DNA from: Sphingobacterium corticibacter
GTDB taxonomy: Bacteria; Bacteroidota; Bacteroidia; Sphingobacteriales; Sphingobacteriaceae
DNA: 64,000 nt
Direction: 5' to 3'
Assembly: GCF_003076635.1 (NCBI RefSeq)
Contig: NZ_QDKG01000001.1
Span: 744,001 to 808,000, forward strand
The notes below the pieces were generated by a model, which saw only the letters and a list, made by a program, of their open reading frames with translations, was not told where the DNA came from and did not search any database. This document shows, piece after piece, positions 1 to 64,000 of the stretch (positions are counted from its first letter, which is position 1; the number at the start of each line of letters is the position of its first letter). Made by a program: the position numbers and the translations under genes.

Positions 1-531
1 CAATACTAGCATGATAGGCATAAAATACTCATCGGCTAGTTTGAGGTCTTGATATTGATCCTCAACGCTACCAATTACAAAAATGTTTTTGTAATTGGAA
101 TAAATACCTATCTCGGTTGGGAATATTTCTTTTAAGATAATGGCGATCAAAAAGCTGAACAAAAGCAAGTAACAGAGAGCAAACAGGAAATAAGAAATAC
201 CGTTTGTCAAATTTAGTATTAGAGCACGTACCACTTTGATAGGGTTGAAGGTGTGTGTTGCCTGATCCATCGCCTTGTCTGCGATCAGTGGTTTTAAGAA
301 CAATTCTGGTTGTCCGAGATGCTCCAACGTATCCAATAGTTTTTCAGTTTCATGAGCTGCATAATTTGATTCTCCTTGAAATGACTCATAGATATGGCTA
401 TTGATTTCCATTACGATCTCTTGCTGAGTGGCACGATCCAATTTTCTAGCAATCCGCCGCACTCTGTTCATGTAGTCTCGGTAGATTCTAGCCGCATTAG
501 GATCTGTAAATGGTACTTCGGTAAAGTTCAT
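1..531 (-). CDS. HAAS/DUF1700-like membrane protein, C-terminus cut by window edge
   Basis: An open frame of 177 codons runs from ATG at 531 to the left edge without a stop, so only the N-terminal part is seen. The first 95 or so residues are soluble and helical, beginning MNFTEVPFTDPNAARIYRDY and containing LDRATQQEIVMEINSHIYES, the style of the HAAS (DUF1700-like) domain that is usually encoded beside PadR regulators. A long hydrophobic segment (about residues 113-132, ISYFLFALCYLLLFSFLIAI) is a membrane span. It starts 6 bp after the stop of the PadR gene, so the two are almost certainly co-transcribed. In such pairs the membrane protein is thought to be a signalling partner or target of PadR; that role is inferred. 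Confidence 0.7.
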   Translation of the reverse strand, partial: MNFTEVPFTDPNAARIYRDYMNRVRRIARKLDRATQQEIVMEINSHIYESFQGESNYAAHETEKLLDTLEHLGQPELFLKPLIADKAMDQATHTFNPIKVVRALILNLTNGISYFLFALCYLLLFSFLIAIILKEIFPTEIGIYSNYKNIFVIGSVEDQYQDLKLADEYFMPIMLVL

Positions 532-537
532 ACGATT

Positions 538-870
538 TTATATTGAGTGAATAATATGGTTTAGATTACTCCAGTAAATAGACATCTCGGCTACCACTTT
601 TTTACCTTCGGACGTAATGCTGTAATACTTTCGCGGAATGCCAGAAGACTGTTCTACCCAATTGGATACCACCAAGTCCTCCGACTTCAATCTGTTCATC
701 AATGGATACAAGGTACCCTCTGCGATCTGAATCGATGTCCTGTTTTTAAGCTCATTGATTAAATCGTAACCATAAAAATCCTTGCCTTGGTTTAGGATTT
801 TTAAAATGATAAACGAAAGCGTGCCTTTCTTTAACTGAGATGACCATTTCAAGACAAAATCTTTATCCAT
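538..870 (-). CDS. PadR-family transcriptional regulator
   Basis: 110-residue winged-helix regulator. The pattern LKKGTLSFIILKILNQG, then FYGYDLINEL, then AEGTLYPLMNRLKSEDLV is the PadR signature (N-terminal helix, recognition helix and wing). The C-terminus is short, as in the PadR-s1 subgroup. It probably represses its own two-gene operon with the downstream HAAS-type protein. A perfect inverted repeat (882-894) and a Bacteroidota -7 box (875-882, minus strand) sit directly upstream, which fits autoregulation. The effector cannot be read from sequence. Confidence 0.9.
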   Translation of the reverse strand: MDKDFVLKWSSQLKKGTLSFIILKILNQGKDFYGYDLINELKNRTSIQIAEGTLYPLMNRLKSEDLVVSNWVEQSSGIPRKYYSITSEGKKVVAEMSIYWSNLNHIIHSI

Positions 871-874
871 AATA

Positions 875-894
875 CAAAGCTATGTAAAATACAT
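875..894 (-). promoter_or_regulatory. PadR promoter -7 box with overlapping operator palindrome
   Basis: Reading the minus strand, TAGCTTTG (875-882) matches the Bacteroidota -7 consensus TAnnTTTG and ends 4 bp before the ATG at 870. Next to it, ATGTAAAATACAT (882-894) is a perfect palindrome with a 3-nt centre, similar in style to PadR operators although the spacing is shorter than the usual ATGT-N8-ACAT. No good -33 TTTG is visible. Confidence 0.5.
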
Positions 895-977
895 TGTATA
901 ACTATGTGTTTGTTTTCTTTTTTATTTTCGTCAAATTCCGCTGTTCGCAGTATCTTCACCTCGATAATGCATAACCC

Positions 978-2096
978 ATGAATAACATAGTATTTAATCC
1001 TATAGCTAACCCGAAACGGCACTTTGAGGTACTCGATGGTTTGAGAGGTATTGCCGCATTGGGCGTGGTGCTATTTCATTTTATGGAAATTGCCGCTCCC
1101 GATTATCGCGATAGCTTTATTCCGCACAGCTATCTTGCGGTAGATTTCTTCTTTTGTTTGTCGGGGTTTGTGCTGGCCTACGCTTATGATGGTCGTTTGT
1201 CCAAAATTGGAAAATGGAATTTTATTAAAAGGCGTTTGATTAGGCTACAACCACTTGTGTTGATCGGAGCTGTGATCGGACTTTTTGCTTTTATATTTGA
1301 TCCATTTAGTGATTTGATCACATCCTTTAGCAGCTGGCAAGTTGTTTTACTTTTCTTGAGCGCCTGTTTTTTGATTCCTTATCCGATCGTGCCACAGCGG
1401 TATAATAATCTTTTTCACCTTAATCCGCCGACCTGGTCGCTTTTTTGGGAGTACATTGCTGGTTTTGTTTATGCGATCTACCTAGCTAAGGCAAGTAAGC
1501 GAATTTTATGGCTTATCGTGACCCTCTCTGCTGGTTTACTTTGCTGGGAGTCATATCGCTCGGGTTATTTGGCGGTAGGATTTGGTGGCGACAATTTTTG
1601 GGCTGGTGGCATTCGTCTTTCGTTTTCATTTACAGCGGGTATTTTGCTATTTCGTACCCATGCTTTGTTTCGTCAACAAGTACCTTTTTGGATGTTGGCG
1701 GCAGCATTAGCTGCGGTATTTTTCATTCCATACTCCGAAATCATCAGTCCGCTTATAGATCCGATTTTGGTAATTTTCTATTTTCCTTTTTTGATAGCCC
1801 TAAGTGCTGGTCAGCAAGTACTATCGCCATTCGTGAAAAGAGCTTGTGCTTGGCTAGGTGATATTTCCTATCCTTTATATGTGATACACTATCCTTTTAT
1901 CTGGATCTTTATGAGTTATGTAGAACAAGAAAATCCTTCTCATAGCGATATGGCTATTATTATTTCTGTAGGAATGCTCTTACTCGTATTTTTGGCTTAC
2001 TTGGTCTTGCGGTTCTTAGATGAACCAATTAGACGATATTTTAGCAAGTGTATTTTGAAAAAGAATGCAATGTCCAACGCTAGAGAGTCATCGTAG
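978..2096 (+). CDS. Acyltransferase 3 family membrane protein (OafA/YrhL type)
   Basis: 372 residues with about ten hydrophobic segments. Family hallmarks are FEVLDGLRGIAALGVVLFHF at residues 17-36 with the conserved Arg and His, SYLAVDFFFCLSGFVLAYAY, PTWSLFWEY and, near the end, LGDISYPLYVIHYPF and DEPIRRYF. Such enzymes O-acylate (often acetylate) sugars of surface polysaccharides, lipids or antibiotics at the inner membrane; the substrate is unknown. It faces, tail to tail and only 5 bp away, a second member of the same family, so the two may be a diverged duplication. It has its own upstream region shared with the divergent PadR gene. Confidence 0.9.
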   Translation: MNNIVFNPIANPKRHFEVLDGLRGIAALGVVLFHFMEIAAPDYRDSFIPHSYLAVDFFFCLSGFVLAYAYDGRLSKIGKWNFIKRRLIRLQPLVLIGAVIGLFAFIFDPFSDLITSFSSWQVVLLFLSACFLIPYPIVPQRYNNLFHLNPPTWSLFWEYIAGFVYAIYLAKASKRILWLIVTLSAGLLCWESYRSGYLAVGFGGDNFWAGGIRLSFSFTAGILLFRTHALFRQQVPFWMLAAALAAVFFIPYSEIISPLIDPILVIFYFPFLIALSAGQQVLSPFVKRACAWLGDISYPLYVIHYPFIWIFMSYVEQENPSHSDMAIIISVGMLLLVFLAYLVLRFLDEPIRRYFSKCILKKNAMSNARESS

Positions 2097-2101
2097 CTTC
2101 C

Positions 2102-3226
2102 TTATTTTACGGCATTAAACTTCCTTCTTAACCATTTGCGTACAGGCTCGTCATACCATTTGAGCGCAGCATAGGATAATGCGATGCTTCCAACAAGAAT
2201 CAATAATGAGATTGGCCAGACGTCGCTTAGCGTTTTCCCTTCATGATCGCTTAACCAAGCAATATATACGTATAATATAGGGAAATGTACGAGGTAAAGT
2301 GGGTAGGAGATATCTCCTAAAAATTTGCAAACCTTTTGCTCAAATGTTGAATGGATCATACCACTCGCTCCAAGATAAACGATCAAAGGAAAAAGCAGGA
2401 TGATGCACAGCGATTCGTACAAACCATTCATCCACACATGATCTGTGCCTCCGATACGAGGCATGAATAATAGGATAGCAATCAACAGGCTGCACCACAG
2501 TAAAGCATGTTTAATGCGAGTTGGTTTGGTAATACGCGACAATAATAAACCCGCAAAGAAAGGGTACATCACGCGAGTAAAGCCGATATACATGTGTTCG
2601 ACGTTTAGCGTCCAACCGCCGACAACATCTCCACGACTTATCGCTAAGTGTACCAACGCCACAGCCGAAAGGAATACTAAAATACCTAAAGCTTTATTCG
2701 AAAGTTTACGAATACCTAACGCATACAAAATATTAGCGATGTATTCGAAGAACAAAGACCAACCTACACTATTTAGTGGATGCATTTCTTGCCATCCACG
2801 GATATCTAAAGAAAGCGGCACAGGTAATATGGTGTAACCGATTACAAGTACCAGCAGCATTTTCCAAATCGGTACGTCGTGAATCAATGGCCATATCGTA
2901 GAATCCGTGCAGTAAAAGGTAATGGCGCCCAATGTCATGCCGAGTACAACCATCGGCTGTAGCCGTTCGATGCGACGGTACATAAAATTGCCGAAGGTCA
3001 TTTTACGCCAACGATCGTCGTAGGCGTAGCCAATCACAAAGCCAGAAAGTAAGAAGAAGAAATCAACAGCTAGATAGCCGTGATTGACCAAAATGTCCAT
3101 AGGTCCTGTGGCGATCGCTTCAGCCAGATGAAACAGAACAACAATGATAGCAGCCACGCCCCGCAAACCATCCAAGATTAGATAATGCGGTTTTGCTGAT
3201 TGGTTATCGTTAAGTAGTGTATTCAT
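2102..3226 (-). CDS. Acyltransferase 3 family membrane protein (OafA/YrhL type), paralogue
   Basis: 374 residues, polytopic. It shows the same signatures as its convergent neighbour: YLILDGLRGVAAIIVVLFHL near the N-terminus, YLAVDFFFLLSGFVIGYAYD, GWSLFFEY, FLGDISYPLYLVHFPILY and DEPVRKWL. The catalytic His and Arg of the first membrane segment are present. The predicted role is transfer of an acyl group to a cell-surface sugar or lipid. The close similarity of motifs and the tail-to-tail arrangement suggest inverted duplication followed by divergence. A near-consensus -7 (TAGTTTTA) lies about 50 bp upstream on the minus strand. Confidence 0.9.
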   Translation of the reverse strand: MNTLLNDNQSAKPHYLILDGLRGVAAIIVVLFHLAEAIATGPMDILVNHGYLAVDFFFLLSGFVIGYAYDDRWRKMTFGNFMYRRIERLQPMVVLGMTLGAITFYCTDSTIWPLIHDVPIWKMLLVLVIGYTILPVPLSLDIRGWQEMHPLNSVGWSLFFEYIANILYALGIRKLSNKALGILVFLSAVALVHLAISRGDVVGGWTLNVEHMYIGFTRVMYPFFAGLLLSRITKPTRIKHALLWCSLLIAILLFMPRIGGTDHVWMNGLYESLCIILLFPLIVYLGASGMIHSTFEQKVCKFLGDISYPLYLVHFPILYVYIAWLSDHEGKTLSDVWPISLLILVGSIALSYAALKWYDEPVRKWLRRKFNAVK

Positions 3227-3468
3227 TATAGGTGGTTACGGTCGGAGATCAACTGTTGATCTGCATCAAGACGTAAAACTAAACAAATGAAACTTGGAAA
3301 ATCATCCAAATAGTATCAAAAGCTTTTGATTTTGATAATCTTATGCACGTTAGCCAAGCTTGATCATATTCTAAATGGAAGTTTTATAGATTTATCGTAT
3401 CTGTCTTTTTTTTAATCAACTCAGCTATTACGGCGATTTAGTAGCAAATTAATACGTATAGTGCTGCG

Positions 3469-3936
3469 TTATATTTGATAATATAAGTGCACTACCAATT
3501 CATATAGTATAAATGTCAGGAAGGTCACACTTATTAATTTAATGTATTTGGCCAAATTAGAATCTTCTGTCCTTAGAATTTGCAAATTATAAAAAGCAGC
3601 GCCTCCACTAATGGCACCACCGATCACGCCTCCACCTAAAAAGATAATCAAAAGGGGCAATAAAGCTACGGTGTACTCGTACCAAGGTAATTTAGCGGCA
3701 ATCCTGTGCTGAACACCATGAACTTCGATTAATGGAATCAGATCTGGATAAGCAGGTTTTGGATACAATCTGATGATTTCTCCTCCTGAAATAGGGATGA
3801 TGAACGGTTTTCCTTCATCCAGAGATCTTTGATATGGCATGCCATCGAACCATAAAGTAGATTTTCCCGTCCAAATAGATGATTCAAATTCCAACTGAGC
3901 ATCGGGAAATTCTGGGAGGTTAAATGCGTATTTCAT
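3469..3936 (-). CDS. Conserved membrane protein of unknown function
   Basis: The likely start is ATG at 3936 (MKYAFNLPEFPDAQLEFESS), giving 155 residues; a longer frame to 3987 adds a hydrophobic stretch that looks non-genuine. The N-terminal half is a soluble beta-rich region (WTGKSTLWFDG, then RLYPKP). The second half contains two hydrophobic spans: VALLPLLIIFLGGGVIGGAI and one at the C-terminus (IKLISVTFLTFILYELVVHL). I recall similar Bacteroidota proteins of unknown function but cannot name a family. No operon partner is evident: flanking gaps are 242 bp and about 280 bp. Confidence 0.65.
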   Translation of the reverse strand: MKYAFNLPEFPDAQLEFESSIWTGKSTLWFDGMPYQRSLDEGKPFIIPISGGEIIRLYPKPAYPDLIPLIEVHGVQHRIAAKLPWYEYTVALLPLLIIFLGGGVIGGAISGGAAFYNLQILRTEDSNLAKYIKLISVTFLTFILYELVVHLYYQI

Positions 3937-4217
3937 AACAATGATTAATGCGTGTAAAATTAAGTGAAAATAATGTTTAGTAGCCATAATCTTCGCCTTC
4001 TTTTTCTATATATTAGAAAAAGCTGAGGTAGTCGTTTGGTTTAGCGATATATCCATCCAGACTGGAAGCAATGAAAAGAGTAAGTTTGCGCATTTCTACT
4101 ATGTTATTTATGGAGTTTTAGTTGGTGTTGAGCAATGATTTACCTCTTTATGACCTCGTTTTTTTGTGTGTAAATTACAACACACGTCTTTACAGCACAA
4201 GTATTCTTTTTAATAGG

Positions 4218-4742
4218 TTAATTCACTGCGTGTTGGTCATAATCAGGAACGATGAGTTTCAATTTGTTCAGAATACTGATCAGTTTTTCTTGATCTCGAG
4301 CTGCCAGAAGTACCTTATCTCCATTGCGAAATTCCAGTTTTACTCCCGGTTGTCCTCCAGCGAGATAGGAGGTTTGCGAATTCATGTCGCGAAATCCAAA
4401 ACCTAAATGCTCTTGGATCGGGCTGTACTTTTCTATTCTAATTTCCTTTAAACGATGCCACCGGTTTAAATCACCAGAAATCAAGGGTATAGTTCTTAGG
4501 TAAAATCCTTCTTCGGTGATCTTTAAGGTGGTGCGCATCCTGCTAAATAAAAATATAGAAATACCTAAGCAAATAGTAAAAATGATCAAATGCACGTCGG
4601 TCAGGGGTTTGTTTCCTAATGGTATACCGTACAGCACTTGCCGCACTACACCATATATAAGCAGAAGATAGGAAATCATCAACAGCAAGATGATGCCCTT
4701 ATAGGGTTTTGTACTTTCTTCAAATAAAATTGGTTGCTCCAT
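4218..4742 (-). CDS. Small membrane protein with PH-like C-terminal domain, unknown function
   Basis: 174 residues. Two hydrophobic spans occupy about residues 16-36 (KGIILLLMISYLLLIYGVV) and 50-66 (VHLIIFTICLGISIFLF). They are followed by a soluble part with alternating strands (TLKITEEGFYLRTIPLI, HRLKEIRIEKYSP, VKLEFRNGDKVLLAARD) and a closing helix (QEKLISILNKLKLI). This resembles the bacterial PH-like layout of membrane proteins such as the YcxB/DUF304 type, which is an inference from pattern only. It stands alone, about 280 bp from the preceding membrane-protein gene. Confidence 0.65.
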   Translation of the reverse strand: MEQPILFEESTKPYKGIILLLMISYLLLIYGVVRQVLYGIPLGNKPLTDVHLIIFTICLGISIFLFSRMRTTLKITEEGFYLRTIPLISGDLNRWHRLKEIRIEKYSPIQEHLGFGFRDMNSQTSYLAGGQPGVKLEFRNGDKVLLAARDQEKLISILNKLKLIVPDYDQHAVN

Positions 4743-5110
4743 GGGTATGTCGTGCCTTCTTACAGAAGAAATGCTCAGTGTGCATTACAAGAGATTCTTC
4801 TAAATAAAGATGCGCAATTATACTGAAAATAGTGTTGATCTCTGAATTAGAGCAGTTGGTTTAAGATAACGTATAGCTTAATTTTAGGTGAAAAATAAAG
4901 CTTCTGCGAGTGATGTGTTGTGCGAACGGATACTAGATATAAATAAAAATAGAACTAAAAAAGCGGGATGAGTTGCCGATTGATCATAAGTGTATGTTAA
5001 GAGAATCGATGGTAAACATATTCTAATTGTAAAAAAGTACGCATGCAAAATGCACATGCTACCTTATCAATAAGAATATGTCGTGGATTTGGTATACAAA
5101 GCGTAATCTA
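4743..5110. other. Intergenic region without recognised gene
   Basis: This is 368 bp of AT-rich DNA between the PH-like membrane protein gene and the small-peptide gene. Frames on both strands are short and carry no recognisable domain. No strong hairpin or convincing -7 box was found. Confidence 0.5.
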
Positions 5111-5302
5111 TTACCATGCTTGATTACCAACCACATCCGGTGCGGTCTCCCATTCTTGTCTTATTTGAGATTGACTATTTAATGGGGTCACTATAGCAGA
5201 TCCTGCGGCTACGCTATGTTCCAAACAAACATGCTCCACGATTATTTCTGGAGACGAATAATACTTTAATAACGTTACGATTTTTCCAGCTTGTTTTTTC
5301 AT
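5111..5302 (-). CDS. Small Bacteroidota peptide with C-terminal AAGSA...W signature
   Basis: 63 residues. The N-terminus is basic (MKKQAGKIVTLLKYYSSPEI). The centre is IIVEHVCLEHSVAAGSAIVT and the tail is acidic and Trp-containing (QEWETAPDV, ending NQAW). I recall very similar short peptides (MKK..., then a PEI/VE motif, then AAGSA.VTP, then a Glu/Trp tail) scattered through Sphingobacterium and Bacteroides genomes, frequently near fimbrillin-type or TonB loci. Their function is unknown and a lipoprotein or secretion signal is not obvious. Here it is solitary, flanked by 368 bp and more than 800 bp of apparently non-coding DNA. Confidence 0.6.
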   Translation of the reverse strand: MKKQAGKIVTLLKYYSSPEIIVEHVCLEHSVAAGSAIVTPLNSQSQIRQEWETAPDVVGNQAW

Positions 5303-6124
5303 TATTCTTTAAATTTAATAATAACAATCGATTTGATGCGTGTTGATTAAGTGTAAGATTAAACTCTGAATTATGAGGTAAAATTAATAAAGTTGGTGCA
5401 TGCGTGATAATATGTAATTTTCTTTTGTAGCGTAAGCGCTACGTAATTAAAGCAGTGTATGCTTGATGGCTTCAAGTGTAATTTTAAGCGAGAGTTGTTT
5501 GTTTGTTAATTATTAATTTTTCTTTTCAGGTTTGTTGGCTTGTTGTTATCCAATTTTTTTAATCGTAGTATGTAGTTAATATCGACATCATCATAATCGA
5601 AATGCATTATTTGATTCATTTATGTCATGTCATCAATTCATGTGGCATGTTGCTATTATGTAGTTTGTATTCATGGAGGTATCTGCATGGGAGTATTGTT
5701 TGCTCGTTTTTTTGATTTTAAGTCTACTGGGAGCAGTGTCTTTAAAAAAAAAATCGTAGACGGTCTACTATTTCAATTGTTTTGTAACATTTATCTTAAT
5801 TCACGGAATAATGACTATTGTGACCTAAAAATGCTACAACAATTTAGTTGCGAAAAATCAATCCTAAAATTTATCAATAGGATATTAAAACTATTTCACA
5901 TAACTCGGAAAACGTTATCGTGATAAAACACTAATTGCTAGTTATTTGTATTATCATACTAAATCTTGCCCTACATTGATTGTAATAATTATCTCCGAAA
6001 CTTGGGGATAGGTGGTGTATAATTCTAATTAGATATAAGCCCTCATTTAGAAAGTTAGCATGGTTTGTGTGTTAAGAATGCTTATATTGCTATCGCAGAG
6101 TTTGCCATAGCAAGTCTGCGATCT
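5303..6124. other. Long AT-rich intergenic region with one short hairpin
   Basis: About 820 bp with no supportable gene. A frame at 5627-5923 (98 codons) has no recognisable domain and atypical composition. The only local structure seen is an inverted repeat GTAGCG-TAAG-CGCTAC at 5427-5442, which is not followed by a T-run. The right end is the leader of the CheB-CheR-kinase gene. Confidence 0.5.
5427..5442. repeat. Short inverted repeat (6-bp stem, 4-nt loop)
   Basis: GTAGCG (5427-5432) and CGCTAC (5437-5442) are exact complements separated by TAAG. This is GC-rich relative to its surroundings. It could be a regulator site or hairpin; nothing distinguishes these. Confidence 0.35.
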
Positions 6125-9100
6125 ATGGGAATGAAGAATAATAACAAGCTGTCCGAAATAAATAACCAGTTTCCTGTGATCGGAGTGGGTGCATCTGCCG
6201 GTGGACTGGAAGCTATCAAAAACATGCTGTCTGCTATACCAGCGTATTCGGGTATGGCATTTATCGTTGTTCAACATCTCTATCCAGAGAAAAATAGCCT
6301 ATTGCCTGATTTGTTGCAAAAGATCACGAATATACCAGTGGTATCAATCACTGAGCATTTGCATATTGAGCGCGATCATATATATGTCATACCACCCGGT
6401 AAGATAGTGACCGTTGCTAACGGTTTGCTTAAACTCAATCCAAGGCCCACCAAAGAAAAATCGAATAAGGCCGTTGATGCATTATTTACTTCAATGGCGT
6501 CTGCTTATGAAGCTAGTTCGGCTGCTGTTTTACTATCGGGCATGGGGATAGATGGTACTGCTGGAATGCGAGCAATCAGAGAACAGGGTGGTTTGACCAT
6601 TGCCCAAGATAACTCTGCCGGTTTCACGGCCATGCCTGGTCATGCGATTGATGCAGATATTGTAGACTTTGTTCTGCCTCCTGAACAAATCGGTAAAAAG
6701 TTAACCGATTATTTTGCCATGTTGCGACAAGGCTGGTCTGCCAATGAACCTATATCTGAATCTGTCGATGAAGAGTCCACTTATCGAAAGATTATGGAGC
6801 TGATGCATCAGCGCAAGGAGGCCGATTTTAGTTTATATAAGCAGACTACTGTTCGTCGGCGTATTGTTCGTCGGATGTTGATGTTGAAAATAGCTGATAT
6901 ATCGGCTTATCTAGCCCACATCGAAGCTCACCCGGTAGAACAGGATTTGTTATTTTACGACTTACTAATTTCGGTAACAGCTTTTTTCAGGGATCCCTAT
7001 TGCTTTGAGTTGTTAATCAAGAAAATTGTACCGCTCATTCTTGAAGGTAAAAAAAATGGAGAACCTATTCGAATTTGGGTAGCAGGCTGTTCTACAGGTC
7101 AAGAGCCCTATTCTATCGCTATTGCTTTGCATGAGTTTTTTGGACAACAATTGCATCAGCAACGTATTCATATTTTTGCAACAGACATTTCCGATAAATC
7201 CATCAAGATAGCGCGAAGTGGTATTTATCATAAAAAAGAATTGGAAGGCGTCAGTGCGGCTAGATTGTCCAAGTATTTTGATAAGAATAAAGATCACTAC
7301 GTTGTTTCAAAGACGATCAGAGATATGTGCGTCTTTGCTGTACACAACTTTTTAAAAGACCCGCCTTTCGCAAAAATGGATTTGATTTCCTGCCGGAATG
7401 TGATGATTTATTTTAAACCATTCTTACAAAAAAAGACTATAGCAATCTTCCATTACGCTTTGCGCGATAAAGGAATTTTGTGGCTTGGCAATTCAGAGAC
7501 TACGGGATCGGCATCTGAATTTTTCAATCCATTACAACGTAAAAGTAAATTTTATACAAGAAAACCTGGAGTCGGTAGGTACATCACTATAATGGGTGGG
7601 GGTAAGCAAACGGCCGTTGAGGAAGAAAATATGACGCTTCGTGGTAAAGAAGTAAAAACAGAAGATTATCAAAGAAGTGCAGATGAAATTGTGTTAGCCA
7701 AGTATGCGCCTCCAGGAGTGATTGTAAACGAGCAGTTTGATATTGTACAATTTCGTGGTGTAACGAGTAAATTTTTAGAACCACCTTCAGGTAAGGCAAC
7801 TTTCAATCTCATGAAAATGGCTAAGGATGGGCTTTCCTTTGAATTACGGAATGCCCTACACAGGGCAAAATCATCCAGTGAATCATTTTCCAAATCCAGT
7901 GTATCCATTAATGGTGGCGAAATGCTGGTCGGCATTGAGGTGATTCCATTGCTTAATACCTTCGATCCGTACTTTTTAGTGCTTTTTAAAGAAGAATTGG
8001 CAATACGACCACATCGTAAGTTGTCATCAAAATCAATAAAAACAGCAGAACAGGAAAGGATTCTACAGTTAGAAAGAGAACTTACGCAAATACGTGAAGA
8101 TATGCGTAACATTACCGAAGCTCAGGAAATTGCCAAAGAAGAATTGCAAAGTTCTAACGAAGAGCTGTTGAGTGGTAGTGAAGAATTGCAAAGCCTCAAC
8201 GAAGAACTTGAAACCAGTAAGGAAGAACTTCAAAGTACTAATGAGGAGTTGCTTACGGTCAATCAGGAACTGTTTGAAAGTAATGAAGAGCTAAATATTA
8301 GCCGCAAATTGGCGGAGGCAACTATTGCTGTATTGCATGAGCCGCTTATCATGTTGAATAGTGATCTCATTATTCAAAGTGTAAACAATGCCTTTTGTAA
8401 AACATTTAGGATTACGCAAGATCAAGCTGTTGGAAAGAGCTTTTATCAGTTGCAGAATGGCGGTTGGAATATTCCGGGTCTGGCCAAAGAATTCACCCGA
8501 ATTCAGCAAAATGATGAGCAAATTATCGAAAAAGAGATCAGTTTTATCTTCCCTACTTTAGGGGAACGCGTGGTTAAATTTAACATACATCCAGTCAAGA
8601 AGGCGAATGGTGAACAATTGATTTTATTAGCATTAGACGATATTACGGAACGTAAGAACGATCTGTTGCAACAAAAAGTGTTTTCAGAAGAACTCCAAAA
8701 GCAGATCGCAGAGAAGGTGAAATTGGAAAGACAAAAAAATGATTTTATCAGTATGGCCTCGCACGAATTGAAAACCCCTGTAACCAGTATAAAGGGTTAT
8801 ACGCAAGCCCTGCATAGGAGGTTTCAAAAGGAAGGCAATAAAGAAGCCGAGGCCTTCTTGGCCAAGATGGATAATCAGATTAATAAATTGACCGCGCTAA
8901 TTGGAGATCTGCTGGATGCTACGAAAGTAACAGCTGGGCAGCTCGAATATAACATTGACCTCTTTGATTTTAATTCTTTGGTCTCCGAAGTGACTGAAGA
9001 AATGCAGCAAACATCTAGAAAACATCAGATCAAGGTCAAGTTAGATACGTCGGTAGAAATATCTGGTGATCGTAATCGCATAGGGCAGGTAATTACCAAT

Positions 9101-9406
9101 TTGCTGTCAAATGCCATAAAGTACTCCCCGAATTCGGATGAGGTTTTGGTAGAGACATTATTGGAAAAGAACCAGGTCAAATTAATGGTTCGAGATTTTG
9201 GCATTGGTATATCTAACAAAAATCAACAAAACGTGTTTGATCAATTCTTTCGTGCAGATGGATTTTTGCAAAATACTTTTGCTGGATTAGGTTTGGGATT
9301 ATTCATTTCGTCAAAGATTATGAGCAGACACCATGGTGATCTCACGGTAAGTAGTACAGAAGGAAAAGGGTCTTTATTCACTATTACACTTCCTCTAAAG
9401 AAATAG
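6125..9406 (+). CDS. CheB-CheR-PAS-histidine kinase fusion protein
   Basis: 1093 residues from ATG 6125 (ATG 6131 also possible; the frame extends back to a TTG at 6065 that I do not favour). Domain order: CheB-type methylesterase (about 15-200) with Ser24 in GVGASAGG, His51 in QHLYP and GMGIDGTAGM; CheR methyltransferase (about 225-490) with TVRRRIVRRM, WVAGCSTGQEPYSIAIAL and CRNVMIYF; a Glu-rich coiled coil (about 640-725, EELQSSNEEL repeats); a PAS domain (about 730-840); HisKA with phospho-acceptor His880 (SHELKTP); and HATPase with NLLSNAIKYSP, DFGIGIS and GLGLGLF. No membrane span or CheB receiver is seen. These cytoplasmic fusions are thought to replace chemotaxis logic in stress or surface signalling. 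It is followed 1 bp later by a lone receiver. Confidence 0.93.
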   Translation: MGMKNNNKLSEINNQFPVIGVGASAGGLEAIKNMLSAIPAYSGMAFIVVQHLYPEKNSLLPDLLQKITNIPVVSITEHLHIERDHIYVIPPGKIVTVANGLLKLNPRPTKEKSNKAVDALFTSMASAYEASSAAVLLSGMGIDGTAGMRAIREQGGLTIAQDNSAGFTAMPGHAIDADIVDFVLPPEQIGKKLTDYFAMLRQGWSANEPISESVDEESTYRKIMELMHQRKEADFSLYKQTTVRRRIVRRMLMLKIADISAYLAHIEAHPVEQDLLFYDLLISVTAFFRDPYCFELLIKKIVPLILEGKKNGEPIRIWVAGCSTGQEPYSIAIALHEFFGQQLHQQRIHIFATDISDKSIKIARSGIYHKKELEGVSAARLSKYFDKNKDHYVVSKTIRDMCVFAVHNFLKDPPFAKMDLISCRNVMIYFKPFLQKKTIAIFHYALRDKGILWLGNSETTGSASEFFNPLQRKSKFYTRKPGVGRYITIMGGGKQTAVEEENMTLRGKEVKTEDYQRSADEIVLAKYAPPGVIVNEQFDIVQFRGVTSKFLEPPSGKATFNLMKMAKDGLSFELRNALHRAKSSSESFSKSSVSINGGEMLVGIEVIPLLNTFDPYFLVLFKEELAIRPHRKLSSKSIKTAEQERILQLERELTQIREDMRNITEAQEIAKEELQSSNEELLSGSEELQSLNEELETSKEELQSTNEELLTVNQELFESNEELNISRKLAEATIAVLHEPLIMLNSDLIIQSVNNAFCKTFRITQDQAVGKSFYQLQNGGWNIPGLAKEFTRIQQNDEQIIEKEISFIFPTLGERVVKFNIHPVKKANGEQLILLALDDITERKNDLLQQKVFSEELQKQIAEKVKLERQKNDFISMASHELKTPVTSIKGYTQALHRRFQKEGNKEAEAFLAKMDNQINKLTALIGDLLDATKVTAGQLEYNIDLFDFNSLVSEVTEEMQQTSRKHQIKVKLDTSVEISGDRNRIGQVITNLLSNAIKYSPNSDEVLVETLLEKNQVKLMVRDFGIGISNKNQQNVFDQFFRADGFLQNTFAGLGLGLFISSKIMSRHHGDLTVSSTEGKGSLFTITLPLKK

Positions 9407-9407
9407 T

Positions 9408-9767
9408 ATGAAAAAAATATTGGTTATAGATGATAATGAAGGAATTTTAGATGTAGTCAGTATTATATTGGAAGGGGAAGGATACGAAGTACATCAGCTA
9501 ATTGAGCCTGAGCAAGTTGCTAGTCTGGGGTCTGATGGTTTGCCGGATTTGATTTTATTGGATATTTGGATGTCTGGTGCGGATGGTCGCGTAATTTGTC
9601 GAGCATTAAAAGATCAGCCACATACTCAACATGTGCCGATTGTACTCATGTCTGCAAATAAAGATATTGCAGAAATTGCCGCTAGTGCCGGTGCAGATAG
9701 TTACTTGGCTAAACCGTTTGAAATGGAAGATTTAATTGCCATCGTCAAACGATTTAGCCGTCCGTAA
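9408..9767 (+). CDS. Single-domain response regulator (CheY-like receiver)
   Basis: 119 residues forming one receiver domain and nothing else. The acidic pocket is Asp8/Asp9 (VIDDN), the phospho-acceptor is Asp52 (LLDIWM), the switch residue is Ser82 (LMSAN) and the conserved Lys is Lys102 (AKPF). It begins 1 bp after the stop of the CheB-CheR-kinase, so it is the obvious cognate partner. With no output domain it must act by protein-protein contact or as a phosphate shuttle or sink. Confidence 0.95.
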   Translation: MKKILVIDDNEGILDVVSIILEGEGYEVHQLIEPEQVASLGSDGLPDLILLDIWMSGADGRVICRALKDQPHTQHVPIVLMSANKDIAEIAASAGADSYLAKPFEMEDLIAIVKRFSRP

Positions 9768-9803
9768 TCTATTGCTGTTCTTTCGCAGAGCTTTTACTAT
9801 ATC

Positions 9804-10007
9804 TTACTCTTTTTTTTGAGGGATTCTAGCTTCTGGATCGTTGGGCATATCGTTTATTTGTTTTTCCTTCGCATCGACTCCAGCTTCTGCATCCTTATCT
9901 TGCTTGTTCTCTTTATTCTTTTTTACCACCGATGTCAATTCTTGATAGGTTTCATCCTTTTTGTCTTTCTTTAATCCAGTGTTTTTCGTTTCAACTTTTG
10001 TTGCCAT
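9804..10007 (-). CDS. Small lysine-rich hydrophilic protein, unknown function
   Basis: 67 residues, almost all charged or polar, starting MATKVETKNTGLKKDKKDE and ending PNDPEARIPQKKE. There is no hydrophobic core, signal peptide or cysteine, so it is probably disordered. It is convergent with the response regulator gene (36 bp between stops). It may be a stress-related or nucleic-acid-binding small protein, but nothing in the sequence proves this. The ATG is clear; no consensus promoter was found. Confidence 0.55.
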   Translation of the reverse strand: MATKVETKNTGLKKDKKDETYQELTSVVKKNKENKQDKDAEAGVDAKEKQINDMPNDPEARIPQKKE

Positions 10008-10427
10008 AATAAATTAAATTAGGTTTTATATCTCCGTGCAAACATTTTCCTTACTCTTGAAAAGGAATAACACTATTGTATTGTTTTGCCAAGGCTCATA
10101 TCGAGTATTTATTCTGTAGGTTCGATATTTTTTTAATGTTCAGTATTGCAGCATGTATAGACGAGCACTATTAATTGCAGATTATTAAAAGTTACAAAAG
10201 GTAAGTAGGAGTGATGAATTAATTCTAAAAAAATAAAACGGTAGTGTCATGTGCTTCAGTTATTAATTATCGCGTAGGAGAGAGGATCAGTACATTATAA
10301 TTAGTGAAAGATTTTGTTAACAACTGCAGAATATGAATCATTTAGATTTGCTTATAGATTTTGTACCTATAGCCGATAAATTTTGTGTACATTTACAACA
10401 TTAATAATATTTTATACCAAAAAAGCA
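10008..10427. other. Intergenic region and long cold-shock leader
   Basis: About 420 bp between two divergently oriented small genes. No other gene is supported. The right part probably contains the promoter and a long 5' leader of the cold-shock gene, as is common for csp genes. A loose TAAATTTTG sequence at about 10377-10385 is only an approximate -7 match. Confidence 0.4.
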
Positions 10428-10619
10428 ATGCAAGAAGGCATAGTAAAATTTTTCAACGAGACCAAGGGTTTCGGATTTATAACTCCAAATGACGGTGGTC
10501 AAGAAGTTTTTGTTCATGTTTCAGGATTGACTCAAGATATCCGTGAGCACGATCATGTGTCTTTTGAAGTTGAACAAGGTCGTAAAGGACCAAACGCAGT
10601 AAATGTTAAGTTGATATAA
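10428..10619 (+). CDS. Cold-shock domain protein (CspA family)
   Basis: 63 residues from ATG 10428 (MQEGIVKFFNETKGFGFITP). It contains the two RNA-binding motifs KGFGFI (RNP1) and VFVHVSGL (RNP2-like) of the five-stranded OB fold; the length is typical. It binds single-stranded RNA or DNA and acts as an RNA chaperone, usually during cold or growth transitions. It is monocistronic, with a strong terminator immediately after. The frame could extend upstream to a codon at 10383, but that adds residues not present in the family. Confidence 0.95.
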   Translation: MQEGIVKFFNETKGFGFITPNDGGQEVFVHVSGLTQDIREHDHVSFEVEQGRKGPNAVNVKLI

Positions 10620-10642
10620 GTTAATTTTTGCATATATTGTAG

Positions 10643-10673
10643 AAACCGCTTTGCTATGCAAGGCGGTTTTTTT
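10643..10673 (+). terminator. Intrinsic terminator of the cold-shock gene
   Basis: ACCGCTTTGC (10645-10654) pairs with GCAAGGCGGT with one G-T pair and a 3-nt loop (TAT). It is followed by a run of seven or eight T. Confidence 0.85.
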
Positions 10674-10731
10674 ATGGCCAATTATTTCTGTATAAAACCT
10701 TGCTGACAATTTGAAGCTATACCACACATAC

Positions 10732-10769
10732 AAAAGGCGCAGGGATCATATAGATGCCTGCGCCTTTTG
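10732..10769 (-). terminator. Intrinsic terminator of the desaturase gene (bidirectional)
   Basis: AAAAGGCGCAGG (10732-10743) and CCTGCGCCTTTT (10757-10768) form a perfect 12-bp stem with A/T tracts on both sides. It lies between convergent genes and can serve both strands. Confidence 0.75.
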
Positions 10770-10845
10770 TATGTACGTATAAATAGAACTTGTTAGCGAT
10801 TGGCTTCGTAAAGAGTACGAGAAGCTGCGAACAACTTGTTTATGT

Positions 10846-11907
10846 TTATCTAGACATGCTTTTAATTACGCTGGTATGCGATTTCCACGCCTGTCCAAGT
10901 GACGCAAATTCGATATAGTTCACCCTAAACTCTTCGCAGACATTTTTCACGATCTTATTGATTTCAGGGTAATGAATATGGCTTATTTTAGGGAACAAAT
11001 GATGTTCTACTTGGAAGTTTAATCCGCCAAGTAACCAAGTAAGCACCTTGTTGCGTGTAGCAAAGTTTGCGGTGGTGCTTAATTGGTGTACCGTCCATTC
11101 ATCCTCCATCAGACCAGGTTCGCTCGCTGTAAATTCAGTTTCTGAAACCACATGTGCCAATTGAAAAACGGTAGCAAGACAGATACCACAAGCAAAACCT
11201 GCTATCAGAAGTCCGACTAAAGCGGGCAACCAACCTACAACCAATATCGGAATGGTTATGAATAATTGAAAGTGCAATACTTTACTAATCCAAAAAATCC
11301 ATTTTTCTTTATTCGGCATATTAAATAAGGCCGAATGTTTGCCTAATCGACGTCTAAAGTATTTTTCATAATCTTGGAAAAAGATCCACGCTAGGTACGA
11401 AATAGCATAAAGTACCGGAAAGTACACATGCTGATATCGGTGATGACTTTTGGGCTCTTGGGAATCGTGAATGCGCATGAACTTGATCTCGATATCATGA
11501 TCTTCTCCTTCGATATTGGTATAGGTATGATGCGCTATATTGTGTTTGAGTTTCCAGAGGTAGATATTACCACCTAGAGCATTCAAGGAATAAGAAAGCA
11601 ATGTATTTACATTTTTATTGCTTGATAAGCTATTGTGCCCCGCATCATGCATAATATTAAATCCAATAGCTGCAAAATTGATCCCCAATAAGATACACAA
11701 GGGGATAGAAATTAGCCAAAAAGGTGTTACAAAGACCAATATGCTGTACAAAATCACCGCCGAGCTGATCAGTATGATGGTCTTTTGGTACATTTTAGAG
11801 CCGCCAGTTGTTCTTTTAGCAGAATTTTTAAAGTATTCATTGACCCTGCTTTTTAAGATCTTCGAGAAGGACGTGTCTTTATTGTTGAATTTTGTTGATT
11901 TTTTCAT
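10846..11907 (-). CDS. Membrane fatty-acid desaturase (linoleoyl-CoA / front-end type)
   Basis: 353 residues from ATG 11907 (MKKSTKFNNKDTSF); the frame extends 9 codons further. The three di-iron histidine boxes are present: HDAGH (87-91), HNIAHH (122-127) and QVEHHLFP near residue 310. The Gln-replaced third box (QxxHH) is typical of front-end or acyl-lipid desaturases. Hydrophobic pairs lie at about 40-85 and around 215-255. It introduces a cis double bond into membrane acyl chains using O2 and an electron donor encoded elsewhere, adjusting membrane fluidity. Its proximity to a cold-shock gene is suggestive, but they are convergent and not an operon. Confidence 0.9.
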   Translation of the reverse strand: MKKSTKFNNKDTSFSKILKSRVNEYFKNSAKRTTGGSKMYQKTIILISSAVILYSILVFVTPFWLISIPLCILLGINFAAIGFNIMHDAGHNSLSSNKNVNTLLSYSLNALGGNIYLWKLKHNIAHHTYTNIEGEDHDIEIKFMRIHDSQEPKSHHRYQHVYFPVLYAISYLAWIFFQDYEKYFRRRLGKHSALFNMPNKEKWIFWISKVLHFQLFITIPILVVGWLPALVGLLIAGFACGICLATVFQLAHVVSETEFTASEPGLMEDEWTVHQLSTTANFATRNKVLTWLLGGLNFQVEHHLFPKISHIHYPEINKIVKNVCEEFRVNYIEFASLGQAWKSHTSVIKSMSR

Positions 11908-12216
11908 GTGATGTTTTGCAAAATTTCGCGGCAATGATCATGACGATGCAAGATCGAGAGTCTGATAGGTAGATATTTAGATAAGCTGCGAAATAATAGA
12001 CAGTATTTATTAGCACGGCCATAAATTAGGCGATGCAAACATTTTTTTACATCGTAAATGTAGCTCTTTATTCTGACATTAAGTTCCAGTAGTAGCATCA
12101 TTCCGTATAAATAACGTATTCTTAACATTCTACAGATGCTTGACTCATCGAAAGATAGCGTTGTTTCCAATGCTTTAAACTGTACGTTTATAGGTGATAA
12201 TCGGTGGATATATGGT
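11908..12216. other. Intergenic region upstream of the desaturase
   Basis: About 309 bp between pabB and the desaturase gene, both on the minus strand. A minus-strand frame of 88 codons (11904-12170) lacks domain character and overlaps the desaturase start, so I do not call it. No TAnnTTTG box was found on the minus strand. Confidence 0.4.
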
Positions 12217-13509
12217 TTAGTTCTCTAGTTGGGTATCTAGAGCTATTAAGATGCCATTAGCTTTTAGTAAGCATTCGGCATACTCGTTTTCGGCCTCGGC
12301 ATCGATGGTAATTGCGCCGCCAGTATGGAAAGATAGGTATTGCTTGGTGCGATTGTATAGCAGTGTTCGGATAACTACATTGAAGTCAAAGTTGCCATCG
12401 GGCGAGAAGTAACCAACTGCGCCGGCATAGACGCCACGTTTAGACTTTTCGTATCGATCACATAAGGCCATGGCGCTGACTTTGGGTGCACCCGTCATGG
12501 ATCCTGCTGGGAAAACGCGCTTAATAGCGTCTAAATCTGTCACATTAGGATCGATCTCACAGGTAATGGTTGATACTAATTGATGTACTTGTCGAAAAGT
12601 ATGTACCTGAGGCTGGCGTTCGGCTGCCACACTTCCTGCTTTTGCACTTCGCGTTAGATCGTTGCGTACGAGATCTACGATCATCACATTTTCGGCCATC
12701 TCCTTCGGGTCAGATTGTAAGCGTTGTATGATTTCCAGATCTTCCTGCTCGGTATTGCCCCGCTTTGCTGTGCCCTTGATAGGCTGAGATAGCAGTGTCG
12801 TACCCCGCTTTGCAATAAAACGCTCCGGCGATGCCGATAAGATATAATGATCCTGAAACTTAAAAAATGTGGAAAATGGTGTAGGTGAGACGCTGTTTAG
12901 CTTCCAATAAGCGCTGGGAGGATGGATAGCACAATCTTCCTGATAAAACTCCTGACAAAGATTTACCTCGTAAATATCACCGCGTTGGATGTGCTGTTTC
13001 AATTGCTGAAACGATTCCAAGTAAGCTGTTTTGCTCATCCGCTTTTGGAAAGGGCGATCCAATGTAGATCCGTCGAACGAAAGCACGATGTCACAAATAG
13101 ATTCGTAGATGGACGGTACATCCATCGCCACAGGCGCATCTATCGTTACTTTTCGATCCTGGAAACGGAGTAGTATTTCTGGAGTGAAGAAGTATGCCTC
13201 TGGAAATGCCAATTCATCTGGCAATGTGGTATGTAACTCTTCCAGTTCGTTTTTGAGGTCGTAACCAAAAAAACCAAACATCCACTCGTCGTGATGTTTG
13301 GCTTTAAAGGCTTCTATTTTTCCAAATGTATTCGTGCCGTCGGCAACAATTTCCTGCTTAACACCTACCGCCAAGATACTTTGTACATTGGCATAAGGAT
13401 CGGCAAATTCATTGGAGTGTAGCAGACAAGCGCTGTCATAAGAATCTGCCCAAAGCAATGCTTTAGCCAGAAAATCTACATCTTCTATCGAAAACGTTGC
13501 CGTAGGCAT
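12217..13509 (-). CDS. pabB: Aminodeoxychorismate synthase component I
   Basis: 430 residues of the chorismate-binding fold. It carries QPIKGTAKRG (the PIKGT motif with catalytic Lys), DPKEMAENVMIVDLVRNDL, FPAGSMTGAPKVSAM and GGAITIDAEAENEYAE, which mark the anthranilate synthase I/PabB superfamily. The Lys in PIKGT favours PabB, so it would convert chorismate with amide ammonia to 4-amino-4-deoxychorismate for folate. The glutaminase subunit is not in the window. The gene starts 11 bp after purA stops, suggesting co-transcription. Anthranilate synthase is a less likely alternative. Confidence 0.88.
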   Translation of the reverse strand: MPTATFSIEDVDFLAKALLWADSYDSACLLHSNEFADPYANVQSILAVGVKQEIVADGTNTFGKIEAFKAKHHDEWMFGFFGYDLKNELEELHTTLPDELAFPEAYFFTPEILLRFQDRKVTIDAPVAMDVPSIYESICDIVLSFDGSTLDRPFQKRMSKTAYLESFQQLKQHIQRGDIYEVNLCQEFYQEDCAIHPPSAYWKLNSVSPTPFSTFFKFQDHYILSASPERFIAKRGTTLLSQPIKGTAKRGNTEQEDLEIIQRLQSDPKEMAENVMIVDLVRNDLTRSAKAGSVAAERQPQVHTFRQVHQLVSTITCEIDPNVTDLDAIKRVFPAGSMTGAPKVSAMALCDRYEKSKRGVYAGAVGYFSPDGNFDFNVVIRTLLYNRTKQYLSFHTGGAITIDAEAENEYAECLLKANGILIALDTQLEN

Positions 13510-13520
13510 TACTTATTGAC

Positions 13521-14792
13521 TTAAAGTACAATTGTTTGTACACGATCTGGACCTACCGAAAGGTATTTGATCGGCACTTCCAATGCTTTCTCTAAATAAG
13601 CAATGTAATTATTAAGTGCAGCAGGGATGTCTTCCGGTTTACGAATACCCGTTAAATCCTGATTCCAACCTTCGATCTCCTCGTATATAGGTTCTGCTGC
13701 GTTCGTGATGATCTCATACGGCATATAGTCGATCACCTCACCATTATGTTTATAGTGGGTACAAGCATAAATCTTATCGAACGTATCCAATACATCTGCT
13801 TTCATCATGATTAATTCGGTGACACCATTGATCATGATAGCATATTTCAACGCTGGAATATCAATCCATCCTGTACGTCTTGCACGGCCCGTTGTCGCAC
13901 CAAATTCATGCCCCAATTTGCGCAACTCTTCACCAGTTTCGTCGTGCAATTCTGTTGGGAATGGTCCACCACCTACACGTGTTGCGTATGCTTTGAAGAT
14001 ACCATATACTTGGCCGATACGATTCGGAGCAATACCCAAACCAGTACAAGCGCCGGCTGTAGTTGTGTTAGAAGAAGTCACAAATGGATATGATCCAAAA
14101 TCAACATCTAATAATGTTCCTTGCGCACCTTCGGCCAATACGCGTTTGCCGTCTTTCAAATATTGATTCACCAAATGCTCAGAATCAACATGTGGAATGC
14201 TTTTCAAGAACTCTACCGCTTCCAAGAAAGCTTTTTCACGATCTGAAAAATCAGGTAAATCGCCGTAATGCGCTAAGATAGAAAGGTGTTTTTGTTTCAA
14301 TTTCTCATAGCGATCCAAGAAGTCTGGCAAGGTTGTATCCCCTACACGTAGACCATTACGACCAGTTTTGTCCATGTAAGTTGGTCCGATACCTTTCAAG
14401 GTAGAGCCAATTTTGCCCGTACCCATGTTGCTTTCAGATGCTGCATCCAATAGTTGGTGCGTCGGTAAAATTAAGTGTGCTTTGCGTGCAATCACCAATT
14501 TGCCTTTGGCAACTGGATCAAATCCCGCTTGCTTCAAGTTATCCAGTTCTCTTTTTAGGATGATTGGATCGATAACAACACCGTTACCAATAAGGTTCAG
14601 GGTGTCTTCGTTAAAGATTCCGGAAGGAATGGTGTTTAGAACAAATTTTTTGTTGTCAAACTCTAGCGTATGGCCAGCATTCGGTCCGCCCTGAAAACGG
14701 GCAATCAGATCGTATTTTGGGCAAAAAACATCGACGATTTTTCCTTTACCTTCGTCTCCCCATTGTAAGCCCAAAAGGACATCAACTTGCAT
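13521..14792 (-). CDS. purA: Adenylosuccinate synthetase
   Basis: 423 residues, the usual length. The N-terminus MQVDVLLGLQWGDEGKGK holds the GDEGKGK P-loop with the catalytic Asp. GGPNAGHT, the RTGWIDIPAL region and VGPDRVQTIVL at the C-terminus complete the family. It joins IMP and aspartate using GTP, the first committed step from IMP to AMP; the competing guanine branch enzyme GuaB is also in this window. It is cytoplasmic. It is upstream gene of a likely purA-pabB transcript. Confidence 0.97.
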   Translation of the reverse strand: MQVDVLLGLQWGDEGKGKIVDVFCPKYDLIARFQGGPNAGHTLEFDNKKFVLNTIPSGIFNEDTLNLIGNGVVIDPIILKRELDNLKQAGFDPVAKGKLVIARKAHLILPTHQLLDAASESNMGTGKIGSTLKGIGPTYMDKTGRNGLRVGDTTLPDFLDRYEKLKQKHLSILAHYGDLPDFSDREKAFLEAVEFLKSIPHVDSEHLVNQYLKDGKRVLAEGAQGTLLDVDFGSYPFVTSSNTTTAGACTGLGIAPNRIGQVYGIFKAYATRVGGGPFPTELHDETGEELRKLGHEFGATTGRARRTGWIDIPALKYAIMINGVTELIMMKADVLDTFDKIYACTHYKHNGEVIDYMPYEIITNAAEPIYEEIEGWNQDLTGIRKPEDIPAALNNYIAYLEKALEVPIKYLSVGPDRVQTIVL

Positions 14793-14849
14793 ATTGAATT
14801 GAGATATATGATTAAATAAATTGTATACTTTGCAATGCGCACTAAATAA

Positions 14850-14890
14850 AAAAGTTCGGGATAAATGAAGTGTTCAATTATCCCGAACAA
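14850..14890 (-). terminator. Intrinsic terminator of the Fur-family gene
   Basis: GTTCGGGATAA (14854-14864) pairs perfectly with TTATCCCGAAC (14878-14888), an 11-bp stem with a 13-nt loop. On the minus strand it is followed by TTTTTTATTTAG. Confidence 0.8.
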
Positions 14891-14945
14891 AAGTACTATT
14901 GTTATCTAGAAAAGTGAAACTTATGTCAAAAAAGCAGACATATCA

Positions 14946-15437
14946 CTAAACTTCGGATGCTACCGTCTCCGTTGGAGTCTTGGCAGCTTCTTTTTCTCTA
15001 CATTCCTCACAGACTCCATACAAATTTAAAGAGTGATGCTTGATTTCGAATTTCAATAATTCGCCCATCATGCTTTGAATTTGATGAATACGTGGGTCGC
15101 AAAACTCCACGACCTTATTGCACTCAATGCAAATCACATGATCATGCTGCTTGTAGCCATACGACTTCTCAAACTGCGCCATATTGCGGCCAAACTGATG
15201 CTTGGTCACCAAATCACACGATACCAACAGCTCCAATGTATTGTACACTGTTGCTCTACTTACGCGATATTTCTTGTTTTTCATGTGGATATATAATGAT
15301 TCCACATCGAAGTGATCCGTCCGTGAATAGATCTCTTCCAAGATAGCATACCTTTCTGGAGTCTTTCTCAGATTCTTGTTTTCCAGATATGCTTCAAATA
15401 TCTTTTTTACTGTTTCGTAACTTTCACCTTGCTTCAT
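14946..15437 (-). CDS. Fur-family transcriptional regulator
   Basis: 163 residues. The N-terminal winged helix is [26 protein letters not shown]...[12 protein letters not shown], typical of Fur/PerR/Zur. The dimerisation domain has [16 protein letters not shown] and [15 protein letters not shown], giving two CxxC pairs for structural zinc and a His-rich sensing site. Whether it senses iron, peroxide (PerR) or zinc cannot be decided from sequence. It sits between purA and the RelA/SpoT gene with its own promoter and terminator. Confidence 0.93.
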
Positions 15438-15459
15438 ACATTCCTTGTATTCTTCTGTA

Positions 15460-15467
15460 CAAATTTA
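15460..15467 (-). promoter_or_regulatory. -7 box for the Fur-family gene
   Basis: The minus strand reads TAAATTTG, a full TAnnTTTG match, 22 bp before the ATG at 15437. The best -33 candidate (TTGA at about 15491-15494) is a little far at about 24 bp. Confidence 0.5.
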
Positions 15468-15533
15468 CCAAATTTTGCTGGAATATCATATCAACTTAAT
15501 GTCCTATTAAAACCAGTCAGTAACTTTCTGATA

Positions 15534-17747
15534 TTAGTTTCTCGTTTCTGCTTCATAACGCGACACACTTGTGATGCCCGGTATGCGTAGCACATTGCTA
15601 ATCAGATTCTCTAGTTGTTCAATGTCATTCACAAATACCATGATACTTCCTTCAAAAATACCTTCATTACTGGATATCGACAAGGATCTGATGTTCACGT
15701 TGAAGTTTCTAGAAATTACCGTTGTGATTTTATTTACTAAGCCAACGTCATCAATTCCGACGATACGAAGCCCGGTCAAGAAAGAGGTGTTGCCTTGCGA
15801 AGATGACCACTGCGCCTTCAAAATCCGATACCCATAGTTTGCCATCAGCCGAGAAGCATTAGGGCAGCTCGTACGGTGGATTTTGATACCATCATTCACT
15901 GTTAAGAAACCGAAAATATCATCGCCCGGAATAGGATTACAACAGGGTGCCAATGTGTAATCAATCTTTTGCAAATCGTCTCCAATCAAGATCGTGTCCA
16001 TGTCCTTTTTATTGATCTTATCGACCAAACCCGTGACATGCGATTGAAATTGGTTGTTATTGGCATCTTCCGATTTTTCGGAGGCCGCGTATTCCCTTAA
16101 GTTCTTGATGTCAATCGCACCTTTGGCGACCTGAAAAAACAGATCCTGTGAACTGGCAAACTTAAAGTGATTGGCAATCTTATTAATATTGTCTGTGTTG
16201 TACGTGATTTTCAGTGATTTGAGTTTTCTTTCCAGAATCTCCTTACCATCTTCAGCTACACGTCTTTTCTCTTCTTTTAGCGAAGATTTGATCTTAGAAC
16301 GCGCTTTGGCCGTAACCACAAAGTTAAGCCAATCTTCCTTCGGGCTTTGCTTGGCTGAAGTAATGATTTCTACCTGATCCCCATTGTGTAGTGGGTGAGA
16401 TAGGGGAACCAATTTGTGGTTTACCTTTGCTCCGATACAGGTCGCGCCAATGTCGGAGTGAATCTCGAAGGCAAAATCCAAGGCCGTTGCATTATGTGGT
16501 AATTGTACCAAAGTGCCTTTCGGCGTGAAGATGAAGATCTCATCGGAGAAAAGATTCATCTTAAAATCATCCACAAAATCGATCGCATCTGGCTCTGCCG
16601 TGCTGAGTACATCGCGTACTTTCTGGATCCATTGATCCAGACCACTGTCTGAGTTCGATTCTTTGTATTTCCAATGTGCAGCAAAACCTTTTTCGGCAAT
16701 CTCATTCATGCGTTTGGTGCGGATTTGCACTTCCACCCATTGTCCCCGAGGTCCCATTAAGGTGGTGTGCAAGGACTCGTAGCCGTTTCCTTTCGGCGAA
16801 GAAATCCAGTCGCGCAGGCGATCAGGATTAGGACGATACAAATCTGTTACGATTGAATACACTTTCCAACATTCTGTCTTTTCCTTCTCATCAACCGTAT
16901 CAATGATTACCCGAATGGCAAAAAGATCGTATACCTCTTCGAAAGGAATCGATTTTTTGCGCATCTTGTTCCAGATAGAATGGATAGACTTAGGCCGGCC
17001 GAAAACATCTGCTTTGATGCCTTCTCCAGCTAAGATCTCCTTGATTGGCGCTACGAAGCCCGCAATAAATTTTTCACGTTCCGCCTTTTTCTCATTCAAC
17101 TTTCTGGCGATAAACTTATAGGTATCGGGGTCTGTATATTTCATAGACAGATCTTCCAATTCCGATTTGATGGCATACAGACCCAAACGATGCGCAAGCG
17201 GAGCATATAAATAGCTAGTTTCCGAGGCAATTTTAAGTTGCTTATGGCGTGCCATGAATTCCATGGTGCGCATGTTGTGCAATCGGTCGGCCAGCTTGAT
17301 CAAGATGACGCGCACGTCGTCTGCAAGCGTTAGCAACATCTTTCGGAAGTTTTCGGCTTGGATGGAGCTGTTGGTGTCGAAAATGCCAGAAATCTTGGTC
17401 AGCCCATCAATAATGCGGGCTACTTTCTTGCCAAATTGTTGCTCGATCTCTTCTACGGTCATGCTGGTATCTTCTACTACGTCATGTAGTAAAGCGCATA
17501 CGATTGAAGTAGTCCCCAGTCCAATCTCTTCTGCAGCGATTTGTGCTACCGCAATCGGGTGGTAAATATAAGGTTCGCCGCTTTTTCGGCGCATATCTTT
17601 GTGGCTCTCCAGCGACAAGTCAAAGGCTCGCCGGATTTCTTGCTTGTCTCCACGTTGTAAAGTAGGTTTACATGCTCGCAACAGTGCTCGATATCGTTTC
17701 CTTATCTCTTTGTTTTCCGCCTCAATATCAATCACATATTCTTCCAT
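15534..17747 (-). CDS. Bifunctional (p)ppGpp synthetase/hydrolase (RelA/SpoT family)
   Basis: 737 residues from ATG 17747 (MEEYVIDIEAENKEIRKRY); the frame reaches a TTG at 17759. Domains: HD hydrolase with ALLHDVVEDT and LADRLHNMRT (intact, so hydrolysis is expected); synthetase with GRPKSIHSIWNKM and EVYDLFAIRVI; TGS (IFIFTPKGTLVQLP...); a helical/zinc-finger linker with PCCNPIPGDDI; and a C-terminal ACT (LRIVGIDDVGLVNKITTVIS). It makes and degrades the alarmone (p)ppGpp, coupling amino-acid starvation to growth control. It stands upstream of fur and is divergent from the DUF4294 gene. Confidence 0.96.
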   Translation of the reverse strand: MEEYVIDIEAENKEIRKRYRALLRACKPTLQRGDKQEIRRAFDLSLESHKDMRRKSGEPYIYHPIAVAQIAAEEIGLGTTSIVCALLHDVVEDTSMTVEEIEQQFGKKVARIIDGLTKISGIFDTNSSIQAENFRKMLLTLADDVRVILIKLADRLHNMRTMEFMARHKQLKIASETSYLYAPLAHRLGLYAIKSELEDLSMKYTDPDTYKFIARKLNEKKAEREKFIAGFVAPIKEILAGEGIKADVFGRPKSIHSIWNKMRKKSIPFEEVYDLFAIRVIIDTVDEKEKTECWKVYSIVTDLYRPNPDRLRDWISSPKGNGYESLHTTLMGPRGQWVEVQIRTKRMNEIAEKGFAAHWKYKESNSDSGLDQWIQKVRDVLSTAEPDAIDFVDDFKMNLFSDEIFIFTPKGTLVQLPHNATALDFAFEIHSDIGATCIGAKVNHKLVPLSHPLHNGDQVEIITSAKQSPKEDWLNFVVTAKARSKIKSSLKEEKRRVAEDGKEILERKLKSLKITYNTDNINKIANHFKFASSQDLFFQVAKGAIDIKNLREYAASEKSEDANNNQFQSHVTGLVDKINKKDMDTILIGDDLQKIDYTLAPCCNPIPGDDIFGFLTVNDGIKIHRTSCPNASRLMANYGYRILKAQWSSSQGNTSFLTGLRIVGIDDVGLVNKITTVISRNFNVNIRSLSISSNEGIFEGSIMVFVNDIEQLENLISNVLRIPGITSVSRYEAETRN

Positions 17748-17868
17748 ATCGTATCCCAAAGGTTGTGAGTTCTTTCAATTTACTTTATCTTTACGTATTC
17801 AAGCGGTATGGTAAAGTAGCATGATTTTTGTTAAACATAAATTTAAGGAAAATTCGTGTGTTTGTAAA

Positions 17869-18525
17869 ATGAATTTGCGATTTAATTCGTGTATGAGAGT
17901 TTTGATTAGTGCGGTTGTAGCGTTGTTTTTGTGTCCTGTAATAGGATATGCTCAACAATTGGTCATGCCTCATTATGGCGCAGGCCAACCACAAGTTGTC
18001 GATAGTTATCAGACCGCTCGCTTGGAAAATGGTGAAGTCGTACCCTATTTTTTAATTCCGGAAGTAGCGGTCTTTGGTTTTAGGCCGTGGAAAAATGAAG
18101 AGGAGCGAATGCAATACTTGCGTCTCAAACGAAATGTACTGCGCGTACTTCCTTATGCTATTTACGCACAGAAGCGTTATGCGCAATTAGATCGCGATTT
18201 AGCGCTAGCTCAAAGCAAAAAGGAACATAAAAGACTGGTTAAAGAATGCGAGCACGAGATCAAACACAAAATCAATTCGGAAGTCAAAAATCTTTCCATC
18301 AGTCAAGGTAAAATCTTAATCAAATTGATCGAAAGGCAGACGGGTAATACCAGTTATGATTTGGTCAAAGAAATGAAGGGCGGTGTCACGGCATTTGTCT
18401 ATCAAGGTGTAGCTCGCGTGGTAGGTCATAACCTAAAAAGTACTTACGATCCCCAGGAAGATTTCGTGATAGAATCCATTATTCGGGAGTACGAACAGGC
18501 CCGACCAATGTCTATTAATCGCTAA
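17869..18525 (+). CDS. DUF4294-family exported protein
   Basis: 218 residues from ATG 17869; ATG 17893 (MRVLISAVVALFLCPVIGYA) gives a cleaner signal peptide ending GYAQQ, and an upstream ATG at 17821 is less likely. After the signal the protein has YFLIPEVAVFGFRPWKNEEE, a Tyr/Arg-rich helical stretch (AIYAQKRYAQLDRDLALAQS) and KSTYDPQEDFVIESIIREYE, all of which I associate with the Bacteroidota DUF4294 family. Function is unknown, with a likely periplasmic location. A near-consensus -7 (TATCTTTA, 17785-17792) lies upstream. Confidence 0.8.
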   Translation: MNLRFNSCMRVLISAVVALFLCPVIGYAQQLVMPHYGAGQPQVVDSYQTARLENGEVVPYFLIPEVAVFGFRPWKNEEERMQYLRLKRNVLRVLPYAIYAQKRYAQLDRDLALAQSKKEHKRLVKECEHEIKHKINSEVKNLSISQGKILIKLIERQTGNTSYDLVKEMKGGVTAFVYQGVARVVGHNLKSTYDPQEDFVIESIIREYEQARPMSINR

Positions 18526-18609
18526 TAGATAGCCCTGTAGTATATGCTGTTCGTGTTCTGCGATTAGCGTCATATTTCAAACATTCTCTCAATTTACGCG
18601 TTTAAACAT

Positions 18610-18617
18610 TATCTTTG
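18610..18617 (+). promoter_or_regulatory. -7 box for bshB1
   Basis: TATCTTTG matches TAnnTTTG, 29 bp before the bshB1 ATG at 18647. The -33 position is not well conserved. Confidence 0.5.
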
Positions 18618-18646
18618 TCTACATTTTTAAACAATAATCTATCGGT

Positions 18647-19366
18647 ATGGAATTGGATTTGATGGTGATAACAGTGCATCCAGACGATGCTGAATTGGGA
18701 GCAGGTGGTACAATCGCGCGTTATGTAGCCGAAGGCAAAAAAGTCGGGATTGTGGATCTTACTCGTGGTGAATTGGGTACACGTGGTACGGCAGAAACCC
18801 GTGCGGCAGAGGCGCAGGCTGCAGCTGATATTTTGGGTGTGGCTATTCGTGTAAACTTGGGCTTAAGAGATGGCTTTTTTGAAAATAATGAAGCGCATCA
18901 GTTGGCCATCATTCAGTGCATTCGCCAATATCGTCCAGAAATAGTTATTACCAATGCAGTAGATGATCGTCACCCAGATCATGGCAGAGCAAGCAAGCTG
19001 GTGAATGATGCGCTTTTTTTGGGCGGATTGAGACGAATTGAAACACGCGATGAAAATGGCTTGCAAGAAAGTTTTCGACCGCGTTTGCAATTACAGTTGA
19101 TTCAAGATAAATACATACAGCCAGATATTATATTGGATATTACACCATATTGGGAGATCAAAAAGCAATCGATATTGGCCTATACAACGCAGTTCAATGC
19201 GCCAGCAGATAGTAATGAGCCACAGACCTATATATCTAAGCCAGATTTTATTCTATATACAGAAGGAAGAGCGCGCGAGTTTGGACGTAGTATTCAGGCT
19301 ACGTATGGTGAAGGATTTACGAGTAGAAAATTGCTAGGAGTAGATGATTTGTTCGCTTTGCGTTAA
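18647..19366 (+). CDS. bshB1: Bacillithiol biosynthesis deacetylase BshB1
   Basis: 239 residues of the LmbE/PIG-L deacetylase fold. Zinc and catalytic residues are visible as His11-Pro-Asp13-Asp14 (VHPDDAELG) and DRHPDHGRAS with His109, Asp111 and His112. Conserved LTRGELGTRGT follows the first strand. It removes the acetyl group from GlcNAc-malate to give GlcN-malate, the second step of bacillithiol synthesis, the low-molecular-weight thiol of many Bacteroidota. BshA and BshC are not in the window. It is monocistronic, ending before the tRNA-Arg gene. Confidence 0.93.
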   Translation: MELDLMVITVHPDDAELGAGGTIARYVAEGKKVGIVDLTRGELGTRGTAETRAAEAQAAADILGVAIRVNLGLRDGFFENNEAHQLAIIQCIRQYRPEIVITNAVDDRHPDHGRASKLVNDALFLGGLRRIETRDENGLQESFRPRLQLQLIQDKYIQPDIILDITPYWEIKKQSILAYTTQFNAPADSNEPQTYISKPDFILYTEGRAREFGRSIQATYGEGFTSRKLLGVDDLFALR

Positions 19367-19442
19367 TTGTTCATTATGAAGTGTTTTGCCTCTTTTTAAA
19401 CTTCTATAGTATAATATCTAGGTAGCATTTCATGAAAAAATA

Positions 19443-19473
19443 TTTGTTAGGATAAAGCATTTTACTATATTTG
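19443..19473 (+). promoter_or_regulatory. Promoter of tRNA-Arg
   Basis: TTTG (19443-19446), a 19-bp spacer and TATATTTG (19466-19473) form an excellent Bacteroidota promoter. Transcription would begin about 40 bp upstream of the mature tRNA. Confidence 0.8.
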
Positions 19474-19519
19474 CAACACCAAAACAAAACGGGCCAGACT
19501 CGATATGCTTTTGGAAGCG

Positions 19520-19593
19520 GCGCTCATAGCTTAATTGGATAGAGCACCTGACTACGGATCAGGAGGTTAGGGGTTCGACTCCCTTTGAGCGCA
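19520..19593 (+). tRNA. tRNA-Arg (anticodon ACG)
   Basis: Cloverleaf read by eye: acceptor GCGCTCA/TGAGCGC, D-arm TAGCTTAATTGGATAGAGCA, anticodon stem CCTGA/TCAGG with loop CTACGGA giving anticodon ACG (reads CGU), T-arm around GGGTTCGACTCCC, and discriminator A at 19593. CCA is not encoded. It is a single tRNA flanked by its own promoter and terminator. Confidence 0.97.
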
Positions 19594-19606
19594 CGTTATT
19601 AACATC

Positions 19607-19644
19607 AAAGCCTAATTCGATCCACGGATTAGGCTTTTATTTTG
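19607..19644 (+). terminator. Terminator after tRNA-Arg
   Basis: AAAGCCTAAT (19607-19616) pairs with ATTAGGCTTT (19628-19637), a 10-bp stem followed by TTATTTT. Confidence 0.75.
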
Positions 19645-19668
19645 CAATAAACAAAATAACAGAAAGTT

Positions 19669-20247
19669 ATGTTAAACCTTGTAATTTTTGGCCCTCCTGG
19701 TGCAGGTAAGGGTACACAGTCGGAAAAACTAATCGCTCAATATGGATTACATCATATCTCTACTGGAGATATGTTTCGTGCTCATATCAAGAACGAAACC
19801 GAACTGGGCAAGAAGGTAAATCAAATTATCGCTGATGGTAATTTGGTGCCGGATTCAATTACTATCTCTATGCTAGAGCAGGAGATCAATGAGCATCAAA
19901 ATGCGAAGGGTTTTATCTTCGATGGTTTTCCTCGCACGGTAGCTCAAGCAGAAGCACTGGATCAATTTTTGGAGTCCAACGGTCAGCCGATTAGCACTGT
20001 CCTAGCGCTTGACGTAAGTGAAGAAGAGTTGACTACGCGCATTGCCAAAAGGCAAGAAATATCGGGTCGTGCAGATGATGCGGCAGATAAATTGAAAAAA
20101 CGTATTGAAGAGTATTTCAGCAAAACGATACACGTGTTGCCATACTACGAAAAACAGGGTAAATTGAATAAGATTGATGGCATTGGAGAGATCGACGAAA
20201 TATTCGGCAACTTATCTAACGTTATCGACAAACATCTAGTAGGTTAA
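19669..20247 (+). CDS. adk: Adenylate kinase
   Basis: 192 residues. The N-terminal P-loop is [21 protein letters not shown] and the short LID region ([19 protein letters not shown]) follow, and the short LID without zinc cysteines matches the compact form of the family. It interconverts 2 ADP with ATP plus AMP in the cytoplasm. It is the first gene of a run with obg (23 bp later) and the TIGR02757 gene. Confidence 0.97.
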
Positions 20248-20270
20248 TCTACGGTAATTATAATATTGAT

Positions 20271-21269
20271 ATGGCACAGGGTTCTAATTTTGTTGATTAT
20301 GTAAAAGTATGTTGTCGTTCTGGTCACGGAGGTGCAGGCTCGGCGCATCTGCATAGAGACAAGTTTACTGCCAAGGGTGGTCCTGATGGCGGCGACGGCG
20401 GTCGCGGTGGCCATATCATTCTCAAAGGTTCTACCAATCACTGGACCTTGCTGCATTTGAAATACCGTAAGCATATTATTGCTGCCGATGGAGAGCGCGG
20501 TGGCAGTGCTTTGCGCTCGGGTGCTACGGGTAAAGATGAAATATTGGAAGTGCCGCTAGGTACGATTGCCAAAAATGCAGAAACCGGCGAAGTCTTGTTT
20601 GAAATCACCGAAGAAGGGGAAACTAAAATATTGACTGAAGGCGGTAAAGGAGGCTTGGGTAACTGGCATTTCAAGACACCGACCCAGCAAACCCCGCGTT
20701 ACTCTCAACCGGGTATTCCCGGTAAAGAGGAATGGATGATCTTGGAGCTGAAAGTATTAGCAGACGTAGGTTTAGTTGGATTTCCGAATGCTGGAAAATC
20801 GACTTTATTGTCTGTTGTTTCAGCAGCTAAGCCAGAGATTGCTGATTATCCATTCACGACTATTGTGCCTAATTTGGGTATTGTATCCTACCGTGATAGC
20901 AAATCTTTTGTGATGGCCGATATCCCGGGGATTATCGAAGGTGCATCGGAAGGGAAGGGCTTGGGTTATCGTTTCTTGCGACATATCGAGCGAAACTCTG
21001 TTTTGCTATTTATGGTGCCTGCAGATACGGATCGCACCATCGCTGAAGAGTACGATATCCTATTGCGGGAGCTTACCGCATACAATCCGGAGTTGGTCGA
21101 CAAACCACGTATGCTGGCGATCACCAAATCGGATATGCTGGATGATGAATTAGAAGAACAGATGAAAGCGCAAGTACCGCAAGATATTCCATATTTGTTT
21201 ATTTCATCCGTTTCCGGTAAAAATATTCAGCAGCTCAAAGACGCTATTTACAAACAAATTGTAGGTTAA
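20271..21269 (+). CDS. obg: Obg GTPase (ribosome assembly)
   Basis: 332 residues. The N-terminal Obg domain is glycine-rich ([31 protein letters not shown]). The G domain starts near residue 160 with [11 protein letters not shown] (G1), then [16 protein letters not shown] (G3) and ITKSD (G4). There is no C-terminal OCT domain, as is usual for the short form. It acts in maturation of the large ribosomal subunit and stress control. It is translationally close to adk upstream and to the next gene (6 bp gap). Confidence 0.96.
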
Positions 21270-21275
21270 TCAGGT

Positions 21276-22052
21276 ATGGCTAACTTTGATTTAAAAGAAT
21301 TTTTGGATCAAAAAGTGGCTGAGTACAATCGTCCGGGTTTTATTGAATCCGACCCAATCGTCATTCCGCATCGCTTTACCTTAAAGCAGGATGTGGAGAT
21401 CATGGGGCTGTTTGCCAGTATATTAGCTTGGGGACAGCGCAAGACGATTATCAATAAATGTACGGAACTGATCGAAAGGATGCAGGGCGAACCATATGCC
21501 TTTGTTCTTAACCATTCTGATCAAGATCTTGCCGGTCTGCTGGGCTTCAAGCATCGTACTTTCAATGATACGGATTTACTCTATTTCATCGCATTCTTAC
21601 GTCATCATTATACGCAGCACGACTCGTTGGAAATGGCCTTCGTATGGGGGCAGGAGCATCGTGAACACGTGTCTGTGGAGCAGGCGCTCAACTATTTTAA
21701 ATCGTATTTCTTTTCTCTACTGGATTACCCAGAACGAACGCGTAAGCACATCAGCTCGCCCACGCAGAAATCAAGCTGTAAGCGTTTGAATATGTTTTTG
21801 CGCTGGATGGTACGTCGCGATGCACAAGGAGTAGATTTTGGAATCTGGTCGAAGATCAGTCCTGCCGATTTGATTTGTCCTTGCGATGTACATGTAGAGC
21901 GCGTAGGGCGGAAGCTAGGGATGATTACAACACCCACAGTCAACTGGAATATGGCGATGGAGCTAACGGCTCAATTACGCTTACTAGATCCTTCCGATCC
22001 CGTGAAATATGATTTTGCGCTTTTTGGATTAGGCGTCGAGGGTCGCCTCTAA
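21276..22052 (+). CDS. TIGR02757-family protein, unknown function
   Basis: 258 residues, starting MANFDLKEFLDQKVAEYNRP. Conserved-looking blocks are DPIVIPHRFTLKQDVEIMGL, SILAWGQRKTII, KRLNMFLRWMVRRD and CDVHVERVGRKLG, which I recognise as the Bacteroidota family TIGR02757 (helical, resembling a DNA glycosylase-like fold in its C-terminal half; that resemblance is inferred). It is the third gene of the adk-obg run. Its last 24 bp overlap, on the opposite strand, the end of the GAPDH gene. Confidence 0.85.
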   Translation: MANFDLKEFLDQKVAEYNRPGFIESDPIVIPHRFTLKQDVEIMGLFASILAWGQRKTIINKCTELIERMQGEPYAFVLNHSDQDLAGLLGFKHRTFNDTDLLYFIAFLRHHYTQHDSLEMAFVWGQEHREHVSVEQALNYFKSYFFSLLDYPERTRKHISSPTQKSSCKRLNMFLRWMVRRDAQGVDFGIWSKISPADLICPCDVHVERVGRKLGMITTPTVNWNMAMELTAQLRLLDPSDPVKYDFALFGLGVEGRL

Positions 22053-23045
22053 GCGACTTAGGATGTGTACAATATCCACCATCCGACTCGAATAGCCGTA
22101 TTCGTTATCGTACCAACCCACTACTTTTACTAATCCGCCCACGATAGAGGTCAGTTGTGCATCAAATACACAGGAGTACGGATTATTAATGATGTCGACC
22201 GATACAATCGGATCCTCGGTATAATACAATACATTCTTCAAATCACCTTCGGCGGCAGCTTTAAAGGTGGCATTGATTTCTTCCACAGAAGTTGGCTTTG
22301 CTAACGTGCAGGTAAAATCGGTTAAAGAACCATTTAATACCGGAACACGAATGCCGGCACCGCCTAACTTGCCTTCCAAATGGGTAAATACATTGGTAAT
22401 GGCTTTGGCCGCACCAGTTGATGTCGGGATAATGGACGAGGATGCTGCACGTGCACGTCGCAAATCTCGGTGTGGTGCATCATGCAGGTTCTGATCGCCC
22501 GTCATGGAATGTACGGTGGTGATGTAGCCATCTTGAATTGACCAATTGTCGTCCAATATTTTGACTAGCGGAGCTACATTATTCGTGGTACATGAAGCAT
22601 TAGAGAATATAGGAGCATTCCAATCGAAAGTATCATCGTTGATACCCAATACGACCGTTGGAATCTCTTTGTCTGGTGAAGGTGCAGAAATCACAACTTG
22701 ACGCGCACCTGCCGTAAGGTGTTTCGATGCGGAAGCAGCGGTGGTAAAATGACCCGTAGATTCGATCACTAGATCTATGCCCAAGACAGACCAAGGCAAG
22801 CGCTCAGGATCTTTCTCATTAAAGATTTGTATAGCATGATCTCCCAGTTCTAAATAACCGTCGCGGTGGGCGACTGGCATGGGTGCTGGACCGTGTACCG
22901 AATCGTACTTAAAGAGATGAGCCAATGTGGCAGCATCAGCTAGGTCATTGATCGCAACCACCGTGACGCCATCCAGCTCACGTTGCAGCAGATGCCTTAG
23001 CGTATGCCGCCCTATTCTCCCAAAACCATTAATTGCAATCCTCAT
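22029..23045 (-). CDS. gap: Glyceraldehyde-3-phosphate dehydrogenase, type I
   Basis: 338 residues. The Rossmann start is MRIAINGFGRIGRHTLRHLL, the catalytic Cys152 sits in SNASCTTNN, and the C-terminal signature WYDNEYGYSSRMVD is intact. It oxidises glyceraldehyde-3-phosphate to 1,3-bisphosphoglycerate with NAD(P). The residue after the second strand is Asn-Asp (VAINDL), compatible with NAD. It lies 8 bp downstream of the thioredoxin-fold lipoprotein gene, so the two probably share a transcript. Its 3' end overlaps the TIGR02757 gene tail to tail. Confidence 0.95.
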   Translation of the reverse strand: MRIAINGFGRIGRHTLRHLLQRELDGVTVVAINDLADAATLAHLFKYDSVHGPAPMPVAHRDGYLELGDHAIQIFNEKDPERLPWSVLGIDLVIESTGHFTTAASASKHLTAGARQVVISAPSPDKEIPTVVLGINDDTFDWNAPIFSNASCTTNNVAPLVKILDDNWSIQDGYITTVHSMTGDQNLHDAPHRDLRRARAASSSIIPTSTGAAKAITNVFTHLEGKLGGAGIRVPVLNGSLTDFTCTLAKPTSVEEINATFKAAAEGDLKNVLYYTEDPIVSVDIINNPYSCVFDAQLTSIVGGLVKVVGWYDNEYGYSSRMVDIVHILSRLEATLDA

Positions 23046-23053
23046 CTAACCTA

Positions 23054-23659
23054 TTACTGTACAAATGCGGTTAAAATTTCATCAATTCCTTTTTCGCCAA
23101 CCCAGTGGTTTTTCAAACTGCCATCGGCTCCGTAAACATAGTTCGCAGGGAACATGCTCGGAATATGGAATTTTCGGATGAACTCCTGATTTCTGTCATA
23201 TAATACTTCGACATTCGGCTTACCATCAAGTTCTTTACCAAAAGACGGTAAGAAATTGACCATCAAACCTGGATCATTCATCGAAATATAGAGAATGTTA
23301 ATGTCTTTGATCTTATCATAATTTTTAGCGAGTGCTTGTGTCTCTTGTTGGCAATGTCCGCACGACGGATCAAACAAGATGAATACCGTGTTTTTACCAC
23401 TCGGTATATCTTTCTTCTCGTAGCCAAAGCCAGATTTTACTTTGTAGAACTTAAACTCTGGAATACTCGCTGTTGGATCTTGCTCTTCGGGTTGAGCAGG
23501 TGGTGGAGTCTGAGCGTGCGATGTTGATGCTTCTGCTTGCGAGCTATGATCGTGGTCTGCATGCGGATCCGCCGCTTGATTTTTGTTGGATTCAGTGTTA
23601 TTACAGGCTGCTACGCTAAGCGCGATCGCCAGACTTAATATGGAGAACTTACCTTTCAT
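23054..23659 (-). CDS. Thioredoxin-fold (TlpA-like) lipoprotein
   Basis: 201 residues. A lipoprotein signal (MKGKFSILSLAIALSVAAC) puts the lipidated Cys at residue 19. A His/Asp/Gln/Pro-rich linker (residues 25-65) follows. The thioredoxin fold begins around residue 75 and has the redox motif CGHC in FDPSCGHCQQETQAL. It is predicted to face the periplasm, anchored to a membrane, acting as a thiol-disulfide oxidoreductase or peroxiredoxin-like protein. It starts the transcript that continues into GAPDH; why these are linked is not clear. Confidence 0.88.
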   Translation of the reverse strand: MKGKFSILSLAIALSVAACNNTESNKNQAADPHADHDHSSQAEASTSHAQTPPPAQPEEQDPTASIPEFKFYKVKSGFGYEKKDIPSGKNTVFILFDPSCGHCQQETQALAKNYDKIKDINILYISMNDPGLMVNFLPSFGKELDGKPNVEVLYDRNQEFIRKFHIPSMFPANYVYGADGSLKNHWVGEKGIDEILTAFVQ

Positions 23660-23680
23660 CTTTGTCTTCTAATTGTTGGT

Positions 23681-23688
23681 CAAAGCTA
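23681..23688 (-). promoter_or_regulatory. -7 box for the TlpA-like lipoprotein gene
   Basis: The minus strand reads TAGCTTTG (TAnnTTTG), 21 bp before the ATG at 23659. No clear -33 was found. Confidence 0.5.
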
Positions 23689-23779
23689 AATAAAAATGAG
23701 GAATATCTTATTGGGCGAAGAATCAAAAGTGTCATATCCTTGCTATAAAGATGGTTCAGGAGATCGGGTCGTCACATAT

Positions 23780-23905
23780 AAAAAAAAGCATTGCCACTCG
23801 GGGAGAGTGGCAATGCTAAACTAACCAATTATTAACCTAAAATTATGAATAGTCAAATATACGCCACCGTTGAACGGCTTGCAAGATGTTTAACTTTTGT
23901 TAACC
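23780..23905. repeat. Dispersed hairpin/tail element, copy 1 (possible small RNA)
   Basis: Plus strand: A-run, then a 12-bp stem GCATTGCCACTC (23788-23799) / GAGTGGCAATGC (23805-23816) with loop GGGGA, then TAACCAATTATTAACCTAAA and TTATGAA (to 23849), a short inverted repeat CCGTTGAACGG (around 23867-23877) and ATGTTTAAC. Minus strand: TTG (23882-23884), a 20-bp spacer and TATATTTG (23854-23861) make a good promoter. The hairpin followed by eight or so T (23780-23787) makes a good terminator, defining a candidate transcript of about 70 nt (about 23849 down to 23780). A second copy with a different stem is at 54641-54763. Confidence 0.6.
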
Positions 23906-23925
23906 CTTGCTTCGCATAGCTATGA

Positions 23926-23966
23926 AAAAGAGCCGGCTCTCTGTTTGCAGAAAGCCGGCTCTTTAT
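23926..23966 (-). terminator. Intrinsic terminator of secDF
   Basis: AAAGAGCCGGCT (23928-23939) and AGCCGGCTCTTT (23953-23964) form a perfect 12-bp stem. On the minus strand it lies 24 bp after the secDF stop and is followed by a short T tract. Confidence 0.75.
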
Positions 23967-23989
23967 GTATGTAAAGCTGTCGTATGCAA

Positions 23990-26900
23990 CTAGCTTGTTA
24001 CTGTTTTTGCTTCTTTCGTTTTTGGTGTAATTTCTTGCACTGCGCTATCGTCTGGTGTCAAGTCGTACATCGTAGGAGCAGCGATGAAGATCGAAGAATA
24101 GGTTGCTACAATGATACCGATCAAGATCGCGAAAGAGAAACCTCTAATTACCTCACCACCAAAGATAAACAATACTGCCAACACGAAGATCAAGGTCAAT
24201 GACGTGATGATCGTACGGCTCAACGTAGAGTTGATCGCTTTGTTGATCGTGCTACCCAAGTTTTCGTTTTTACCGAAAGGTTTTGATAAGTATTCACGAA
24301 GACGGTCAAATACAACCACCGTATCGTTCACTGAATAAGCTAATACCGTCAATAATGCCGCAACAAAGTGTTGATCAATATCTAATGAGAATGGCACCAA
24401 TCCATCCAATGCAGAGAAGATACCTAACAATACAATACCATCGTGTGTGGTCGAGATTGCTGCCGCTGCGGAATATTGCCATCTGCGGAAACGAATCAAG
24501 ATGTAAGCGGCAATGATTAAGATCGAGAAGATAGCCGCATAGATCGCACGATCGCGAATATCACTCGCGATGGAAGGACCTACTTTTTGTTGCGAAAGAA
24601 TCTCGTATTTGTTGTCACCAACTTTGGAAAGACCTTCATTCAGTTTAGCCAATACTTCGCCATCGGCCTCGTCGCTAGTTTCTTCGATGTGGTAAGTAGT
24701 CGTTACTTTAATTTGGTTTTCGCTACCAAATGTTTTTACCTCAGTAGTCAATCCAAACACCGCATCTAAGTTGCTACGTACATCTTCTAGGTTGACGTTA
24801 TTGTCGTAACGCACCGTGTACGTACGACCACCTTGGAAATCGACCCCAAGAGAGAATCCCTTGGTGAAGATGGAGATAAGACACAAGATCGATACGACAA
24901 TAGAAATGGTGAAGTATACTTTTCTTTTCCCTACGAACGCGAAGTTAGCATTTTGCAACGTGTTAGCAGACCAAGGGAAAGAAACAGAGATCTTTTTGTT
25001 CTTGTCTAACAAGTATTCGAAAATCAAACGAGAAATGAAGATGGCGGTGAACAATGACGTAACGATACCAATCATCAACGTAGTGGCGAAACCTTGAATA
25101 GGTCCAGATCCAGTGAAAAATAAGATCACACCCACTAATAATGTGGTAATTTGTGAATCGAGGATCGAAGGCATCGCATGCTTGTAACCGTCAGCGATCG
25201 CTTGACGCATCGATTTGCCTAAACCTAATTCTTCACGAATACGTTCGTAAATCAGTACGTTGGCATCTACCGCTGTACCCATCGTTAATACGATACCGGC
25301 AATTCCTGGTAGCGTCAATACCGCATTTAGCGAAGCTAAAATTCCTAACAAGAAAAATACGTTGAATACTACCGCAATGTTTGCAGCAATACCAGCACGG
25401 TTGTAGTACGCGACCATGAAGATCATTACGACAACGAAACCAATTACCGCTGAATTCACACCGGCATCAATCGCTGCCTGACCTAGAGAAGGACCTACAA
25501 TCGCTTCTTCTACGATTTTAGCAGTAGTCGGAAGACGACCAGCTTTCAATACGTTGGCCAAATCTTTCGTGTCATCGATTGTGAAGTTTCCAGAGATAGA
25601 AGAGTTTCCGCCAGGGATTTCTTCATTCACCGTAGGAGCAGAATAAACGACGCCATCTAAGATGATCGCGATAGATGATTTCGTCTGAGCAGCTTGCGCA
25701 GTAATACGTCTCCACTGGCGAGCGCCTTCTGCATTCATCCCCATAGATACGACAGGTCTATTGTTTTGATCGAAATCATCACGCGCTTCAGTGATTACAT
25801 CACCTGTAAGGACAGCGCCACTTTCTGTGTTGCTTGTTTTAATGGCAAACAATGATAAGAAATCTGGCGAGTTGTGTTCTGGCTTCACAGACCACATGAA
25901 CTTCAAGTTCGAAGGAATCATCGAACGCACTTCTGGGCGAGCCAAGTATTGGTTAACGCGTGCAGTATCTTTCAAATTAGCGTAACCTACTGTTGCGCCA
26001 GGCGTCAACTGAGGCTGTCCGTTTTGTGCGGTGTAAACCGAAGGATTAAGAACCGCGAACAATGGATTTTGTTGTGCTAGCTGTGCTTGAACAGCAGATG
26101 TATCTGTGTCAGTTTTTTTCGCACCTAGATTAGCCAATAAGTTAGCGTCAGAAGCGGTGCTATCTGTTGATGTACTGTCTTTGCTAGTTGTGGATGCCGT
26201 TGCTGTAGTCGATTTCTCAGTACGTAAAGCGGCTGCTAATGTTTTATCGATGTTTTCCAACAAAGGATATACATCCGGATTGCTATGTGTTTCGAAAAAC
26301 TCCAGTTTGGCAGATCCTTGTAACAGTTTACGCACACGGTCTTCATCTTTAATACCTGGAAGTTCGACCAAGATACGGTTGGTACCTTGCTGAATTTGGA
26401 TGTTTGGAGAAGCGACACCGAACTTGTCAATACGCGTACGCAGCACTTTGTAGGAGTTCTCGATCGCATTGTCTGCTTCGCGTTTTAGCCAAGTACGAAC
26501 TTGACCTTCTGAACTGTTTGCGTTGACAGAAGCTGCATTATCTTTAGTAGCAAAGAAAGACGCGATTGGTGTGCCTGAACCAGAAGCTTTGTACTCATCT
26601 ACGAACAAGTCGATCAACGAAGTGTTGGTGGTTCTACTTTTAGCTACGGCGTTTTCCAACGATTTGTTGAAAGCTTGATCTTTTGGATTGTTAGCTAGGT
26701 TACGGATCAACTCATCTAAAGAGATCTCCATCGTTACGTTCATACCACCTTTAAGATCTAGTCCTAAAGCGATCTCACGAGCTTTCGCCTCGCGGTACGT
26801 ATACTTCGCTACGCCAAGATTGTACACTACCTGTCCGGCAACCGAATCTAAATACGCTTTTTCTTTGAGCATGTCGCCCTGCGCGTATTCTGCGGCATCA

Positions 26901-26998
26901 CTTTCCACTTTTCTGGTTACAAAAGTGAATGATAGGGAGTAGAGGCATGCTAACGAAACCACTACTACCAAAAATTTAATCAGCCCTTTACTCTGCAT
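23990..26998 (-). CDS. secDF: Fused protein-export membrane protein SecDF
   Basis: 1002 residues: SecD (about 1-670) joined to SecF (about 690-1002), with two six-span RND-like membrane blocks. SecD has LGLDLKGGMNVTMEIS after the first span and GTAVDANVLIYERIREEL. SecF has SLGVDFQGGRTYTVRY and SVNDTVVVFDRLRE. It uses the proton motive force to help Sec-dependent export and to release proteins into the periplasm. The periplasmic part of SecD carries a Ser/Thr/Asp-rich low-complexity insert (about residues 262-306). It is monocistronic, with its own promoter and terminator; fusion of the two subunits is normal in Bacteroidota. Confidence 0.97.
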   Translation of the reverse strand: MQSKGLIKFLVVVVSLACLYSLSFTFVTRKVESDAAEYAQGDMLKEKAYLDSVAGQVVYNLGVAKYTYREAKAREIALGLDLKGGMNVTMEISLDELIRNLANNPKDQAFNKSLENAVAKSRTTNTSLIDLFVDEYKASGSGTPIASFFATKDNAASVNANSSEGQVRTWLKREADNAIENSYKVLRTRIDKFGVASPNIQIQQGTNRILVELPGIKDEDRVRKLLQGSAKLEFFETHSNPDVYPLLENIDKTLAAALRTEKSTTATASTTSKDSTSTDSTASDANLLANLGAKKTDTDTSAVQAQLAQQNPLFAVLNPSVYTAQNGQPQLTPGATVGYANLKDTARVNQYLARPEVRSMIPSNLKFMWSVKPEHNSPDFLSLFAIKTSNTESGAVLTGDVITEARDDFDQNNRPVVSMGMNAEGARQWRRITAQAAQTKSSIAIILDGVVYSAPTVNEEIPGGNSSISGNFTIDDTKDLANVLKAGRLPTTAKIVEEAIVGPSLGQAAIDAGVNSAVIGFVVVMIFMVAYYNRAGIAANIAVVFNVFFLLGILASLNAVLTLPGIAGIVLTMGTAVDANVLIYERIREELGLGKSMRQAIADGYKHAMPSILDSQITTLLVGVILFFTGSGPIQGFATTLMIGIVTSLFTAIFISRLIFEYLLDKNKKISVSFPWSANTLQNANFAFVGKRKVYFTISIVVSILCLISIFTKGFSLGVDFQGGRTYTVRYDNNVNLEDVRSNLDAVFGLTTEVKTFGSENQIKVTTTYHIEETSDEADGEVLAKLNEGLSKVGDNKYEILSQQKVGPSIASDIRDRAIYAAIFSILIIAAYILIRFRRWQYSAAAAISTTHDGIVLLGIFSALDGLVPFSLDIDQHFVAALLTVLAYSVNDTVVVFDRLREYLSKPFGKNENLGSTINKAINSTLSRTIITSLTLIFVLAVLFIFGGEVIRGFSFAILIGIIVATYSSIFIAAPTMYDLTPDDSAVQEITPKTKEAKTVTS

Positions 26999-27065
26999 TT
27001 CTATCAGTCGTTATAATTAAGATTTGTTGTATTTTCAGTTTAATAATAAAAATATTCAAGATTTG

Positions 27066-27093
27066 CAAAGGTATAAAAAAAAGGAAAAAACAA
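27066..27093 (-). promoter_or_regulatory. secDF promoter
   Basis: The minus strand reads TTG (27091-27093), a 17-bp spacer and TACCTTTG (27066-27073, TAnnTTTG). It predicts a leader of about 60 nt before the ATG at 26998. Confidence 0.6.
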
Positions 27094-27159
27094 GAGTATT
27101 ATCACAAACAATTGACGGTTAAGTTTGTGTTGCCCATAATTATAGGCTGCCATAAAAAC

Positions 27160-27193
27160 AAAACGCTCCTTTTGCTTAGCAAAAGGAGCGTTC
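27160..27193 (-). terminator. Intrinsic terminator of the barrel-like protein gene
   Basis: AACGCTCCTTTTGC (27162-27175) and GCAAAAGGAGCGTT (27179-27192) form a perfect 14-bp stem with a 3-nt loop. It is followed on the minus strand by TTGTTTTTATGG. Confidence 0.85.
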
Positions 27194-27214
27194 TAGCGTT
27201 ATTAAACTTAGATA

Positions 27215-27682
27215 TTAGTTCAATGTGAATTTCAAACCAATGCTGAAACGAGCTGGTTCGAAGTTAGATTCGTTTGTAAGATTCCACCAAGGCTTCCAGT
27301 CGAAGTGCATTGCTAAGGGAGCCTGAGGCACTTTGAATTCTAGACCTGCTGCTGGACGAATAGCAAAATAGGTGCTTTCGTTTGCAAAACCGATTTGAGG
27401 TCCTACTCCTAAATACCAGTTTAGTCCACTTGCACCAGGGATTGCTTTGTTATACGAATAGTCAACACCTAAGATAGTTGCGCCACCACCAAACAATACT
27501 TGCGCGTTAGCTGCATTAAAACCACCAAAATTATGCTTGATTTGTGGTCCCACAAAAGTAGTTCCGTCGCCTAGGTCAATTCCCAAACCCAATGCCGTTC
27601 CGTAAGGAGTTTGCGCTTTAGCCTCTTGCACCCCAAATGCCATTGCGATTGCAGCGCCTAATGATAGTAGTACCTTTTTCAT
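27215..27682 (-). CDS. Small exported outer-membrane beta-barrel-like protein
   Basis: 155 residues. The signal peptide is MKKVLLSLGAAIAMAFGVQE-AKA with cleavage after AKA. The mature part alternates short strands and glycine turns (GTALGLGIDLGDGTTFVGPQ, NWYLGVGPQIGF, FAIRPAAGLEF) and ends in ARFSIGLKFTLN, a terminal strand typical of outer-membrane barrels. About eight strands are plausible. The role is unknown. It is monocistronic with a strong terminator, located between secDF and guaB. Confidence 0.8.
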   Translation of the reverse strand: MKKVLLSLGAAIAMAFGVQEAKAQTPYGTALGLGIDLGDGTTFVGPQIKHNFGGFNAANAQVLFGGGATILGVDYSYNKAIPGASGLNWYLGVGPQIGFANESTYFAIRPAAGLEFKVPQAPLAMHFDWKPWWNLTNESNFEPARFSIGLKFTLN

Positions 27683-27795
27683 AGTTAATGTAATTTGATA
27701 ACGTAATAAAATTGTAATAGATATTGGCGAGCATTGATCAATTATCTTGCCAGAAATGCCCTTTTGTATGTGTTTCGCAATTTCCTGTGCAATAA

Positions 27796-29349
<1,554 letters not shown>

Positions 29350-29371
29350 GGTTTTTCTTAAAACAACATGT

Positions 29372-29407
29372 AATCCCGCTCCGAAAGGAAGCGGGATTTT
29401 TTTTTGA
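29372..29407 (+). terminator. Intrinsic terminator of guaB
   Basis: AATCCCGCT (29372-29380) pairs with AGCGGGATT (29390-29398) and is followed by a long T-run. Confidence 0.9.
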
Positions 29408-29531
29408 TACATAGTGACGATCTTTAATTTATGCTGGCCTTCATCTAGGGTGCGCATTTGCATTTTTCATCATAAATTAATACATTGCTAACAAGGAGTT
29501 TAAATCTTAATGTTCATTAAAACTAGAAACT

Positions 29532-29663
29532 ATGGGTAAAGGTGATAAGAAAACGAAAAGAGGAAAAATCATTACAGGGTCTTACGGAACAAGTAGACCG
29601 GGAAAAAGAACAGAAGGCCGTAAGGCTTCAGATACTACTTCAGCTAAGAAAGTAGAAGCATAA
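29532..29663 (+). CDS. 30S ribosomal protein THX
   Basis: A 43-residue gene: MGKGDKKTKRGKIITGSYGT followed by SRPGKRTEGRKASD and ending KKVEA. The very basic composition and the GDKKT(K/R)RGKI..GSYG pattern are those of bacterial THX (bTHX), a small peptide in the head of the 30S subunit found in Thermus, Bacteroidota and plant organelles. It is easily missed because it is so short. A bidirectional terminator separates it from lysS, which is convergent. Confidence 0.93.
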   Translation: MGKGDKKTKRGKIITGSYGTSRPGKRTEGRKASDTTSAKKVEA

Positions 29664-29700
29664 AAAAGGGGCGAACATCTCGATGTTCGCCCCTTTTTTA
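29663..29700. terminator. Bidirectional terminator between THX and lysS
   Basis: GGGGCGAACAT and ATGTTCGCCCC form an 11-bp stem around CTCG, flanked by AAAAAA on the left and TTTTTT on the right. It therefore serves both convergent genes. Confidence 0.9.
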
Positions 29701-29716
29701 TGCTGTTAAGTTTGGT

Positions 29717-31438
29717 TTATTGCGCTGCCTCAAACCAAGCCGTCACTTCCTCTTTAGAAGGCATCGAGAGATCCAGTTTTAACTTCTTGCGCATGCCGCC
29801 TAAGTCGTTAAATACTTTATTTGGATTCGCTTCTTTCAATGATTCGATTGTTTCAAATCCCATCTTTTGCAATACCGGAACCCAACCCGTTGGGATGCCT
29901 AGCGCCGCAAACTCCTCCTCGGTAGATACCTTGCTCACTTTCTCTGGGCGCATTTGTGGGAAGAATAGTACTTCTTGAATAGAAGGATTATTTGTTAAGA
30001 ACATAATCAAACGATCCATGCCTATACCTAATCCTGAGGTAGGAGGCATACCGTACTCTAGCGCACGTAAGAAATCCTGGTCAATAAACATCGCCTCATC
30101 ATCGCCTTTTTCCGAAAGCGACATTTGGTCTTCGAAACGAGCCCGTTGATCAATTGGATCATTCAATTCTGAATAAGCATTGGCAATCTCTTTACCACAT
30201 ACCATTAATTCGAATCGCTCCGTTAACTCCGGATTGTCGCGGTGTTTTTTCGTTAGTGGCGACATTTCAATAGGGTAGTCCGTGATGAAAGTCGGCTGAA
30301 TGAAGTTGCCTTCACATTTTTCACCAAAAATTTCATCGATCAACTTCCCTTTGCCCATCGTCTCGTTCACAGCGATGCCCATTCCCAAGGCCGCTTCGCG
30401 AAGCTCCTGCTCAGATTTGCCAGAGATATCAAAACCGGTGAACTGCTTGATCGCATCGGTCATCGTAACGCGAGCATAAGGCGCCTTGAAGTCGACTTTG
30501 TGCTCGCCGAAGGTAGCTTGGGTAGTGCCGTTCACCGCTATCGCGCAATGCTCCAATAGTTTCTCGGTGAAGTCCATCATCCAGTTGTAATCCTTGTACG
30601 CTACATAAATTTCCATCGCGGTGAATTCTGGATTGTGCGTGCGATCCATTCCTTCGTTACGGAAGTTTTTTGAAAACTCGTACACGCCATCAAATCCGCC
30701 GACGATCAAACGTTTTAGGTATAATTCATTCGCGATGCGCAGATAAAGTGGAATATCCAACGCATTGTGATGTGTTACAAACGGACGAGCCGCTGCACCA
30801 CCTGGTATAGATTGTAGTACCGGAGTTTCTACCTCCATATAACCTGCGTCATCAAAAAAGCGACGCATCGCGCTATACAGCTTCGTACGTTTTACAAAGA
30901 TTTCTTTGTTTTGCGCGTTGACAATCAGATCCACATAACGCATACGGTAGCGTTGCTCAGGATCGGTAAACGCATCATATACCTTACCATCCGCCTCTTT
31001 TACGATGGGCAATGGGCGCAATGCTTTGGTAAGCACTTTGAGTTCTTGTACGTGGATGCTGATTTCACCAGTTTGCGTGGTGAATACGTATCCTTGTATC
31101 CCGATAATATCACCGATGTCCAATAGCTTTTTGAAAACGGTATTATATAATGCTTTATCTTCTCCGGCGCAAATATCATCGCGCTTCACATAAGCTTGAA
31201 TGCGTCCGGTCGAATCTTGTAGCTCTACGAAAGACGCGCTGCCCATGATTCGGCGGCTCATAATGCGTCCTGCAAAACTGATATTCTTATAGTTTAACTT
31301 ATCTCTTTCGTAGTTCTCCGTGATATCGGCTGCGGTTACATTGACCTCAAACTCCTCAGCAGGGTAGGGATTGATCCCTAGATCAATAATGCCCTGAAGG
31401 TTTTGCCTGCGTTGCTGTTCCTGTGCGGAAAGTGCCAT
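29717..31438 (-). CDS. lysS: Lysyl-tRNA synthetase, class II
   Basis: 573 residues from ATG 31438 (MALSAQEQQRRQNLQGIIDL); the frame extends 26 codons upstream without family support. An N-terminal OB-fold anticodon-binding domain (about 55-165) precedes the class II core. The core contains FRNEGMDRTHNPEFT (motif 2), the GGAAARPF block, and GLGIGMDRLIMFL (motif 3). The C-terminus has an additional segment after motif 3 (KVSKVSTEEEFAALGIPTGW and onward) of about 65 residues, which I recall as usual in Bacteroidota LysRS. It charges tRNA-Lys in the cytoplasm. Confidence 0.95.
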   Translation of the reverse strand: MALSAQEQQRRQNLQGIIDLGINPYPAEEFEVNVTAADITENYERDKLNYKNISFAGRIMSRRIMGSASFVELQDSTGRIQAYVKRDDICAGEDKALYNTVFKKLLDIGDIIGIQGYVFTTQTGEISIHVQELKVLTKALRPLPIVKEADGKVYDAFTDPEQRYRMRYVDLIVNAQNKEIFVKRTKLYSAMRRFFDDAGYMEVETPVLQSIPGGAAARPFVTHHNALDIPLYLRIANELYLKRLIVGGFDGVYEFSKNFRNEGMDRTHNPEFTAMEIYVAYKDYNWMMDFTEKLLEHCAIAVNGTTQATFGEHKVDFKAPYARVTMTDAIKQFTGFDISGKSEQELREAALGMGIAVNETMGKGKLIDEIFGEKCEGNFIQPTFITDYPIEMSPLTKKHRDNPELTERFELMVCGKEIANAYSELNDPIDQRARFEDQMSLSEKGDDEAMFIDQDFLRALEYGMPPTSGLGIGMDRLIMFLTNNPSIQEVLFFPQMRPEKVSKVSTEEEFAALGIPTGWVPVLQKMGFETIESLKEANPNKVFNDLGGMRKKLKLDLSMPSKEEVTAWFEAAQ

Positions 31439-31468
31439 ATAATTTTCTTTTCTTATTTTTATCAACTG

Positions 31469-31476
31469 CAAACTTA
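31469..31476 (-). promoter_or_regulatory. -7 box for lysS
   Basis: The minus strand reads TAAGTTTG (TAnnTTTG), 30 bp before ATG 31438. Its position downstream of the extended frame's start supports the shorter lysS start. No -33 is apparent. Confidence 0.5.
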
Positions 31477-31566
31477 GGAAATTTAAGGGGTAAATTGGTT
31501 TAAAATTGCGTAGCACGCTTTAGAACCTACGATCAAAATTTTGTAGGATAATATTTGTTCAAAATG

Positions 31567-31598
31567 TTTGAATATGTTTGTGGAATACGTTAACTTTG
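31567..31598 (+). promoter_or_regulatory. Promoter of ribosomal protein L31 gene
   Basis: TTTG (31567-31570), a 20-bp spacer and TAACTTTG (31591-31598): a near-perfect Bacteroidota promoter, 39 bp before the ATG. Confidence 0.8.
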
Positions 31599-31637
31599 CA
31601 CCTCAATTATTGAGTATACAAGTAATCATAACATAAA

Positions 31638-31886
31638 ATGAAAAAAGATTTGCATCCATCAAACTACAGATTAGTTGTCTTCAAAGATATGTCTAACGAA
31701 TATTCTTTCTTGACAAAATCATGTGTAGATACTAAAGAAACGACCACTTGGGAAGATGGTAACGAGTATCCATTGGTCAAATTAGAGATTTCACATACTT
31801 CACACCCATTTTATACTGGTAAAATGAAATTGGTTGATACGGCTGGTCGTATCGATAAATTCCGTAGCCGTTACAACAAGAAGTAA
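31638..31886 (+). CDS. rpmE2: 50S ribosomal protein L31 type B
   Basis: 82 residues, starting [20 protein letters not shown]. It has a single Cys (KSCVDT) and none of the CxxC pairs of the zinc form, so it is the zinc-free (C-minus) type B protein. [26 protein letters not shown] is the conserved C-terminal block. It is part of the large subunit near the central protuberance. It is monocistronic with a clear promoter and terminator. In many bacteria the C-minus form is induced under zinc limitation; here it may be the only copy. Confidence 0.95.
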
Positions 31887-31915
31887 TATTCTGGTAAAAC
31901 AGATGTCTACATACA

Positions 31916-31953
31916 AAAGTCTCGATCGTATATTGGTCGAGACTTTTTTTGTG
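31916..31953 (+). terminator. Intrinsic terminator of L31 gene
   Basis: AAAAGTCTCGA (31916-31926) pairs with TCGAGACTTTT (31938-31948) and is followed by more T. Confidence 0.85.
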
Positions 31954-32007
31954 CATTGTCAGTGGCATATTTGCTGCATTCACGACACAAATGTGATACC
32001 TGCATTT

Positions 32008-32015
32008 TAGTTTTG
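32008..32015 (+). promoter_or_regulatory. -7 box for the GlmU-like operon
   Basis: TAGTTTTG (TAnnTTTG), 12 bp before the ATG at 32028. It predicts a very short leader for the four-gene operon. No -33 is evident. Confidence 0.45.
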
Positions 32016-32027
32016 TATCTTTAGCCT

Positions 32028-33245
32028 ATGATTGATACGATCTTTCTGTTTGATGATGCATCTTGGCGTGAGCAATTGTTACCTTTGGTTGCCACAAGGC
32101 CAGTTTCAGATCTTCGAGTCGGTATTTTTACGATTGCCCAAAAATGGAGATCATTTGCTGGTGATAGGCCGATATCCTATCTCACGGCTGGTCATTTGAT
32201 GGAGAAATATGGTAAGCAATTACCTGAAGGCAAATCAGCCCTGATCATCAGAGGTAATGTGTTGCCCGCCAATGCCTTATTCGCAGCAATTGCTGCTCTA
32301 CCAATAGGCTCTGTATTAATGCAAGAAGATCAGTGGATCGCATGCCATATCCGTGCTACAAGCCTTTTTTCAGAATCGGATATTTCTACTCTGCAAGCGG
32401 TGGCATTCCACGAATTTGTACAATTCATTCACTATCCGGAAGATATTTTTATCGCCAATGCGGCCGAGATTGGCGCAGATTTACTGCATATCGATCATTA
32501 TTCTTCCGTTGCGTCTTTGCCCCAAGGGAATACTTATCATGGCGATAAGATAGTGGTGGAAGGAGTACATTCATTTCGGGGTGTGACATTGCATAGCGAA
32601 GATGGGCCGATTTATATTGGTGCTGGCGCAATAATAGAAGATGGTGTATACATTAAGGGGCCTGCTGCGATTTGTGCTGGTGCTCGCGTGAAAACTGGAG
32701 CGCGCATTTATCCTAATGTCACGATCGGACCTGGGTCTACAGTTTGTGGTGAGATTAATAATACGGTGATTTGGGGTAACTCAGCAAAAGGCCATGAAGG
32801 TTATCTTGGCTGCGCTGTGATCGGCGAAGGTTGTAATTTGGGTGCTGGTACGTCCAATTCCAATCTGAGAAATGATTGGAAGAACGTGTTTTTGTATGAT
32901 TATGCGCTAAAGGATTATCGCAATACGGGTTTGCAAAAATGTGGTTTGATCATGGGCGATTTTGCGATGGTAGCTATTCATACTCGCTTTACGACGGGCA
33001 CGGTGATTGGTGTAGGTGCGCAAATAGCTATTTCTAAATTTGTGCCTAAATTTGTGCCAGATTTTGCTTGGCTTACCGACGAGCGATCCGAAGCGTATCA
33101 CTTGGACAAGTTTCTGGCGATGATGCAACGGCGGGATTCGAAAAAAATTAATATGATGAATCCTGTGGATTCCCGTATCTTTGAGTATCAGCATGCTGAT
33201 ACAGAAAATGTAAGAAAAGAGTATTTATACAAATTATCAAAATAA
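32028..33245 (+). CDS. GlmU-like putative sugar-nucleotidyl/acetyltransferase (TIGR03991 type)
   Basis: 405 residues. An N-terminal degenerate nucleotidyltransferase-like half (MIDTIFLFDDASWREQLLPL, ATRPVSDLRVGIFTI) is followed from about residue 165 by a left-handed beta-helix of hexapeptide repeats (IYIGAGAIIEDGVYIKGPAA, ARIYPNVTIGPGSTV, IGEGCNLGAGTSNSNLRND). This matches the Bacteroidota-specific GlmU-like family, thought to supply UDP-GlcNAc-type sugars. The classical GlmU P-loop is not obvious, so the activity is uncertain. It is the first gene of an operon with tpiA, prmA and mpl (gaps of 5, 2 and 20 bp). Confidence 0.82.
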   Translation: MIDTIFLFDDASWREQLLPLVATRPVSDLRVGIFTIAQKWRSFAGDRPISYLTAGHLMEKYGKQLPEGKSALIIRGNVLPANALFAAIAALPIGSVLMQEDQWIACHIRATSLFSESDISTLQAVAFHEFVQFIHYPEDIFIANAAEIGADLLHIDHYSSVASLPQGNTYHGDKIVVEGVHSFRGVTLHSEDGPIYIGAGAIIEDGVYIKGPAAICAGARVKTGARIYPNVTIGPGSTVCGEINNTVIWGNSAKGHEGYLGCAVIGEGCNLGAGTSNSNLRNDWKNVFLYDYALKDYRNTGLQKCGLIMGDFAMVAIHTRFTTGTVIGVGAQIAISKFVPKFVPDFAWLTDERSEAYHLDKFLAMMQRRDSKKINMMNPVDSRIFEYQHADTENVRKEYLYKLSK

Positions 33246-33250
33246 AAATT

Positions 33251-34021
33251 ATGCGTAAGAATATCGTTGCAGGAAACTGGAAAATGAATTTAGAGTATGA
33301 GCAAGGTGTTAGCTTGTTCTCAGAAATTGTTAACATGGCAAAAGACGAAGTGATCGGTGCTCAAGAAGTAGTGGTCTGCAGTCCAGCCATTCATTTATCT
33401 AGCATTGCAAAACTTTCTTCAGGAGTCGCTAATGTCCACGTTGGTGCACAAAACATTCACCAAGCAGAATCTGGTGCATATACAGGCGAGATTTCTGCTT
33501 CACAGGTAAAATCTGTTGGTGCTGAATACGTTATTTTAGGTCATTCAGAGCGTCGTGCATTTTTCAAAGAAACGGATGCTTTATTGGCAGACAAAACAAA
33601 TGCTGCTTTGAAACATCAGTTGAACCCCATTTTCTGTATCGGCGAAACCAAGGAAGAGCGTGAGTCAGGAAGTTTCTTTGATGTAATCAAGACACAACTG
33701 GAGGCAGGATTATTCCATCTTTCAGCGACAGAATTTGCACAAGTTGTTTTGGCGTATGAGCCCGTTTGGGCAATTGGTACAGGATTGACCGCTTCTCCAG
33801 AGCAAGCGCAAGAAGTGCATGCTTTCATCCGCGCTACAGTAGCAGAAAAGTATGGCGAAGCCGTTGCTGATGATACATCGATCTTGTACGGCGGAAGCTG
33901 TAACCCATCTAATGCAGAAAGTTTATTCTCGCAAAAAGACATCGATGGTGGCCTAATTGGTGGTGCATCATTAAAATCACGTGACTTCTTGGATATCGTG
34001 AAGGTATTCAATACGAAATAA
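33251..34021 (+). CDS. tpiA: Triosephosphate isomerase
   Basis: 256 residues, an (alpha/beta)8 barrel. KNIVAGNWKMN holds the substrate-binding Asn and Lys. The electrophilic His98 is in ILGHSERRAFF, the catalytic base Glu170 in AYEPVWAIGTG, and the phosphate loop is YGGSCNPSN with GGLIGGASL. It interconverts dihydroxyacetone phosphate and glyceraldehyde-3-phosphate. It sits 5 bp after the GlmU-like gene and 2 bp before prmA. Confidence 0.97.
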   Translation: MRKNIVAGNWKMNLEYEQGVSLFSEIVNMAKDEVIGAQEVVVCSPAIHLSSIAKLSSGVANVHVGAQNIHQAESGAYTGEISASQVKSVGAEYVILGHSERRAFFKETDALLADKTNAALKHQLNPIFCIGETKEERESGSFFDVIKTQLEAGLFHLSATEFAQVVLAYEPVWAIGTGLTASPEQAQEVHAFIRATVAEKYGEAVADDTSILYGGSCNPSNAESLFSQKDIDGGLIGGASLKSRDFLDIVKVFNTK

Positions 34022-34023
34022 GT

Positions 34024-34863
34024 ATGAAATATACGTCAGTTGCTTTTTCATCCTCCGATATGGAGGCTTGGCAAAAAGATCTGCTGATTGCTGAATTAGG
34101 CGATATAGGCTACGATACGTTCGAAGATTCTACGAGCGGATTCGTAGCTTATATTCCGACAGCTAATCTAGACATCCCCGCATTAGAGAGCTTATTAGTT
34201 CGCGAATCAACAGCATATCAGGTGGATTATGAAGTGCAGGAGATAGAAGATCAAAATTGGAATGAGCTTTGGGAGAGTAACTTTCAGCCCATCACGGTCG
34301 ACGAGCGTCTGTATGTTCGAGCTACTTTTCATAATCCGAAACCAGAGTACGAGTATGAGATTGTGATCGACCCGAAGATGTCTTTCGGTACTGGACACCA
34401 TCAAACGACAGCGATGATGCTTTCTTATGTGCTGAATGCGGATCTGGAAAGCAAATCGGTTTTGGATATGGGTTGTGGCACAGGGATTCTGGCTATTGCG
34501 GCAGCAAAACGTGGAGCTCAATCTATTTTCGCAGTTGACTATGATGAGATCTGTGTACAAAGTGTGATAGAGAATAGCGCGTTGAATAACGTCACGAATA
34601 TAGAAACCGCGTTAGGTTCGCAAGAACAGATTGCTGGACGTTCATTTGATGTAATATTGGCCAATATCAATCGCAATATTTTATTGGAGCAGATGGAGAG
34701 CTATAGCGAGAGCTTAACAGCTGACGGTAAACTATATATATCGGGTTTTTATGAGGGCGAGGATTTGGAGTTATTAAAACAAAAGGCACAATCTTTTGGT
34801 TTGATCTTCAACGATCACCACGTCTTAGATCGTTGGTGTTCGGCGATGTTTGTGAAAAAATAG
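34024..34863 (+). CDS. prmA: Ribosomal protein L11 methyltransferase
   Basis: 279 residues. After an N-terminal substrate-recognition domain (about 1-95), the SAM-binding domain has DPKMSFGTGHHQTTAMM, motif I VLDMGCGTGILAIAAAKRGA and the NPPY-like element ILANINRNIL. It trimethylates residues of ribosomal protein L11 in the cytoplasm. It is the third gene of the operon, 2 bp after tpiA. Confidence 0.93.
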   Translation: MKYTSVAFSSSDMEAWQKDLLIAELGDIGYDTFEDSTSGFVAYIPTANLDIPALESLLVRESTAYQVDYEVQEIEDQNWNELWESNFQPITVDERLYVRATFHNPKPEYEYEIVIDPKMSFGTGHHQTTAMMLSYVLNADLESKSVLDMGCGTGILAIAAAKRGAQSIFAVDYDEICVQSVIENSALNNVTNIETALGSQEQIAGRSFDVILANINRNILLEQMESYSESLTADGKLYISGFYEGEDLELLKQKAQSFGLIFNDHHVLDRWCSAMFVKK

Positions 34864-34883
34864 CAAGATAGGATAGGAAGGAT

Positions 34884-36254
34884 ATGCGCATACATTTTAT
34901 AGCGATAGGTGGTAGTGTCATGCATAACTTGGCCATTAACTTGGCTGAGCAAGGTCATCAGATCACCGGGTCGGACGATCAGATTGTAGAGCCGTCGAAG
35001 TCACGTCTGGAAAAAGCCCATCTTTTTCCGGCGGAGTTAGGATGGTTTCCAGATCAGATTACGGAAGAGCTGGATGCGATCATTTTAGGCAAACATGCCT
35101 TAGAGGATAATACAGAGTTAAAGAAAGCACGCGAAATCGGGGTGAAGATATACTCATATCCTGAATTTGTGTACGAACAAAGTATCAATAAGACACGCGT
35201 AGTGATTGCAGGGACGTACGGTAAAACGACGGTGACCAGTATGATTATGCATGTGTTGAAGAAGATGCAGGTAGAGTTCGATTATTTGGTGGGTGCACAG
35301 CTAGAAGGATTTGATTCTTTAGTGAAACTTACCAGTACTAGTCCGCTCATTATCATTGAAGGAGATGAGTATTACGCTTCTACGCTAGATAATCGCTCAA
35401 AATTCCACCTGTATCGTCCTAATATCGCGTTGATAACCGGTATCGAGTGGGACAGCTTTCGGACGGTGATATCCAGTGAAGATTATTTTGAGCAGTTTCG
35501 AAAGTTTATCGAAAGTATTACGCCTAAGGGCACATTGATATACAATAAGGACAATGCAAGTCTGCATCAGATTTTGGAAGATACAAAAGAGCTCAAAATA
35601 AATCGACATGGTTACAAAATGCCAGAGTATACGATTAATAAGGGAGTGACATCTGTGTCGGTTTGTGGTCATGATTACTCCTTAAAAGTCTTCGGAAAGC
35701 ATAATCTTTCAAATATTGTTGGAGCATATACCGTATGCGAGTGGTTAGGTGTTAAAAGAAATGAATTCTATCACGCGATCCAAGATTTCAAAAGCTCTAT
35801 TCGTTATTTAGAATTTGTGGCTAGTGGCAATGGGAGTGTGGTCTATCAGGATTTTGCTCACAGTCCAGCCAAAGTGAAGTCGAGTATACATGCTATTAAA
35901 GAGCAGTTTCCGGCAAAAGCGCTAGTTACTTTTATTGAACTAAATCCTTATGATGCGATAGAAGAGGATCTAATGAAGCAGTATAAACACAGTATGCAAG
36001 AGTCAGATCATGCGGTAGCATTTGTTAATATAAATTCATACAAAGAAAAAAACATTACACGAAGTCTTCTGGAAGATCACCTTGCTAAAGCGTTTGACCA
36101 CCCATCATTCCATATTATCAGTGATATAGAGAAGTTGGAAACGTTTTTGGAATCTTTTCGTTCAAATGGGTATAACTTGCTCTTTATGAGTTCAAACACT
36201 CATAATGGGGTGAATATGGCTAGTCTAGCTGATAAATTTTTGAAAGAGGCGTAG
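34884..36254 (+). CDS. mpl: UDP-N-acetylmuramate:L-alanyl-gamma-D-glutamyl-meso-diaminopimelate ligase
   Basis: 456 residues of the Mur ligase fold. The N-terminal domain begins MRIHFIAIGGSVMHNLAINL, the ATP P-loop is AGTYGKTTVTSMIMHVL, and IEGDEYYASTLD plus YQDFAHSPAKVKSSI complete the Mpl-type signature. It attaches recycled murein tripeptide directly to UDP-MurNAc, bypassing stepwise synthesis. Murein recycling fits with the GlmU-like gene at the head of the same operon. MurC is the nearest alternative, but the GGSVMHN and DEYYA motifs favour Mpl. Confidence 0.9.
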   Translation: MRIHFIAIGGSVMHNLAINLAEQGHQITGSDDQIVEPSKSRLEKAHLFPAELGWFPDQITEELDAIILGKHALEDNTELKKAREIGVKIYSYPEFVYEQSINKTRVVIAGTYGKTTVTSMIMHVLKKMQVEFDYLVGAQLEGFDSLVKLTSTSPLIIIEGDEYYASTLDNRSKFHLYRPNIALITGIEWDSFRTVISSEDYFEQFRKFIESITPKGTLIYNKDNASLHQILEDTKELKINRHGYKMPEYTINKGVTSVSVCGHDYSLKVFGKHNLSNIVGAYTVCEWLGVKRNEFYHAIQDFKSSIRYLEFVASGNGSVVYQDFAHSPAKVKSSIHAIKEQFPAKALVTFIELNPYDAIEEDLMKQYKHSMQESDHAVAFVNINSYKEKNITRSLLEDHLAKAFDHPSFHIISDIEKLETFLESFRSNGYNLLFMSSNTHNGVNMASLADKFLKEA

Positions 36255-36293
36255 AATTTTCTTATTTTATTTCTCTGTTTTATATTTTTTAGT

Positions 36294-36301
36294 TAAATTT
36301 G
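36294..36301 (+). promoter_or_regulatory. -7 box for the XRE regulator
   Basis: TAAATTTG (TAnnTTTG), 38 bp before ATG 36340 and after the mpl stop, so the regulator has its own start site. Confidence 0.45.
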
Positions 36302-36339
36302 TACTATCTGCTATAAACAAAAGAGTACAAAATTTATCT

Positions 36340-36669
36340 ATGAACACATTAGGAAAAAAAATTAGACTGTTAAGACATCAGCGAGGCTGGAGTCAGGAAG
36401 ATGTAGCCAAGAGATTAGATATCTCTATTCCGGCTTTTTCAAAGATCGAAACAGGTATTACTGACGTTAATCTTTCTCGTTTAAATCAAATCGCCAACCT
36501 TTTCGAACTTAGCTTGGTGTTATTGCTATCTGATGCGGATTCTGAAGAAAGCAAGGGCGTGCAGGAAGAGATGAAAGAGTTAGGCAAAAGATTGCAAACA
36601 CGTGAACTCGAGGTGATCGATTTGCAAAAAAAGGTAATTGATCTTTACGAGCAATTACATAAAAAGTAA
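36340..36669 (+). CDS. XRE-family transcriptional regulator with coiled-coil tail
   Basis: 109 residues. The N-terminal helix-turn-helix (residues 4-60: LGKKIRLLRHQRGWSQEDVA, KRLDISIPAFSKIETG) is the Cro/C1 type. From about residue 66 a charged coiled coil (VQEEMKELGKRLQTRELEVI) could form dimers. No ligand domain is present. Targets are unknown; it is flanked by its own promoter and terminator. It is not near phage genes, so it is probably a chromosomal regulator. Confidence 0.9.
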   Translation: MNTLGKKIRLLRHQRGWSQEDVAKRLDISIPAFSKIETGITDVNLSRLNQIANLFELSLVLLLSDADSEESKGVQEEMKELGKRLQTRELEVIDLQKKVIDLYEQLHKK

Positions 36670-36677
36670 TATTAAAG

Positions 36678-36714
36678 CGAAAGGGCAGTCGTAATCGGCT
36701 GCCCTTTCTTTTTC
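36678..36714 (+). terminator. Intrinsic terminator of the XRE gene
   Basis: AAAGGGCAG and CTGCCCTTT bracket a short loop (TCGTAATCGG region) and are followed by CTTTTTC. Confidence 0.75.
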
Positions 36715-36749
36715 GCACTAGATAATAGACCAATACGAGGATCTACCAA

Positions 36750-36911
36750 TTAAAAGTCGTCGTCGTCGAAGTCGTCATCACCACCTAGATCCAATCCTTC
36801 CAGATCCAAGTCGTCATTGAAGTCGCTGTCGTCGTCTTCAGGCCCATCAAAGCTGAGTAATTTCTCATCTTCTAGTAAACTTCTTTCCATCGTTTCCATC
36901 ACGTTTTCCAT
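36750..36911 (-). CDS. Small acidic protein with Asp-rich tail
   Basis: 53 residues from ATG 36911: MENVMETMERSLLEDEKLLS, then FDGPEDDDSDFNDDLDLEGL and DLGGDDDFDDDDF. About half of the last 33 residues are acidic. The clean ATG, the ordered repetition of acidic and Leu residues and its free-standing position argue that it is real; I recall comparable small acidic proteins in other Sphingobacteriaceae but cannot name a family. It might bind basic partners or metal ions. An acidic C-terminus is a common trait in small partner proteins of RNA polymerase or ribosomes; that is only a guess. Confidence 0.6.
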   Translation of the reverse strand: MENVMETMERSLLEDEKLLSFDGPEDDDSDFNDDLDLEGLDLGGDDDFDDDDF

Positions 36912-37079
36912 TGATTAGCTCTCTCTTTTTTTTGTAAAAATATATAAGAAAAATAAAATTCGCCACTTTTTTTTAAAAAATTACAAGCTGTTAATCAGGC
37001 AGTTATATGTTTGCTTTTGTGGTGTACTGCTTATAGAGGTTACTCACAAGAACAGGGTAGTGAGATTAGCGGAGATAAA

Positions 37080-37116
37080 AGAAGGGCTTGTATTCTATTT
37101 ACAAGCCCTTTTAAAG
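37080..37116 (-). terminator. Terminator of mqnC
   Basis: AAGGGCTTGTA and TACAAGCCCTT form an 11-bp stem (about 37083-37111). On the minus strand it lies about 30 bp after the mqnC stop and is followed by TTCTTTTATC. Confidence 0.7.
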
Positions 37117-37139
37117 TTTATACGATATATTTTTTATTC

Positions 37140-38264
37140 TTAATAATCGATCACCTGTACTTCCATATGCTCTGGTATAGTACGGAAATCGTATACTTGG
37201 TTACGCAGTTGAGGTTCAAAACCCGCCTCTTTGATCGATTCTTGTATAGAAGTAGAAGTAAAGCGATGTGGTGCTCCAGCAGCAGAAACTACATTTTCTT
37301 CAATCATAATCGATCCAAAATCATTCGCACCAGCATGCAAACATAACTGTGCGGTACGCTTACCAACAGTAAGCCACGAAGCTTGTATATTTTTGATATT
37401 GGGCAGCATGATACGGCTGAGCGCGATCATGCGAATGTATTCATCACCAGTCACATTGTTGGTGATGCCACGAAGACGCTTTAACAAAGTCCCATCATCT
37501 TGGAATGGCCAAGGAATAAATGCTACAAAGCCGTAATTACCTTCGGGTTTCTCTTGTTGAACTTCGCGTACCCAAACTAAGTGTTCGAAGCGCTCTTCGA
37601 TGGTTTCTATATGGCCAAACATCATCGTCGCTGAGGTTGGCAAATTGATCTGATGCGCTGCGCGCATCACGTCCAACCATTCTTGACCACCACATTTTCC
37701 TTTGGAAATCAGTCTGCGAACGCGATCATTTAATATTTCGGCTCCAGCCCCTGGTAAAGAATCCAGTCCTGATTCTTTCAAAGAACGTAGGACATCGATG
37801 TGCGACATGTTTTCTAGTTTGGAAATATGCGCAATCTCGGGAGGACCTAAAGAGTGTAATCTTAGGTTGGGATATAGTGATTTGAGCTCTTTGAAGATGT
37901 TGTTGTAAAACGATAACCCTAGATCTGGGTGATGACCACCTTGCAATAGTAATTGGTCTCCACCAAACTTAAAGGTTTCTTCAATCTTCTGTTTGTAGGT
38001 TTCGATGTCGGTGATATAGCTGTCTTCATGACCTGGGCGACGGAAAAAGTTACAAAACTTACAGTTGGCGATACACACATTGGTGGTGTTCACATTGCGA
38101 TCGATTTGCCAGGTGACTTTGCCATGTGGTACTTGAATTTTTCTCAATTCGTTGGCTACGTAAGCTAGGTCGGCTGTCGCGGCATGATGATACAGAAAAA
38201 CTCCCTCCTCTTGCGTCAGGAAGTCGAATTGAAGGGCGCGCTCTAATAAATTATTCACTTTCAT
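37140..38264 (-). CDS. mqnC: Cyclic dehypoxanthinyl futalosine synthase (radical SAM)
   Basis: 374 residues. The radical-SAM cluster motif CX3CX2C is Cys64, Cys68 and Cys71 (NVCIANCKFCNF). GGDQLLLQGGHHPDLGL, SGLDSLPGAGAEIL and TSATMMFGHIET are specific to the MqnC branch rather than MqnE. It closes the ring of dehypoxanthine futalosine in the futalosine route to menaquinone. A plausible late enzyme of the pathway, a UbiA-type prenyltransferase, is at 43103 in the window. It is monocistronic, with a -7 box 7 bp before its ATG. Confidence 0.93.
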   Translation of the reverse strand: MKVNNLLERALQFDFLTQEEGVFLYHHAATADLAYVANELRKIQVPHGKVTWQIDRNVNTTNVCIANCKFCNFFRRPGHEDSYITDIETYKQKIEETFKFGGDQLLLQGGHHPDLGLSFYNNIFKELKSLYPNLRLHSLGPPEIAHISKLENMSHIDVLRSLKESGLDSLPGAGAEILNDRVRRLISKGKCGGQEWLDVMRAAHQINLPTSATMMFGHIETIEERFEHLVWVREVQQEKPEGNYGFVAFIPWPFQDDGTLLKRLRGITNNVTGDEYIRMIALSRIMLPNIKNIQASWLTVGKRTAQLCLHAGANDFGSIMIEENVVSAAGAPHRFTSTSIQESIKEAGFEPQLRNQVYDFRTIPEHMEVQVIDY

Positions 38265-38271
38265 CTAAGTG

Positions 38272-38279
38272 CAAATATA
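38272..38279 (-). promoter_or_regulatory. -7 box of mqnC, near-leaderless
   Basis: The minus strand reads TATATTTG (TAnnTTTG), ending only 7 bp from the ATG at 38264. It implies a leader of about 0-3 nt. The -33 is weak. Confidence 0.55.
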
Positions 38280-38471
38280 CAGGATTTTGACTATAAGTAA
38301 AGGGCAGTTGGTAATACAATATGAATTATGAGTTCTTGTTGACAAGCCAGAATTGGCACATATAAAGTGGCTTTTTTAATAGTGTATATTTTACACTATG
38401 ATTTTTATATGATGTATTTTTCCGTATCTTTAAAGACAAAAGTATTTTTAATTATTTATCTCAAAACACAT

Positions 38472-39551
38472 ATGAGCCTAAAAGATTTTAAAGGTGTATT
38501 GACAGGAGATCAGGTACAAGAACTGTTCGAGAAAGCAAAAGAACATAAATTTGCATTGCCTGCCGTTAATATTATTGGTACAAATTCATTGAATGCGGTG
38601 ATGGAAACAGCGAAAGCGGTTAATTCACCAGTTATTATTCAATTGTCTAACGGTGGTGCACAGTTCTATGCTGGTAAAACTGCTAACAACGATAATCTTA
38701 AAGCGTGCGTTTTAGGCGCTGTATCCGCAGCACAACATGTACACTTACTGGCTGAGCACTATGGCGTAGCGGTAATCTTACACACAGATCACGCGGCTAA
38801 AAAATTATTGCCTTGGATTGATGGGTTGTTAGACGCTGGTGAAAAATTCTATGCACAACACGGCAAACCTTTATTTTCATCTCATATGTTGGATCTTTCG
38901 GAAGAGCCTTTGGAAGAAAATATTGAAATATCTGCTAAGTATTTAGCACGCATGAAACCACTAGGCATGACGATCGAGATCGAGCTTGGTGTAACAGGTG
39001 GTGAAGAAGATGGTGTAGATAATACAGACGTAGATAGCTCTAAATTGTATACGCAACCAGAAGAGGTAGCTTATGCTTACGAAGAGTTATCTAAAATTTC
39101 AGATAAATTTACAGTTGCAGCTGCTTTTGGTAATGTGCACGGGGTATACAAACCAGGTAATGTAAAATTGCAACCAGTTATTTTGAACAACTCTCAAGAA
39201 TTTATTCGTGAGAAGTTTAAATTGGATGCTCAAAAACCAGTAAACTTTGTATTCCACGGTGGTTCTGGATCTTCTCCAGAAGAAATTACAGAAGCACTTT
39301 CTTACGGAGCAATTAAGATGAACATCGATACAGATATGCAGTGGGCATTCTGGGATGGCGTTCGTCAGTACGACGCAAAGAACCATGATTATTTGCAAGC
39401 ACAAATCGGAAATCCAGAAGGAACAGATTCACCAAATAAGAAATACTACGATCCACGTGTATGGTTGCGCAAAGGTGAAGAAGCTTTTGTAGCTCGTTTG
39501 AAGCAAGCTTTTGAAGAATTAAACGCGGTTAATTCTAACGATAAATTGTAG
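38472..39551 (+). CDS. fbaA: Fructose-bisphosphate aldolase, class II
   Basis: 359 residues from ATG 38472 (MSLKDFKGVLTGDQVQELFE); the frame runs 35 codons further up into a hydrophobic artefact. The Zn-binding and catalytic HTDHAAKK motif places Asp106 and His107, TIEIELGVTGGEEDGVDN follows, and VFHGGSGSSPEEI and the phosphate loop IKMNIDTDMQWA complete the class IIA pattern. It cleaves fructose-1,6-bisphosphate to triose phosphates. A strong terminator follows. Confidence 0.96.
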   Translation: MSLKDFKGVLTGDQVQELFEKAKEHKFALPAVNIIGTNSLNAVMETAKAVNSPVIIQLSNGGAQFYAGKTANNDNLKACVLGAVSAAQHVHLLAEHYGVAVILHTDHAAKKLLPWIDGLLDAGEKFYAQHGKPLFSSHMLDLSEEPLEENIEISAKYLARMKPLGMTIEIELGVTGGEEDGVDNTDVDSSKLYTQPEEVAYAYEELSKISDKFTVAAAFGNVHGVYKPGNVKLQPVILNNSQEFIREKFKLDAQKPVNFVFHGGSGSSPEEITEALSYGAIKMNIDTDMQWAFWDGVRQYDAKNHDYLQAQIGNPEGTDSPNKKYYDPRVWLRKGEEAFVARLKQAFEELNAVNSNDKL

Positions 39552-39584
39552 TCATTATGTTATTACGCTCTGTTTCAATAGAGC

Positions 39585-39618
39585 AGAAAAGGGAGACTTA
39601 AAAAGTCTCCCTTTTTCT
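39585..39618 (+). terminator. Intrinsic terminator of fbaA
   Basis: AAAGGGAGACTT pairs with AAGTCTCCCTTT across a 3-nt A loop, followed by TTCTTTTT. Confidence 0.85.
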
Positions 39619-39722
39619 TTTTATGAAAATTTTTAAAACTTTATGTGTTTAATAAACAATTTTGGACGAATTGTTGTTTACACCTACAAGACAACATAAT
39701 TAAATCAAAAAAATAAGACCTT

Positions 39723-40040
39723 ATGAGATCAAAATTTTATTTTTCGATGATTGCCATCTTCTGCGCTATCACTTTTGTACAACCTGTATTGGCAAACGAT
39801 GAGCCAGCTGCTAAAGAAGTAACGGCAGATCCTGCCACAGAAGCTCGTATTTCTGAAATTGAAGCTCGCGTAAACGAGATCAAAGCAATGGATCGCAGCA
39901 ACATGACCAAAGCAGAACGCAAGGCCATGAAAAAAGAGTTGAAAGAATTGAAAAAAGAATCAAAAGCATTGGGTGGTGGTGTGTACTTATCAGTAGGTGC
40001 TATTATCATCATTATCTTGTTGTTGATTTTAATTTTGTAA
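39723..40040 (+). CDS. Small exported coiled-coil protein with C-terminal membrane anchor
   Basis: 105 residues. A signal peptide (MRSKFYFSMIAIFCAITFVQ, cleavage after VLA) is followed by a charged coiled coil (EARISEIEARVNEIKAMDRS, KAERKAMKKELKELKKESKA). The C-terminus is GGGVYLSVGAIIIIILLLIL, a membrane anchor of a pattern I recall on several small Bacteroidota proteins. It is probably in the inner membrane with a periplasmic coil. Function is unknown. It ends at a bidirectional terminator shared with the convergent ABC permease. Confidence 0.75.
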   Translation: MRSKFYFSMIAIFCAITFVQPVLANDEPAAKEVTADPATEARISEIEARVNEIKAMDRSNMTKAERKAMKKELKELKKESKALGGGVYLSVGAIIIIILLLILIL

Positions 40041-40067
40041 TCAACGATTCTTTACTTTCAGGTAAGA

Positions 40068-40105
40068 AAACGGCCTAATCATTTCAACATGTTTAGGCCG
40101 TTTCT
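40068..40105. terminator. Bidirectional terminator
   Basis: AAACGGCCTAA (about 40069-40079) and TTTAGGCCGTTT (40093-40104) form an 11-bp stem with A/T flanks. It lies between the coiled-coil gene and the convergent ABC permease. Confidence 0.75.
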
Positions 40106-40123
40106 AGTATTTAATATCTTCGA

Positions 40124-41437
40124 TTAGCGCTTATAATTGAACCACTTGATTAATTCTTTAAAAGTGACTTTCTTACCGTACATCAAGATTCCGACGCGAT
40201 AGATACGCGCTGCCACCCAAGTGGTGAATATAAATCCTAACACTAATAATGCGAAAGAAGTAACGATTTGCCAAAGTGGAACATCAAATGGTATTCTTAC
40301 AAGCATCGCGATAGGAGACGTTAATGGAATAAAGCTAAGCCAAGTCGCAATCGAACCATGCGGATCATTGACAATTACACCAAACGATAAGGCATATGCT
40401 AATAATAAAGGCATGGTAATCGGCATCATAAATTGATTTGTTTCCGTCTCATTGTCTACCGCAGATCCAACAGCAGCAAACAACGCACTGTATAATAAAT
40501 AACCGGCTAAGAAGAACAGAAAGAAGCAGATCAGAAGTTCGGGAAAGTCAATCGATCCCAAAGCGACGTCTAGATCGAAACCGCCTGCAGTTTCTGGCAT
40601 ATCTGTCTGCGGCATACCTGGCGTAGTTTGTACTGATGCCGCCATTTCCTTCGAATTATCCATAAATAGAGAGGCCGCAGAGAGTAGGCCTGCACTCAAG
40701 ATTACCCACAATAGAAATTGCGTCAAACCCACCAATCCGATTCCTACAATCTTGCCCATCATGAGTTGAAAAGGTTTGACCGAGGAGATGATGACTTCGA
40801 CAATTCTGCTTGACTTCTCTTCGATAATGCCGCGCATGACCTGCGTGCCGTATAAGAACAGGGAAAGATACACCAAAAATGCTAATGCAATAGATATTCC
40901 CATTGCCACGCGCGTGTCGCTATCTTTGGTATCTCCCGTCTCTGTCAACTCCTTCGATGTAATGCGAATATTGGAATCCAAATCGCGAATGATCGAAGGA
41001 TCTACACCTAATTCCGAATATTGATGCGCTTGCAAAATACTTGTCAAGTTGCTTTTTACTTCATTTTGCGTGGACATATTTGGCTTGCCAGAAGATAGCA
41101 ATTCAATACGCTTGCTGCTGTAGAAATCAGCGGGGATGATCAATATATTGATATTGTCTTTTTTACCCTTAATCTCGGAGATCTGCTCCTGCAATTCTAC
41201 GTTAGATTTGCTGTACGTGATATTGCGATTATTTTCGAGCTGCTCACTAATGCCACCTTGCTGATCCAGTACAAAGACGGTAGCATGCGTATCTTCAAAG
41301 CTTTTCTTGGTGAGATAAAAGATTCCCGCATAAAGTGCGATAAAGAATACCGGTACCAAAAAGGTAACCAACAAGAATGATTTTTTGCGCACCCGAGATA
41401 GGTATTCGCGTTGTATGATAAGTGATATTTTGTTCAT
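40124..41437 (-). CDS. ABC-2 type transporter permease (NatB-like)
   Basis: 437 residues. The first span is KKSFLLVTFLVPVFFIALYA, followed by a large extracytoplasmic domain (about 45-175), then five spans including FLVYLSLFLYGTQVMRGI and MPLLLAYALSFGVIV. GIIEEKSSRIVEVIISSVKP is the usual ABC-2 coupling-helix region. It is paired with the ATPase 9 bp upstream. The family (NatB/YhaP-like) exports ions, lipids or drugs; the cargo is unknown. Confidence 0.9.
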   Translation of the reverse strand: MNKISLIIQREYLSRVRKKSFLLVTFLVPVFFIALYAGIFYLTKKSFEDTHATVFVLDQQGGISEQLENNRNITYSKSNVELQEQISEIKGKKDNINILIIPADFYSSKRIELLSSGKPNMSTQNEVKSNLTSILQAHQYSELGVDPSIIRDLDSNIRITSKELTETGDTKDSDTRVAMGISIALAFLVYLSLFLYGTQVMRGIIEEKSSRIVEVIISSVKPFQLMMGKIVGIGLVGLTQFLLWVILSAGLLSAASLFMDNSKEMAASVQTTPGMPQTDMPETAGGFDLDVALGSIDFPELLICFFLFFLAGYLLYSALFAAVGSAVDNETETNQFMMPITMPLLLAYALSFGVIVNDPHGSIATWLSFIPLTSPIAMLVRIPFDVPLWQIVTSFALLVLGFIFTTWVAARIYRVGILMYGKKVTFKELIKWFNYKR

Positions 41438-41446
41438 GGCGGATGC

Positions 41447-42367
41447 TTAAAACTTTTTAATGTTAGTGACCTGCTCGATAAATATATCGTTCATAGAAGG
41501 CACTATTTCCAAAATCTGGTTGATGTTGATTTGTGGAATCAGGAATGATAATACGTCATTAAGATTATAAGAAGGGGAGATCTGTATTTTGGCCGTATGT
41601 TCGCCATCGTCTTCCGTCTGATCTAGTATATGGTACAGCTCGCTATTACTTTGTAATAATTCCGCCGAATCTTTGGCAGTATAGCTCAGTTTGTAGGTTT
41701 GGTTTTTGTGGCTGGCTTTTATTTCTTTCACCGCGCCGTCCAAGATCTTTTTCGATTTATTAATCAAAGCAATTTGATCACATAACTCTTCTACTGACTC
41801 CATGCGGTGAGTAGAATAGATGATCGTTGTACCTTTTTTATTTAGCTCTAAAATTTCATCTTGGATAATTTGCGCATTAACGGGGTCGAATCCCGAGAAG
41901 GGTTCATCCAAGATAATCAATTCTGGTTCGTGCAATACTGTCGCGACAAACTGCACTTTCTGCTGCATACCTTTACTCAGGTCTTCGACTTTCTTTTTCC
42001 ACCAGCTTTCGATTTGTAGCTTTTCGAACCAGTATTTGATTTTCTTCTTCGCTTCTTCTTTGGGCAAACCTTTGAGCTGTGCCAAATAGATCATCTGTTC
42101 GCCGATTTCCATCTTCTTGTACAATCCGCGTTCTTCGGGTAGGTATCCGATGCGGCTGATGTGTTTGGGTTGTAATGGCTCTCCCTGAAAGAAAATTTCA
42201 CCAGCATCGGGCGCTGTGATCTGATTAATGATACGAATAAGCGAAGTTTTTCCGGCGCCGTTAGGTCCTAATAGGCCAAATATTTGCCCTTCGGGCACTA
42301 AAAGAGAAACATCGTCCAACGCGCGGTGGTTGGCGTATTGTTTCACAATGTTGCGAATGTCTAACAT
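41447..42367 (-). CDS. ABC transporter ATP-binding protein (NatA-like)
   Basis: 306 residues. Walker A is GLLGPNGAGKTSLIRII, the signature is DLSKGMQQKVQFVA, and Walker B with D-loop is LIILDEPFSGFDPVN. A C-terminal regulatory segment of about 90 residues follows the ABC core. It is the first gene of a two-gene operon with the ABC-2 permease and divergent from engB. A -7 box was not found on the minus strand. Confidence 0.93.
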   Translation of the reverse strand: MLDIRNIVKQYANHRALDDVSLLVPEGQIFGLLGPNGAGKTSLIRIINQITAPDAGEIFFQGEPLQPKHISRIGYLPEERGLYKKMEIGEQMIYLAQLKGLPKEEAKKKIKYWFEKLQIESWWKKKVEDLSKGMQQKVQFVATVLHEPELIILDEPFSGFDPVNAQIIQDEILELNKKGTTIIYSTHRMESVEELCDQIALINKSKKILDGAVKEIKASHKNQTYKLSYTAKDSAELLQSNSELYHILDQTEDDGEHTAKIQISPSYNLNDVLSFLIPQININQILEIVPSMNDIFIEQVTNIKKF

Positions 42368-42480
42368 GGATAAGATTGGTTTTTTCGAGGCTTAAATTAC
42401 TGAAATATCTCGACCTAAGCGATATTTTTGGTGAGATAAGCCGTTTTAGGCGGTATTCTCCCGTTTTCATGGATAAATGC

Positions 42481-42488
42481 TACCTTTG
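42481..42488 (+). promoter_or_regulatory. -7 box of engB, leaderless
   Basis: TACCTTTG (TAnnTTTG) ends 3 bp before ATG 42492, so the transcript would start at or just next to the start codon. Because the box lies inside the alternative upstream start at 42477, it also supports the 42492 start. Confidence 0.6.
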
Positions 42489-42491
42489 CAT

Positions 42492-43106
42492 ATGTTGATC
42501 AAAACGGCAGAGTTCATCTGCAGCAATACACAAATTGATAAATTACCCGAGCCTAATAAGCCAGAATATGCTTTCATTGGCCGATCCAATGTGGGTAAAT
42601 CCTCGCTCATCAATGCGATTACGGGAAGAAAATATCTGGCCAAAACGTCTCAGAAACCAGGTAAAACGCAGTTGATTAATCATTTTTTGATTAATGATAA
42701 TTGGTACTTGGTCGATCTTCCGGGTTATGGCTTTGCACAAACTTCGAAAAAGAATCGTTCCGACTGGGAGAAATTCATCCGTGCTTATCTGACGCGTCGT
42801 GAAACGTTGCAATGTGTATTTGTATTGATCGATAGCCGCCACGAACCTCAGAAAATTGATTTGGACTTTGTGTATTGGTTGGGCGAAAAAGGATTGCCTT
42901 TTATGTTGGTTTTCACCAAAGCTGATAAACATTCCGGTGTAAAATCCGACCAAAACATTGCTAAATTTCGTCGTGCTTTAAAACAATGGTTTGAAGAAGT
43001 TCCGGCTCACTTCCTAACGTCTTCAGAAACGAAAATCGGCTGTGATGAGTTGTTGAATACCATTGGTGATATTAATGAAAACTTCGTATTGCCTCCGAAA
43101 ATATGA
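42492..43106 (+). CDS. engB: Ribosome biogenesis GTPase EngB/YsxC
   Basis: 204 residues from ATG 42492 (MLIKTAEFICSNTQIDKLPE). G1 is GRSNVGKSSLINAITG, G2/G3 region is KPGKTQLINHFL and VDLPGYGFA, G4 is FTKADK, and G5 includes LTSSET. It is an essential circular-permutation-free GTPase that helps assemble the large ribosomal subunit. Its last 4 bp overlap the start of the prenyltransferase gene (ATGA), so the pair is translationally coupled. Confidence 0.93.
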   Translation: MLIKTAEFICSNTQIDKLPEPNKPEYAFIGRSNVGKSSLINAITGRKYLAKTSQKPGKTQLINHFLINDNWYLVDLPGYGFAQTSKKNRSDWEKFIRAYLTRRETLQCVFVLIDSRHEPQKIDLDFVYWLGEKGLPFMLVFTKADKHSGVKSDQNIAKFRRALKQWFEEVPAHFLTSSETKIGCDELLNTIGDINENFVLPPKI

Positions 43107-43957
43107 AGAAGTACATGTCCTTAGTGCTTTTCGCACATAGTATTTTCGCACTGCCCTTCGCGATTATTGGTTTTTTCTTAGCGGTCTCGATGGGCTTGTT
43201 TCACTTCGATTGGCTCTTATTTGGGCTGATGTTAGTTTGTATGGTGACGGCTCGCAACTCGGCGATGGCTTTCAATCGCTATTTGGATCGCGATATCGAC
43301 GCATTGAATGCGCGTACCGCGGTGCGTGACATTCCCGCAGGGCGAGTTGCCCCGCGCGAAGCGCTTATTTTTACAATCGTAAATTGTGTGATATTCATTG
43401 TCGCCACCTATTTCATTAATCCACTATGTTTGTTTTTAGCGCCGATTGCTTTGTTCGTGGTGTTGTTCTATTCTTACATGAAGCGCATATCGCCGTTGTG
43501 CCATTTGGTATTGGGTTTAGGTTTGGGATTAGCGCCTGTCGGCGCCTATTTAGCGGTAGCTGGACAGTTTCATATCGTTCCAATTTTTTTCGGTCTTTCG
43601 GTCTTAACTTGGGTGAGCGGGTTTGATATTATTTACGCTTTACAAGACGAATCCTTCGATCGGGAGCATGGACTGCATTCTATTCCCGCGCGTTTTGGCG
43701 CAGCCAAAGCCTTGCAGATTTCGACTTTGCTACACGTATTGTCATTTATGTTTGTTTTATTGCCTTTGTTTTATATTCCAGTTAGCTGGCCCTATTATGT
43801 TGGATTGGTTTGCTACGGCGGACTGCTGATCTATCAGCACCGTATTGTGAGCCCGACCGATTTAAGTAAAGTAGATCGCGCTTTTATGACCACGAACGGC
43901 ATTGCTTCGGTGGTATTTATGTTCTGTTTTCTGTTGAATTTATGGGTATTAGGATAA
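43103..43957 (+). CDS. mqnP: UbiA-family polyprenyltransferase (probable menaquinone-pathway MqnP type)
   Basis: 284 residues with about eight to nine membrane spans. The first Asp-rich motif is NRYLDRDIDALNARTAVRDI (NxxxDxxxD) and the second is DIIYALQDESFDREHGLHSI (DxxxD). It attaches a polyprenyl chain to an aromatic acid at the membrane. Because the futalosine enzyme MqnC is also in the window and no Ubi or Men genes are seen, a role in that menaquinone route (MqnP) is the best guess; UbiA (4-hydroxybenzoate) is the alternative. It overlaps engB by 4 bp. Confidence 0.8.
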   Translation: MKKYMSLVLFAHSIFALPFAIIGFFLAVSMGLFHFDWLLFGLMLVCMVTARNSAMAFNRYLDRDIDALNARTAVRDIPAGRVAPREALIFTIVNCVIFIVATYFINPLCLFLAPIALFVVLFYSYMKRISPLCHLVLGLGLGLAPVGAYLAVAGQFHIVPIFFGLSVLTWVSGFDIIYALQDESFDREHGLHSIPARFGAAKALQISTLLHVLSFMFVLLPLFYIPVSWPYYVGLVCYGGLLIYQHRIVSPTDLSKVDRAFMTTNGIASVVFMFCFLLNLWVLG

Positions 43958-43974
43958 GTATTTGCTAGCTATAT

Positions 43975-44017
43975 AAAACAGACAGGGCAATCCATTTCGG
44001 ATTGCCCTGTCTGTTTT
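43975..44017. terminator. Long bidirectional terminator
   Basis: AAAACAGACAGGGCAATCC (43975-43993) and GGATTGCCCTGTCTGTTTT (43999-44017) form a perfect 19-bp stem. It overlaps the stop codon of the efflux outer-membrane factor and closes both convergent operons. Confidence 0.9.
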
Positions 44018-45449
44018 ATTGCCAACCGCCACCTAGCGATCGGTAGAGATCCACCAAAGCGTTGTACTGTGATTTCTGCGATTCGATTAGTTCAAATTTT
44101 GATTCGAGCACATCCCGTTGTGTGGTCAGCACTTCCATATAATCGGCATGTGCTGCGCTAAATAGATCATTGGCAATCTGTATCGACTCATTGAGTACAT
44201 TGACTTGCCGGTTCTTGTAGCGCGTTCCTTCTACGGCATTGTGGTATTTAGAAAGCTGATTCGCCACTTCTACGTAAGCATTTAATACCGTCTGTTCATA
44301 CTCAAATACCGACTGAATTTGCTTGGAATTGGCCGTTAGGTAATCTGCCTGAATGGCTTTTTTATTCACCAACGGTGCCATCAAATCTCCAGCGAGCGAA
44401 TAGACCAGCGATTGTGGCGTTTTCAATAGATAAGCAGGATTAAATGCCTGATAGCCGATCGAGGCCGAAATACCCAAGGAAGGATAGAAACGTGCTTTGG
44501 CCACTTTTACATCCAGATCCGCGGCTGCCATGCTGAGTTCTGCTTGGCGCACATCAGGGCGATTTTCCAGCAATTGTGCTGGCAGCCCAGCGTCCAGAGC
44601 GGCTAACGTGTTTTCATCAAACTCGGCAGTGGTGCGCTCAATGTGCTGCGGAAAACGACCAGCTAGATAGTTCAGTTTGTTTTCCGTTTCTACGATGTGC
44701 TGATCTATTTCAAACTGCAGGCTTTGTGTTTTAAGCAATTCAGCCTCAAACTTTTTGACCGCCAATTCTGTGACGCGAGTTGCCAGTTTTTGCACTTTGG
44801 CAGTCGTCAAGGCATTCTCTTGCAAAGCGATATTTTGTTGCAAGATGATGCGTTGCTGATCGAGCGCCAATAACTCATAATAGCTGTTGGCAATCTCCGC
44901 GACCAGATTAGTCACCATAAAATTCTTGCCTTCTACCGAAGATAAGAAACGTAGCTGCGCCGCCTTCGTGGCATTGTGCAACTTATGCCATATATCGATT
45001 TCCCAATTGGCAAACAATGCGGCACCAAAGTCGGGCATTGGTTCTGGATTTTCTTTTCCGTGGCGAATCTCCACTTCTCTTTCCAATGCACCCAATGGCG
45101 TATTTTCACTGCGTTTTTCGACGCCAGCGCCACCGCGCACACCGACAAAGGGTAAGTATTCCCCTTTGCGTGCCAACACCTCATTGCTCGAGATGGCGAT
45201 CTCTTGCAGCATCACATTCAATTCCTGATTGTGTAATAATGCGGTATCTATCAGTTGCACCAAATGCGGATCGTTGAAGTATTTGTTCCAATGTAGATCG
45301 GCTATGTTCCGCGTAGAATCTGCCTGTGCGTAGGCTTGCGGCAAAGCTGCAGTAGATGCTTGCTTTTCGATGATCTTTGGCGTGCCGCAGCTGCTTGCTA
45401 AAGCGGATGCTACGAGCAGGGTGCTATATAATAAAGTTGTTCTTTTCAT
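44016..45449 (-). CDS. Outer-membrane factor lipoprotein of RND efflux (NodT/OprM type)
   Basis: 477 residues. A lipoprotein signal ends in SALASSC (Cys21). The rest is the duplicated helical-coil/beta-strand pattern of TolC-like proteins (NIADLHWNKYFNDPHLVQLI; LLENRPDVRQAELSMAAADL; VAKARFYPSLGISASIGY). It forms the outer-membrane channel of the tripartite pump encoded just upstream. Its ATG shares 1 bp with the stop of the pump gene, so translation is coupled. Confidence 0.93.
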   Translation of the reverse strand: MKRTTLLYSTLLVASALASSCGTPKIIEKQASTAALPQAYAQADSTRNIADLHWNKYFNDPHLVQLIDTALLHNQELNVMLQEIAISSNEVLARKGEYLPFVGVRGGAGVEKRSENTPLGALEREVEIRHGKENPEPMPDFGAALFANWEIDIWHKLHNATKAAQLRFLSSVEGKNFMVTNLVAEIANSYYELLALDQQRIILQQNIALQENALTTAKVQKLATRVTELAVKKFEAELLKTQSLQFEIDQHIVETENKLNYLAGRFPQHIERTTAEFDENTLAALDAGLPAQLLENRPDVRQAELSMAAADLDVKVAKARFYPSLGISASIGYQAFNPAYLLKTPQSLVYSLAGDLMAPLVNKKAIQADYLTANSKQIQSVFEYEQTVLNAYVEVANQLSKYHNAVEGTRYKNRQVNVLNESIQIANDLFSAAHADYMEVLTTQRDVLESKFELIESQKSQYNALVDLYRSLGGGWQ

Positions 45450-48400
45450 TAGTTTTCAATTTTTTCGAGCAAAGGCATTTCTTCCTCGTCTTTGATGAGT
45501 TTCCGTTTGTTGGCGATCGTTCCGAAGATGAAATACAATCCAGGTACGACGATAACGCCGAAGATCGTACCGAGCAGCATACCACCGGCGGCGGCAGCAC
45601 CAATAGTGCGGTTTCCGATCGCGCCCGGTCCGTGCGCCATCACCATCGGAATCATACCAGCGATAAAAGCAAAAGATGTCATCAAGATCGGGCGAAAACG
45701 TACGCGCGCGCCCATCACAGCAGCGCGATAGATTGATAGTCCTTCGGCATGTTTTTGCATCGCAAACTCCACAATCAATACCGCATTCTTACCGAGCAAA
45801 CCGACGAGCATGACTAATCCCACCTGCGCGTACACATCATTGGCTAAGCCCATGATCTTGAGTAATAAAAAGGTGCCGAATATTCCGGCAGGTAGCGAAA
45901 AGATAACCGATAGCGGAATGATGAAACTTTCGTACTGCGCTGCTAATACCAGATACACAAATCCGAGCACGACCAAGAAGATATAGATCGCCTCGTTACC
46001 ACGAGCGGCTTCATCTTTTGTTAATCCTTCCCAACCAATGTCATAACCTCTTGGTAAAGTTTGTGCGGCTACTTCTTGAATTGCCTGAATGGCTTCTCCT
46101 GTACTATAGCCATTAGCTGGTTCGCCTTTAATAGCCGATGATGGATACATATTATAACGTGTAATCTCATTCAATCCCTGCGTTTTGTGCATGGTCATGA
46201 AAGCGGAGTAAGGCACCATTTCGTCGCGATCATTCTTCACGTACAATTTCATAATATCGTCTGGCAAAGCGCGGTATTCGGGCGATGCTTGCACGTAAAC
46301 TTTATAAAAAGTACCGAAGCGGATAAAACCTTGCTCGTACGTACTACCAATCAAGATAGAGAGGTTGTTCATCGCATTTTCTATGTTCACACCTTTTTGC
46401 ATGGCAGCTTCGTTATCAATTTCTAGTTCAAATTGCGGATAGTTCGCCGAAAAGAAGGTAAACATACCCGTCAATTCTTTACGCTTACGCAAAGCAGTCA
46501 TAAACTCATCATTCACCTGTTCCAATGCTTTATAGTCATCAGTATTGGTTTTATCTAATAGACGAAGTGAAAAACCGCCTGCTGCACCATAACCCGGTAC
46601 GGCTGGTGGACCAAAGAACTCAATCGTTGCACCCGCAATATTCTTGGTGTGCTCTTCGAGTTGTTCGATAATCTCCGGTACGCTGTGCGTCCGCTCCGAC
46701 CAATCTTTGAGCTCGATCAGACAGGTTCCGGCATTGGATCCACGACCTTCGGTCAAGATTTCGTAACCCGCCAAAGCTGTTACCGAAGCCACGCCATCCA
46801 CATGCTCAGCTGCTTTTTGCAGTTGGCGCGCCAGATCATTGGTGCGTTCCAAAGTAGATCCTGGAGGCGTTTGTACGATGGCGTAAATCATTCCCTGATC
46901 CTCATTAGGTATAAAACCTGAAGGAAGCGTTCTTGAAATACCAAAAATACCGACCGCAAATGCTGCCAATAAGGTAAAGGTCACCACGCGACGGTTGACA
47001 ATGCGTTTTAAGAACAAGGCATAACGCACATTCAAACGATCGAATTTTTTGTTGAATACAGCCAAGAATTTCTCGATAGGATTGAGTTTGGCCTTCTTGC
47101 CTTTATGCGGTTTTAGAAGCATCGCACAAAGCACTGGTGTGAGTGTCAAGGCTACGAAACCTGAAATGACAATGGAACAGGCCATCGTGATGGCAAATTG
47201 CCGGAAGAATACACCGACTGGTCCGGTCATAAATGCCACGGGAACAAACACCGCCGTCATTAATAAGGTGATCGCGATTACTGCGCCGCTAATCTCTTTG
47301 ATGACTTCTACTACGGCAGCATAAGGTCGCAAATGCTTTTCATGCATCTTGGCATGCACGGCTTCGACGACCACAATGGCATCATCCACCACCACACCGA
47401 TCGCCAGCACCAAGGCAAAGAGTGTGATGAGGTTGATGGTAAGTCCAAATGCCTGCATAAACATAAATGCACCAATGAGCGAAACGGGAACGGCAATAAT
47501 CGGAATCAGCGTAGAACGCCAATCGCCCAAAAACAGGTAAACCACGAGGGCTACCAAGATGAACGCTTCGCCCAAGGTATGTACGACTTTATCAATGGAA
47601 GCATTTAAGAAATTGGATACATCGTAGGTAATTTTATAATCCATTCCAGGAGGAAAAGAAGAAGCTTTGATCTCTTCGAGCTTATCTTTTACCTCTTTGA
47701 TCACCTCATTGGCATTACTACCGTAGTTTTGTTTTAAGGTAATGGAGGCGGAAGGCAAGCCGTCTAGGTTAGAATAAATATCATAGAATTCACTGCCTAA
47801 CTCCACCGTTCCGATGTCTTTCAATTTCAAGCTTTCGCCTTCGGGATTGGATCGGATGATGATGTTTTCGTATTGATCGGTTTTATTGTACCGGCCTTTG
47901 TAGGTAAGCACGTATTCCAGCGATTGAGAGCGCTTGCCCGTACTTTGTCCGAGGCGACCTGGTGTTCCGATGATGCTTTGTTGGCTCATCGCCTCCATCA
48001 CTTCATCAGTAGAAATGTTGTAGGCGCGCATGCGATCTGGATTCAACCAAATCCGCATCGCGTAAATCCGGCTTCCCAAAATTTTGGCACTACCTACGCC
48101 GTTTAGTCGGGAGATTTCTGGGATGACATTGACGTTGGCAAAGTTGTACAGGAATTTCTGATCCGCATTGGGATCCTTGCTGTACACATTCACGTACATC
48201 AGCATATTGGGCGATGTATAACTTACCACCAAACCTTCGCGTTGTACGAGTTCAGGTAGTCGGTTGGTGACTTGCTCAATCCGCGTTTTCACATTGACCA
48301 TCGCTTGGCTGGGATCTGTTCCCAAATCAAAATAAACCATGATCGTCGCTTCACCCGCACTGGTGGCATCGGAAGTCATGTATTTCATTCCCGGTGCGCC

Positions 48401-48610
48401 ATTAATGGATTTTTCCATCGGAATGAGTACGGATTCAGTCAATACATTGGCGCTGGCGCCAGGGTAAGCAATATTAACGACGACCACAGGAGGGGCAATG
48501 TCTGGAAATTGCGAAATCGGAAGTGTGCCGATGGCCAATAAGCCGAGGAACACGACCACAATAGAGAGGACGATGGCAAGCACCGGCCGTTTTATAAATT
48601 TTTCAAACAT
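45449..48610 (-). CDS. RND efflux pump permease (HAE1/AcrB type)
   Basis: 1053 residues, full length. It starts MFEKFIKRPVLAIVLSIVVV (first span), has two large periplasmic loops and twelve spans. The proton-relay pair lies in AIGVVVDDAIVVVEAVHAKM (adjacent Asp residues), and LLGKNAVLIVEFA and GPGAIGNRTIGAAAAGGMLL are HAE1 hallmarks. It exports hydrophobic drugs, bile salts or solvents by proton antiport. It is the middle gene of the adaptor-pump-channel operon. Confidence 0.95.
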   Translation of the reverse strand: MFEKFIKRPVLAIVLSIVVVFLGLLAIGTLPISQFPDIAPPVVVVNIAYPGASANVLTESVLIPMEKSINGAPGMKYMTSDATSAGEATIMVYFDLGTDPSQAMVNVKTRIEQVTNRLPELVQREGLVVSYTSPNMLMYVNVYSKDPNADQKFLYNFANVNVIPEISRLNGVGSAKILGSRIYAMRIWLNPDRMRAYNISTDEVMEAMSQQSIIGTPGRLGQSTGKRSQSLEYVLTYKGRYNKTDQYENIIIRSNPEGESLKLKDIGTVELGSEFYDIYSNLDGLPSASITLKQNYGSNANEVIKEVKDKLEEIKASSFPPGMDYKITYDVSNFLNASIDKVVHTLGEAFILVALVVYLFLGDWRSTLIPIIAVPVSLIGAFMFMQAFGLTINLITLFALVLAIGVVVDDAIVVVEAVHAKMHEKHLRPYAAVVEVIKEISGAVIAITLLMTAVFVPVAFMTGPVGVFFRQFAITMACSIVISGFVALTLTPVLCAMLLKPHKGKKAKLNPIEKFLAVFNKKFDRLNVRYALFLKRIVNRRVVTFTLLAAFAVGIFGISRTLPSGFIPNEDQGMIYAIVQTPPGSTLERTNDLARQLQKAAEHVDGVASVTALAGYEILTEGRGSNAGTCLIELKDWSERTHSVPEIIEQLEEHTKNIAGATIEFFGPPAVPGYGAAGGFSLRLLDKTNTDDYKALEQVNDEFMTALRKRKELTGMFTFFSANYPQFELEIDNEAAMQKGVNIENAMNNLSILIGSTYEQGFIRFGTFYKVYVQASPEYRALPDDIMKLYVKNDRDEMVPYSAFMTMHKTQGLNEITRYNMYPSSAIKGEPANGYSTGEAIQAIQEVAAQTLPRGYDIGWEGLTKDEAARGNEAIYIFLVVLGFVYLVLAAQYESFIIPLSVIFSLPAGIFGTFLLLKIMGLANDVYAQVGLVMLVGLLGKNAVLIVEFAMQKHAEGLSIYRAAVMGARVRFRPILMTSFAFIAGMIPMVMAHGPGAIGNRTIGAAAAGGMLLGTIFGVIVVPGLYFIFGTIANKRKLIKDEEEMPLLEKIEN

Positions 48611-48641
48611 GTTTCTTAATACTTTAAGGTGGACGTATAAC

Positions 48642-49724
48642 TTATTCGCTAGCCAAGGTGAGTTTGCTCATCGCTTCGCGCGGTGCTTCATAGTCGACTA
48701 CCACTTTATCGCCATCCTGTACTTTACGAATGCCTTCGAGCAAGATTTTTTCTTTTCCACTTAATCCAGATCCTACAATAAATAAATCGGGCATTTCCGC
48801 TTTGATCTGAATCGGAGTCAATTTCACTTGATTATCGGCATTGATCACATACACATATCTTTTGTCCATGATTTCAAAGCTGGCTTTTTGCGGAATAATC
48901 ACCGCATGCGGCATGGGTACAGCCATGAGGATCGTACCTGTCTGTCCATTTCTCAAGATGTTTTTCGGGTTAGGAAAGGTAGCCCGGAAAGCAATGTTAC
49001 CCGTCTCGTTGTTGAAGTCCGCTTCGATGGTTTCAACTTTACCTGCGTTTTCAAACACCTGCTGATTGGCCAAAAAGAGCTGCACCTGATCGAGGTTATG
49101 CTCGCTGGCGTTGTTTTTATAATTAAGGTATTCGGCCTCTGGTACATTGAAATACACCCACATCTGGCTATTGTCGGACAGGCTGGTCAATAGATCGCCC
49201 TCATCGACCAAACTTCCTAGTCGAAGATTTAAGTGATCCACATAACCATCATAAGGTGCGGTGATGCGTGTGAATTGCAGATGCGTTTTAGCGAGTTCCA
49301 TTTCGGCTTCAGCACGTTTGTATTTGGCTTTTGCCAATGCCAGTTCATTGGCAGAGACCACATTTTTATCAAATAAGGTTTGCGCATTGAGCACTTCTAT
49401 ACGAGTGGTTTCCAGTTCGGCTTCTGTTTTATGAAACTCTGCATTATAAACATTGGGCATGATTTGGAATAGGAGCTGTCCTTTGTGCACGTACTGTCCT
49501 TCGTCTACGAATACCTTTTCTAGATAGCCACGCTCTTGTGAGCGGATTTCAATATGTCGGATCGAACGGATCTGGCTGACATATTGTTTGGTAATCGTGG
49601 TGTCTTGTACTAAAGGTGAGGTGGCCGTGTAGTGACCTTCTTCTTCTGTATGCGTGTGCTTTTGTTGGCAAGATGTAGCTATGCATACCGATACCAAGCT
49701 ATACAAAATGGTGTTAAATTTCAT
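48642..49724 (-). CDS. RND efflux periplasmic adaptor (membrane fusion protein)
   Basis: 360 residues. A lipoprotein-type signal (FNTILYSLVSVCIATSC) ends at about Cys19. Then come the barrel-sandwich hybrid with biotinyl-like halves (GYLEKVFVDEGQYVHKGQLL and TAPYDGYVDHLNLRLGSLVD), a helical hairpin (TEAELETTRIEVLNAQTLFD) and a C-terminal beta barrel. It bridges the inner-membrane pump and the outer-membrane channel. It is the first gene of the three-gene operon (31-bp gap to the pump). Confidence 0.93.
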   Translation of the reverse strand: MKFNTILYSLVSVCIATSCQQKHTHTEEEGHYTATSPLVQDTTITKQYVSQIRSIRHIEIRSQERGYLEKVFVDEGQYVHKGQLLFQIMPNVYNAEFHKTEAELETTRIEVLNAQTLFDKNVVSANELALAKAKYKRAEAEMELAKTHLQFTRITAPYDGYVDHLNLRLGSLVDEGDLLTSLSDNSQMWVYFNVPEAEYLNYKNNASEHNLDQVQLFLANQQVFENAGKVETIEADFNNETGNIAFRATFPNPKNILRNGQTGTILMAVPMPHAVIIPQKASFEIMDKRYVYVINADNQVKLTPIQIKAEMPDLFIVGSGLSGKEKILLEGIRKVQDGDKVVVDYEAPREAMSKLTLASE

Positions 49725-49894
49725 ACTAGATATGATGTTTTTATCAGAAATTGATTTAATAAATACGTTTTGGGAGATGGCGTAGTGGGCGCAGATGCAA
49801 ATTGTAGCTGCACAGGCGATGGTACACCAAATGAACGCTAACTGCTATAATTAGTGCAGTTTAGCAAAGCTCCAGATAGGAGAAGGGAAGAAGG

Positions 49895-50314
49895 CTAAAT
49901 GCGAAAATCTTGGAATAGGATGTACCGTTCGGTACGTATCGCCAGTTGGTTGGCGATATGTCTAGTGTAAGTCGGTAAGCAAGTTACGGATTGAGCGAGC
50001 TCATCGTAGCACCATCTAGGATGGAAGCCTTGCTGTGCAAAGCGATCTGCATGCGGTGCAGCATCCTCTTTTTTGACCGATATTTCTTCTACTTGTTCAA
50101 TTGCTTGATCGGTAGCGTGATGAGAAGAAGCGTGAGTAGAATATTGATGATGTTGTAGGGTAGGTGGGGTAGTGGTGTTGGTAGTAGATGCGGTGATAAA
50201 TTCGCATTGTACAGCGAGGGGCGGAACAGTGCGTAGTTTGTCTGGCATAGTTTGGCCTGATACCATATAGATGGTAAACATCCAAAACCCTAATAGGGCC
50301 AACAACCGATTCAT
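49895..50314 (-). CDS. Small secreted His/Thr-rich protein upstream of the efflux operon, unknown function
   Basis: 139 residues from ATG 50314 (MNRLLALLGFWMFTIYMVSG, a signal peptide with cleavage near SGQ); ATG 50326 is an alternative. The mature part has a Thr-rich segment (ITASTTNTTTPPTLQ) followed by His-rich HHQYSTHASSHHATDQ, an acidic helix (AIEQVEEISVKKEDAA) and two Cys (HPRWCYDELAQSVTCLP). It could be periplasmic and metal-binding; that is only inferred from composition. It is on the same strand as, and 170 bp upstream of, the efflux adaptor. A good -7 box precedes it. Confidence 0.5.
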   Translation of the reverse strand: MNRLLALLGFWMFTIYMVSGQTMPDKLRTVPPLAVQCEFITASTTNTTTPPTLQHHQYSTHASSHHATDQAIEQVEEISVKKEDAAPHADRFAQQGFHPRWCYDELAQSVTCLPTYTRHIANQLAIRTERYILFQDFRI

Positions 50315-50332
50315 GCGCGTTTCCATGCGCTG

Positions 50333-50340
50333 CAAATGTA
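50333..50340 (-). promoter_or_regulatory. -7 box of the small secreted protein
   Basis: The minus strand reads TACATTTG (TAnnTTTG), 6 bp before ATG 50326 and 18 bp before ATG 50314. Transcription starting just after the box would be leaderless for the first ATG. Confidence 0.45.
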
Positions 50341-50621
50341 AAAAAAAGTCGGAAAACGCGATGTTAAATTTTTATTAATATCCATCGAACAATGTATTAT
50401 TTTTTTTGACATGACTAAAATCACAGCCCTAGCACAAATACGAGTAAAATCACCATGAAAACTGTAAATAATAGTATCTTCCCACAATTACTTAGATCAG
50501 ATTATTGCTGATTTGTTGTCAACTTTTGATCCTATTATTAACTTTTCCGACAAAATTAGGCTAATATTATTGGCAATGCGTTCTAAAAACGTTTTCTTTG
50601 CAAGAATCTAAAGAGGCATTA

Positions 50622-53027
50622 ATGGCGAAGAATTTATTGATAGTAGAGTCCCCTGCAAAGGCTAAGACGATTGAAGGTTATTTAGGTAAAGATTTCCTGG
50701 TAAAATCTAGCTACGGACACATCCGGGATTTGGTAAAAACCGACGATGCTATTGATACCGCCAATAAGTTCGAACAACGCTACGAAGTTCCATCCGATAA
50801 AAAAGCGGTGGTTAGCGAATTAAAGAAACTCGCTAAGCAAGCGGAAACCGTATGGTTAGCATCCGATGAGGACCGCGAGGGAGAAGCTATTTCTTGGCAT
50901 CTTTTTGAGACTTTAGGTCTTAAAGATGACAGTACTAAGCGAATTGTATTTCACGAGATTACCAAGCCTGCTATCTTAAAAGCGATAGAAGCACCAAGAA
51001 AAATTGATTATAATTTAGTGTATGCGCAACAAGCACGTCGTGTGCTGGATCGTTTGGTAGGTTTCGAATTGTCGCCCGTTTTATGGCGCAAAGTAAAGCC
51101 TTCTTTATCGGCTGGTCGTGTACAATCTGTGGCGGTTCGTTTGATTGTAGATCGAGAGCGCGAAATAAATAAATTTGAAGCAACTGCTTCCTTTAAAGTA
51201 ACCGCCATATTTTCTACGGGCAATGGACGTGAATTATTTAAGGCTGAGCTGCCGCAACGCTTTGATAAGAAGCAAGAAGCGCATGATTTCTTGCAAGATT
51301 GTATTGCCGCTGCCTTTGAGATCAATTCATTAGAAAAGAAACCTGCGAAACGCAGTCCATCTGCACCATTTACCACATCGACCTTGCAACAAGAAGCGAG
51401 TAGAAAACTGGGTTTTTCGGTAGCGCGCACGATGCAAGTCGCCCAAAGATTGTACGAAGCTGGGCATATCACCTACATGCGTACCGATTCGGTAAACTTA
51501 TCGGATACCGCAATTGAAAGCGCTCGCGCAGAGATTGTGAATGCATATGGTGATAAATACCACAAACAACGCCAATACAGAACCAAATCAGCCGGAGCCC
51601 AAGAGGCACACGAGGCGATTCGTCCAACTTACTTCGCTAATCATACCGTAGATGTAGACGCGTCAGAGAAACGGCTTTACGAGTTGATTTGGAAGCGTGC
51701 CATTGCTTCTCAAATGAGCGAAGCCGAGTTCGAAAAAACGGTAGCTAAGATTCACATATCTACCCGTGCCGAAGAATTTGTGGCAAATGGTGAGATCATG
51801 AAATTCGACGGATTCCTAAAAGTATACATGGAATCGATGGATGAGGATCAAGAAGGCGGATTGGATAATGATGGTGATAATGCCTTATTGCCACCTTTGA
51901 TAAAGGGACAAGCGCTACAATTGAACGACTTGTCGGCTACGGAACGCTTTTCGAGACCGCCAGCGCGTTTTACGGAGGCGTCTTTAGTGAAAAAATTGGA
52001 GGAACTAGGTATTGGTAGACCATCTACCTACGCGCCAACGATTTCGACTATTCAGAATCGTGGTTATGTGGTCAAAGAAGAACGAGAAGGTCGCGAGCGT
52101 CAGTTCGATGTATTGACCGTTAAAAATAAAGAAGTCATTCAGGAGACCAAAACCGAGATAACGGGCGCGGAGCGCAATAAAATGTTTCCGACCGATATCG
52201 GTATGTTGGTAAATGACTTTCTGATTCAGCACTTTAAAGGAATCGTGGATTATCATTTCACCGCCAAGGTGGAGAAGGAGTTTGATGAGATCGCACATGG
52301 TGCGAAGGAATGGACGGATATGTTAGAGGATTTCTATGGCCCTTTCCACAGTGAAGTGCAAGATACCATGGAGAATGCTGATCGTGCGAATAGTGAGCGT
52401 GAGTTGGGTGTAGATCCAGTTTCTGGCAAACCGATCAGTGTGCGTGTCGGAAAATTTGGTCCACTCGTACAGATTGGATCACCAGATGACGAAGAGAAAC
52501 CACGTTTTGCTTCCTTACGTAAAGGGCAGATGATTGAAACGATCACGCTAGAAGATGCCTTGGAACTCTTCAAATTGCCGAAGAAAGTGGGCGTTTATGA
52601 AGATAAGGATATGTCGGTCGCGATTGGTCGTTTTGGCCCTTATATTCGCCACGACAGTTCTTTTTATTCACTACCAAAAGGAGTAGATCCCTTGGATGTG
52701 ACAGAGCAAGAAGCGGTGACTATTATTGAGGAGAAACGCCAGAAAGATCGTGATAAAGTGATCCGTGTATTCGACGAGAATCCAGATGCGCAGATCGAAA
52801 ATGGCCGTTGGGGTCCATTTATTCGATTAGGAAAGCAAAATATCAAAATCCCTAAAGGCACGGAAGTTGAAAAAATCACCTACGAAGATGTGCTCAAATG
52901 GGCTGAAACAGCACCGAAACCTAAAAAAGGTGCTGTAGCCACCAAAGCCGCTGCTAAAACAGCTACTAAAGCTCCTAAGAAAAAGGCGACGACGACTAAA
53001 AAAGCAACTACAAAAAAGAAATCCTAA
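50622..53027 (+). CDS. topA: DNA topoisomerase I
   Basis: 801 residues from ATG 50622 (MAKNLLIVESPAKAKTIEGY); a TTG at 50598 also opens the frame but adds nothing conserved. The TOPRIM domain has VESPAKA and ASDEDREGEAISW; the nicking Tyr285 is in ITYMRTDSVNL. There are no zinc-finger Cys quartets; instead topo C-terminal repeats (VGKFGPLVQIG, IGRFGPYIRHD, NGRWGPFIRLG) are followed by a Lys/Ala/Thr-rich tail from about residue 765. It relaxes negative supercoils. It is followed by two tightly packed genes. Confidence 0.97.
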   Translation: MAKNLLIVESPAKAKTIEGYLGKDFLVKSSYGHIRDLVKTDDAIDTANKFEQRYEVPSDKKAVVSELKKLAKQAETVWLASDEDREGEAISWHLFETLGLKDDSTKRIVFHEITKPAILKAIEAPRKIDYNLVYAQQARRVLDRLVGFELSPVLWRKVKPSLSAGRVQSVAVRLIVDREREINKFEATASFKVTAIFSTGNGRELFKAELPQRFDKKQEAHDFLQDCIAAAFEINSLEKKPAKRSPSAPFTTSTLQQEASRKLGFSVARTMQVAQRLYEAGHITYMRTDSVNLSDTAIESARAEIVNAYGDKYHKQRQYRTKSAGAQEAHEAIRPTYFANHTVDVDASEKRLYELIWKRAIASQMSEAEFEKTVAKIHISTRAEEFVANGEIMKFDGFLKVYMESMDEDQEGGLDNDGDNALLPPLIKGQALQLNDLSATERFSRPPARFTEASLVKKLEELGIGRPSTYAPTISTIQNRGYVVKEEREGRERQFDVLTVKNKEVIQETKTEITGAERNKMFPTDIGMLVNDFLIQHFKGIVDYHFTAKVEKEFDEIAHGAKEWTDMLEDFYGPFHSEVQDTMENADRANSERELGVDPVSGKPISVRVGKFGPLVQIGSPDDEEKPRFASLRKGQMIETITLEDALELFKLPKKVGVYEDKDMSVAIGRFGPYIRHDSSFYSLPKGVDPLDVTEQEAVTIIEEKRQKDRDKVIRVFDENPDAQIENGRWGPFIRLGKQNIKIPKGTEVEKITYEDVLKWAETAPKPKKGAVATKAAAKTATKAPKKKATTTKKATTKKKS

Positions 53028-53029
53028 TC

Positions 53030-53443
53030 ATGAAAAAGGATCTGCCGGAAAATAAGGTGTCGGGAGTGGATGTAGCGGTCGTTTTAGAGAGCGATTCGCC
53101 ACAAGGTAAGGTGTGGAATGTATACTTAATCAATGAGCAAAAGGCCGAACTGCAAAATGTCTTGGTATCTTCCAAAGGATATGGTGTCAAAGATAGCAGA
53201 GAGGTAAAAACCACCACCTTGCGACATTTCTTGGGAGATGTGCTTGCTCAGTCAGCCATCAAGATTGAGGCGATTGATACCGAAGTATTTGGCCTGACGA
53301 ATGAATATTGGGTCAGTTATTACGTAGATAATGTGATGTATGATAAGAAATACATCTTCCTGCCAGAAAGCATTGTGGACGAAAACCTTATTAAAACTCC
53401 TTTTGTGGGAAAACCGGGCGTTATGATAGGAGGTCAGAACTAA
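53030..53443 (+). CDS. Conserved protein of unknown function, between topA and cmk
   Basis: 137 residues, cytoplasmic, starting MKKDLPENKVSGVDVAVVLE. Patterns include DSPQGKVWNVYLINEQKAEL, VLVSSKGYGVKDSREVKTTT and NEYWVSYYVDNVMYDKKYIF, ending FVGKPGVMIGGQN. It reads as a mainly beta protein with a C-terminal Gly motif. I recall homologues next to other housekeeping genes in Bacteroidota but no named domain. It starts 2 bp after topA and its stop shares 1 bp with the cmk ATG, so it is co-translated with essential genes. Confidence 0.8.
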   Translation: MKKDLPENKVSGVDVAVVLESDSPQGKVWNVYLINEQKAELQNVLVSSKGYGVKDSREVKTTTLRHFLGDVLAQSAIKIEAIDTEVFGLTNEYWVSYYVDNVMYDKKYIFLPESIVDENLIKTPFVGKPGVMIGGQN

Positions 53444-54132
53444 TGGCGAAGAACAACTTTGTGATTGCTATTGATGGCTTTTCGTCCTGCGGAAAAAGCA
53501 CGGTTGCCAAAGCTTTGGCAAAGAAATTAAACTTCGTTTTCGTAGATAGTGGCGCGATGTACCGTGCCGTCACACTGTATTTTATACAGAATAACGTGGA
53601 TATGAACGACGACGCGCAAGTCGCGGCAGCCATTGCGGATATACACATTGATTTTATTCCTAATAGCCAACAAACTCAAATCTTGTTGAACGGCGAAGAC
53701 ATTTCCGATGCGATTCGTACGATGGAAGTATCTTCGTTGGTAAGTGAGGTAAGTGCACTGAAACAAGTGCGTACAGCGATGGTCGCGCAGCAGCAAAAAT
53801 TGGGTGCAAAACGCAATATCGTGATGGATGGCCGTGATATCGGCACAACGGTGTTTCCGCAAGCGGATCTCAAGATCTTTATGACCGCTGATCCGTATAT
53901 CCGTGCAGAACGACGTTTCGCTGAGTTGGCTGCCAAAGGCGAGCAGCTCACGATGGAAGAGGTGAAGGAAAACCTAGCGCATCGTGATCATATTGATAGT
54001 ACTCGCGAAGAAAGTCCGCTGCGCCAAGCCGAAGATGCGGTTGTATTGGATAATTCTCAATTAACACAGGAGCAGCAATTGGATTTTGTGTTGGATCTGT
54101 ATCAGCAGGCGAAAAAGGCTTCTCCAAAGTAA
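53443..54132 (+). CDS. cmk: Cytidylate kinase
   Basis: 229 residues. P-loop GFSSCGKSTVAKALA; the NMP-binding region is FVDSGAMYRAVTLYF; DGRDIGTTVFPQADLKIF and RRFAELAAKGEQ mark the CMP-binding insert and LID. It phosphorylates CMP and dCMP to the diphosphates. It is last in the topA-unknown-cmk operon; a long repeat region follows. Confidence 0.95.
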   Translation: MAKNNFVIAIDGFSSCGKSTVAKALAKKLNFVFVDSGAMYRAVTLYFIQNNVDMNDDAQVAAAIADIHIDFIPNSQQTQILLNGEDISDAIRTMEVSSLVSEVSALKQVRTAMVAQQQKLGAKRNIVMDGRDIGTTVFPQADLKIFMTADPYIRAERRFAELAAKGEQLTMEEVKENLAHRDHIDSTREESPLRQAEDAVVLDNSQLTQEQQLDFVLDLYQQAKKASPK

Positions 54133-54600
54133 GCTAGATCGCTTCGTGCTATCGTGATGATGGTATGATTAGATGTTTGCAATCCTTACTAATGCTACGT
54201 CTTTGCGAAGCCGAGGCACGAGGCTGCGGCAATCTCATTCCATGTATTTCATCGATTTATTTTATGAAATGTTGTAGATTGCTTCGTCGTGCCTTCTCGC
54301 AATGACGCGATTTATTCCTTCGCTTGTACTAATGAACTTGCCGTCTTTGCGAAGCCGAGGTACGGGGTTGCAGCAATCTTATTATTAACCTTATTAACTA
54401 TATCAATTCTATTAACTTGAAAAAATAGATCGCTTCGTACCTCGCGATGACGATATGATATTTGCAATCCTCACTATAGCTGCGTCTTTGCGAAGCCGAG
54501 GTACGGGGTTGCGGCAATCTTATTATTAACCTTATTAACTATATCAATTCTATTAACTTGAAAAAAATAGATCGCTTCGTCGCCTCGCGATGACGTTATG
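54133..54600. repeat. Tandem units of a dispersed palindromic repeat
   Basis: The block CGTCTTTGCGAAGCCGAGG occurs at 54198, 54342 and 54483, giving units of 144 and 141 bp. Units 2 and 3 are nearly identical, including an A/T-rich inner part (CTTATTATTAACCTTATTAA...). Each unit also carries, inverted, a block like AGATCGCTTCGT...CTCGCGATGACG. Unit 1 has the more canonical AGATTGCTTCGTCGTGCC...CGCAATGACG, a sequence whose reverse complement (CGTCATTGCGAG...) resembles REP-like intergenic palindromes known in many bacteria. No gene is seen. Confidence 0.8.
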
Positions 54601-54640
54601 ATTTGACAAGAGCTTACAAAACCCTTAAAAACGCATACAA

Positions 54641-54763
54641 AAAAACTCCTGAAACGGGGAGTTTCAGGAGTTTACCAAACCAATTATTAACCTAAATTAT
54701 GAAATTATACTACTAAAACGCCGAGCTCTCTCGGATGTTGTGTAAATGTTAGATATTAACATT
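54641..54763. repeat. Dispersed hairpin/tail element, copy 2
   Basis: Plus strand: A-run, 13-bp stem AAACTCCTGAAAC (54643-54655) / GTTTCAGGAGTTT (54661-54673) with loop GGGGA (54656-54660), then AAACCAATTATTAACCTAAA and TTATGAA (to about 54703), then AACGCCGAGCTCTCTCGG with inverted repeat CCGAG/CTCGG (54721-54734), and ATGTT. The stem sequence is entirely different from copy 1 at 23780, yet the pairing, loop and tail are kept. On the minus strand the hairpin is followed by a T-run. The matching minus-strand promoter is less clear than in copy 1. Confidence 0.6.
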
Positions 54764-54803
54764 TCTTTAACAAAGTTCACCTGTCTAGCGATCATCCAAG
54801 CGC

Positions 54804-55367
54804 CTACGGCGCGAATGATAGATTTACTTTTGCATATCCCAATCCTTCCAGCAATGGGCGAAATACATGTAATGCATTTGATTTCGTCTGTTCCAGAATA
54901 TCCGATTGCCGTACTTCTTTCATGATCTGCGTTTCGGCTGCCTTATAAGCGGCATCTACCAATTGCGCTTCGCGGAAGAAAGCCATCTTCGTATCGTACA
55001 CACGGGAATTGTCGTGATCAATGCGCACATAGCAAATCTCCGGACGCGGCAACTGTATCGTAAGCGAGTCGCCAATAACTTCAATATCATTCGGTGTGAT
55101 CCGAGATAAATCCACACAACCAACAGCATCCGCTTTCACGATCAATAATACAGAAGCATCTGGCAGATACGTGCTAATATTTTTATGTTCCACTACATCA
55201 CTCAATCGATATTTCACCAATTCCAGTTTGCCCATAGCTTCAATACGTTCTACCAGAATCTGATGTCTGGATTCAACATTATCCACTGGGCTAAATCTTT
55301 TCCAGATCATCCATCCAGCGAAGCCCAATAGGACGAGAATAAGCAATGTAATAAAGATCTTTCTCAT
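54804..55367 (-). CDS. DUF4230-family membrane-anchored protein
   Basis: 187 residues. An N-terminal anchor (KIFITLLILVLLGFAGWMIW) is followed by an exported domain: MGKLELVKYRLSDVVEHKNI, LIVKADAVGCVDLSRITPND, GDSLTIQLPRPEI and a helical end (EAQLVDAAYKAAETQIMKEV). This is the DUF4230 arrangement; function is unknown. It is monocistronic; the gap upstream to the NTF2-like gene is 123 bp and contains that gene's terminator. Confidence 0.85.
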   Translation of the reverse strand: MRKIFITLLILVLLGFAGWMIWKRFSPVDNVESRHQILVERIEAMGKLELVKYRLSDVVEHKNISTYLPDASVLLIVKADAVGCVDLSRITPNDIEVIGDSLTIQLPRPEICYVRIDHDNSRVYDTKMAFFREAQLVDAAYKAAETQIMKEVRQSDILEQTKSNALHVFRPLLEGLGYAKVNLSFAP

Positions 55368-55431
55368 AATAAATAAATACTCAAATAACAGACCAACAAT
55401 GCACTAAAAGGTTTAATAGCGCGTATTTAAC

Positions 55432-55464
55432 ACAAAAAAAGCCTACATCTAATGTAGGCTTTAC
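55432..55464 (-). terminator. Intrinsic terminator of the NTF2-like gene
   Basis: AAAGCCTACAT and ATGTAGGCTTT form an 11-bp stem with a 3-nt loop. On the minus strand it is followed by TTTTGTG. Confidence 0.85.
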
Positions 55465-55490
55465 ACACACTGAAACAAAATACCCAGTTT

Positions 55491-55916
55491 CTAAGGGTAA
55501 GTGGTCACGACTTTACTCACTTGCCATCCGTTATCCACACGGCTTAATGTGATATAGTCTACACGGGTGAAGTGACCGAAGTCCATCGTTGCTTTTGCAA
55601 TGCTGGTATTGCCTACTTCATCCAAAATTTCAAATTTGCTGGTGCAATCGTATTTCAAACCTTTATTCTTTTTCAAGAAGCTCAAATATTCAGAGCGGGT
55701 GTTTTTTGTGCGGTTTACATCGTTGACATATTCGAAGTCTTTTGATAGCAAGTGCTCGCTCCATTCGTAATTGCCAGATGAGATCATCTCTACATACGTA
55801 GCGACGATACGGTTAGAATTGTAATTCTTTAAAGGATTTACCAGTGGGGCAGCAAAGGAGTTCATACTTAGACTTACCAAGATTGCTGCGATGAGGGTGA
55901 TGAATATCTTTTTCAT
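55491..55916 (-). CDS. Exported NTF2-like (SnoaL-type) protein
   Basis: 141 residues from ATG 55916 (MKKIFITLIAAILVSLSMNS, signal peptide ending SFA); the frame has 11 more codons upstream. The mature domain is a small alpha+beta cone: NRIVATYVEMISSGNYEWSE, LLSKDFEYVNDV, EILDEVGNTSIAKATMDFGH and RVDYITLSRVDNGWQVSKVV. This is the NTF2-like/putative lumazine-binding pattern. Such exported proteins in Bacteroidota have no assigned role. It is monocistronic with a strong terminator. Confidence 0.8.
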   Translation of the reverse strand: MKKIFITLIAAILVSLSMNSFAAPLVNPLKNYNSNRIVATYVEMISSGNYEWSEHLLSKDFEYVNDVNRTKNTRSEYLSFLKKNKGLKYDCTSKFEILDEVGNTSIAKATMDFGHFTRVDYITLSRVDNGWQVSKVVTTYP

Positions 55917-56142
55917 ATTGTTTGAAGTTATGTTTAATTGTTTCTTCAAAAGTAGCGTACAAATGGCCTCAGCAGAATGGTAATTCGACTAGCACCGTGC
56001 TATATTCGGTCAGTTGGGGAGATTTACCGGTAAAAATTTCACCTACTGTTTCGATAGCACTTGGCCGATCTATATGCTTACTTTCATAACTTCAAGACGC
56101 GAGGAAAGAACGGAATGTTGCAGCGTTATATGTTAAATATTT

Positions 56143-57243
56143 TTAACCTTTTTCTTTTCTTGTTGTTTCCGCGAATTCAGCAATTTCCACGATGCGTGGA
56201 ATGCTCGATTTTGGTGCCATGTGACGTAGCTTTTTGATTCGACGTTTTCTTTTAAAATTGTGAATCAGTTTACTGTCTGAGTACATATTCCAGTTCATCA
56301 AGAGAACGCTGCTCAGTACAACACATAAACCAAGAATCTGGAGTCCGGTAACCACATGATCTGTGAAAAAATGGGCTAACAAGAGCGCAACAATAGGATT
56401 CACATAGGCATGGGTACTTACCTCGGTAGCAGGCCGGACTTGCAATAGCCAAATGTAAGAGCTGAACGCTAAGATGGATCCCATAATAATAAGGTAAACA
56501 ATCGCTCCCCAGTATTCAATCGGTACGCTGGCTGCGTCGAACTTTGCGTAATCACCATTCGTAGAACCCACAATGGTAAATACCACACCAGCGGTTAACA
56601 TTTGCCAAGCAGTTTTGACGCTCACGTGCAAATCTTTTGTTTTTCCAGACTTACTGTCTTCGGCGTTATCATCATCGCTCGGTTTTCTGCTGTATTTACT
56701 ATACAGTGATCCGATTGTCCATGCGATGGTACCCATAGTCATGACGATCATCGCGATAAGCACCATCGATTGATCGTGTTCATCTCCGTTACTGTTAAAT
56801 ATTTGTTCGGCAAACAGCATCAATACACCAATGAATCCCATCACCAAACCGATTACCGTGGTCGGGCTGGTGAAATTCTCCTTCCATCGTGGTTTGTCCA
56901 ATACGACAAACCAGATGACGGTAGCAGCAGATATAATAGATACAATCCCGCTAGAGATGAATTGCTCTGACCAGATCACGGCAGCCATATCTAAGAATAG
57001 CAATAAGAAACCAACAAATACAGCTTGTTTTACCGCAGTGCGTTCAAAAAGTCGATAACCTTTCAGCTTACAGTATCCCATGAGTAGTGCTCCTGCCGTC
57101 AAGAAACGAATAGAGCCAATGACAAAAGGAGGAAAGGCATGCAACGCCTTTTCTATAAAGAAAAAGGTTGATCCCCAGACAATATAGACGACCAGATAAG
57201 CAAATATGACTAGCCCAATTGGCGATTGTAGTTGTTTTACCAT
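56143..57243 (-). CDS. EamA-family (DMT) exporter
   Basis: 366 residues from ATG 57243 (MVKQLQSPIGLVIFAYLVVY); a GTG codon precedes it in frame. Ten spans in two EamA repeats: VYIVWGSTFFFIEKALHAFP, then AVIWSEQFISSGIVSIISAA in the first repeat, and ILAFSSYIWLLQVRPATEVS with AYVNPIVALLLAHFF in the second. A charged cytoplasmic loop (RKPSDDDNAEDSKSGKTKD) and a basic C-terminal tail are extra. DMT exporters often move amino acids or metabolites out. The Lrp-type regulator 18 bp upstream probably controls it. Confidence 0.92.
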   Translation of the reverse strand: MVKQLQSPIGLVIFAYLVVYIVWGSTFFFIEKALHAFPPFVIGSIRFLTAGALLMGYCKLKGYRLFERTAVKQAVFVGFLLLFLDMAAVIWSEQFISSGIVSIISAATVIWFVVLDKPRWKENFTSPTTVIGLVMGFIGVLMLFAEQIFNSNGDEHDQSMVLIAMIVMTMGTIAWTIGSLYSKYSRKPSDDDNAEDSKSGKTKDLHVSVKTAWQMLTAGVVFTIVGSTNGDYAKFDAASVPIEYWGAIVYLIIMGSILAFSSYIWLLQVRPATEVSTHAYVNPIVALLLAHFFTDHVVTGLQILGLCVVLSSVLLMNWNMYSDSKLIHNFKRKRRIKKLRHMAPKSSIPRIVEIAEFAETTRKEKG

Positions 57244-57261
57244 CACAAAAAATCTAAAATG

Positions 57262-57738
57262 TTAAGAATTAGGAATAACCAATTTGTGGCTTTCCTTTAC
57301 TGTCTCCAGTACAATGGTGGTACGAGTCGATATAATACCTTCAATTTGACTCAGGGTATTTCGCATCAGATCTACCAAACCGCCTGAATCGCTGGTGCGC
57401 ACTTTGATTAAATAACCATCATCGCCGGCAATATCATGTACTTCTAATACTTCGGGAATCTTGGCCAATAAAAGACCGACGCGCTGATCGCCAATGTTGT
57501 CGTGTGATTTAATGAAAATGAACGACAGCATTTTTTGATCCAAAGCATCTGGATTAATCTGGGTATGATAATCTAGAATAACACTTTTATGCTCCAGCTT
57601 TTTCACGCGCTCCAGAATAGCCGATGGTGCCATGCCCAATTCACGTGCGATATCCGCATTATTGGTGCGTGCATTCTGCTGCATAATCCGAAGGATTTGC
57701 AGGTCGACTTGATCCAAATTATATTCCACTTTCTCCAT
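57262..57738 (-). CDS. Lrp/AsnC-family transcriptional regulator
   Basis: 158 residues. The N-terminal HTH (DLQILRIMQQNARTNNADIA, RELGMAPSAILERVKKLE) is followed by the RAM ligand-binding domain (FIFIKSHDNIGDQRV, EVHDIAGDDGYLIKVRTSDS). It probably senses an amino acid and regulates the downstream EamA exporter, the classic arrangement. A -7 box sits 7 bp before the ATG. Confidence 0.93.
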   Translation of the reverse strand: MEKVEYNLDQVDLQILRIMQQNARTNNADIARELGMAPSAILERVKKLEHKSVILDYHTQINPDALDQKMLSFIFIKSHDNIGDQRVGLLLAKIPEVLEVHDIAGDDGYLIKVRTSDSGGLVDLMRNTLSQIEGIISTRTTIVLETVKESHKLVIPNS

Positions 57739-57745
57739 TGTGGCG

Positions 57746-57753
57746 CAAAAGTA
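57746..57753 (-). promoter_or_regulatory. -7 box of the Lrp-EamA operon, near-leaderless
   Basis: The minus strand reads TACTTTTG (TAnnTTTG), ending 7 bp from the ATG at 57738. It predicts a leader of 0-3 nt. No clear -33. Confidence 0.5.
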
Positions 57754-57978
57754 ATCATTAAAATGAATATTGTTCGTTAATTTATTGTAAATTATGAATT
57801 ATATTCATTTGGTTGTGTTAAATTAGAATATAAACCTGTTTGATATCTTTCTTAGAGAATTATGTTCTTATTTTAAGTGGTTGTATATAAGACTATCATT
57901 GTAGTATTTAGAAAGAATGAAAATGGTTTTAATTATGTTTGTTAGACCATTCACCCACATGCTATTGTAGAGAGATTT

Positions 57979-60894
57979 ATGAATAAGGAAGTATTGAGGT
58001 CGCTTTCCCAAATTTTGCGCGGAGAACTATATTACGATAATGATATTCCTGCCCATCATACGATGAGATTGGCCTACGCCACAGATGCTTCAATCTACCA
58101 AGAATTGCCCTTGGCAGTAGCTATTCCGAAAGATGATGTCGACGTGCAGCGATTGATTGAGTTTGCTCGAACAAACCAGACGACGCTGATTCCGCGTACT
58201 GCCGGTACTTCCTTGGCTGGCCAGGTAGTTGGAAATGGAATTGTGCTTGATATGTCGCGGTGCTTTAATCGTATTGTCGAATTAAATCAAGAAGAAGGTT
58301 GGGTGCGAGTACAACCTGGTGTGATACGCGATGATCTGAATGCATTCCTAAAACCTTTCGGTTGGATGTTTGGTCCGGAAACATCCACCGCAAGTCGTGC
58401 GATGATCGGCGGCATGGTGGGCAATAATTCTTCTGGTTTGCATTCTATTGTTTGGGGAGATACGCGTCAAAATTTGCTGTCGGCGATATTATTATTGGAC
58501 GATGGATCACACATCGAGGTGAAAGCTTTGACGCCTGCGCAATTGCTGCAAAAGTTTCATTTGCAAACGCGTGAAGGCGAAGTCTATCGAAAGTTGAATG
58601 ATTTGCTAACAGATAAATCCAATCGATCGGCCATAGCGAAGGGCTATCCCAAAAAAACGTTGACCAGACGAAATACGGGTTATGCCCTGGATTTGCTGGC
58701 AGACGAGGATCGACCATTTAATCTCTGTCAATTGCTGGCGGGCTCCGAAGGTACACTTGGGATTATACTCGAAGCAAAACTGCAGTTGATGCCGCTGCCT
58801 GCAAAGGAAGTTGGCGTTCTGTGTGTGCATTTTGTCGATATGATCTCCTGCATGCATGGCAATGTGGTGGCGTTGCAGCATCAACCGCAAGCTTCTGAAT
58901 TGATTGATAAATATATTTTAGATTTCACGGTAGGCCATCCAACTTATCAGCACAATCGATTTTTTATATCTGGTGATCCTGCGGCCTTGCTTATTGTTGA
59001 GTTTCGTGCCGATACGGTTGAGCAAGTAGTAGCGCAAGCCGAGGCGTTGAAAGCCGATTTGCAATCACAAAATTTAGGCTATGCGTATCCACTAGTGATG
59101 GGAGATCAATCTAATTTGGTGTGGGATGTGCGTAAAGCAGGGTTAGGTTTGATTCGTAATTTGCCGGGCGATTCCCAACCGGTAAACTTAATAGAAGATT
59201 GTGCTGTCGCACCCGAAGATTTACCGGCTTACGTAGCTGATGTGCAGGCATTGCTGGCCGAAGAAGGTGTGCTTGCATCGTATTATGCGCATGCTGGTGC
59301 CGGCGAACTGCATATTGAACCGTTCTTGAATCTCAAATCTCCGGAAGGTGTCAAGCAGTTTCGCAGGATATTGGAAAAGACGACTGATCTGGTCTTAAAA
59401 TACAATGGTTCATTGAGTGGAGAACATGGTGATGGACGATTGCGCGGAGAATTCATCGGGAAAGTATTGGGCGAAGAGGTGTACGCACTGTTACAGCAAG
59501 TGAAACAGATCTTTGATCCGGCAGGTATTTTCAACCGACAAAAGATTGTGGACACGCCACCGATGGATACGGCGCTTCGATATGAGGTGGGAAATCCGCA
59601 AGAATTGGTGACCACATACTTTGACTTCACGAAACAAGAAGGTATTCTTCGGCTTGCCGAAAAATGTTCGGGTTCTGGCGATTGCCGCAAAACGGAAATT
59701 AGTGGCGGTACGATGTGTCCTTCTTTCATGGCCACGCGTGATGAGAAAGATACCACACGGGCACGAGCTAATGTATTAAGGCAATTTTTGACTTCGTCTA
59801 CGCAGAAAAATCGTTTTGCACATGAAGAAATCAAAGAGGTGATGGATCTCTGCCTGAGTTGCAAAGCATGCAAAACCGAGTGCCCATCGCAGGTAGATAT
59901 GGCGAAGATGAAAGCCGAATTTCTGCAGCAGTATTACGATCAATTTGGTCCATCATTTCGTTCGCGTGTAATTGCAAATTTTACGAAGTCACAACAGTTG
60001 GCTTCTCTAGTTGCTCCGCTGTATAATGCAGTTGTCCGTTCTCCGATAGCATCTTCTGCTGTAAAGCAGTTATTGGGCTTCGCCCACAAACGTTCTTTGC
60101 CAACGGTAGCCAGCACGACTTTGAAGCGTTGGAGTTCGAGGGATAGGAAGTCGCCATCAGCTGTGCGAAAAGTTTATTTATTTTGTGATGAGTTCACGAA
60201 TTATAACGATGCGGAAATCGGTAAGAAAACCATTCTACTGCTCGAACGCTTAGGTTACGAAGTCATTATTCCCGATCACAAAGAGAGTGGACGTACGTAT
60301 CTCTCCAAAGGATTTGTCAAGGAAGCAAAAGAACTCGCTCGCTATAATGTCCAGAAACTATCACCATTAGTGAACGATGCCGTACCAATTATAGGCGTTG
60401 AGCCCTCGGCTATTTTGACTTTTCGAGATGAGTACTTGGACTTGGCCGATACCGATTGGAAATCAGCGGCACAGCACTTGGCTCGCTATGCGCTAACGAT
60501 GGAGGAATTCTTGGATCAAGAAATGCTTCGCGGCAATATTGCTCAAAAGGCTTTCATCAGCGATGCAAAAAAAATAAAAATTCATGGTCACTGTTATCAG
60601 AAAGCTTTTCAACTGATGCAGCACACAAAGAATGTACTTTCTTTTCCTACTAACTACGTAGTGGAGCTTATTCCATCCGGTTGCTGCGGTATGGCTGGTT
60701 CATTTGGTTATGAGAAAGAACATTACGAAGTGTCGATGAACATTGCCGAGTTGGTATTATTGCCTGCGGTGCGTTCGACAGCGACAGAGGACATCATTGT
60801 GGCGGCAGGTACATCATGTCGGCATCAGATTGCAGATGGTAGCGATCGACGGGCTTATCATCCGGTGGAGGTACTGTATGATGCATTGGTCTAA
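57979..60894 (+). CDS. FAD-linked oxidase fused to Fe-S / CCG-type domain (GlcD-GlcF-like)
   Basis: 971 residues. The N-terminal PP-loop FAD-binding domain (about 40-240) has IPRTAGTSLAGQVVGNGIVL and FGPETSTASRAMIGGMVGNN; the FAD-oxidase C-terminal domain has LSGEHGDGRLRGEFIGKVLG. From about residue 560 there are Fe-S motifs: CSGSGDCRKTEISGGTMCPS and CLSCKACKTECPSQVDM. The end carries the CCG-like parts (HGHCYQKAF, SGCCGMAGSFGYE). It resembles YdiJ/GlcD-GlcF fusions that oxidise a 2-hydroxy acid such as D-lactate, glycolate or 2-hydroxyglutarate. It is monocistronic with no clear -7 box. Confidence 0.92.
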   Translation: MNKEVLRSLSQILRGELYYDNDIPAHHTMRLAYATDASIYQELPLAVAIPKDDVDVQRLIEFARTNQTTLIPRTAGTSLAGQVVGNGIVLDMSRCFNRIVELNQEEGWVRVQPGVIRDDLNAFLKPFGWMFGPETSTASRAMIGGMVGNNSSGLHSIVWGDTRQNLLSAILLLDDGSHIEVKALTPAQLLQKFHLQTREGEVYRKLNDLLTDKSNRSAIAKGYPKKTLTRRNTGYALDLLADEDRPFNLCQLLAGSEGTLGIILEAKLQLMPLPAKEVGVLCVHFVDMISCMHGNVVALQHQPQASELIDKYILDFTVGHPTYQHNRFFISGDPAALLIVEFRADTVEQVVAQAEALKADLQSQNLGYAYPLVMGDQSNLVWDVRKAGLGLIRNLPGDSQPVNLIEDCAVAPEDLPAYVADVQALLAEEGVLASYYAHAGAGELHIEPFLNLKSPEGVKQFRRILEKTTDLVLKYNGSLSGEHGDGRLRGEFIGKVLGEEVYALLQQVKQIFDPAGIFNRQKIVDTPPMDTALRYEVGNPQELVTTYFDFTKQEGILRLAEKCSGSGDCRKTEISGGTMCPSFMATRDEKDTTRARANVLRQFLTSSTQKNRFAHEEIKEVMDLCLSCKACKTECPSQVDMAKMKAEFLQQYYDQFGPSFRSRVIANFTKSQQLASLVAPLYNAVVRSPIASSAVKQLLGFAHKRSLPTVASTTLKRWSSRDRKSPSAVRKVYLFCDEFTNYNDAEIGKKTILLLERLGYEVIIPDHKESGRTYLSKGFVKEAKELARYNVQKLSPLVNDAVPIIGVEPSAILTFRDEYLDLADTDWKSAAQHLARYALTMEEFLDQEMLRGNIAQKAFISDAKKIKIHGHCYQKAFQLMQHTKNVLSFPTNYVVELIPSGCCGMAGSFGYEKEHYEVSMNIAELVLLPAVRSTATEDIIVAAGTSCRHQIADGSDRRAYHPVEVLYDALV

Positions 60895-60981
60895 AGAAAA
60901 TGGGTTAAAAATATCATCATCACACATTTCCGACTCAAACTAATTTTTTGCAGATTTGTTAAACGATCAAAACGAAAGGCT

Positions 60982-61632
60982 ATGAATATGAAATATGCTA
61001 TTATAGGAATGGTGACATTGCTTGGGGCAATGCTAGGTTGTCAATCGCCACAGAAACAGGATAATGGAACTGCGGATTCAAATAATGATCAGCAAATACT
61101 AGAAAGTCGTCCATTTGTTAATGATGAGAAAGCAGCTAAGTATAAGTTTTTTCTAAATATTGTTGGCGAAGAGAAGACCGATTCGACGATCATTTACACG
61201 GCGAAATCGCTGTTTAAAGAAGATACCGTTGGACTGAAAATCGAAGTGCTGAAAGAGATTGCCGCAGGTGTTACCGCGACGGGCGAGCCAGATCAAGAAA
61301 ATGGATTCGTACCGGGAGCGATTCGCTTTTCATCGCTCGGAGCAGATTCGGATCACTTTGTGCAAGCTTTACAAGAATTATTTGACTTGAAAGATACCGG
61401 AAAGATGACGATGAATACCGTTGCGCCATTGGTGTTTTCTTCTAATAATGAAGCCATTGATTTGAACAAGAATAAACAAGCGACTTACAGCTTTAAACTT
61501 TTCTTGGAGAATGACCTAGGTGCCGAGGCAGAAGTATTTGCAGTATTAGATACGTATCGTAAGTCGTTTGAAATCTCCGAAAAAGATAACTCTTTCCGCG
61601 CTCAAATTATTGCTGCCTTTGCTGCAAACTAA
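60982..61632 (+). CDS. Exported lipoprotein, unknown function
   Basis: 216 residues, starting MNMKYAIIGMVTLLGAMLGC with a lipobox-like end (Cys20) and a linker rich in Asn, Asp and Gln. The mature part is a mixed beta/alpha domain (KYKFFLNIVGEEKTDSTIIY, KIEVLKEIAAGVTATGEPDQ, NSFRAQIIAAFAAN). No domain recognised. It is probably the first gene of an operon with the beta-propeller-like protein, the esterase and the TonB receptor (gaps 31, -1 and 21 bp). Confidence 0.75.
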   Translation: MNMKYAIIGMVTLLGAMLGCQSPQKQDNGTADSNNDQQILESRPFVNDEKAAKYKFFLNIVGEEKTDSTIIYTAKSLFKEDTVGLKIEVLKEIAAGVTATGEPDQENGFVPGAIRFSSLGADSDHFVQALQELFDLKDTGKMTMNTVAPLVFSSNNEAIDLNKNKQATYSFKLFLENDLGAEAEVFAVLDTYRKSFEISEKDNSFRAQIIAAFAAN

Positions 61633-61663
61633 GAAAATTCCTATTTAGGAAGTGACAAATAAT

Positions 61664-62563
61664 ATGAAATTGACGTATGTCAGGTTGTGCCTGATTTTAA
61701 GTTTGGTTGCGCTATCATCCAGCCTTATAAACGCGCAGGTGCATCCAACAGCTGATCGCCAAGCCCTAGGCAAGGTGAAAAATCCTGCCTTGCAAGAATT
61801 ATCAGGTATTGTACCTTCGGTGGCCAATCCAAATTGCTTTTGGGTACACAATGATAGTGGTGACGATGCGCATATCTATTTAATCGATTCTGCAGCAAAT
61901 CTATTGTGTACTTATACGCTAGAAGGTGTAGTAGCACGCGATTTTGAAGAGGTTGCTTGGATGATGCGCGATGGTAAATACCATTTGGTAGTTGGTGACA
62001 TTGGCGATAATCGTGCTAAAAGAAAGCAGATCACTTTCCATGAATTCGCAGAGCCCGTTTGGGAAAAAGGAGTGCGTAAGGCGGTGATTGCACACATCAA
62101 CAGCTTTGAAGCCGTGTATCCAGATGGGCCGAGAGATGCGGAAGCATTTTTCGTAGATCCACTGACCAATCAACTTATCTTAATTACCAAGCGCGACTTC
62201 CATGTCCACGTGTATAGCGCCGACTTCGTGCAAAAGCAAACTTCATACTTAGCTGAATCGAGTAAACCATACGTCTTAAAAAGAGAAGCGGAATTACCCT
62301 TATTTTTTGTGACGGCTGCTGATATATCGGCCAACGGACAAGATATTTTGGTAAAAAATTTGACCAGTATCTATCATTGGAAACGCAATCCTTCAGAGCC
62401 TGTTGTTACCGCGCTGCGCAAATCTCATGTAGAAGTGCCTTACGCGCCCGAGCCGCAAGGCGAAGGAATTGCTTTTGACCGTGATGGACTAAGATTTTAT
62501 ACGATTAGTGAGCGACCATTAGGATTGGAATCGTACCTTTACAGGTATCAATTAGTCAAATAA
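61664..62563 (+). CDS. Exported beta-propeller-like protein
   Basis: 299 residues from ATG 61664 (MKLTYVRLCLILSLVALSSS; signal ends near INAQ); GTG 61652 also opens the frame. Repeated strand-turn units include LQELSGIVPSVANPNCFWVH, NDSGDDAHIYLID, DFEEVAWMMRDGKYHLVVGD and DIGDNRAKRKQITF, then PEPQGEGIAFDRDGLRFYTI near the end. This resembles Bacteroidota propellers of the SdiA-regulated/phytase-like type; no catalytic residues can be assigned. Its stop shares 1 bp with the esterase start, so the two are coupled. Confidence 0.75.
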   Translation: MKLTYVRLCLILSLVALSSSLINAQVHPTADRQALGKVKNPALQELSGIVPSVANPNCFWVHNDSGDDAHIYLIDSAANLLCTYTLEGVVARDFEEVAWMMRDGKYHLVVGDIGDNRAKRKQITFHEFAEPVWEKGVRKAVIAHINSFEAVYPDGPRDAEAFFVDPLTNQLILITKRDFHVHVYSADFVQKQTSYLAESSKPYVLKREAELPLFFVTAADISANGQDILVKNLTSIYHWKRNPSEPVVTALRKSHVEVPYAPEPQGEGIAFDRDGLRFYTISERPLGLESYLYRYQLVK

Positions 62564-63378
62564 TGAAGCTACCTTTTATGTTGCTGTCTTTCCTGCTGTT
62601 GTGTCAGCAGCTGATCGGCGCACAAGTCGATACCGTTGAGGTGTATAGCAATAGCATGCAGAAAAATATCAAGGCAGTCGTCGTACAACCGACGAACAAG
62701 CTCAACTCCAAACTGCCAACCCTCTATTTACTACACGGCTTCAGTGGTAAATACCACGATTATATTCAGCGCGTGGCGCAATTACAGGATTTGGTAGATC
62801 GCTATCAAATCTTAGTCGTATGTCCCGATGGTGGTTACAGCTCCTGGTATTGGGACATCGACGGGGATAAGGATTTTCAGTACGAGACTTTCGTGTCCAA
62901 CGAATTGGTAAGCTATATTTCTGCCAATTATCCTGCAAACGAAGAATCACGCTATCGCGCGATTACCGGTTTTAGTATGGGCGGCCATGGCGCGTTATAT
63001 CTTGCATTGCGACATCAGGATGTATACGGCGCCGTAGGAAGTATTGCCGGCGGTGTGGATATTCGTCCGTTTCCCAATAATTGGGATATGGCAAAGCGAC
63101 TAGGGAGCTATGTAGAAAACTCCGCATCTTGGCAGTCGCATACCATAATGGAAATGCTGCATTTAGCAGGTGGCAAGCCTTTACCAATTTACATTGATTG
63201 CGGCCGCGATGATTTCTTTCACGAGGTCAACTTGCGTCTGCACGAGCGCATGACTTATCTCAACATACCGCACCATTATCAAAGTATGCCAGGCAAGCAT
63301 GACTGGGCTTATGTTAGCAAATCGCTTGATTATCAATTTGCCTTTTTTCATCAGTTTTTCGTTGACTCAGAAAGATAG
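62563..63378 (+). CDS. Exported esterase of the S-formylglutathione hydrolase/esterase-D fold
   Basis: 271 residues. A signal peptide (MKLPFMLLSFLLLCQQLIGA) precedes an alpha/beta-hydrolase. The nucleophile Ser138 is in GFSMGGHGALYLAL, the acid is in DCGRDDFF (about residue 209) and the His in GKHDWAYV (about 246). LPTLYLLHGFSGKYHDYI is the oxyanion-hole region. It is probably periplasmic or at the cell surface and cleaves ester bonds of a sugar or lipid (acetyl-, feruloyl- or similar). It is co-transcribed with the upstream propeller and the downstream TonB receptor. Confidence 0.88.
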   Translation: MKLPFMLLSFLLLCQQLIGAQVDTVEVYSNSMQKNIKAVVVQPTNKLNSKLPTLYLLHGFSGKYHDYIQRVAQLQDLVDRYQILVVCPDGGYSSWYWDIDGDKDFQYETFVSNELVSYISANYPANEESRYRAITGFSMGGHGALYLALRHQDVYGAVGSIAGGVDIRPFPNNWDMAKRLGSYVENSASWQSHTIMEMLHLAGGKPLPIYIDCGRDDFFHEVNLRLHERMTYLNIPHHYQSMPGKHDWAYVSKSLDYQFAFFHQFFVDSER

Positions 63379-63399
63379 AATTCACACTACTAATTATTC

Positions 63400-64000
63400 A
63401 TGATGCTTAGGATATTCTTTGCGCTCTGTTCCTTATTGCTATTTACTACCGTTGCTCATGCACAAAACCGGGTCACATTAAGTGGCTTTGTCAAAAATGC
63501 ACAATCTGGTGAAACGATGATTGGAGCGATGGTTCGATTTCCCGATTTAGATATTTCGGCCAGCACCAATAGTTATGGTTTCTTTTCGGTACAAGTTCCG
63601 GCAGGTACACACCAAGTGGAAGTTTCCTATATCGGCTACAACACGATCTTTAATACGATCGAATTGAAGCAAAATGTGCAACGCAGCTTTGAAATCTCCA
63701 ACGAAAGCAAGGAGATTGAAGAAATCGTGATTTCGGCATCCTCGCGTCCTAATCAAGTGAAAAGTCCGCAAATGGGCGCGCTGAAAATCACGGCAGAAGA
63801 AATTAAGAAAGTTCCGGTCATCTTTGGAGAGCCAGACATTCTCAAAACCATTCAACTATTGCCGGGAGTAGCTACAGGCAATGAAGGCTCATCCAACTTC
63901 TTTGTGCGTGGCGGTGGTGGCGATCAGAACCTGATCCTGCTAGACGAGGCCATTGTATATAATGCATCGCATTTGCTGGGCTTTTTCTCGACTTTCAATT
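63400..64000 (+). CDS. TonB-dependent receptor, N-terminal part (cut by window edge)
   Basis: About 200 codons from ATG 63400 (MMLRIFFALCSLLLFTTVAH, signal peptide ending AHAQ). The next 80 residues are a carboxypeptidase-regulatory-like domain (VTLSGFVKNAQSGETMIGAM, HQVEVSYIGYNTI), then the plug begins with PVIFGEPDILKTIQLLPGVA and FFVRGGGGDQNLILLDEAIV. There is no stop before 64000. Such outer-membrane receptors take up ligands using TonB energy. The neighbouring esterase and propeller suggest uptake of a modified nutrient; the substrate is unknown. Confidence 0.93.
   Translation, partial: MMLRIFFALCSLLLFTTVAHAQNRVTLSGFVKNAQSGETMIGAMVRFPDLDISASTNSYGFFSVQVPAGTHQVEVSYIGYNTIFNTIELKQNVQRSFEISNESKEIEEIVISASSRPNQVKSPQMGALKITAEEIKKVPVIFGEPDILKTIQLLPGVATGNEGSSNFFVRGGGGDQNLILLDEAIVYNASHLLGFFSTFN

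Follow-up and report, generated by a model that had tools for sequence, protein, structure and literature searches.

The element on the minus strand at positions 54637–54706 of the 64,000-nt window analysed here (Sphingobacterium corticibacter contig NZ_QDKG01000001.1; G000:C1:798637–798706) is probably, at roughly 60%, one of about 18 paralogous genes for trans-acting small RNAs (sRNAs) of ~65–75 nt that would work in the manner of FopS on susC-like and other glycan-use mRNAs, without an RRM partner of the RbpB type. It carries a promoter-like box, a conserved unstructured 5' part and a covarying terminator, and belongs to a dispersed multicopy family that extends through the Sphingobacteriaceae and is also present in phages. 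The role in the control of susC and glycan-use genes is a prediction from sequence.

The order in each copy, read on the minus strand, is promoter, unstructured conserved 5' part (CAUAAUUUAGGUUWAUAAUUGGUU in the RNA) and intrinsic terminator (13-bp stem, UCCCC loop and U-tract). For the present element (copy 2), all on the minus strand, the terminator scan and covariation place the hairpin at 54643–54673 (13 pairs, TCCCC loop, then a T-tract); the 5' part, CATAATTTAGGTTAATAATTGGTT, is the predicted seed region for pairing (54678–54701), with near-invariant alignment columns and an identical sequence in the named relatives; and the promoter-like GGCGTTTTAGTAGTA (54708–54722), of the CGTTATA class, is common to copy 3 and several relatives. 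The RNA is predicted to start near CAUAAUUU, i.e. (A)UCAUAAUUU. Copy 1, also on the minus strand (23781–23851; G000:C1:767781–767851), has an exact match to the seed core GGTTAATAATTGGTT at 23823–23837 and a sigma-ABfr -7 box, TATATTTG, at 23855–23862, recognised by sequence and position class. The two copies share AACCAATTATTAACCTAAA exactly (23823–23841 and 54678–54696), and two such matches occurred in none of 100 shuffles. Each has a 13-bp stem and a 5-nt loop with very different stem sequences, and both were found where the preliminary description had reported them, with the same loop, tail and linker and different, perfectly paired stems.

That description had read the element in the other orientation. 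A T-tract lies 3' of the stem on the minus strand (equivalent to an A-tract 5' of the stem on the plus strand) and the promoter-like sequences are likewise oriented for the minus strand, so this is the functional strand. Since the T-tract is 3' and CATAATTTAGGTTAATAATTGGTT is 5' of the hairpin, the hairpin is an intrinsic terminator and the former 'tail' is the 5' end of the RNA. A second hairpin had been counted as part of the element, but the inverted repeat concerned (CCGAG/CTCGG at copy 2, unstranded at 54721–54734 and adjoining the promoter-like site; CCGTT/AACGG at copy 1) lies 5' of the predicted start; copy 3 lacks it, and it is not general in about 85 relatives. At most it is part of the promoter region, outside the RNA family. 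Just downstream of copy 2, at 54167–54606 of the window, are repeats spaced in tandem at ~141–144 bp with a GCGAAGCCGAGGTACG...CCTCGCGATGACG pattern and a REP-like look.

A third copy was found, and then 15 seed matches in the same genome, all 15 with the hairpin. The covariance model R1 was built from an alignment of 15 sequences of this genome and returned 18 confident copies from it, most of them training-set members; copy 2 scored 85.6 bits (E 4.1e-13) and copy 1 scored 83.8 bits, the sequences of both being in the training set. One weak match (L061, G000:C4:42209–42284, E 0.066) has GGTCAATTATTGGTT and a different loop, and is possibly a divergent subfamily. R1 matches were present in 208 of the 301 Sphingobacteriaceae genomes sampled, in 16 of 20 genera, and the genomes listed from the same genus had from 8 to at least 16 matches each (16 candidates were scored per genome). 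A class-wide sample contained no genome outside the family with more than two matches, and those were weak. Among the matches listed, the exact 23-mer occurred in named genomes of Sphingobacterium, Mucilaginibacter, Parapedobacter, Olivibacter and Arcticibacter, and in 'bacterium A37T11'. Divergent copies in genus g2 were not found by a pattern search with a 31-nt gap limit, which would also miss many true copies. The dispersed family that had been proposed from two copies is borne out by these numbers, as is the absence of a match to a named Rfam family: searches at gathering and loose thresholds returned nothing credible at the element, only chance-level matches under the gathering score. 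No earlier description in Sphingobacteriaceae was found in the open-licence literature searched.

It had also been considered that copies might stand upstream of susC-like genes, or be decayed remnants of the leader of one gene family. The copies are free-standing units with promoters and terminators of their own, and none was observed as the leader of a susC gene; they resemble a susC start region because the 5' end of the sRNA reads like the antisense of one. The element was rejected as a susC leader, every exact 15-mer seed match in the genome being an sRNA copy.

Covariation had been suggested as a check in the preliminary description. A plain MAFFT alignment of copies from this genome (n = 15) showed changes on both sides in 12 of the 13 stem pairs, and among 108 distinct sequences all 13 pairs displayed double compensatory changes. 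In the latter alignment, which was fitted to the covariance model and leans towards it, 93.3% of cells were paired and covariation scored 0.71; shuffles gave 0.25, and slid versions no more than 0.20. The stem-plus-T-run test was passed by 80 of 85 relatives. Most copies have a TCCCC loop, replaced in Mucilaginibacter and some others by one of the GCCCATC type. Where the preliminary description had left a choice between structured RNA and structured DNA, the former is supported and the latter is not, the T-tract and promoters being oriented for one strand. A structured DNA or MITE/REP-like mobile element would fit copies that are dispersed and also found in phages, but is very improbable given this single orientation, the lack of conserved flanks seen among the copies, and stems that change in sequence but stay paired, beside a fixed single-stranded part.

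Promoter-like boxes are present a few nucleotides before the conserved part in about 15 of the 18 copies of this genome, and would drive transcription of the sRNA. In 28 of 35 cases TAnnTTTG, the primary promoter box of Bacteroidetes (consensus cited in PMC7366714), ends exactly 15 nt before the GGTT of the seed, against a background of 0.011 per sequence. About 8 of the 18 copies have the sigma-ABfr box at fixed spacing, the rest having sigma-54-like, CGTTATA-class or tRNA-like sequences upstream. The sigma-54-like class (TGGCAY-N5-TTG, background 0) was recognised by eye in five copies (L049, L052, L058, L059 and L060), three being counted by a script with a distance filter; rpoN is present in the genome. 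The CGTTATA/CGTTTTA..GTA class, which includes copy 2, lies at a distance of 11–15 nt from the GGTT of the seed, against a background of 0.002 per sequence. Such different promoters may allow the copies to respond to different signals, all delivering one seed. An inverted repeat resembling TAGTGTA-N-TACACTA overlaps the promoter spacer in a subset of copies (L046, L095, L112, L137, L141 and L160) and is perhaps a regulator site.

It is quite improbable that the element just marks transcript ends, as a transcription terminator preceded by a conserved motif and nothing more. A terminator does form its 3' end, and tRNA or tRNA-like 3' ends precede the element in phages and in some cellular copies, but the boxes just upstream of those 15 or so copies leave no space for another transcript, and the fixed 24-nt unpaired sequence is not needed by a terminator. 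The tRNA-like 3' sequences are directly 5' of two copies in this genome and of many Mucilaginibacter copies, where ARAGORN called no tRNA. In L056 and L057 (G000:C1, ~307.6 kb and ~1221.8 kb) the sRNA follows a short tRNA-like fold (TGGGGCG...CGCTCCA, T-arm included) that closes a longer piece of upstream sequence, different at the two loci; neither Rfam nor ARAGORN gave a call for this fold. Upstream of the sRNA, L066, L089 and L090 show tandem tRNA-Leu-like sequences of ~110–120 nt, likewise with no call by ARAGORN, the sRNA coming directly after the second.

A scan of viral contigs for the exact seed returned 49 stretches (L301–L349), which the covariance model matches. Three of these contigs were checked against PHROGs; all three specify terminase and portal proteins, and two a major head protein. 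A portal homologue was identified at 18 loci, and at all of them the sRNA is downstream of the portal gene, on the same strand and within 3 kb. Several phage copies are within ~15 nt of a tRNA called by ARAGORN (e.g. L317, L332 and L303). BLAST searches of phage and plasmid records with the 68-nt consensus gave only chance matches. The surroundings of the sRNA look identical in the viral locus L309 and in L105 of Sphingobacterium mizutaii, suggesting that the L105 copy came from a prophage. As a speculative proposal, tailed phages of Sphingobacteriaceae-type hosts might carry the identical-seed host sRNA beside tRNAs in their structural region, and so silence susC-like transporters (maybe phage receptors) or redirect host metabolism during infection. 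Whether phages make use of the host sRNA network could be tested directly on these copies.

Possible targets were assessed by calculating duplex energies between the seed and start regions (-40 to +20) of 39 susC-like and 853 other genes, the start codon being the first ATG of each ORF. Energies were lower for susC-like start regions than for other genes, an effect absent in upstream and coding windows. In ~1.26 Mb of stretches partly picked around susC genes, with the true and reversed seeds applied to the same set, no dinucleotide shuffle (0/160) was as extreme in the susC-minus-other difference for either seed A or seed B, while for the susC mean the counts were 4/160 (seed A) and 0/160 (seed B). 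The top 40 predictions included nine susC genes for the true seed and three for the reversed seed. Non-susC predictions of the true seed were rich in glycan-use proteins at the top, versus mostly unrelated enzymes and unknowns for the reversed seed; those in the lead included FecR, GH92, GH76, an arabinofuranosidase, DUF3823 and a FadL-like porin for the true seed, followed by FecR, an ECF sigma factor and a DUF4843 protein. The 5' part of the sRNA may be pictured as pairing with the translation start regions of mRNAs for susC-like transporters and other glycan-use proteins (GH92, GH76, arabinofuranosidase and FecR are predicted examples), where it would block ribosome binding. An in-register susC consensus test was not significant, lipoprotein-like and secreted-like gene classes showed no excess pairing, and the named loci held only seven susC-like genes, too few to replicate the susC pairing test.

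The seed pairs at least as well with the susC start regions of G362, whose genus has no detectable copies, and susC leaders are G-poor and C-containing. Given this complementarity, the pairing reflects the general make-up of susC leaders; the seed fits that general character, and the complementarity by itself does not indicate coevolution. A less likely interpretation is that the sRNA family is real and multicopy but acts mainly with something other than susC mRNA: a protein or another RNA would be bound by the fixed 24-nt part and the C-rich loop, and susC pairing would be a by-product of leader composition. It would account for the equal complementarity in a genome without copies, for a seed conserved far beyond the need of pairing with diverse leaders, and for loops that stay C-rich (TCCCC or GCCCATC) though the stems change. 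Against it, susC pairing in the own genome beats that of dinucleotide-shuffled seeds, and the non-susC list is headed by glycan-use genes. The FopS-like reading is preferred.

The phage copies, and only these, resemble svsR, a prophage-encoded sRNA that reportedly limits phage infection in E. coli (PMC12803456): both are phage-borne, and svsR affects infection of its host. The host of svsR belongs to a different phylum, and a role of the present phage copies in the host is hypothetical. GibS of Bacteroides thetaiotaomicron (PMC7366714) is similar in having a conserved unstructured 5' seed for start-region pairing (predicted here) and a 3' terminator, but is a single gene of ~145 nt with two seeds and a PM2 promoter, unlike the multicopy family of ~65–75 nt described here. 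The closest parallel is FopS, an sRNA family of B. thetaiotaomicron described in Bacteroidaceae and bound by RbpB, with 12–15 paralogous copies per genome of ~65–70 nt, a single-stranded 5' stretch followed by a Rho-independent terminator, a canonical sigma-ABfr promoter and an R1/R1' seed, and which represses susC translation at the start region (PMC11697453). Paralogues are also numerous here (18 confident copies, and 8 to at least 16 in genomes of the genus, compared with 12–15), and the size and the single-stranded stretch followed by a terminator, predicted from sequence and folding, agree. Pairing with the susC start region is likewise predicted, yet a genome without copies shows it to the same degree, and sigma-ABfr boxes occur in only part of the copies. 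FopS is bound by the RRM protein RbpB, whereas an RRM_1 search of this genome gave no match (the control, Bacteroides ihuae, has one); a search for Hfq, on which Hfq-dependent trans-acting sRNAs rely, also gave no match in this genome. Rfam returned no FopS match at the element at E values up to 10, the presence of FopS in the Rfam copy used being unconfirmed. The sRNA is thus likened to FopS in its probable working, by architecture, size, copy number and predicted targets and not by sequence letters, and is not filed as FopS. If the parallel is true, FopS-like control exists in a genome that yielded no match to the known partner protein, the diversity of promoters would feed many signals into one regulatory output, and the control of sugar-uptake loci by many sRNAs with an identical seed is not restricted to Bacteroides but extends to a second large lineage.
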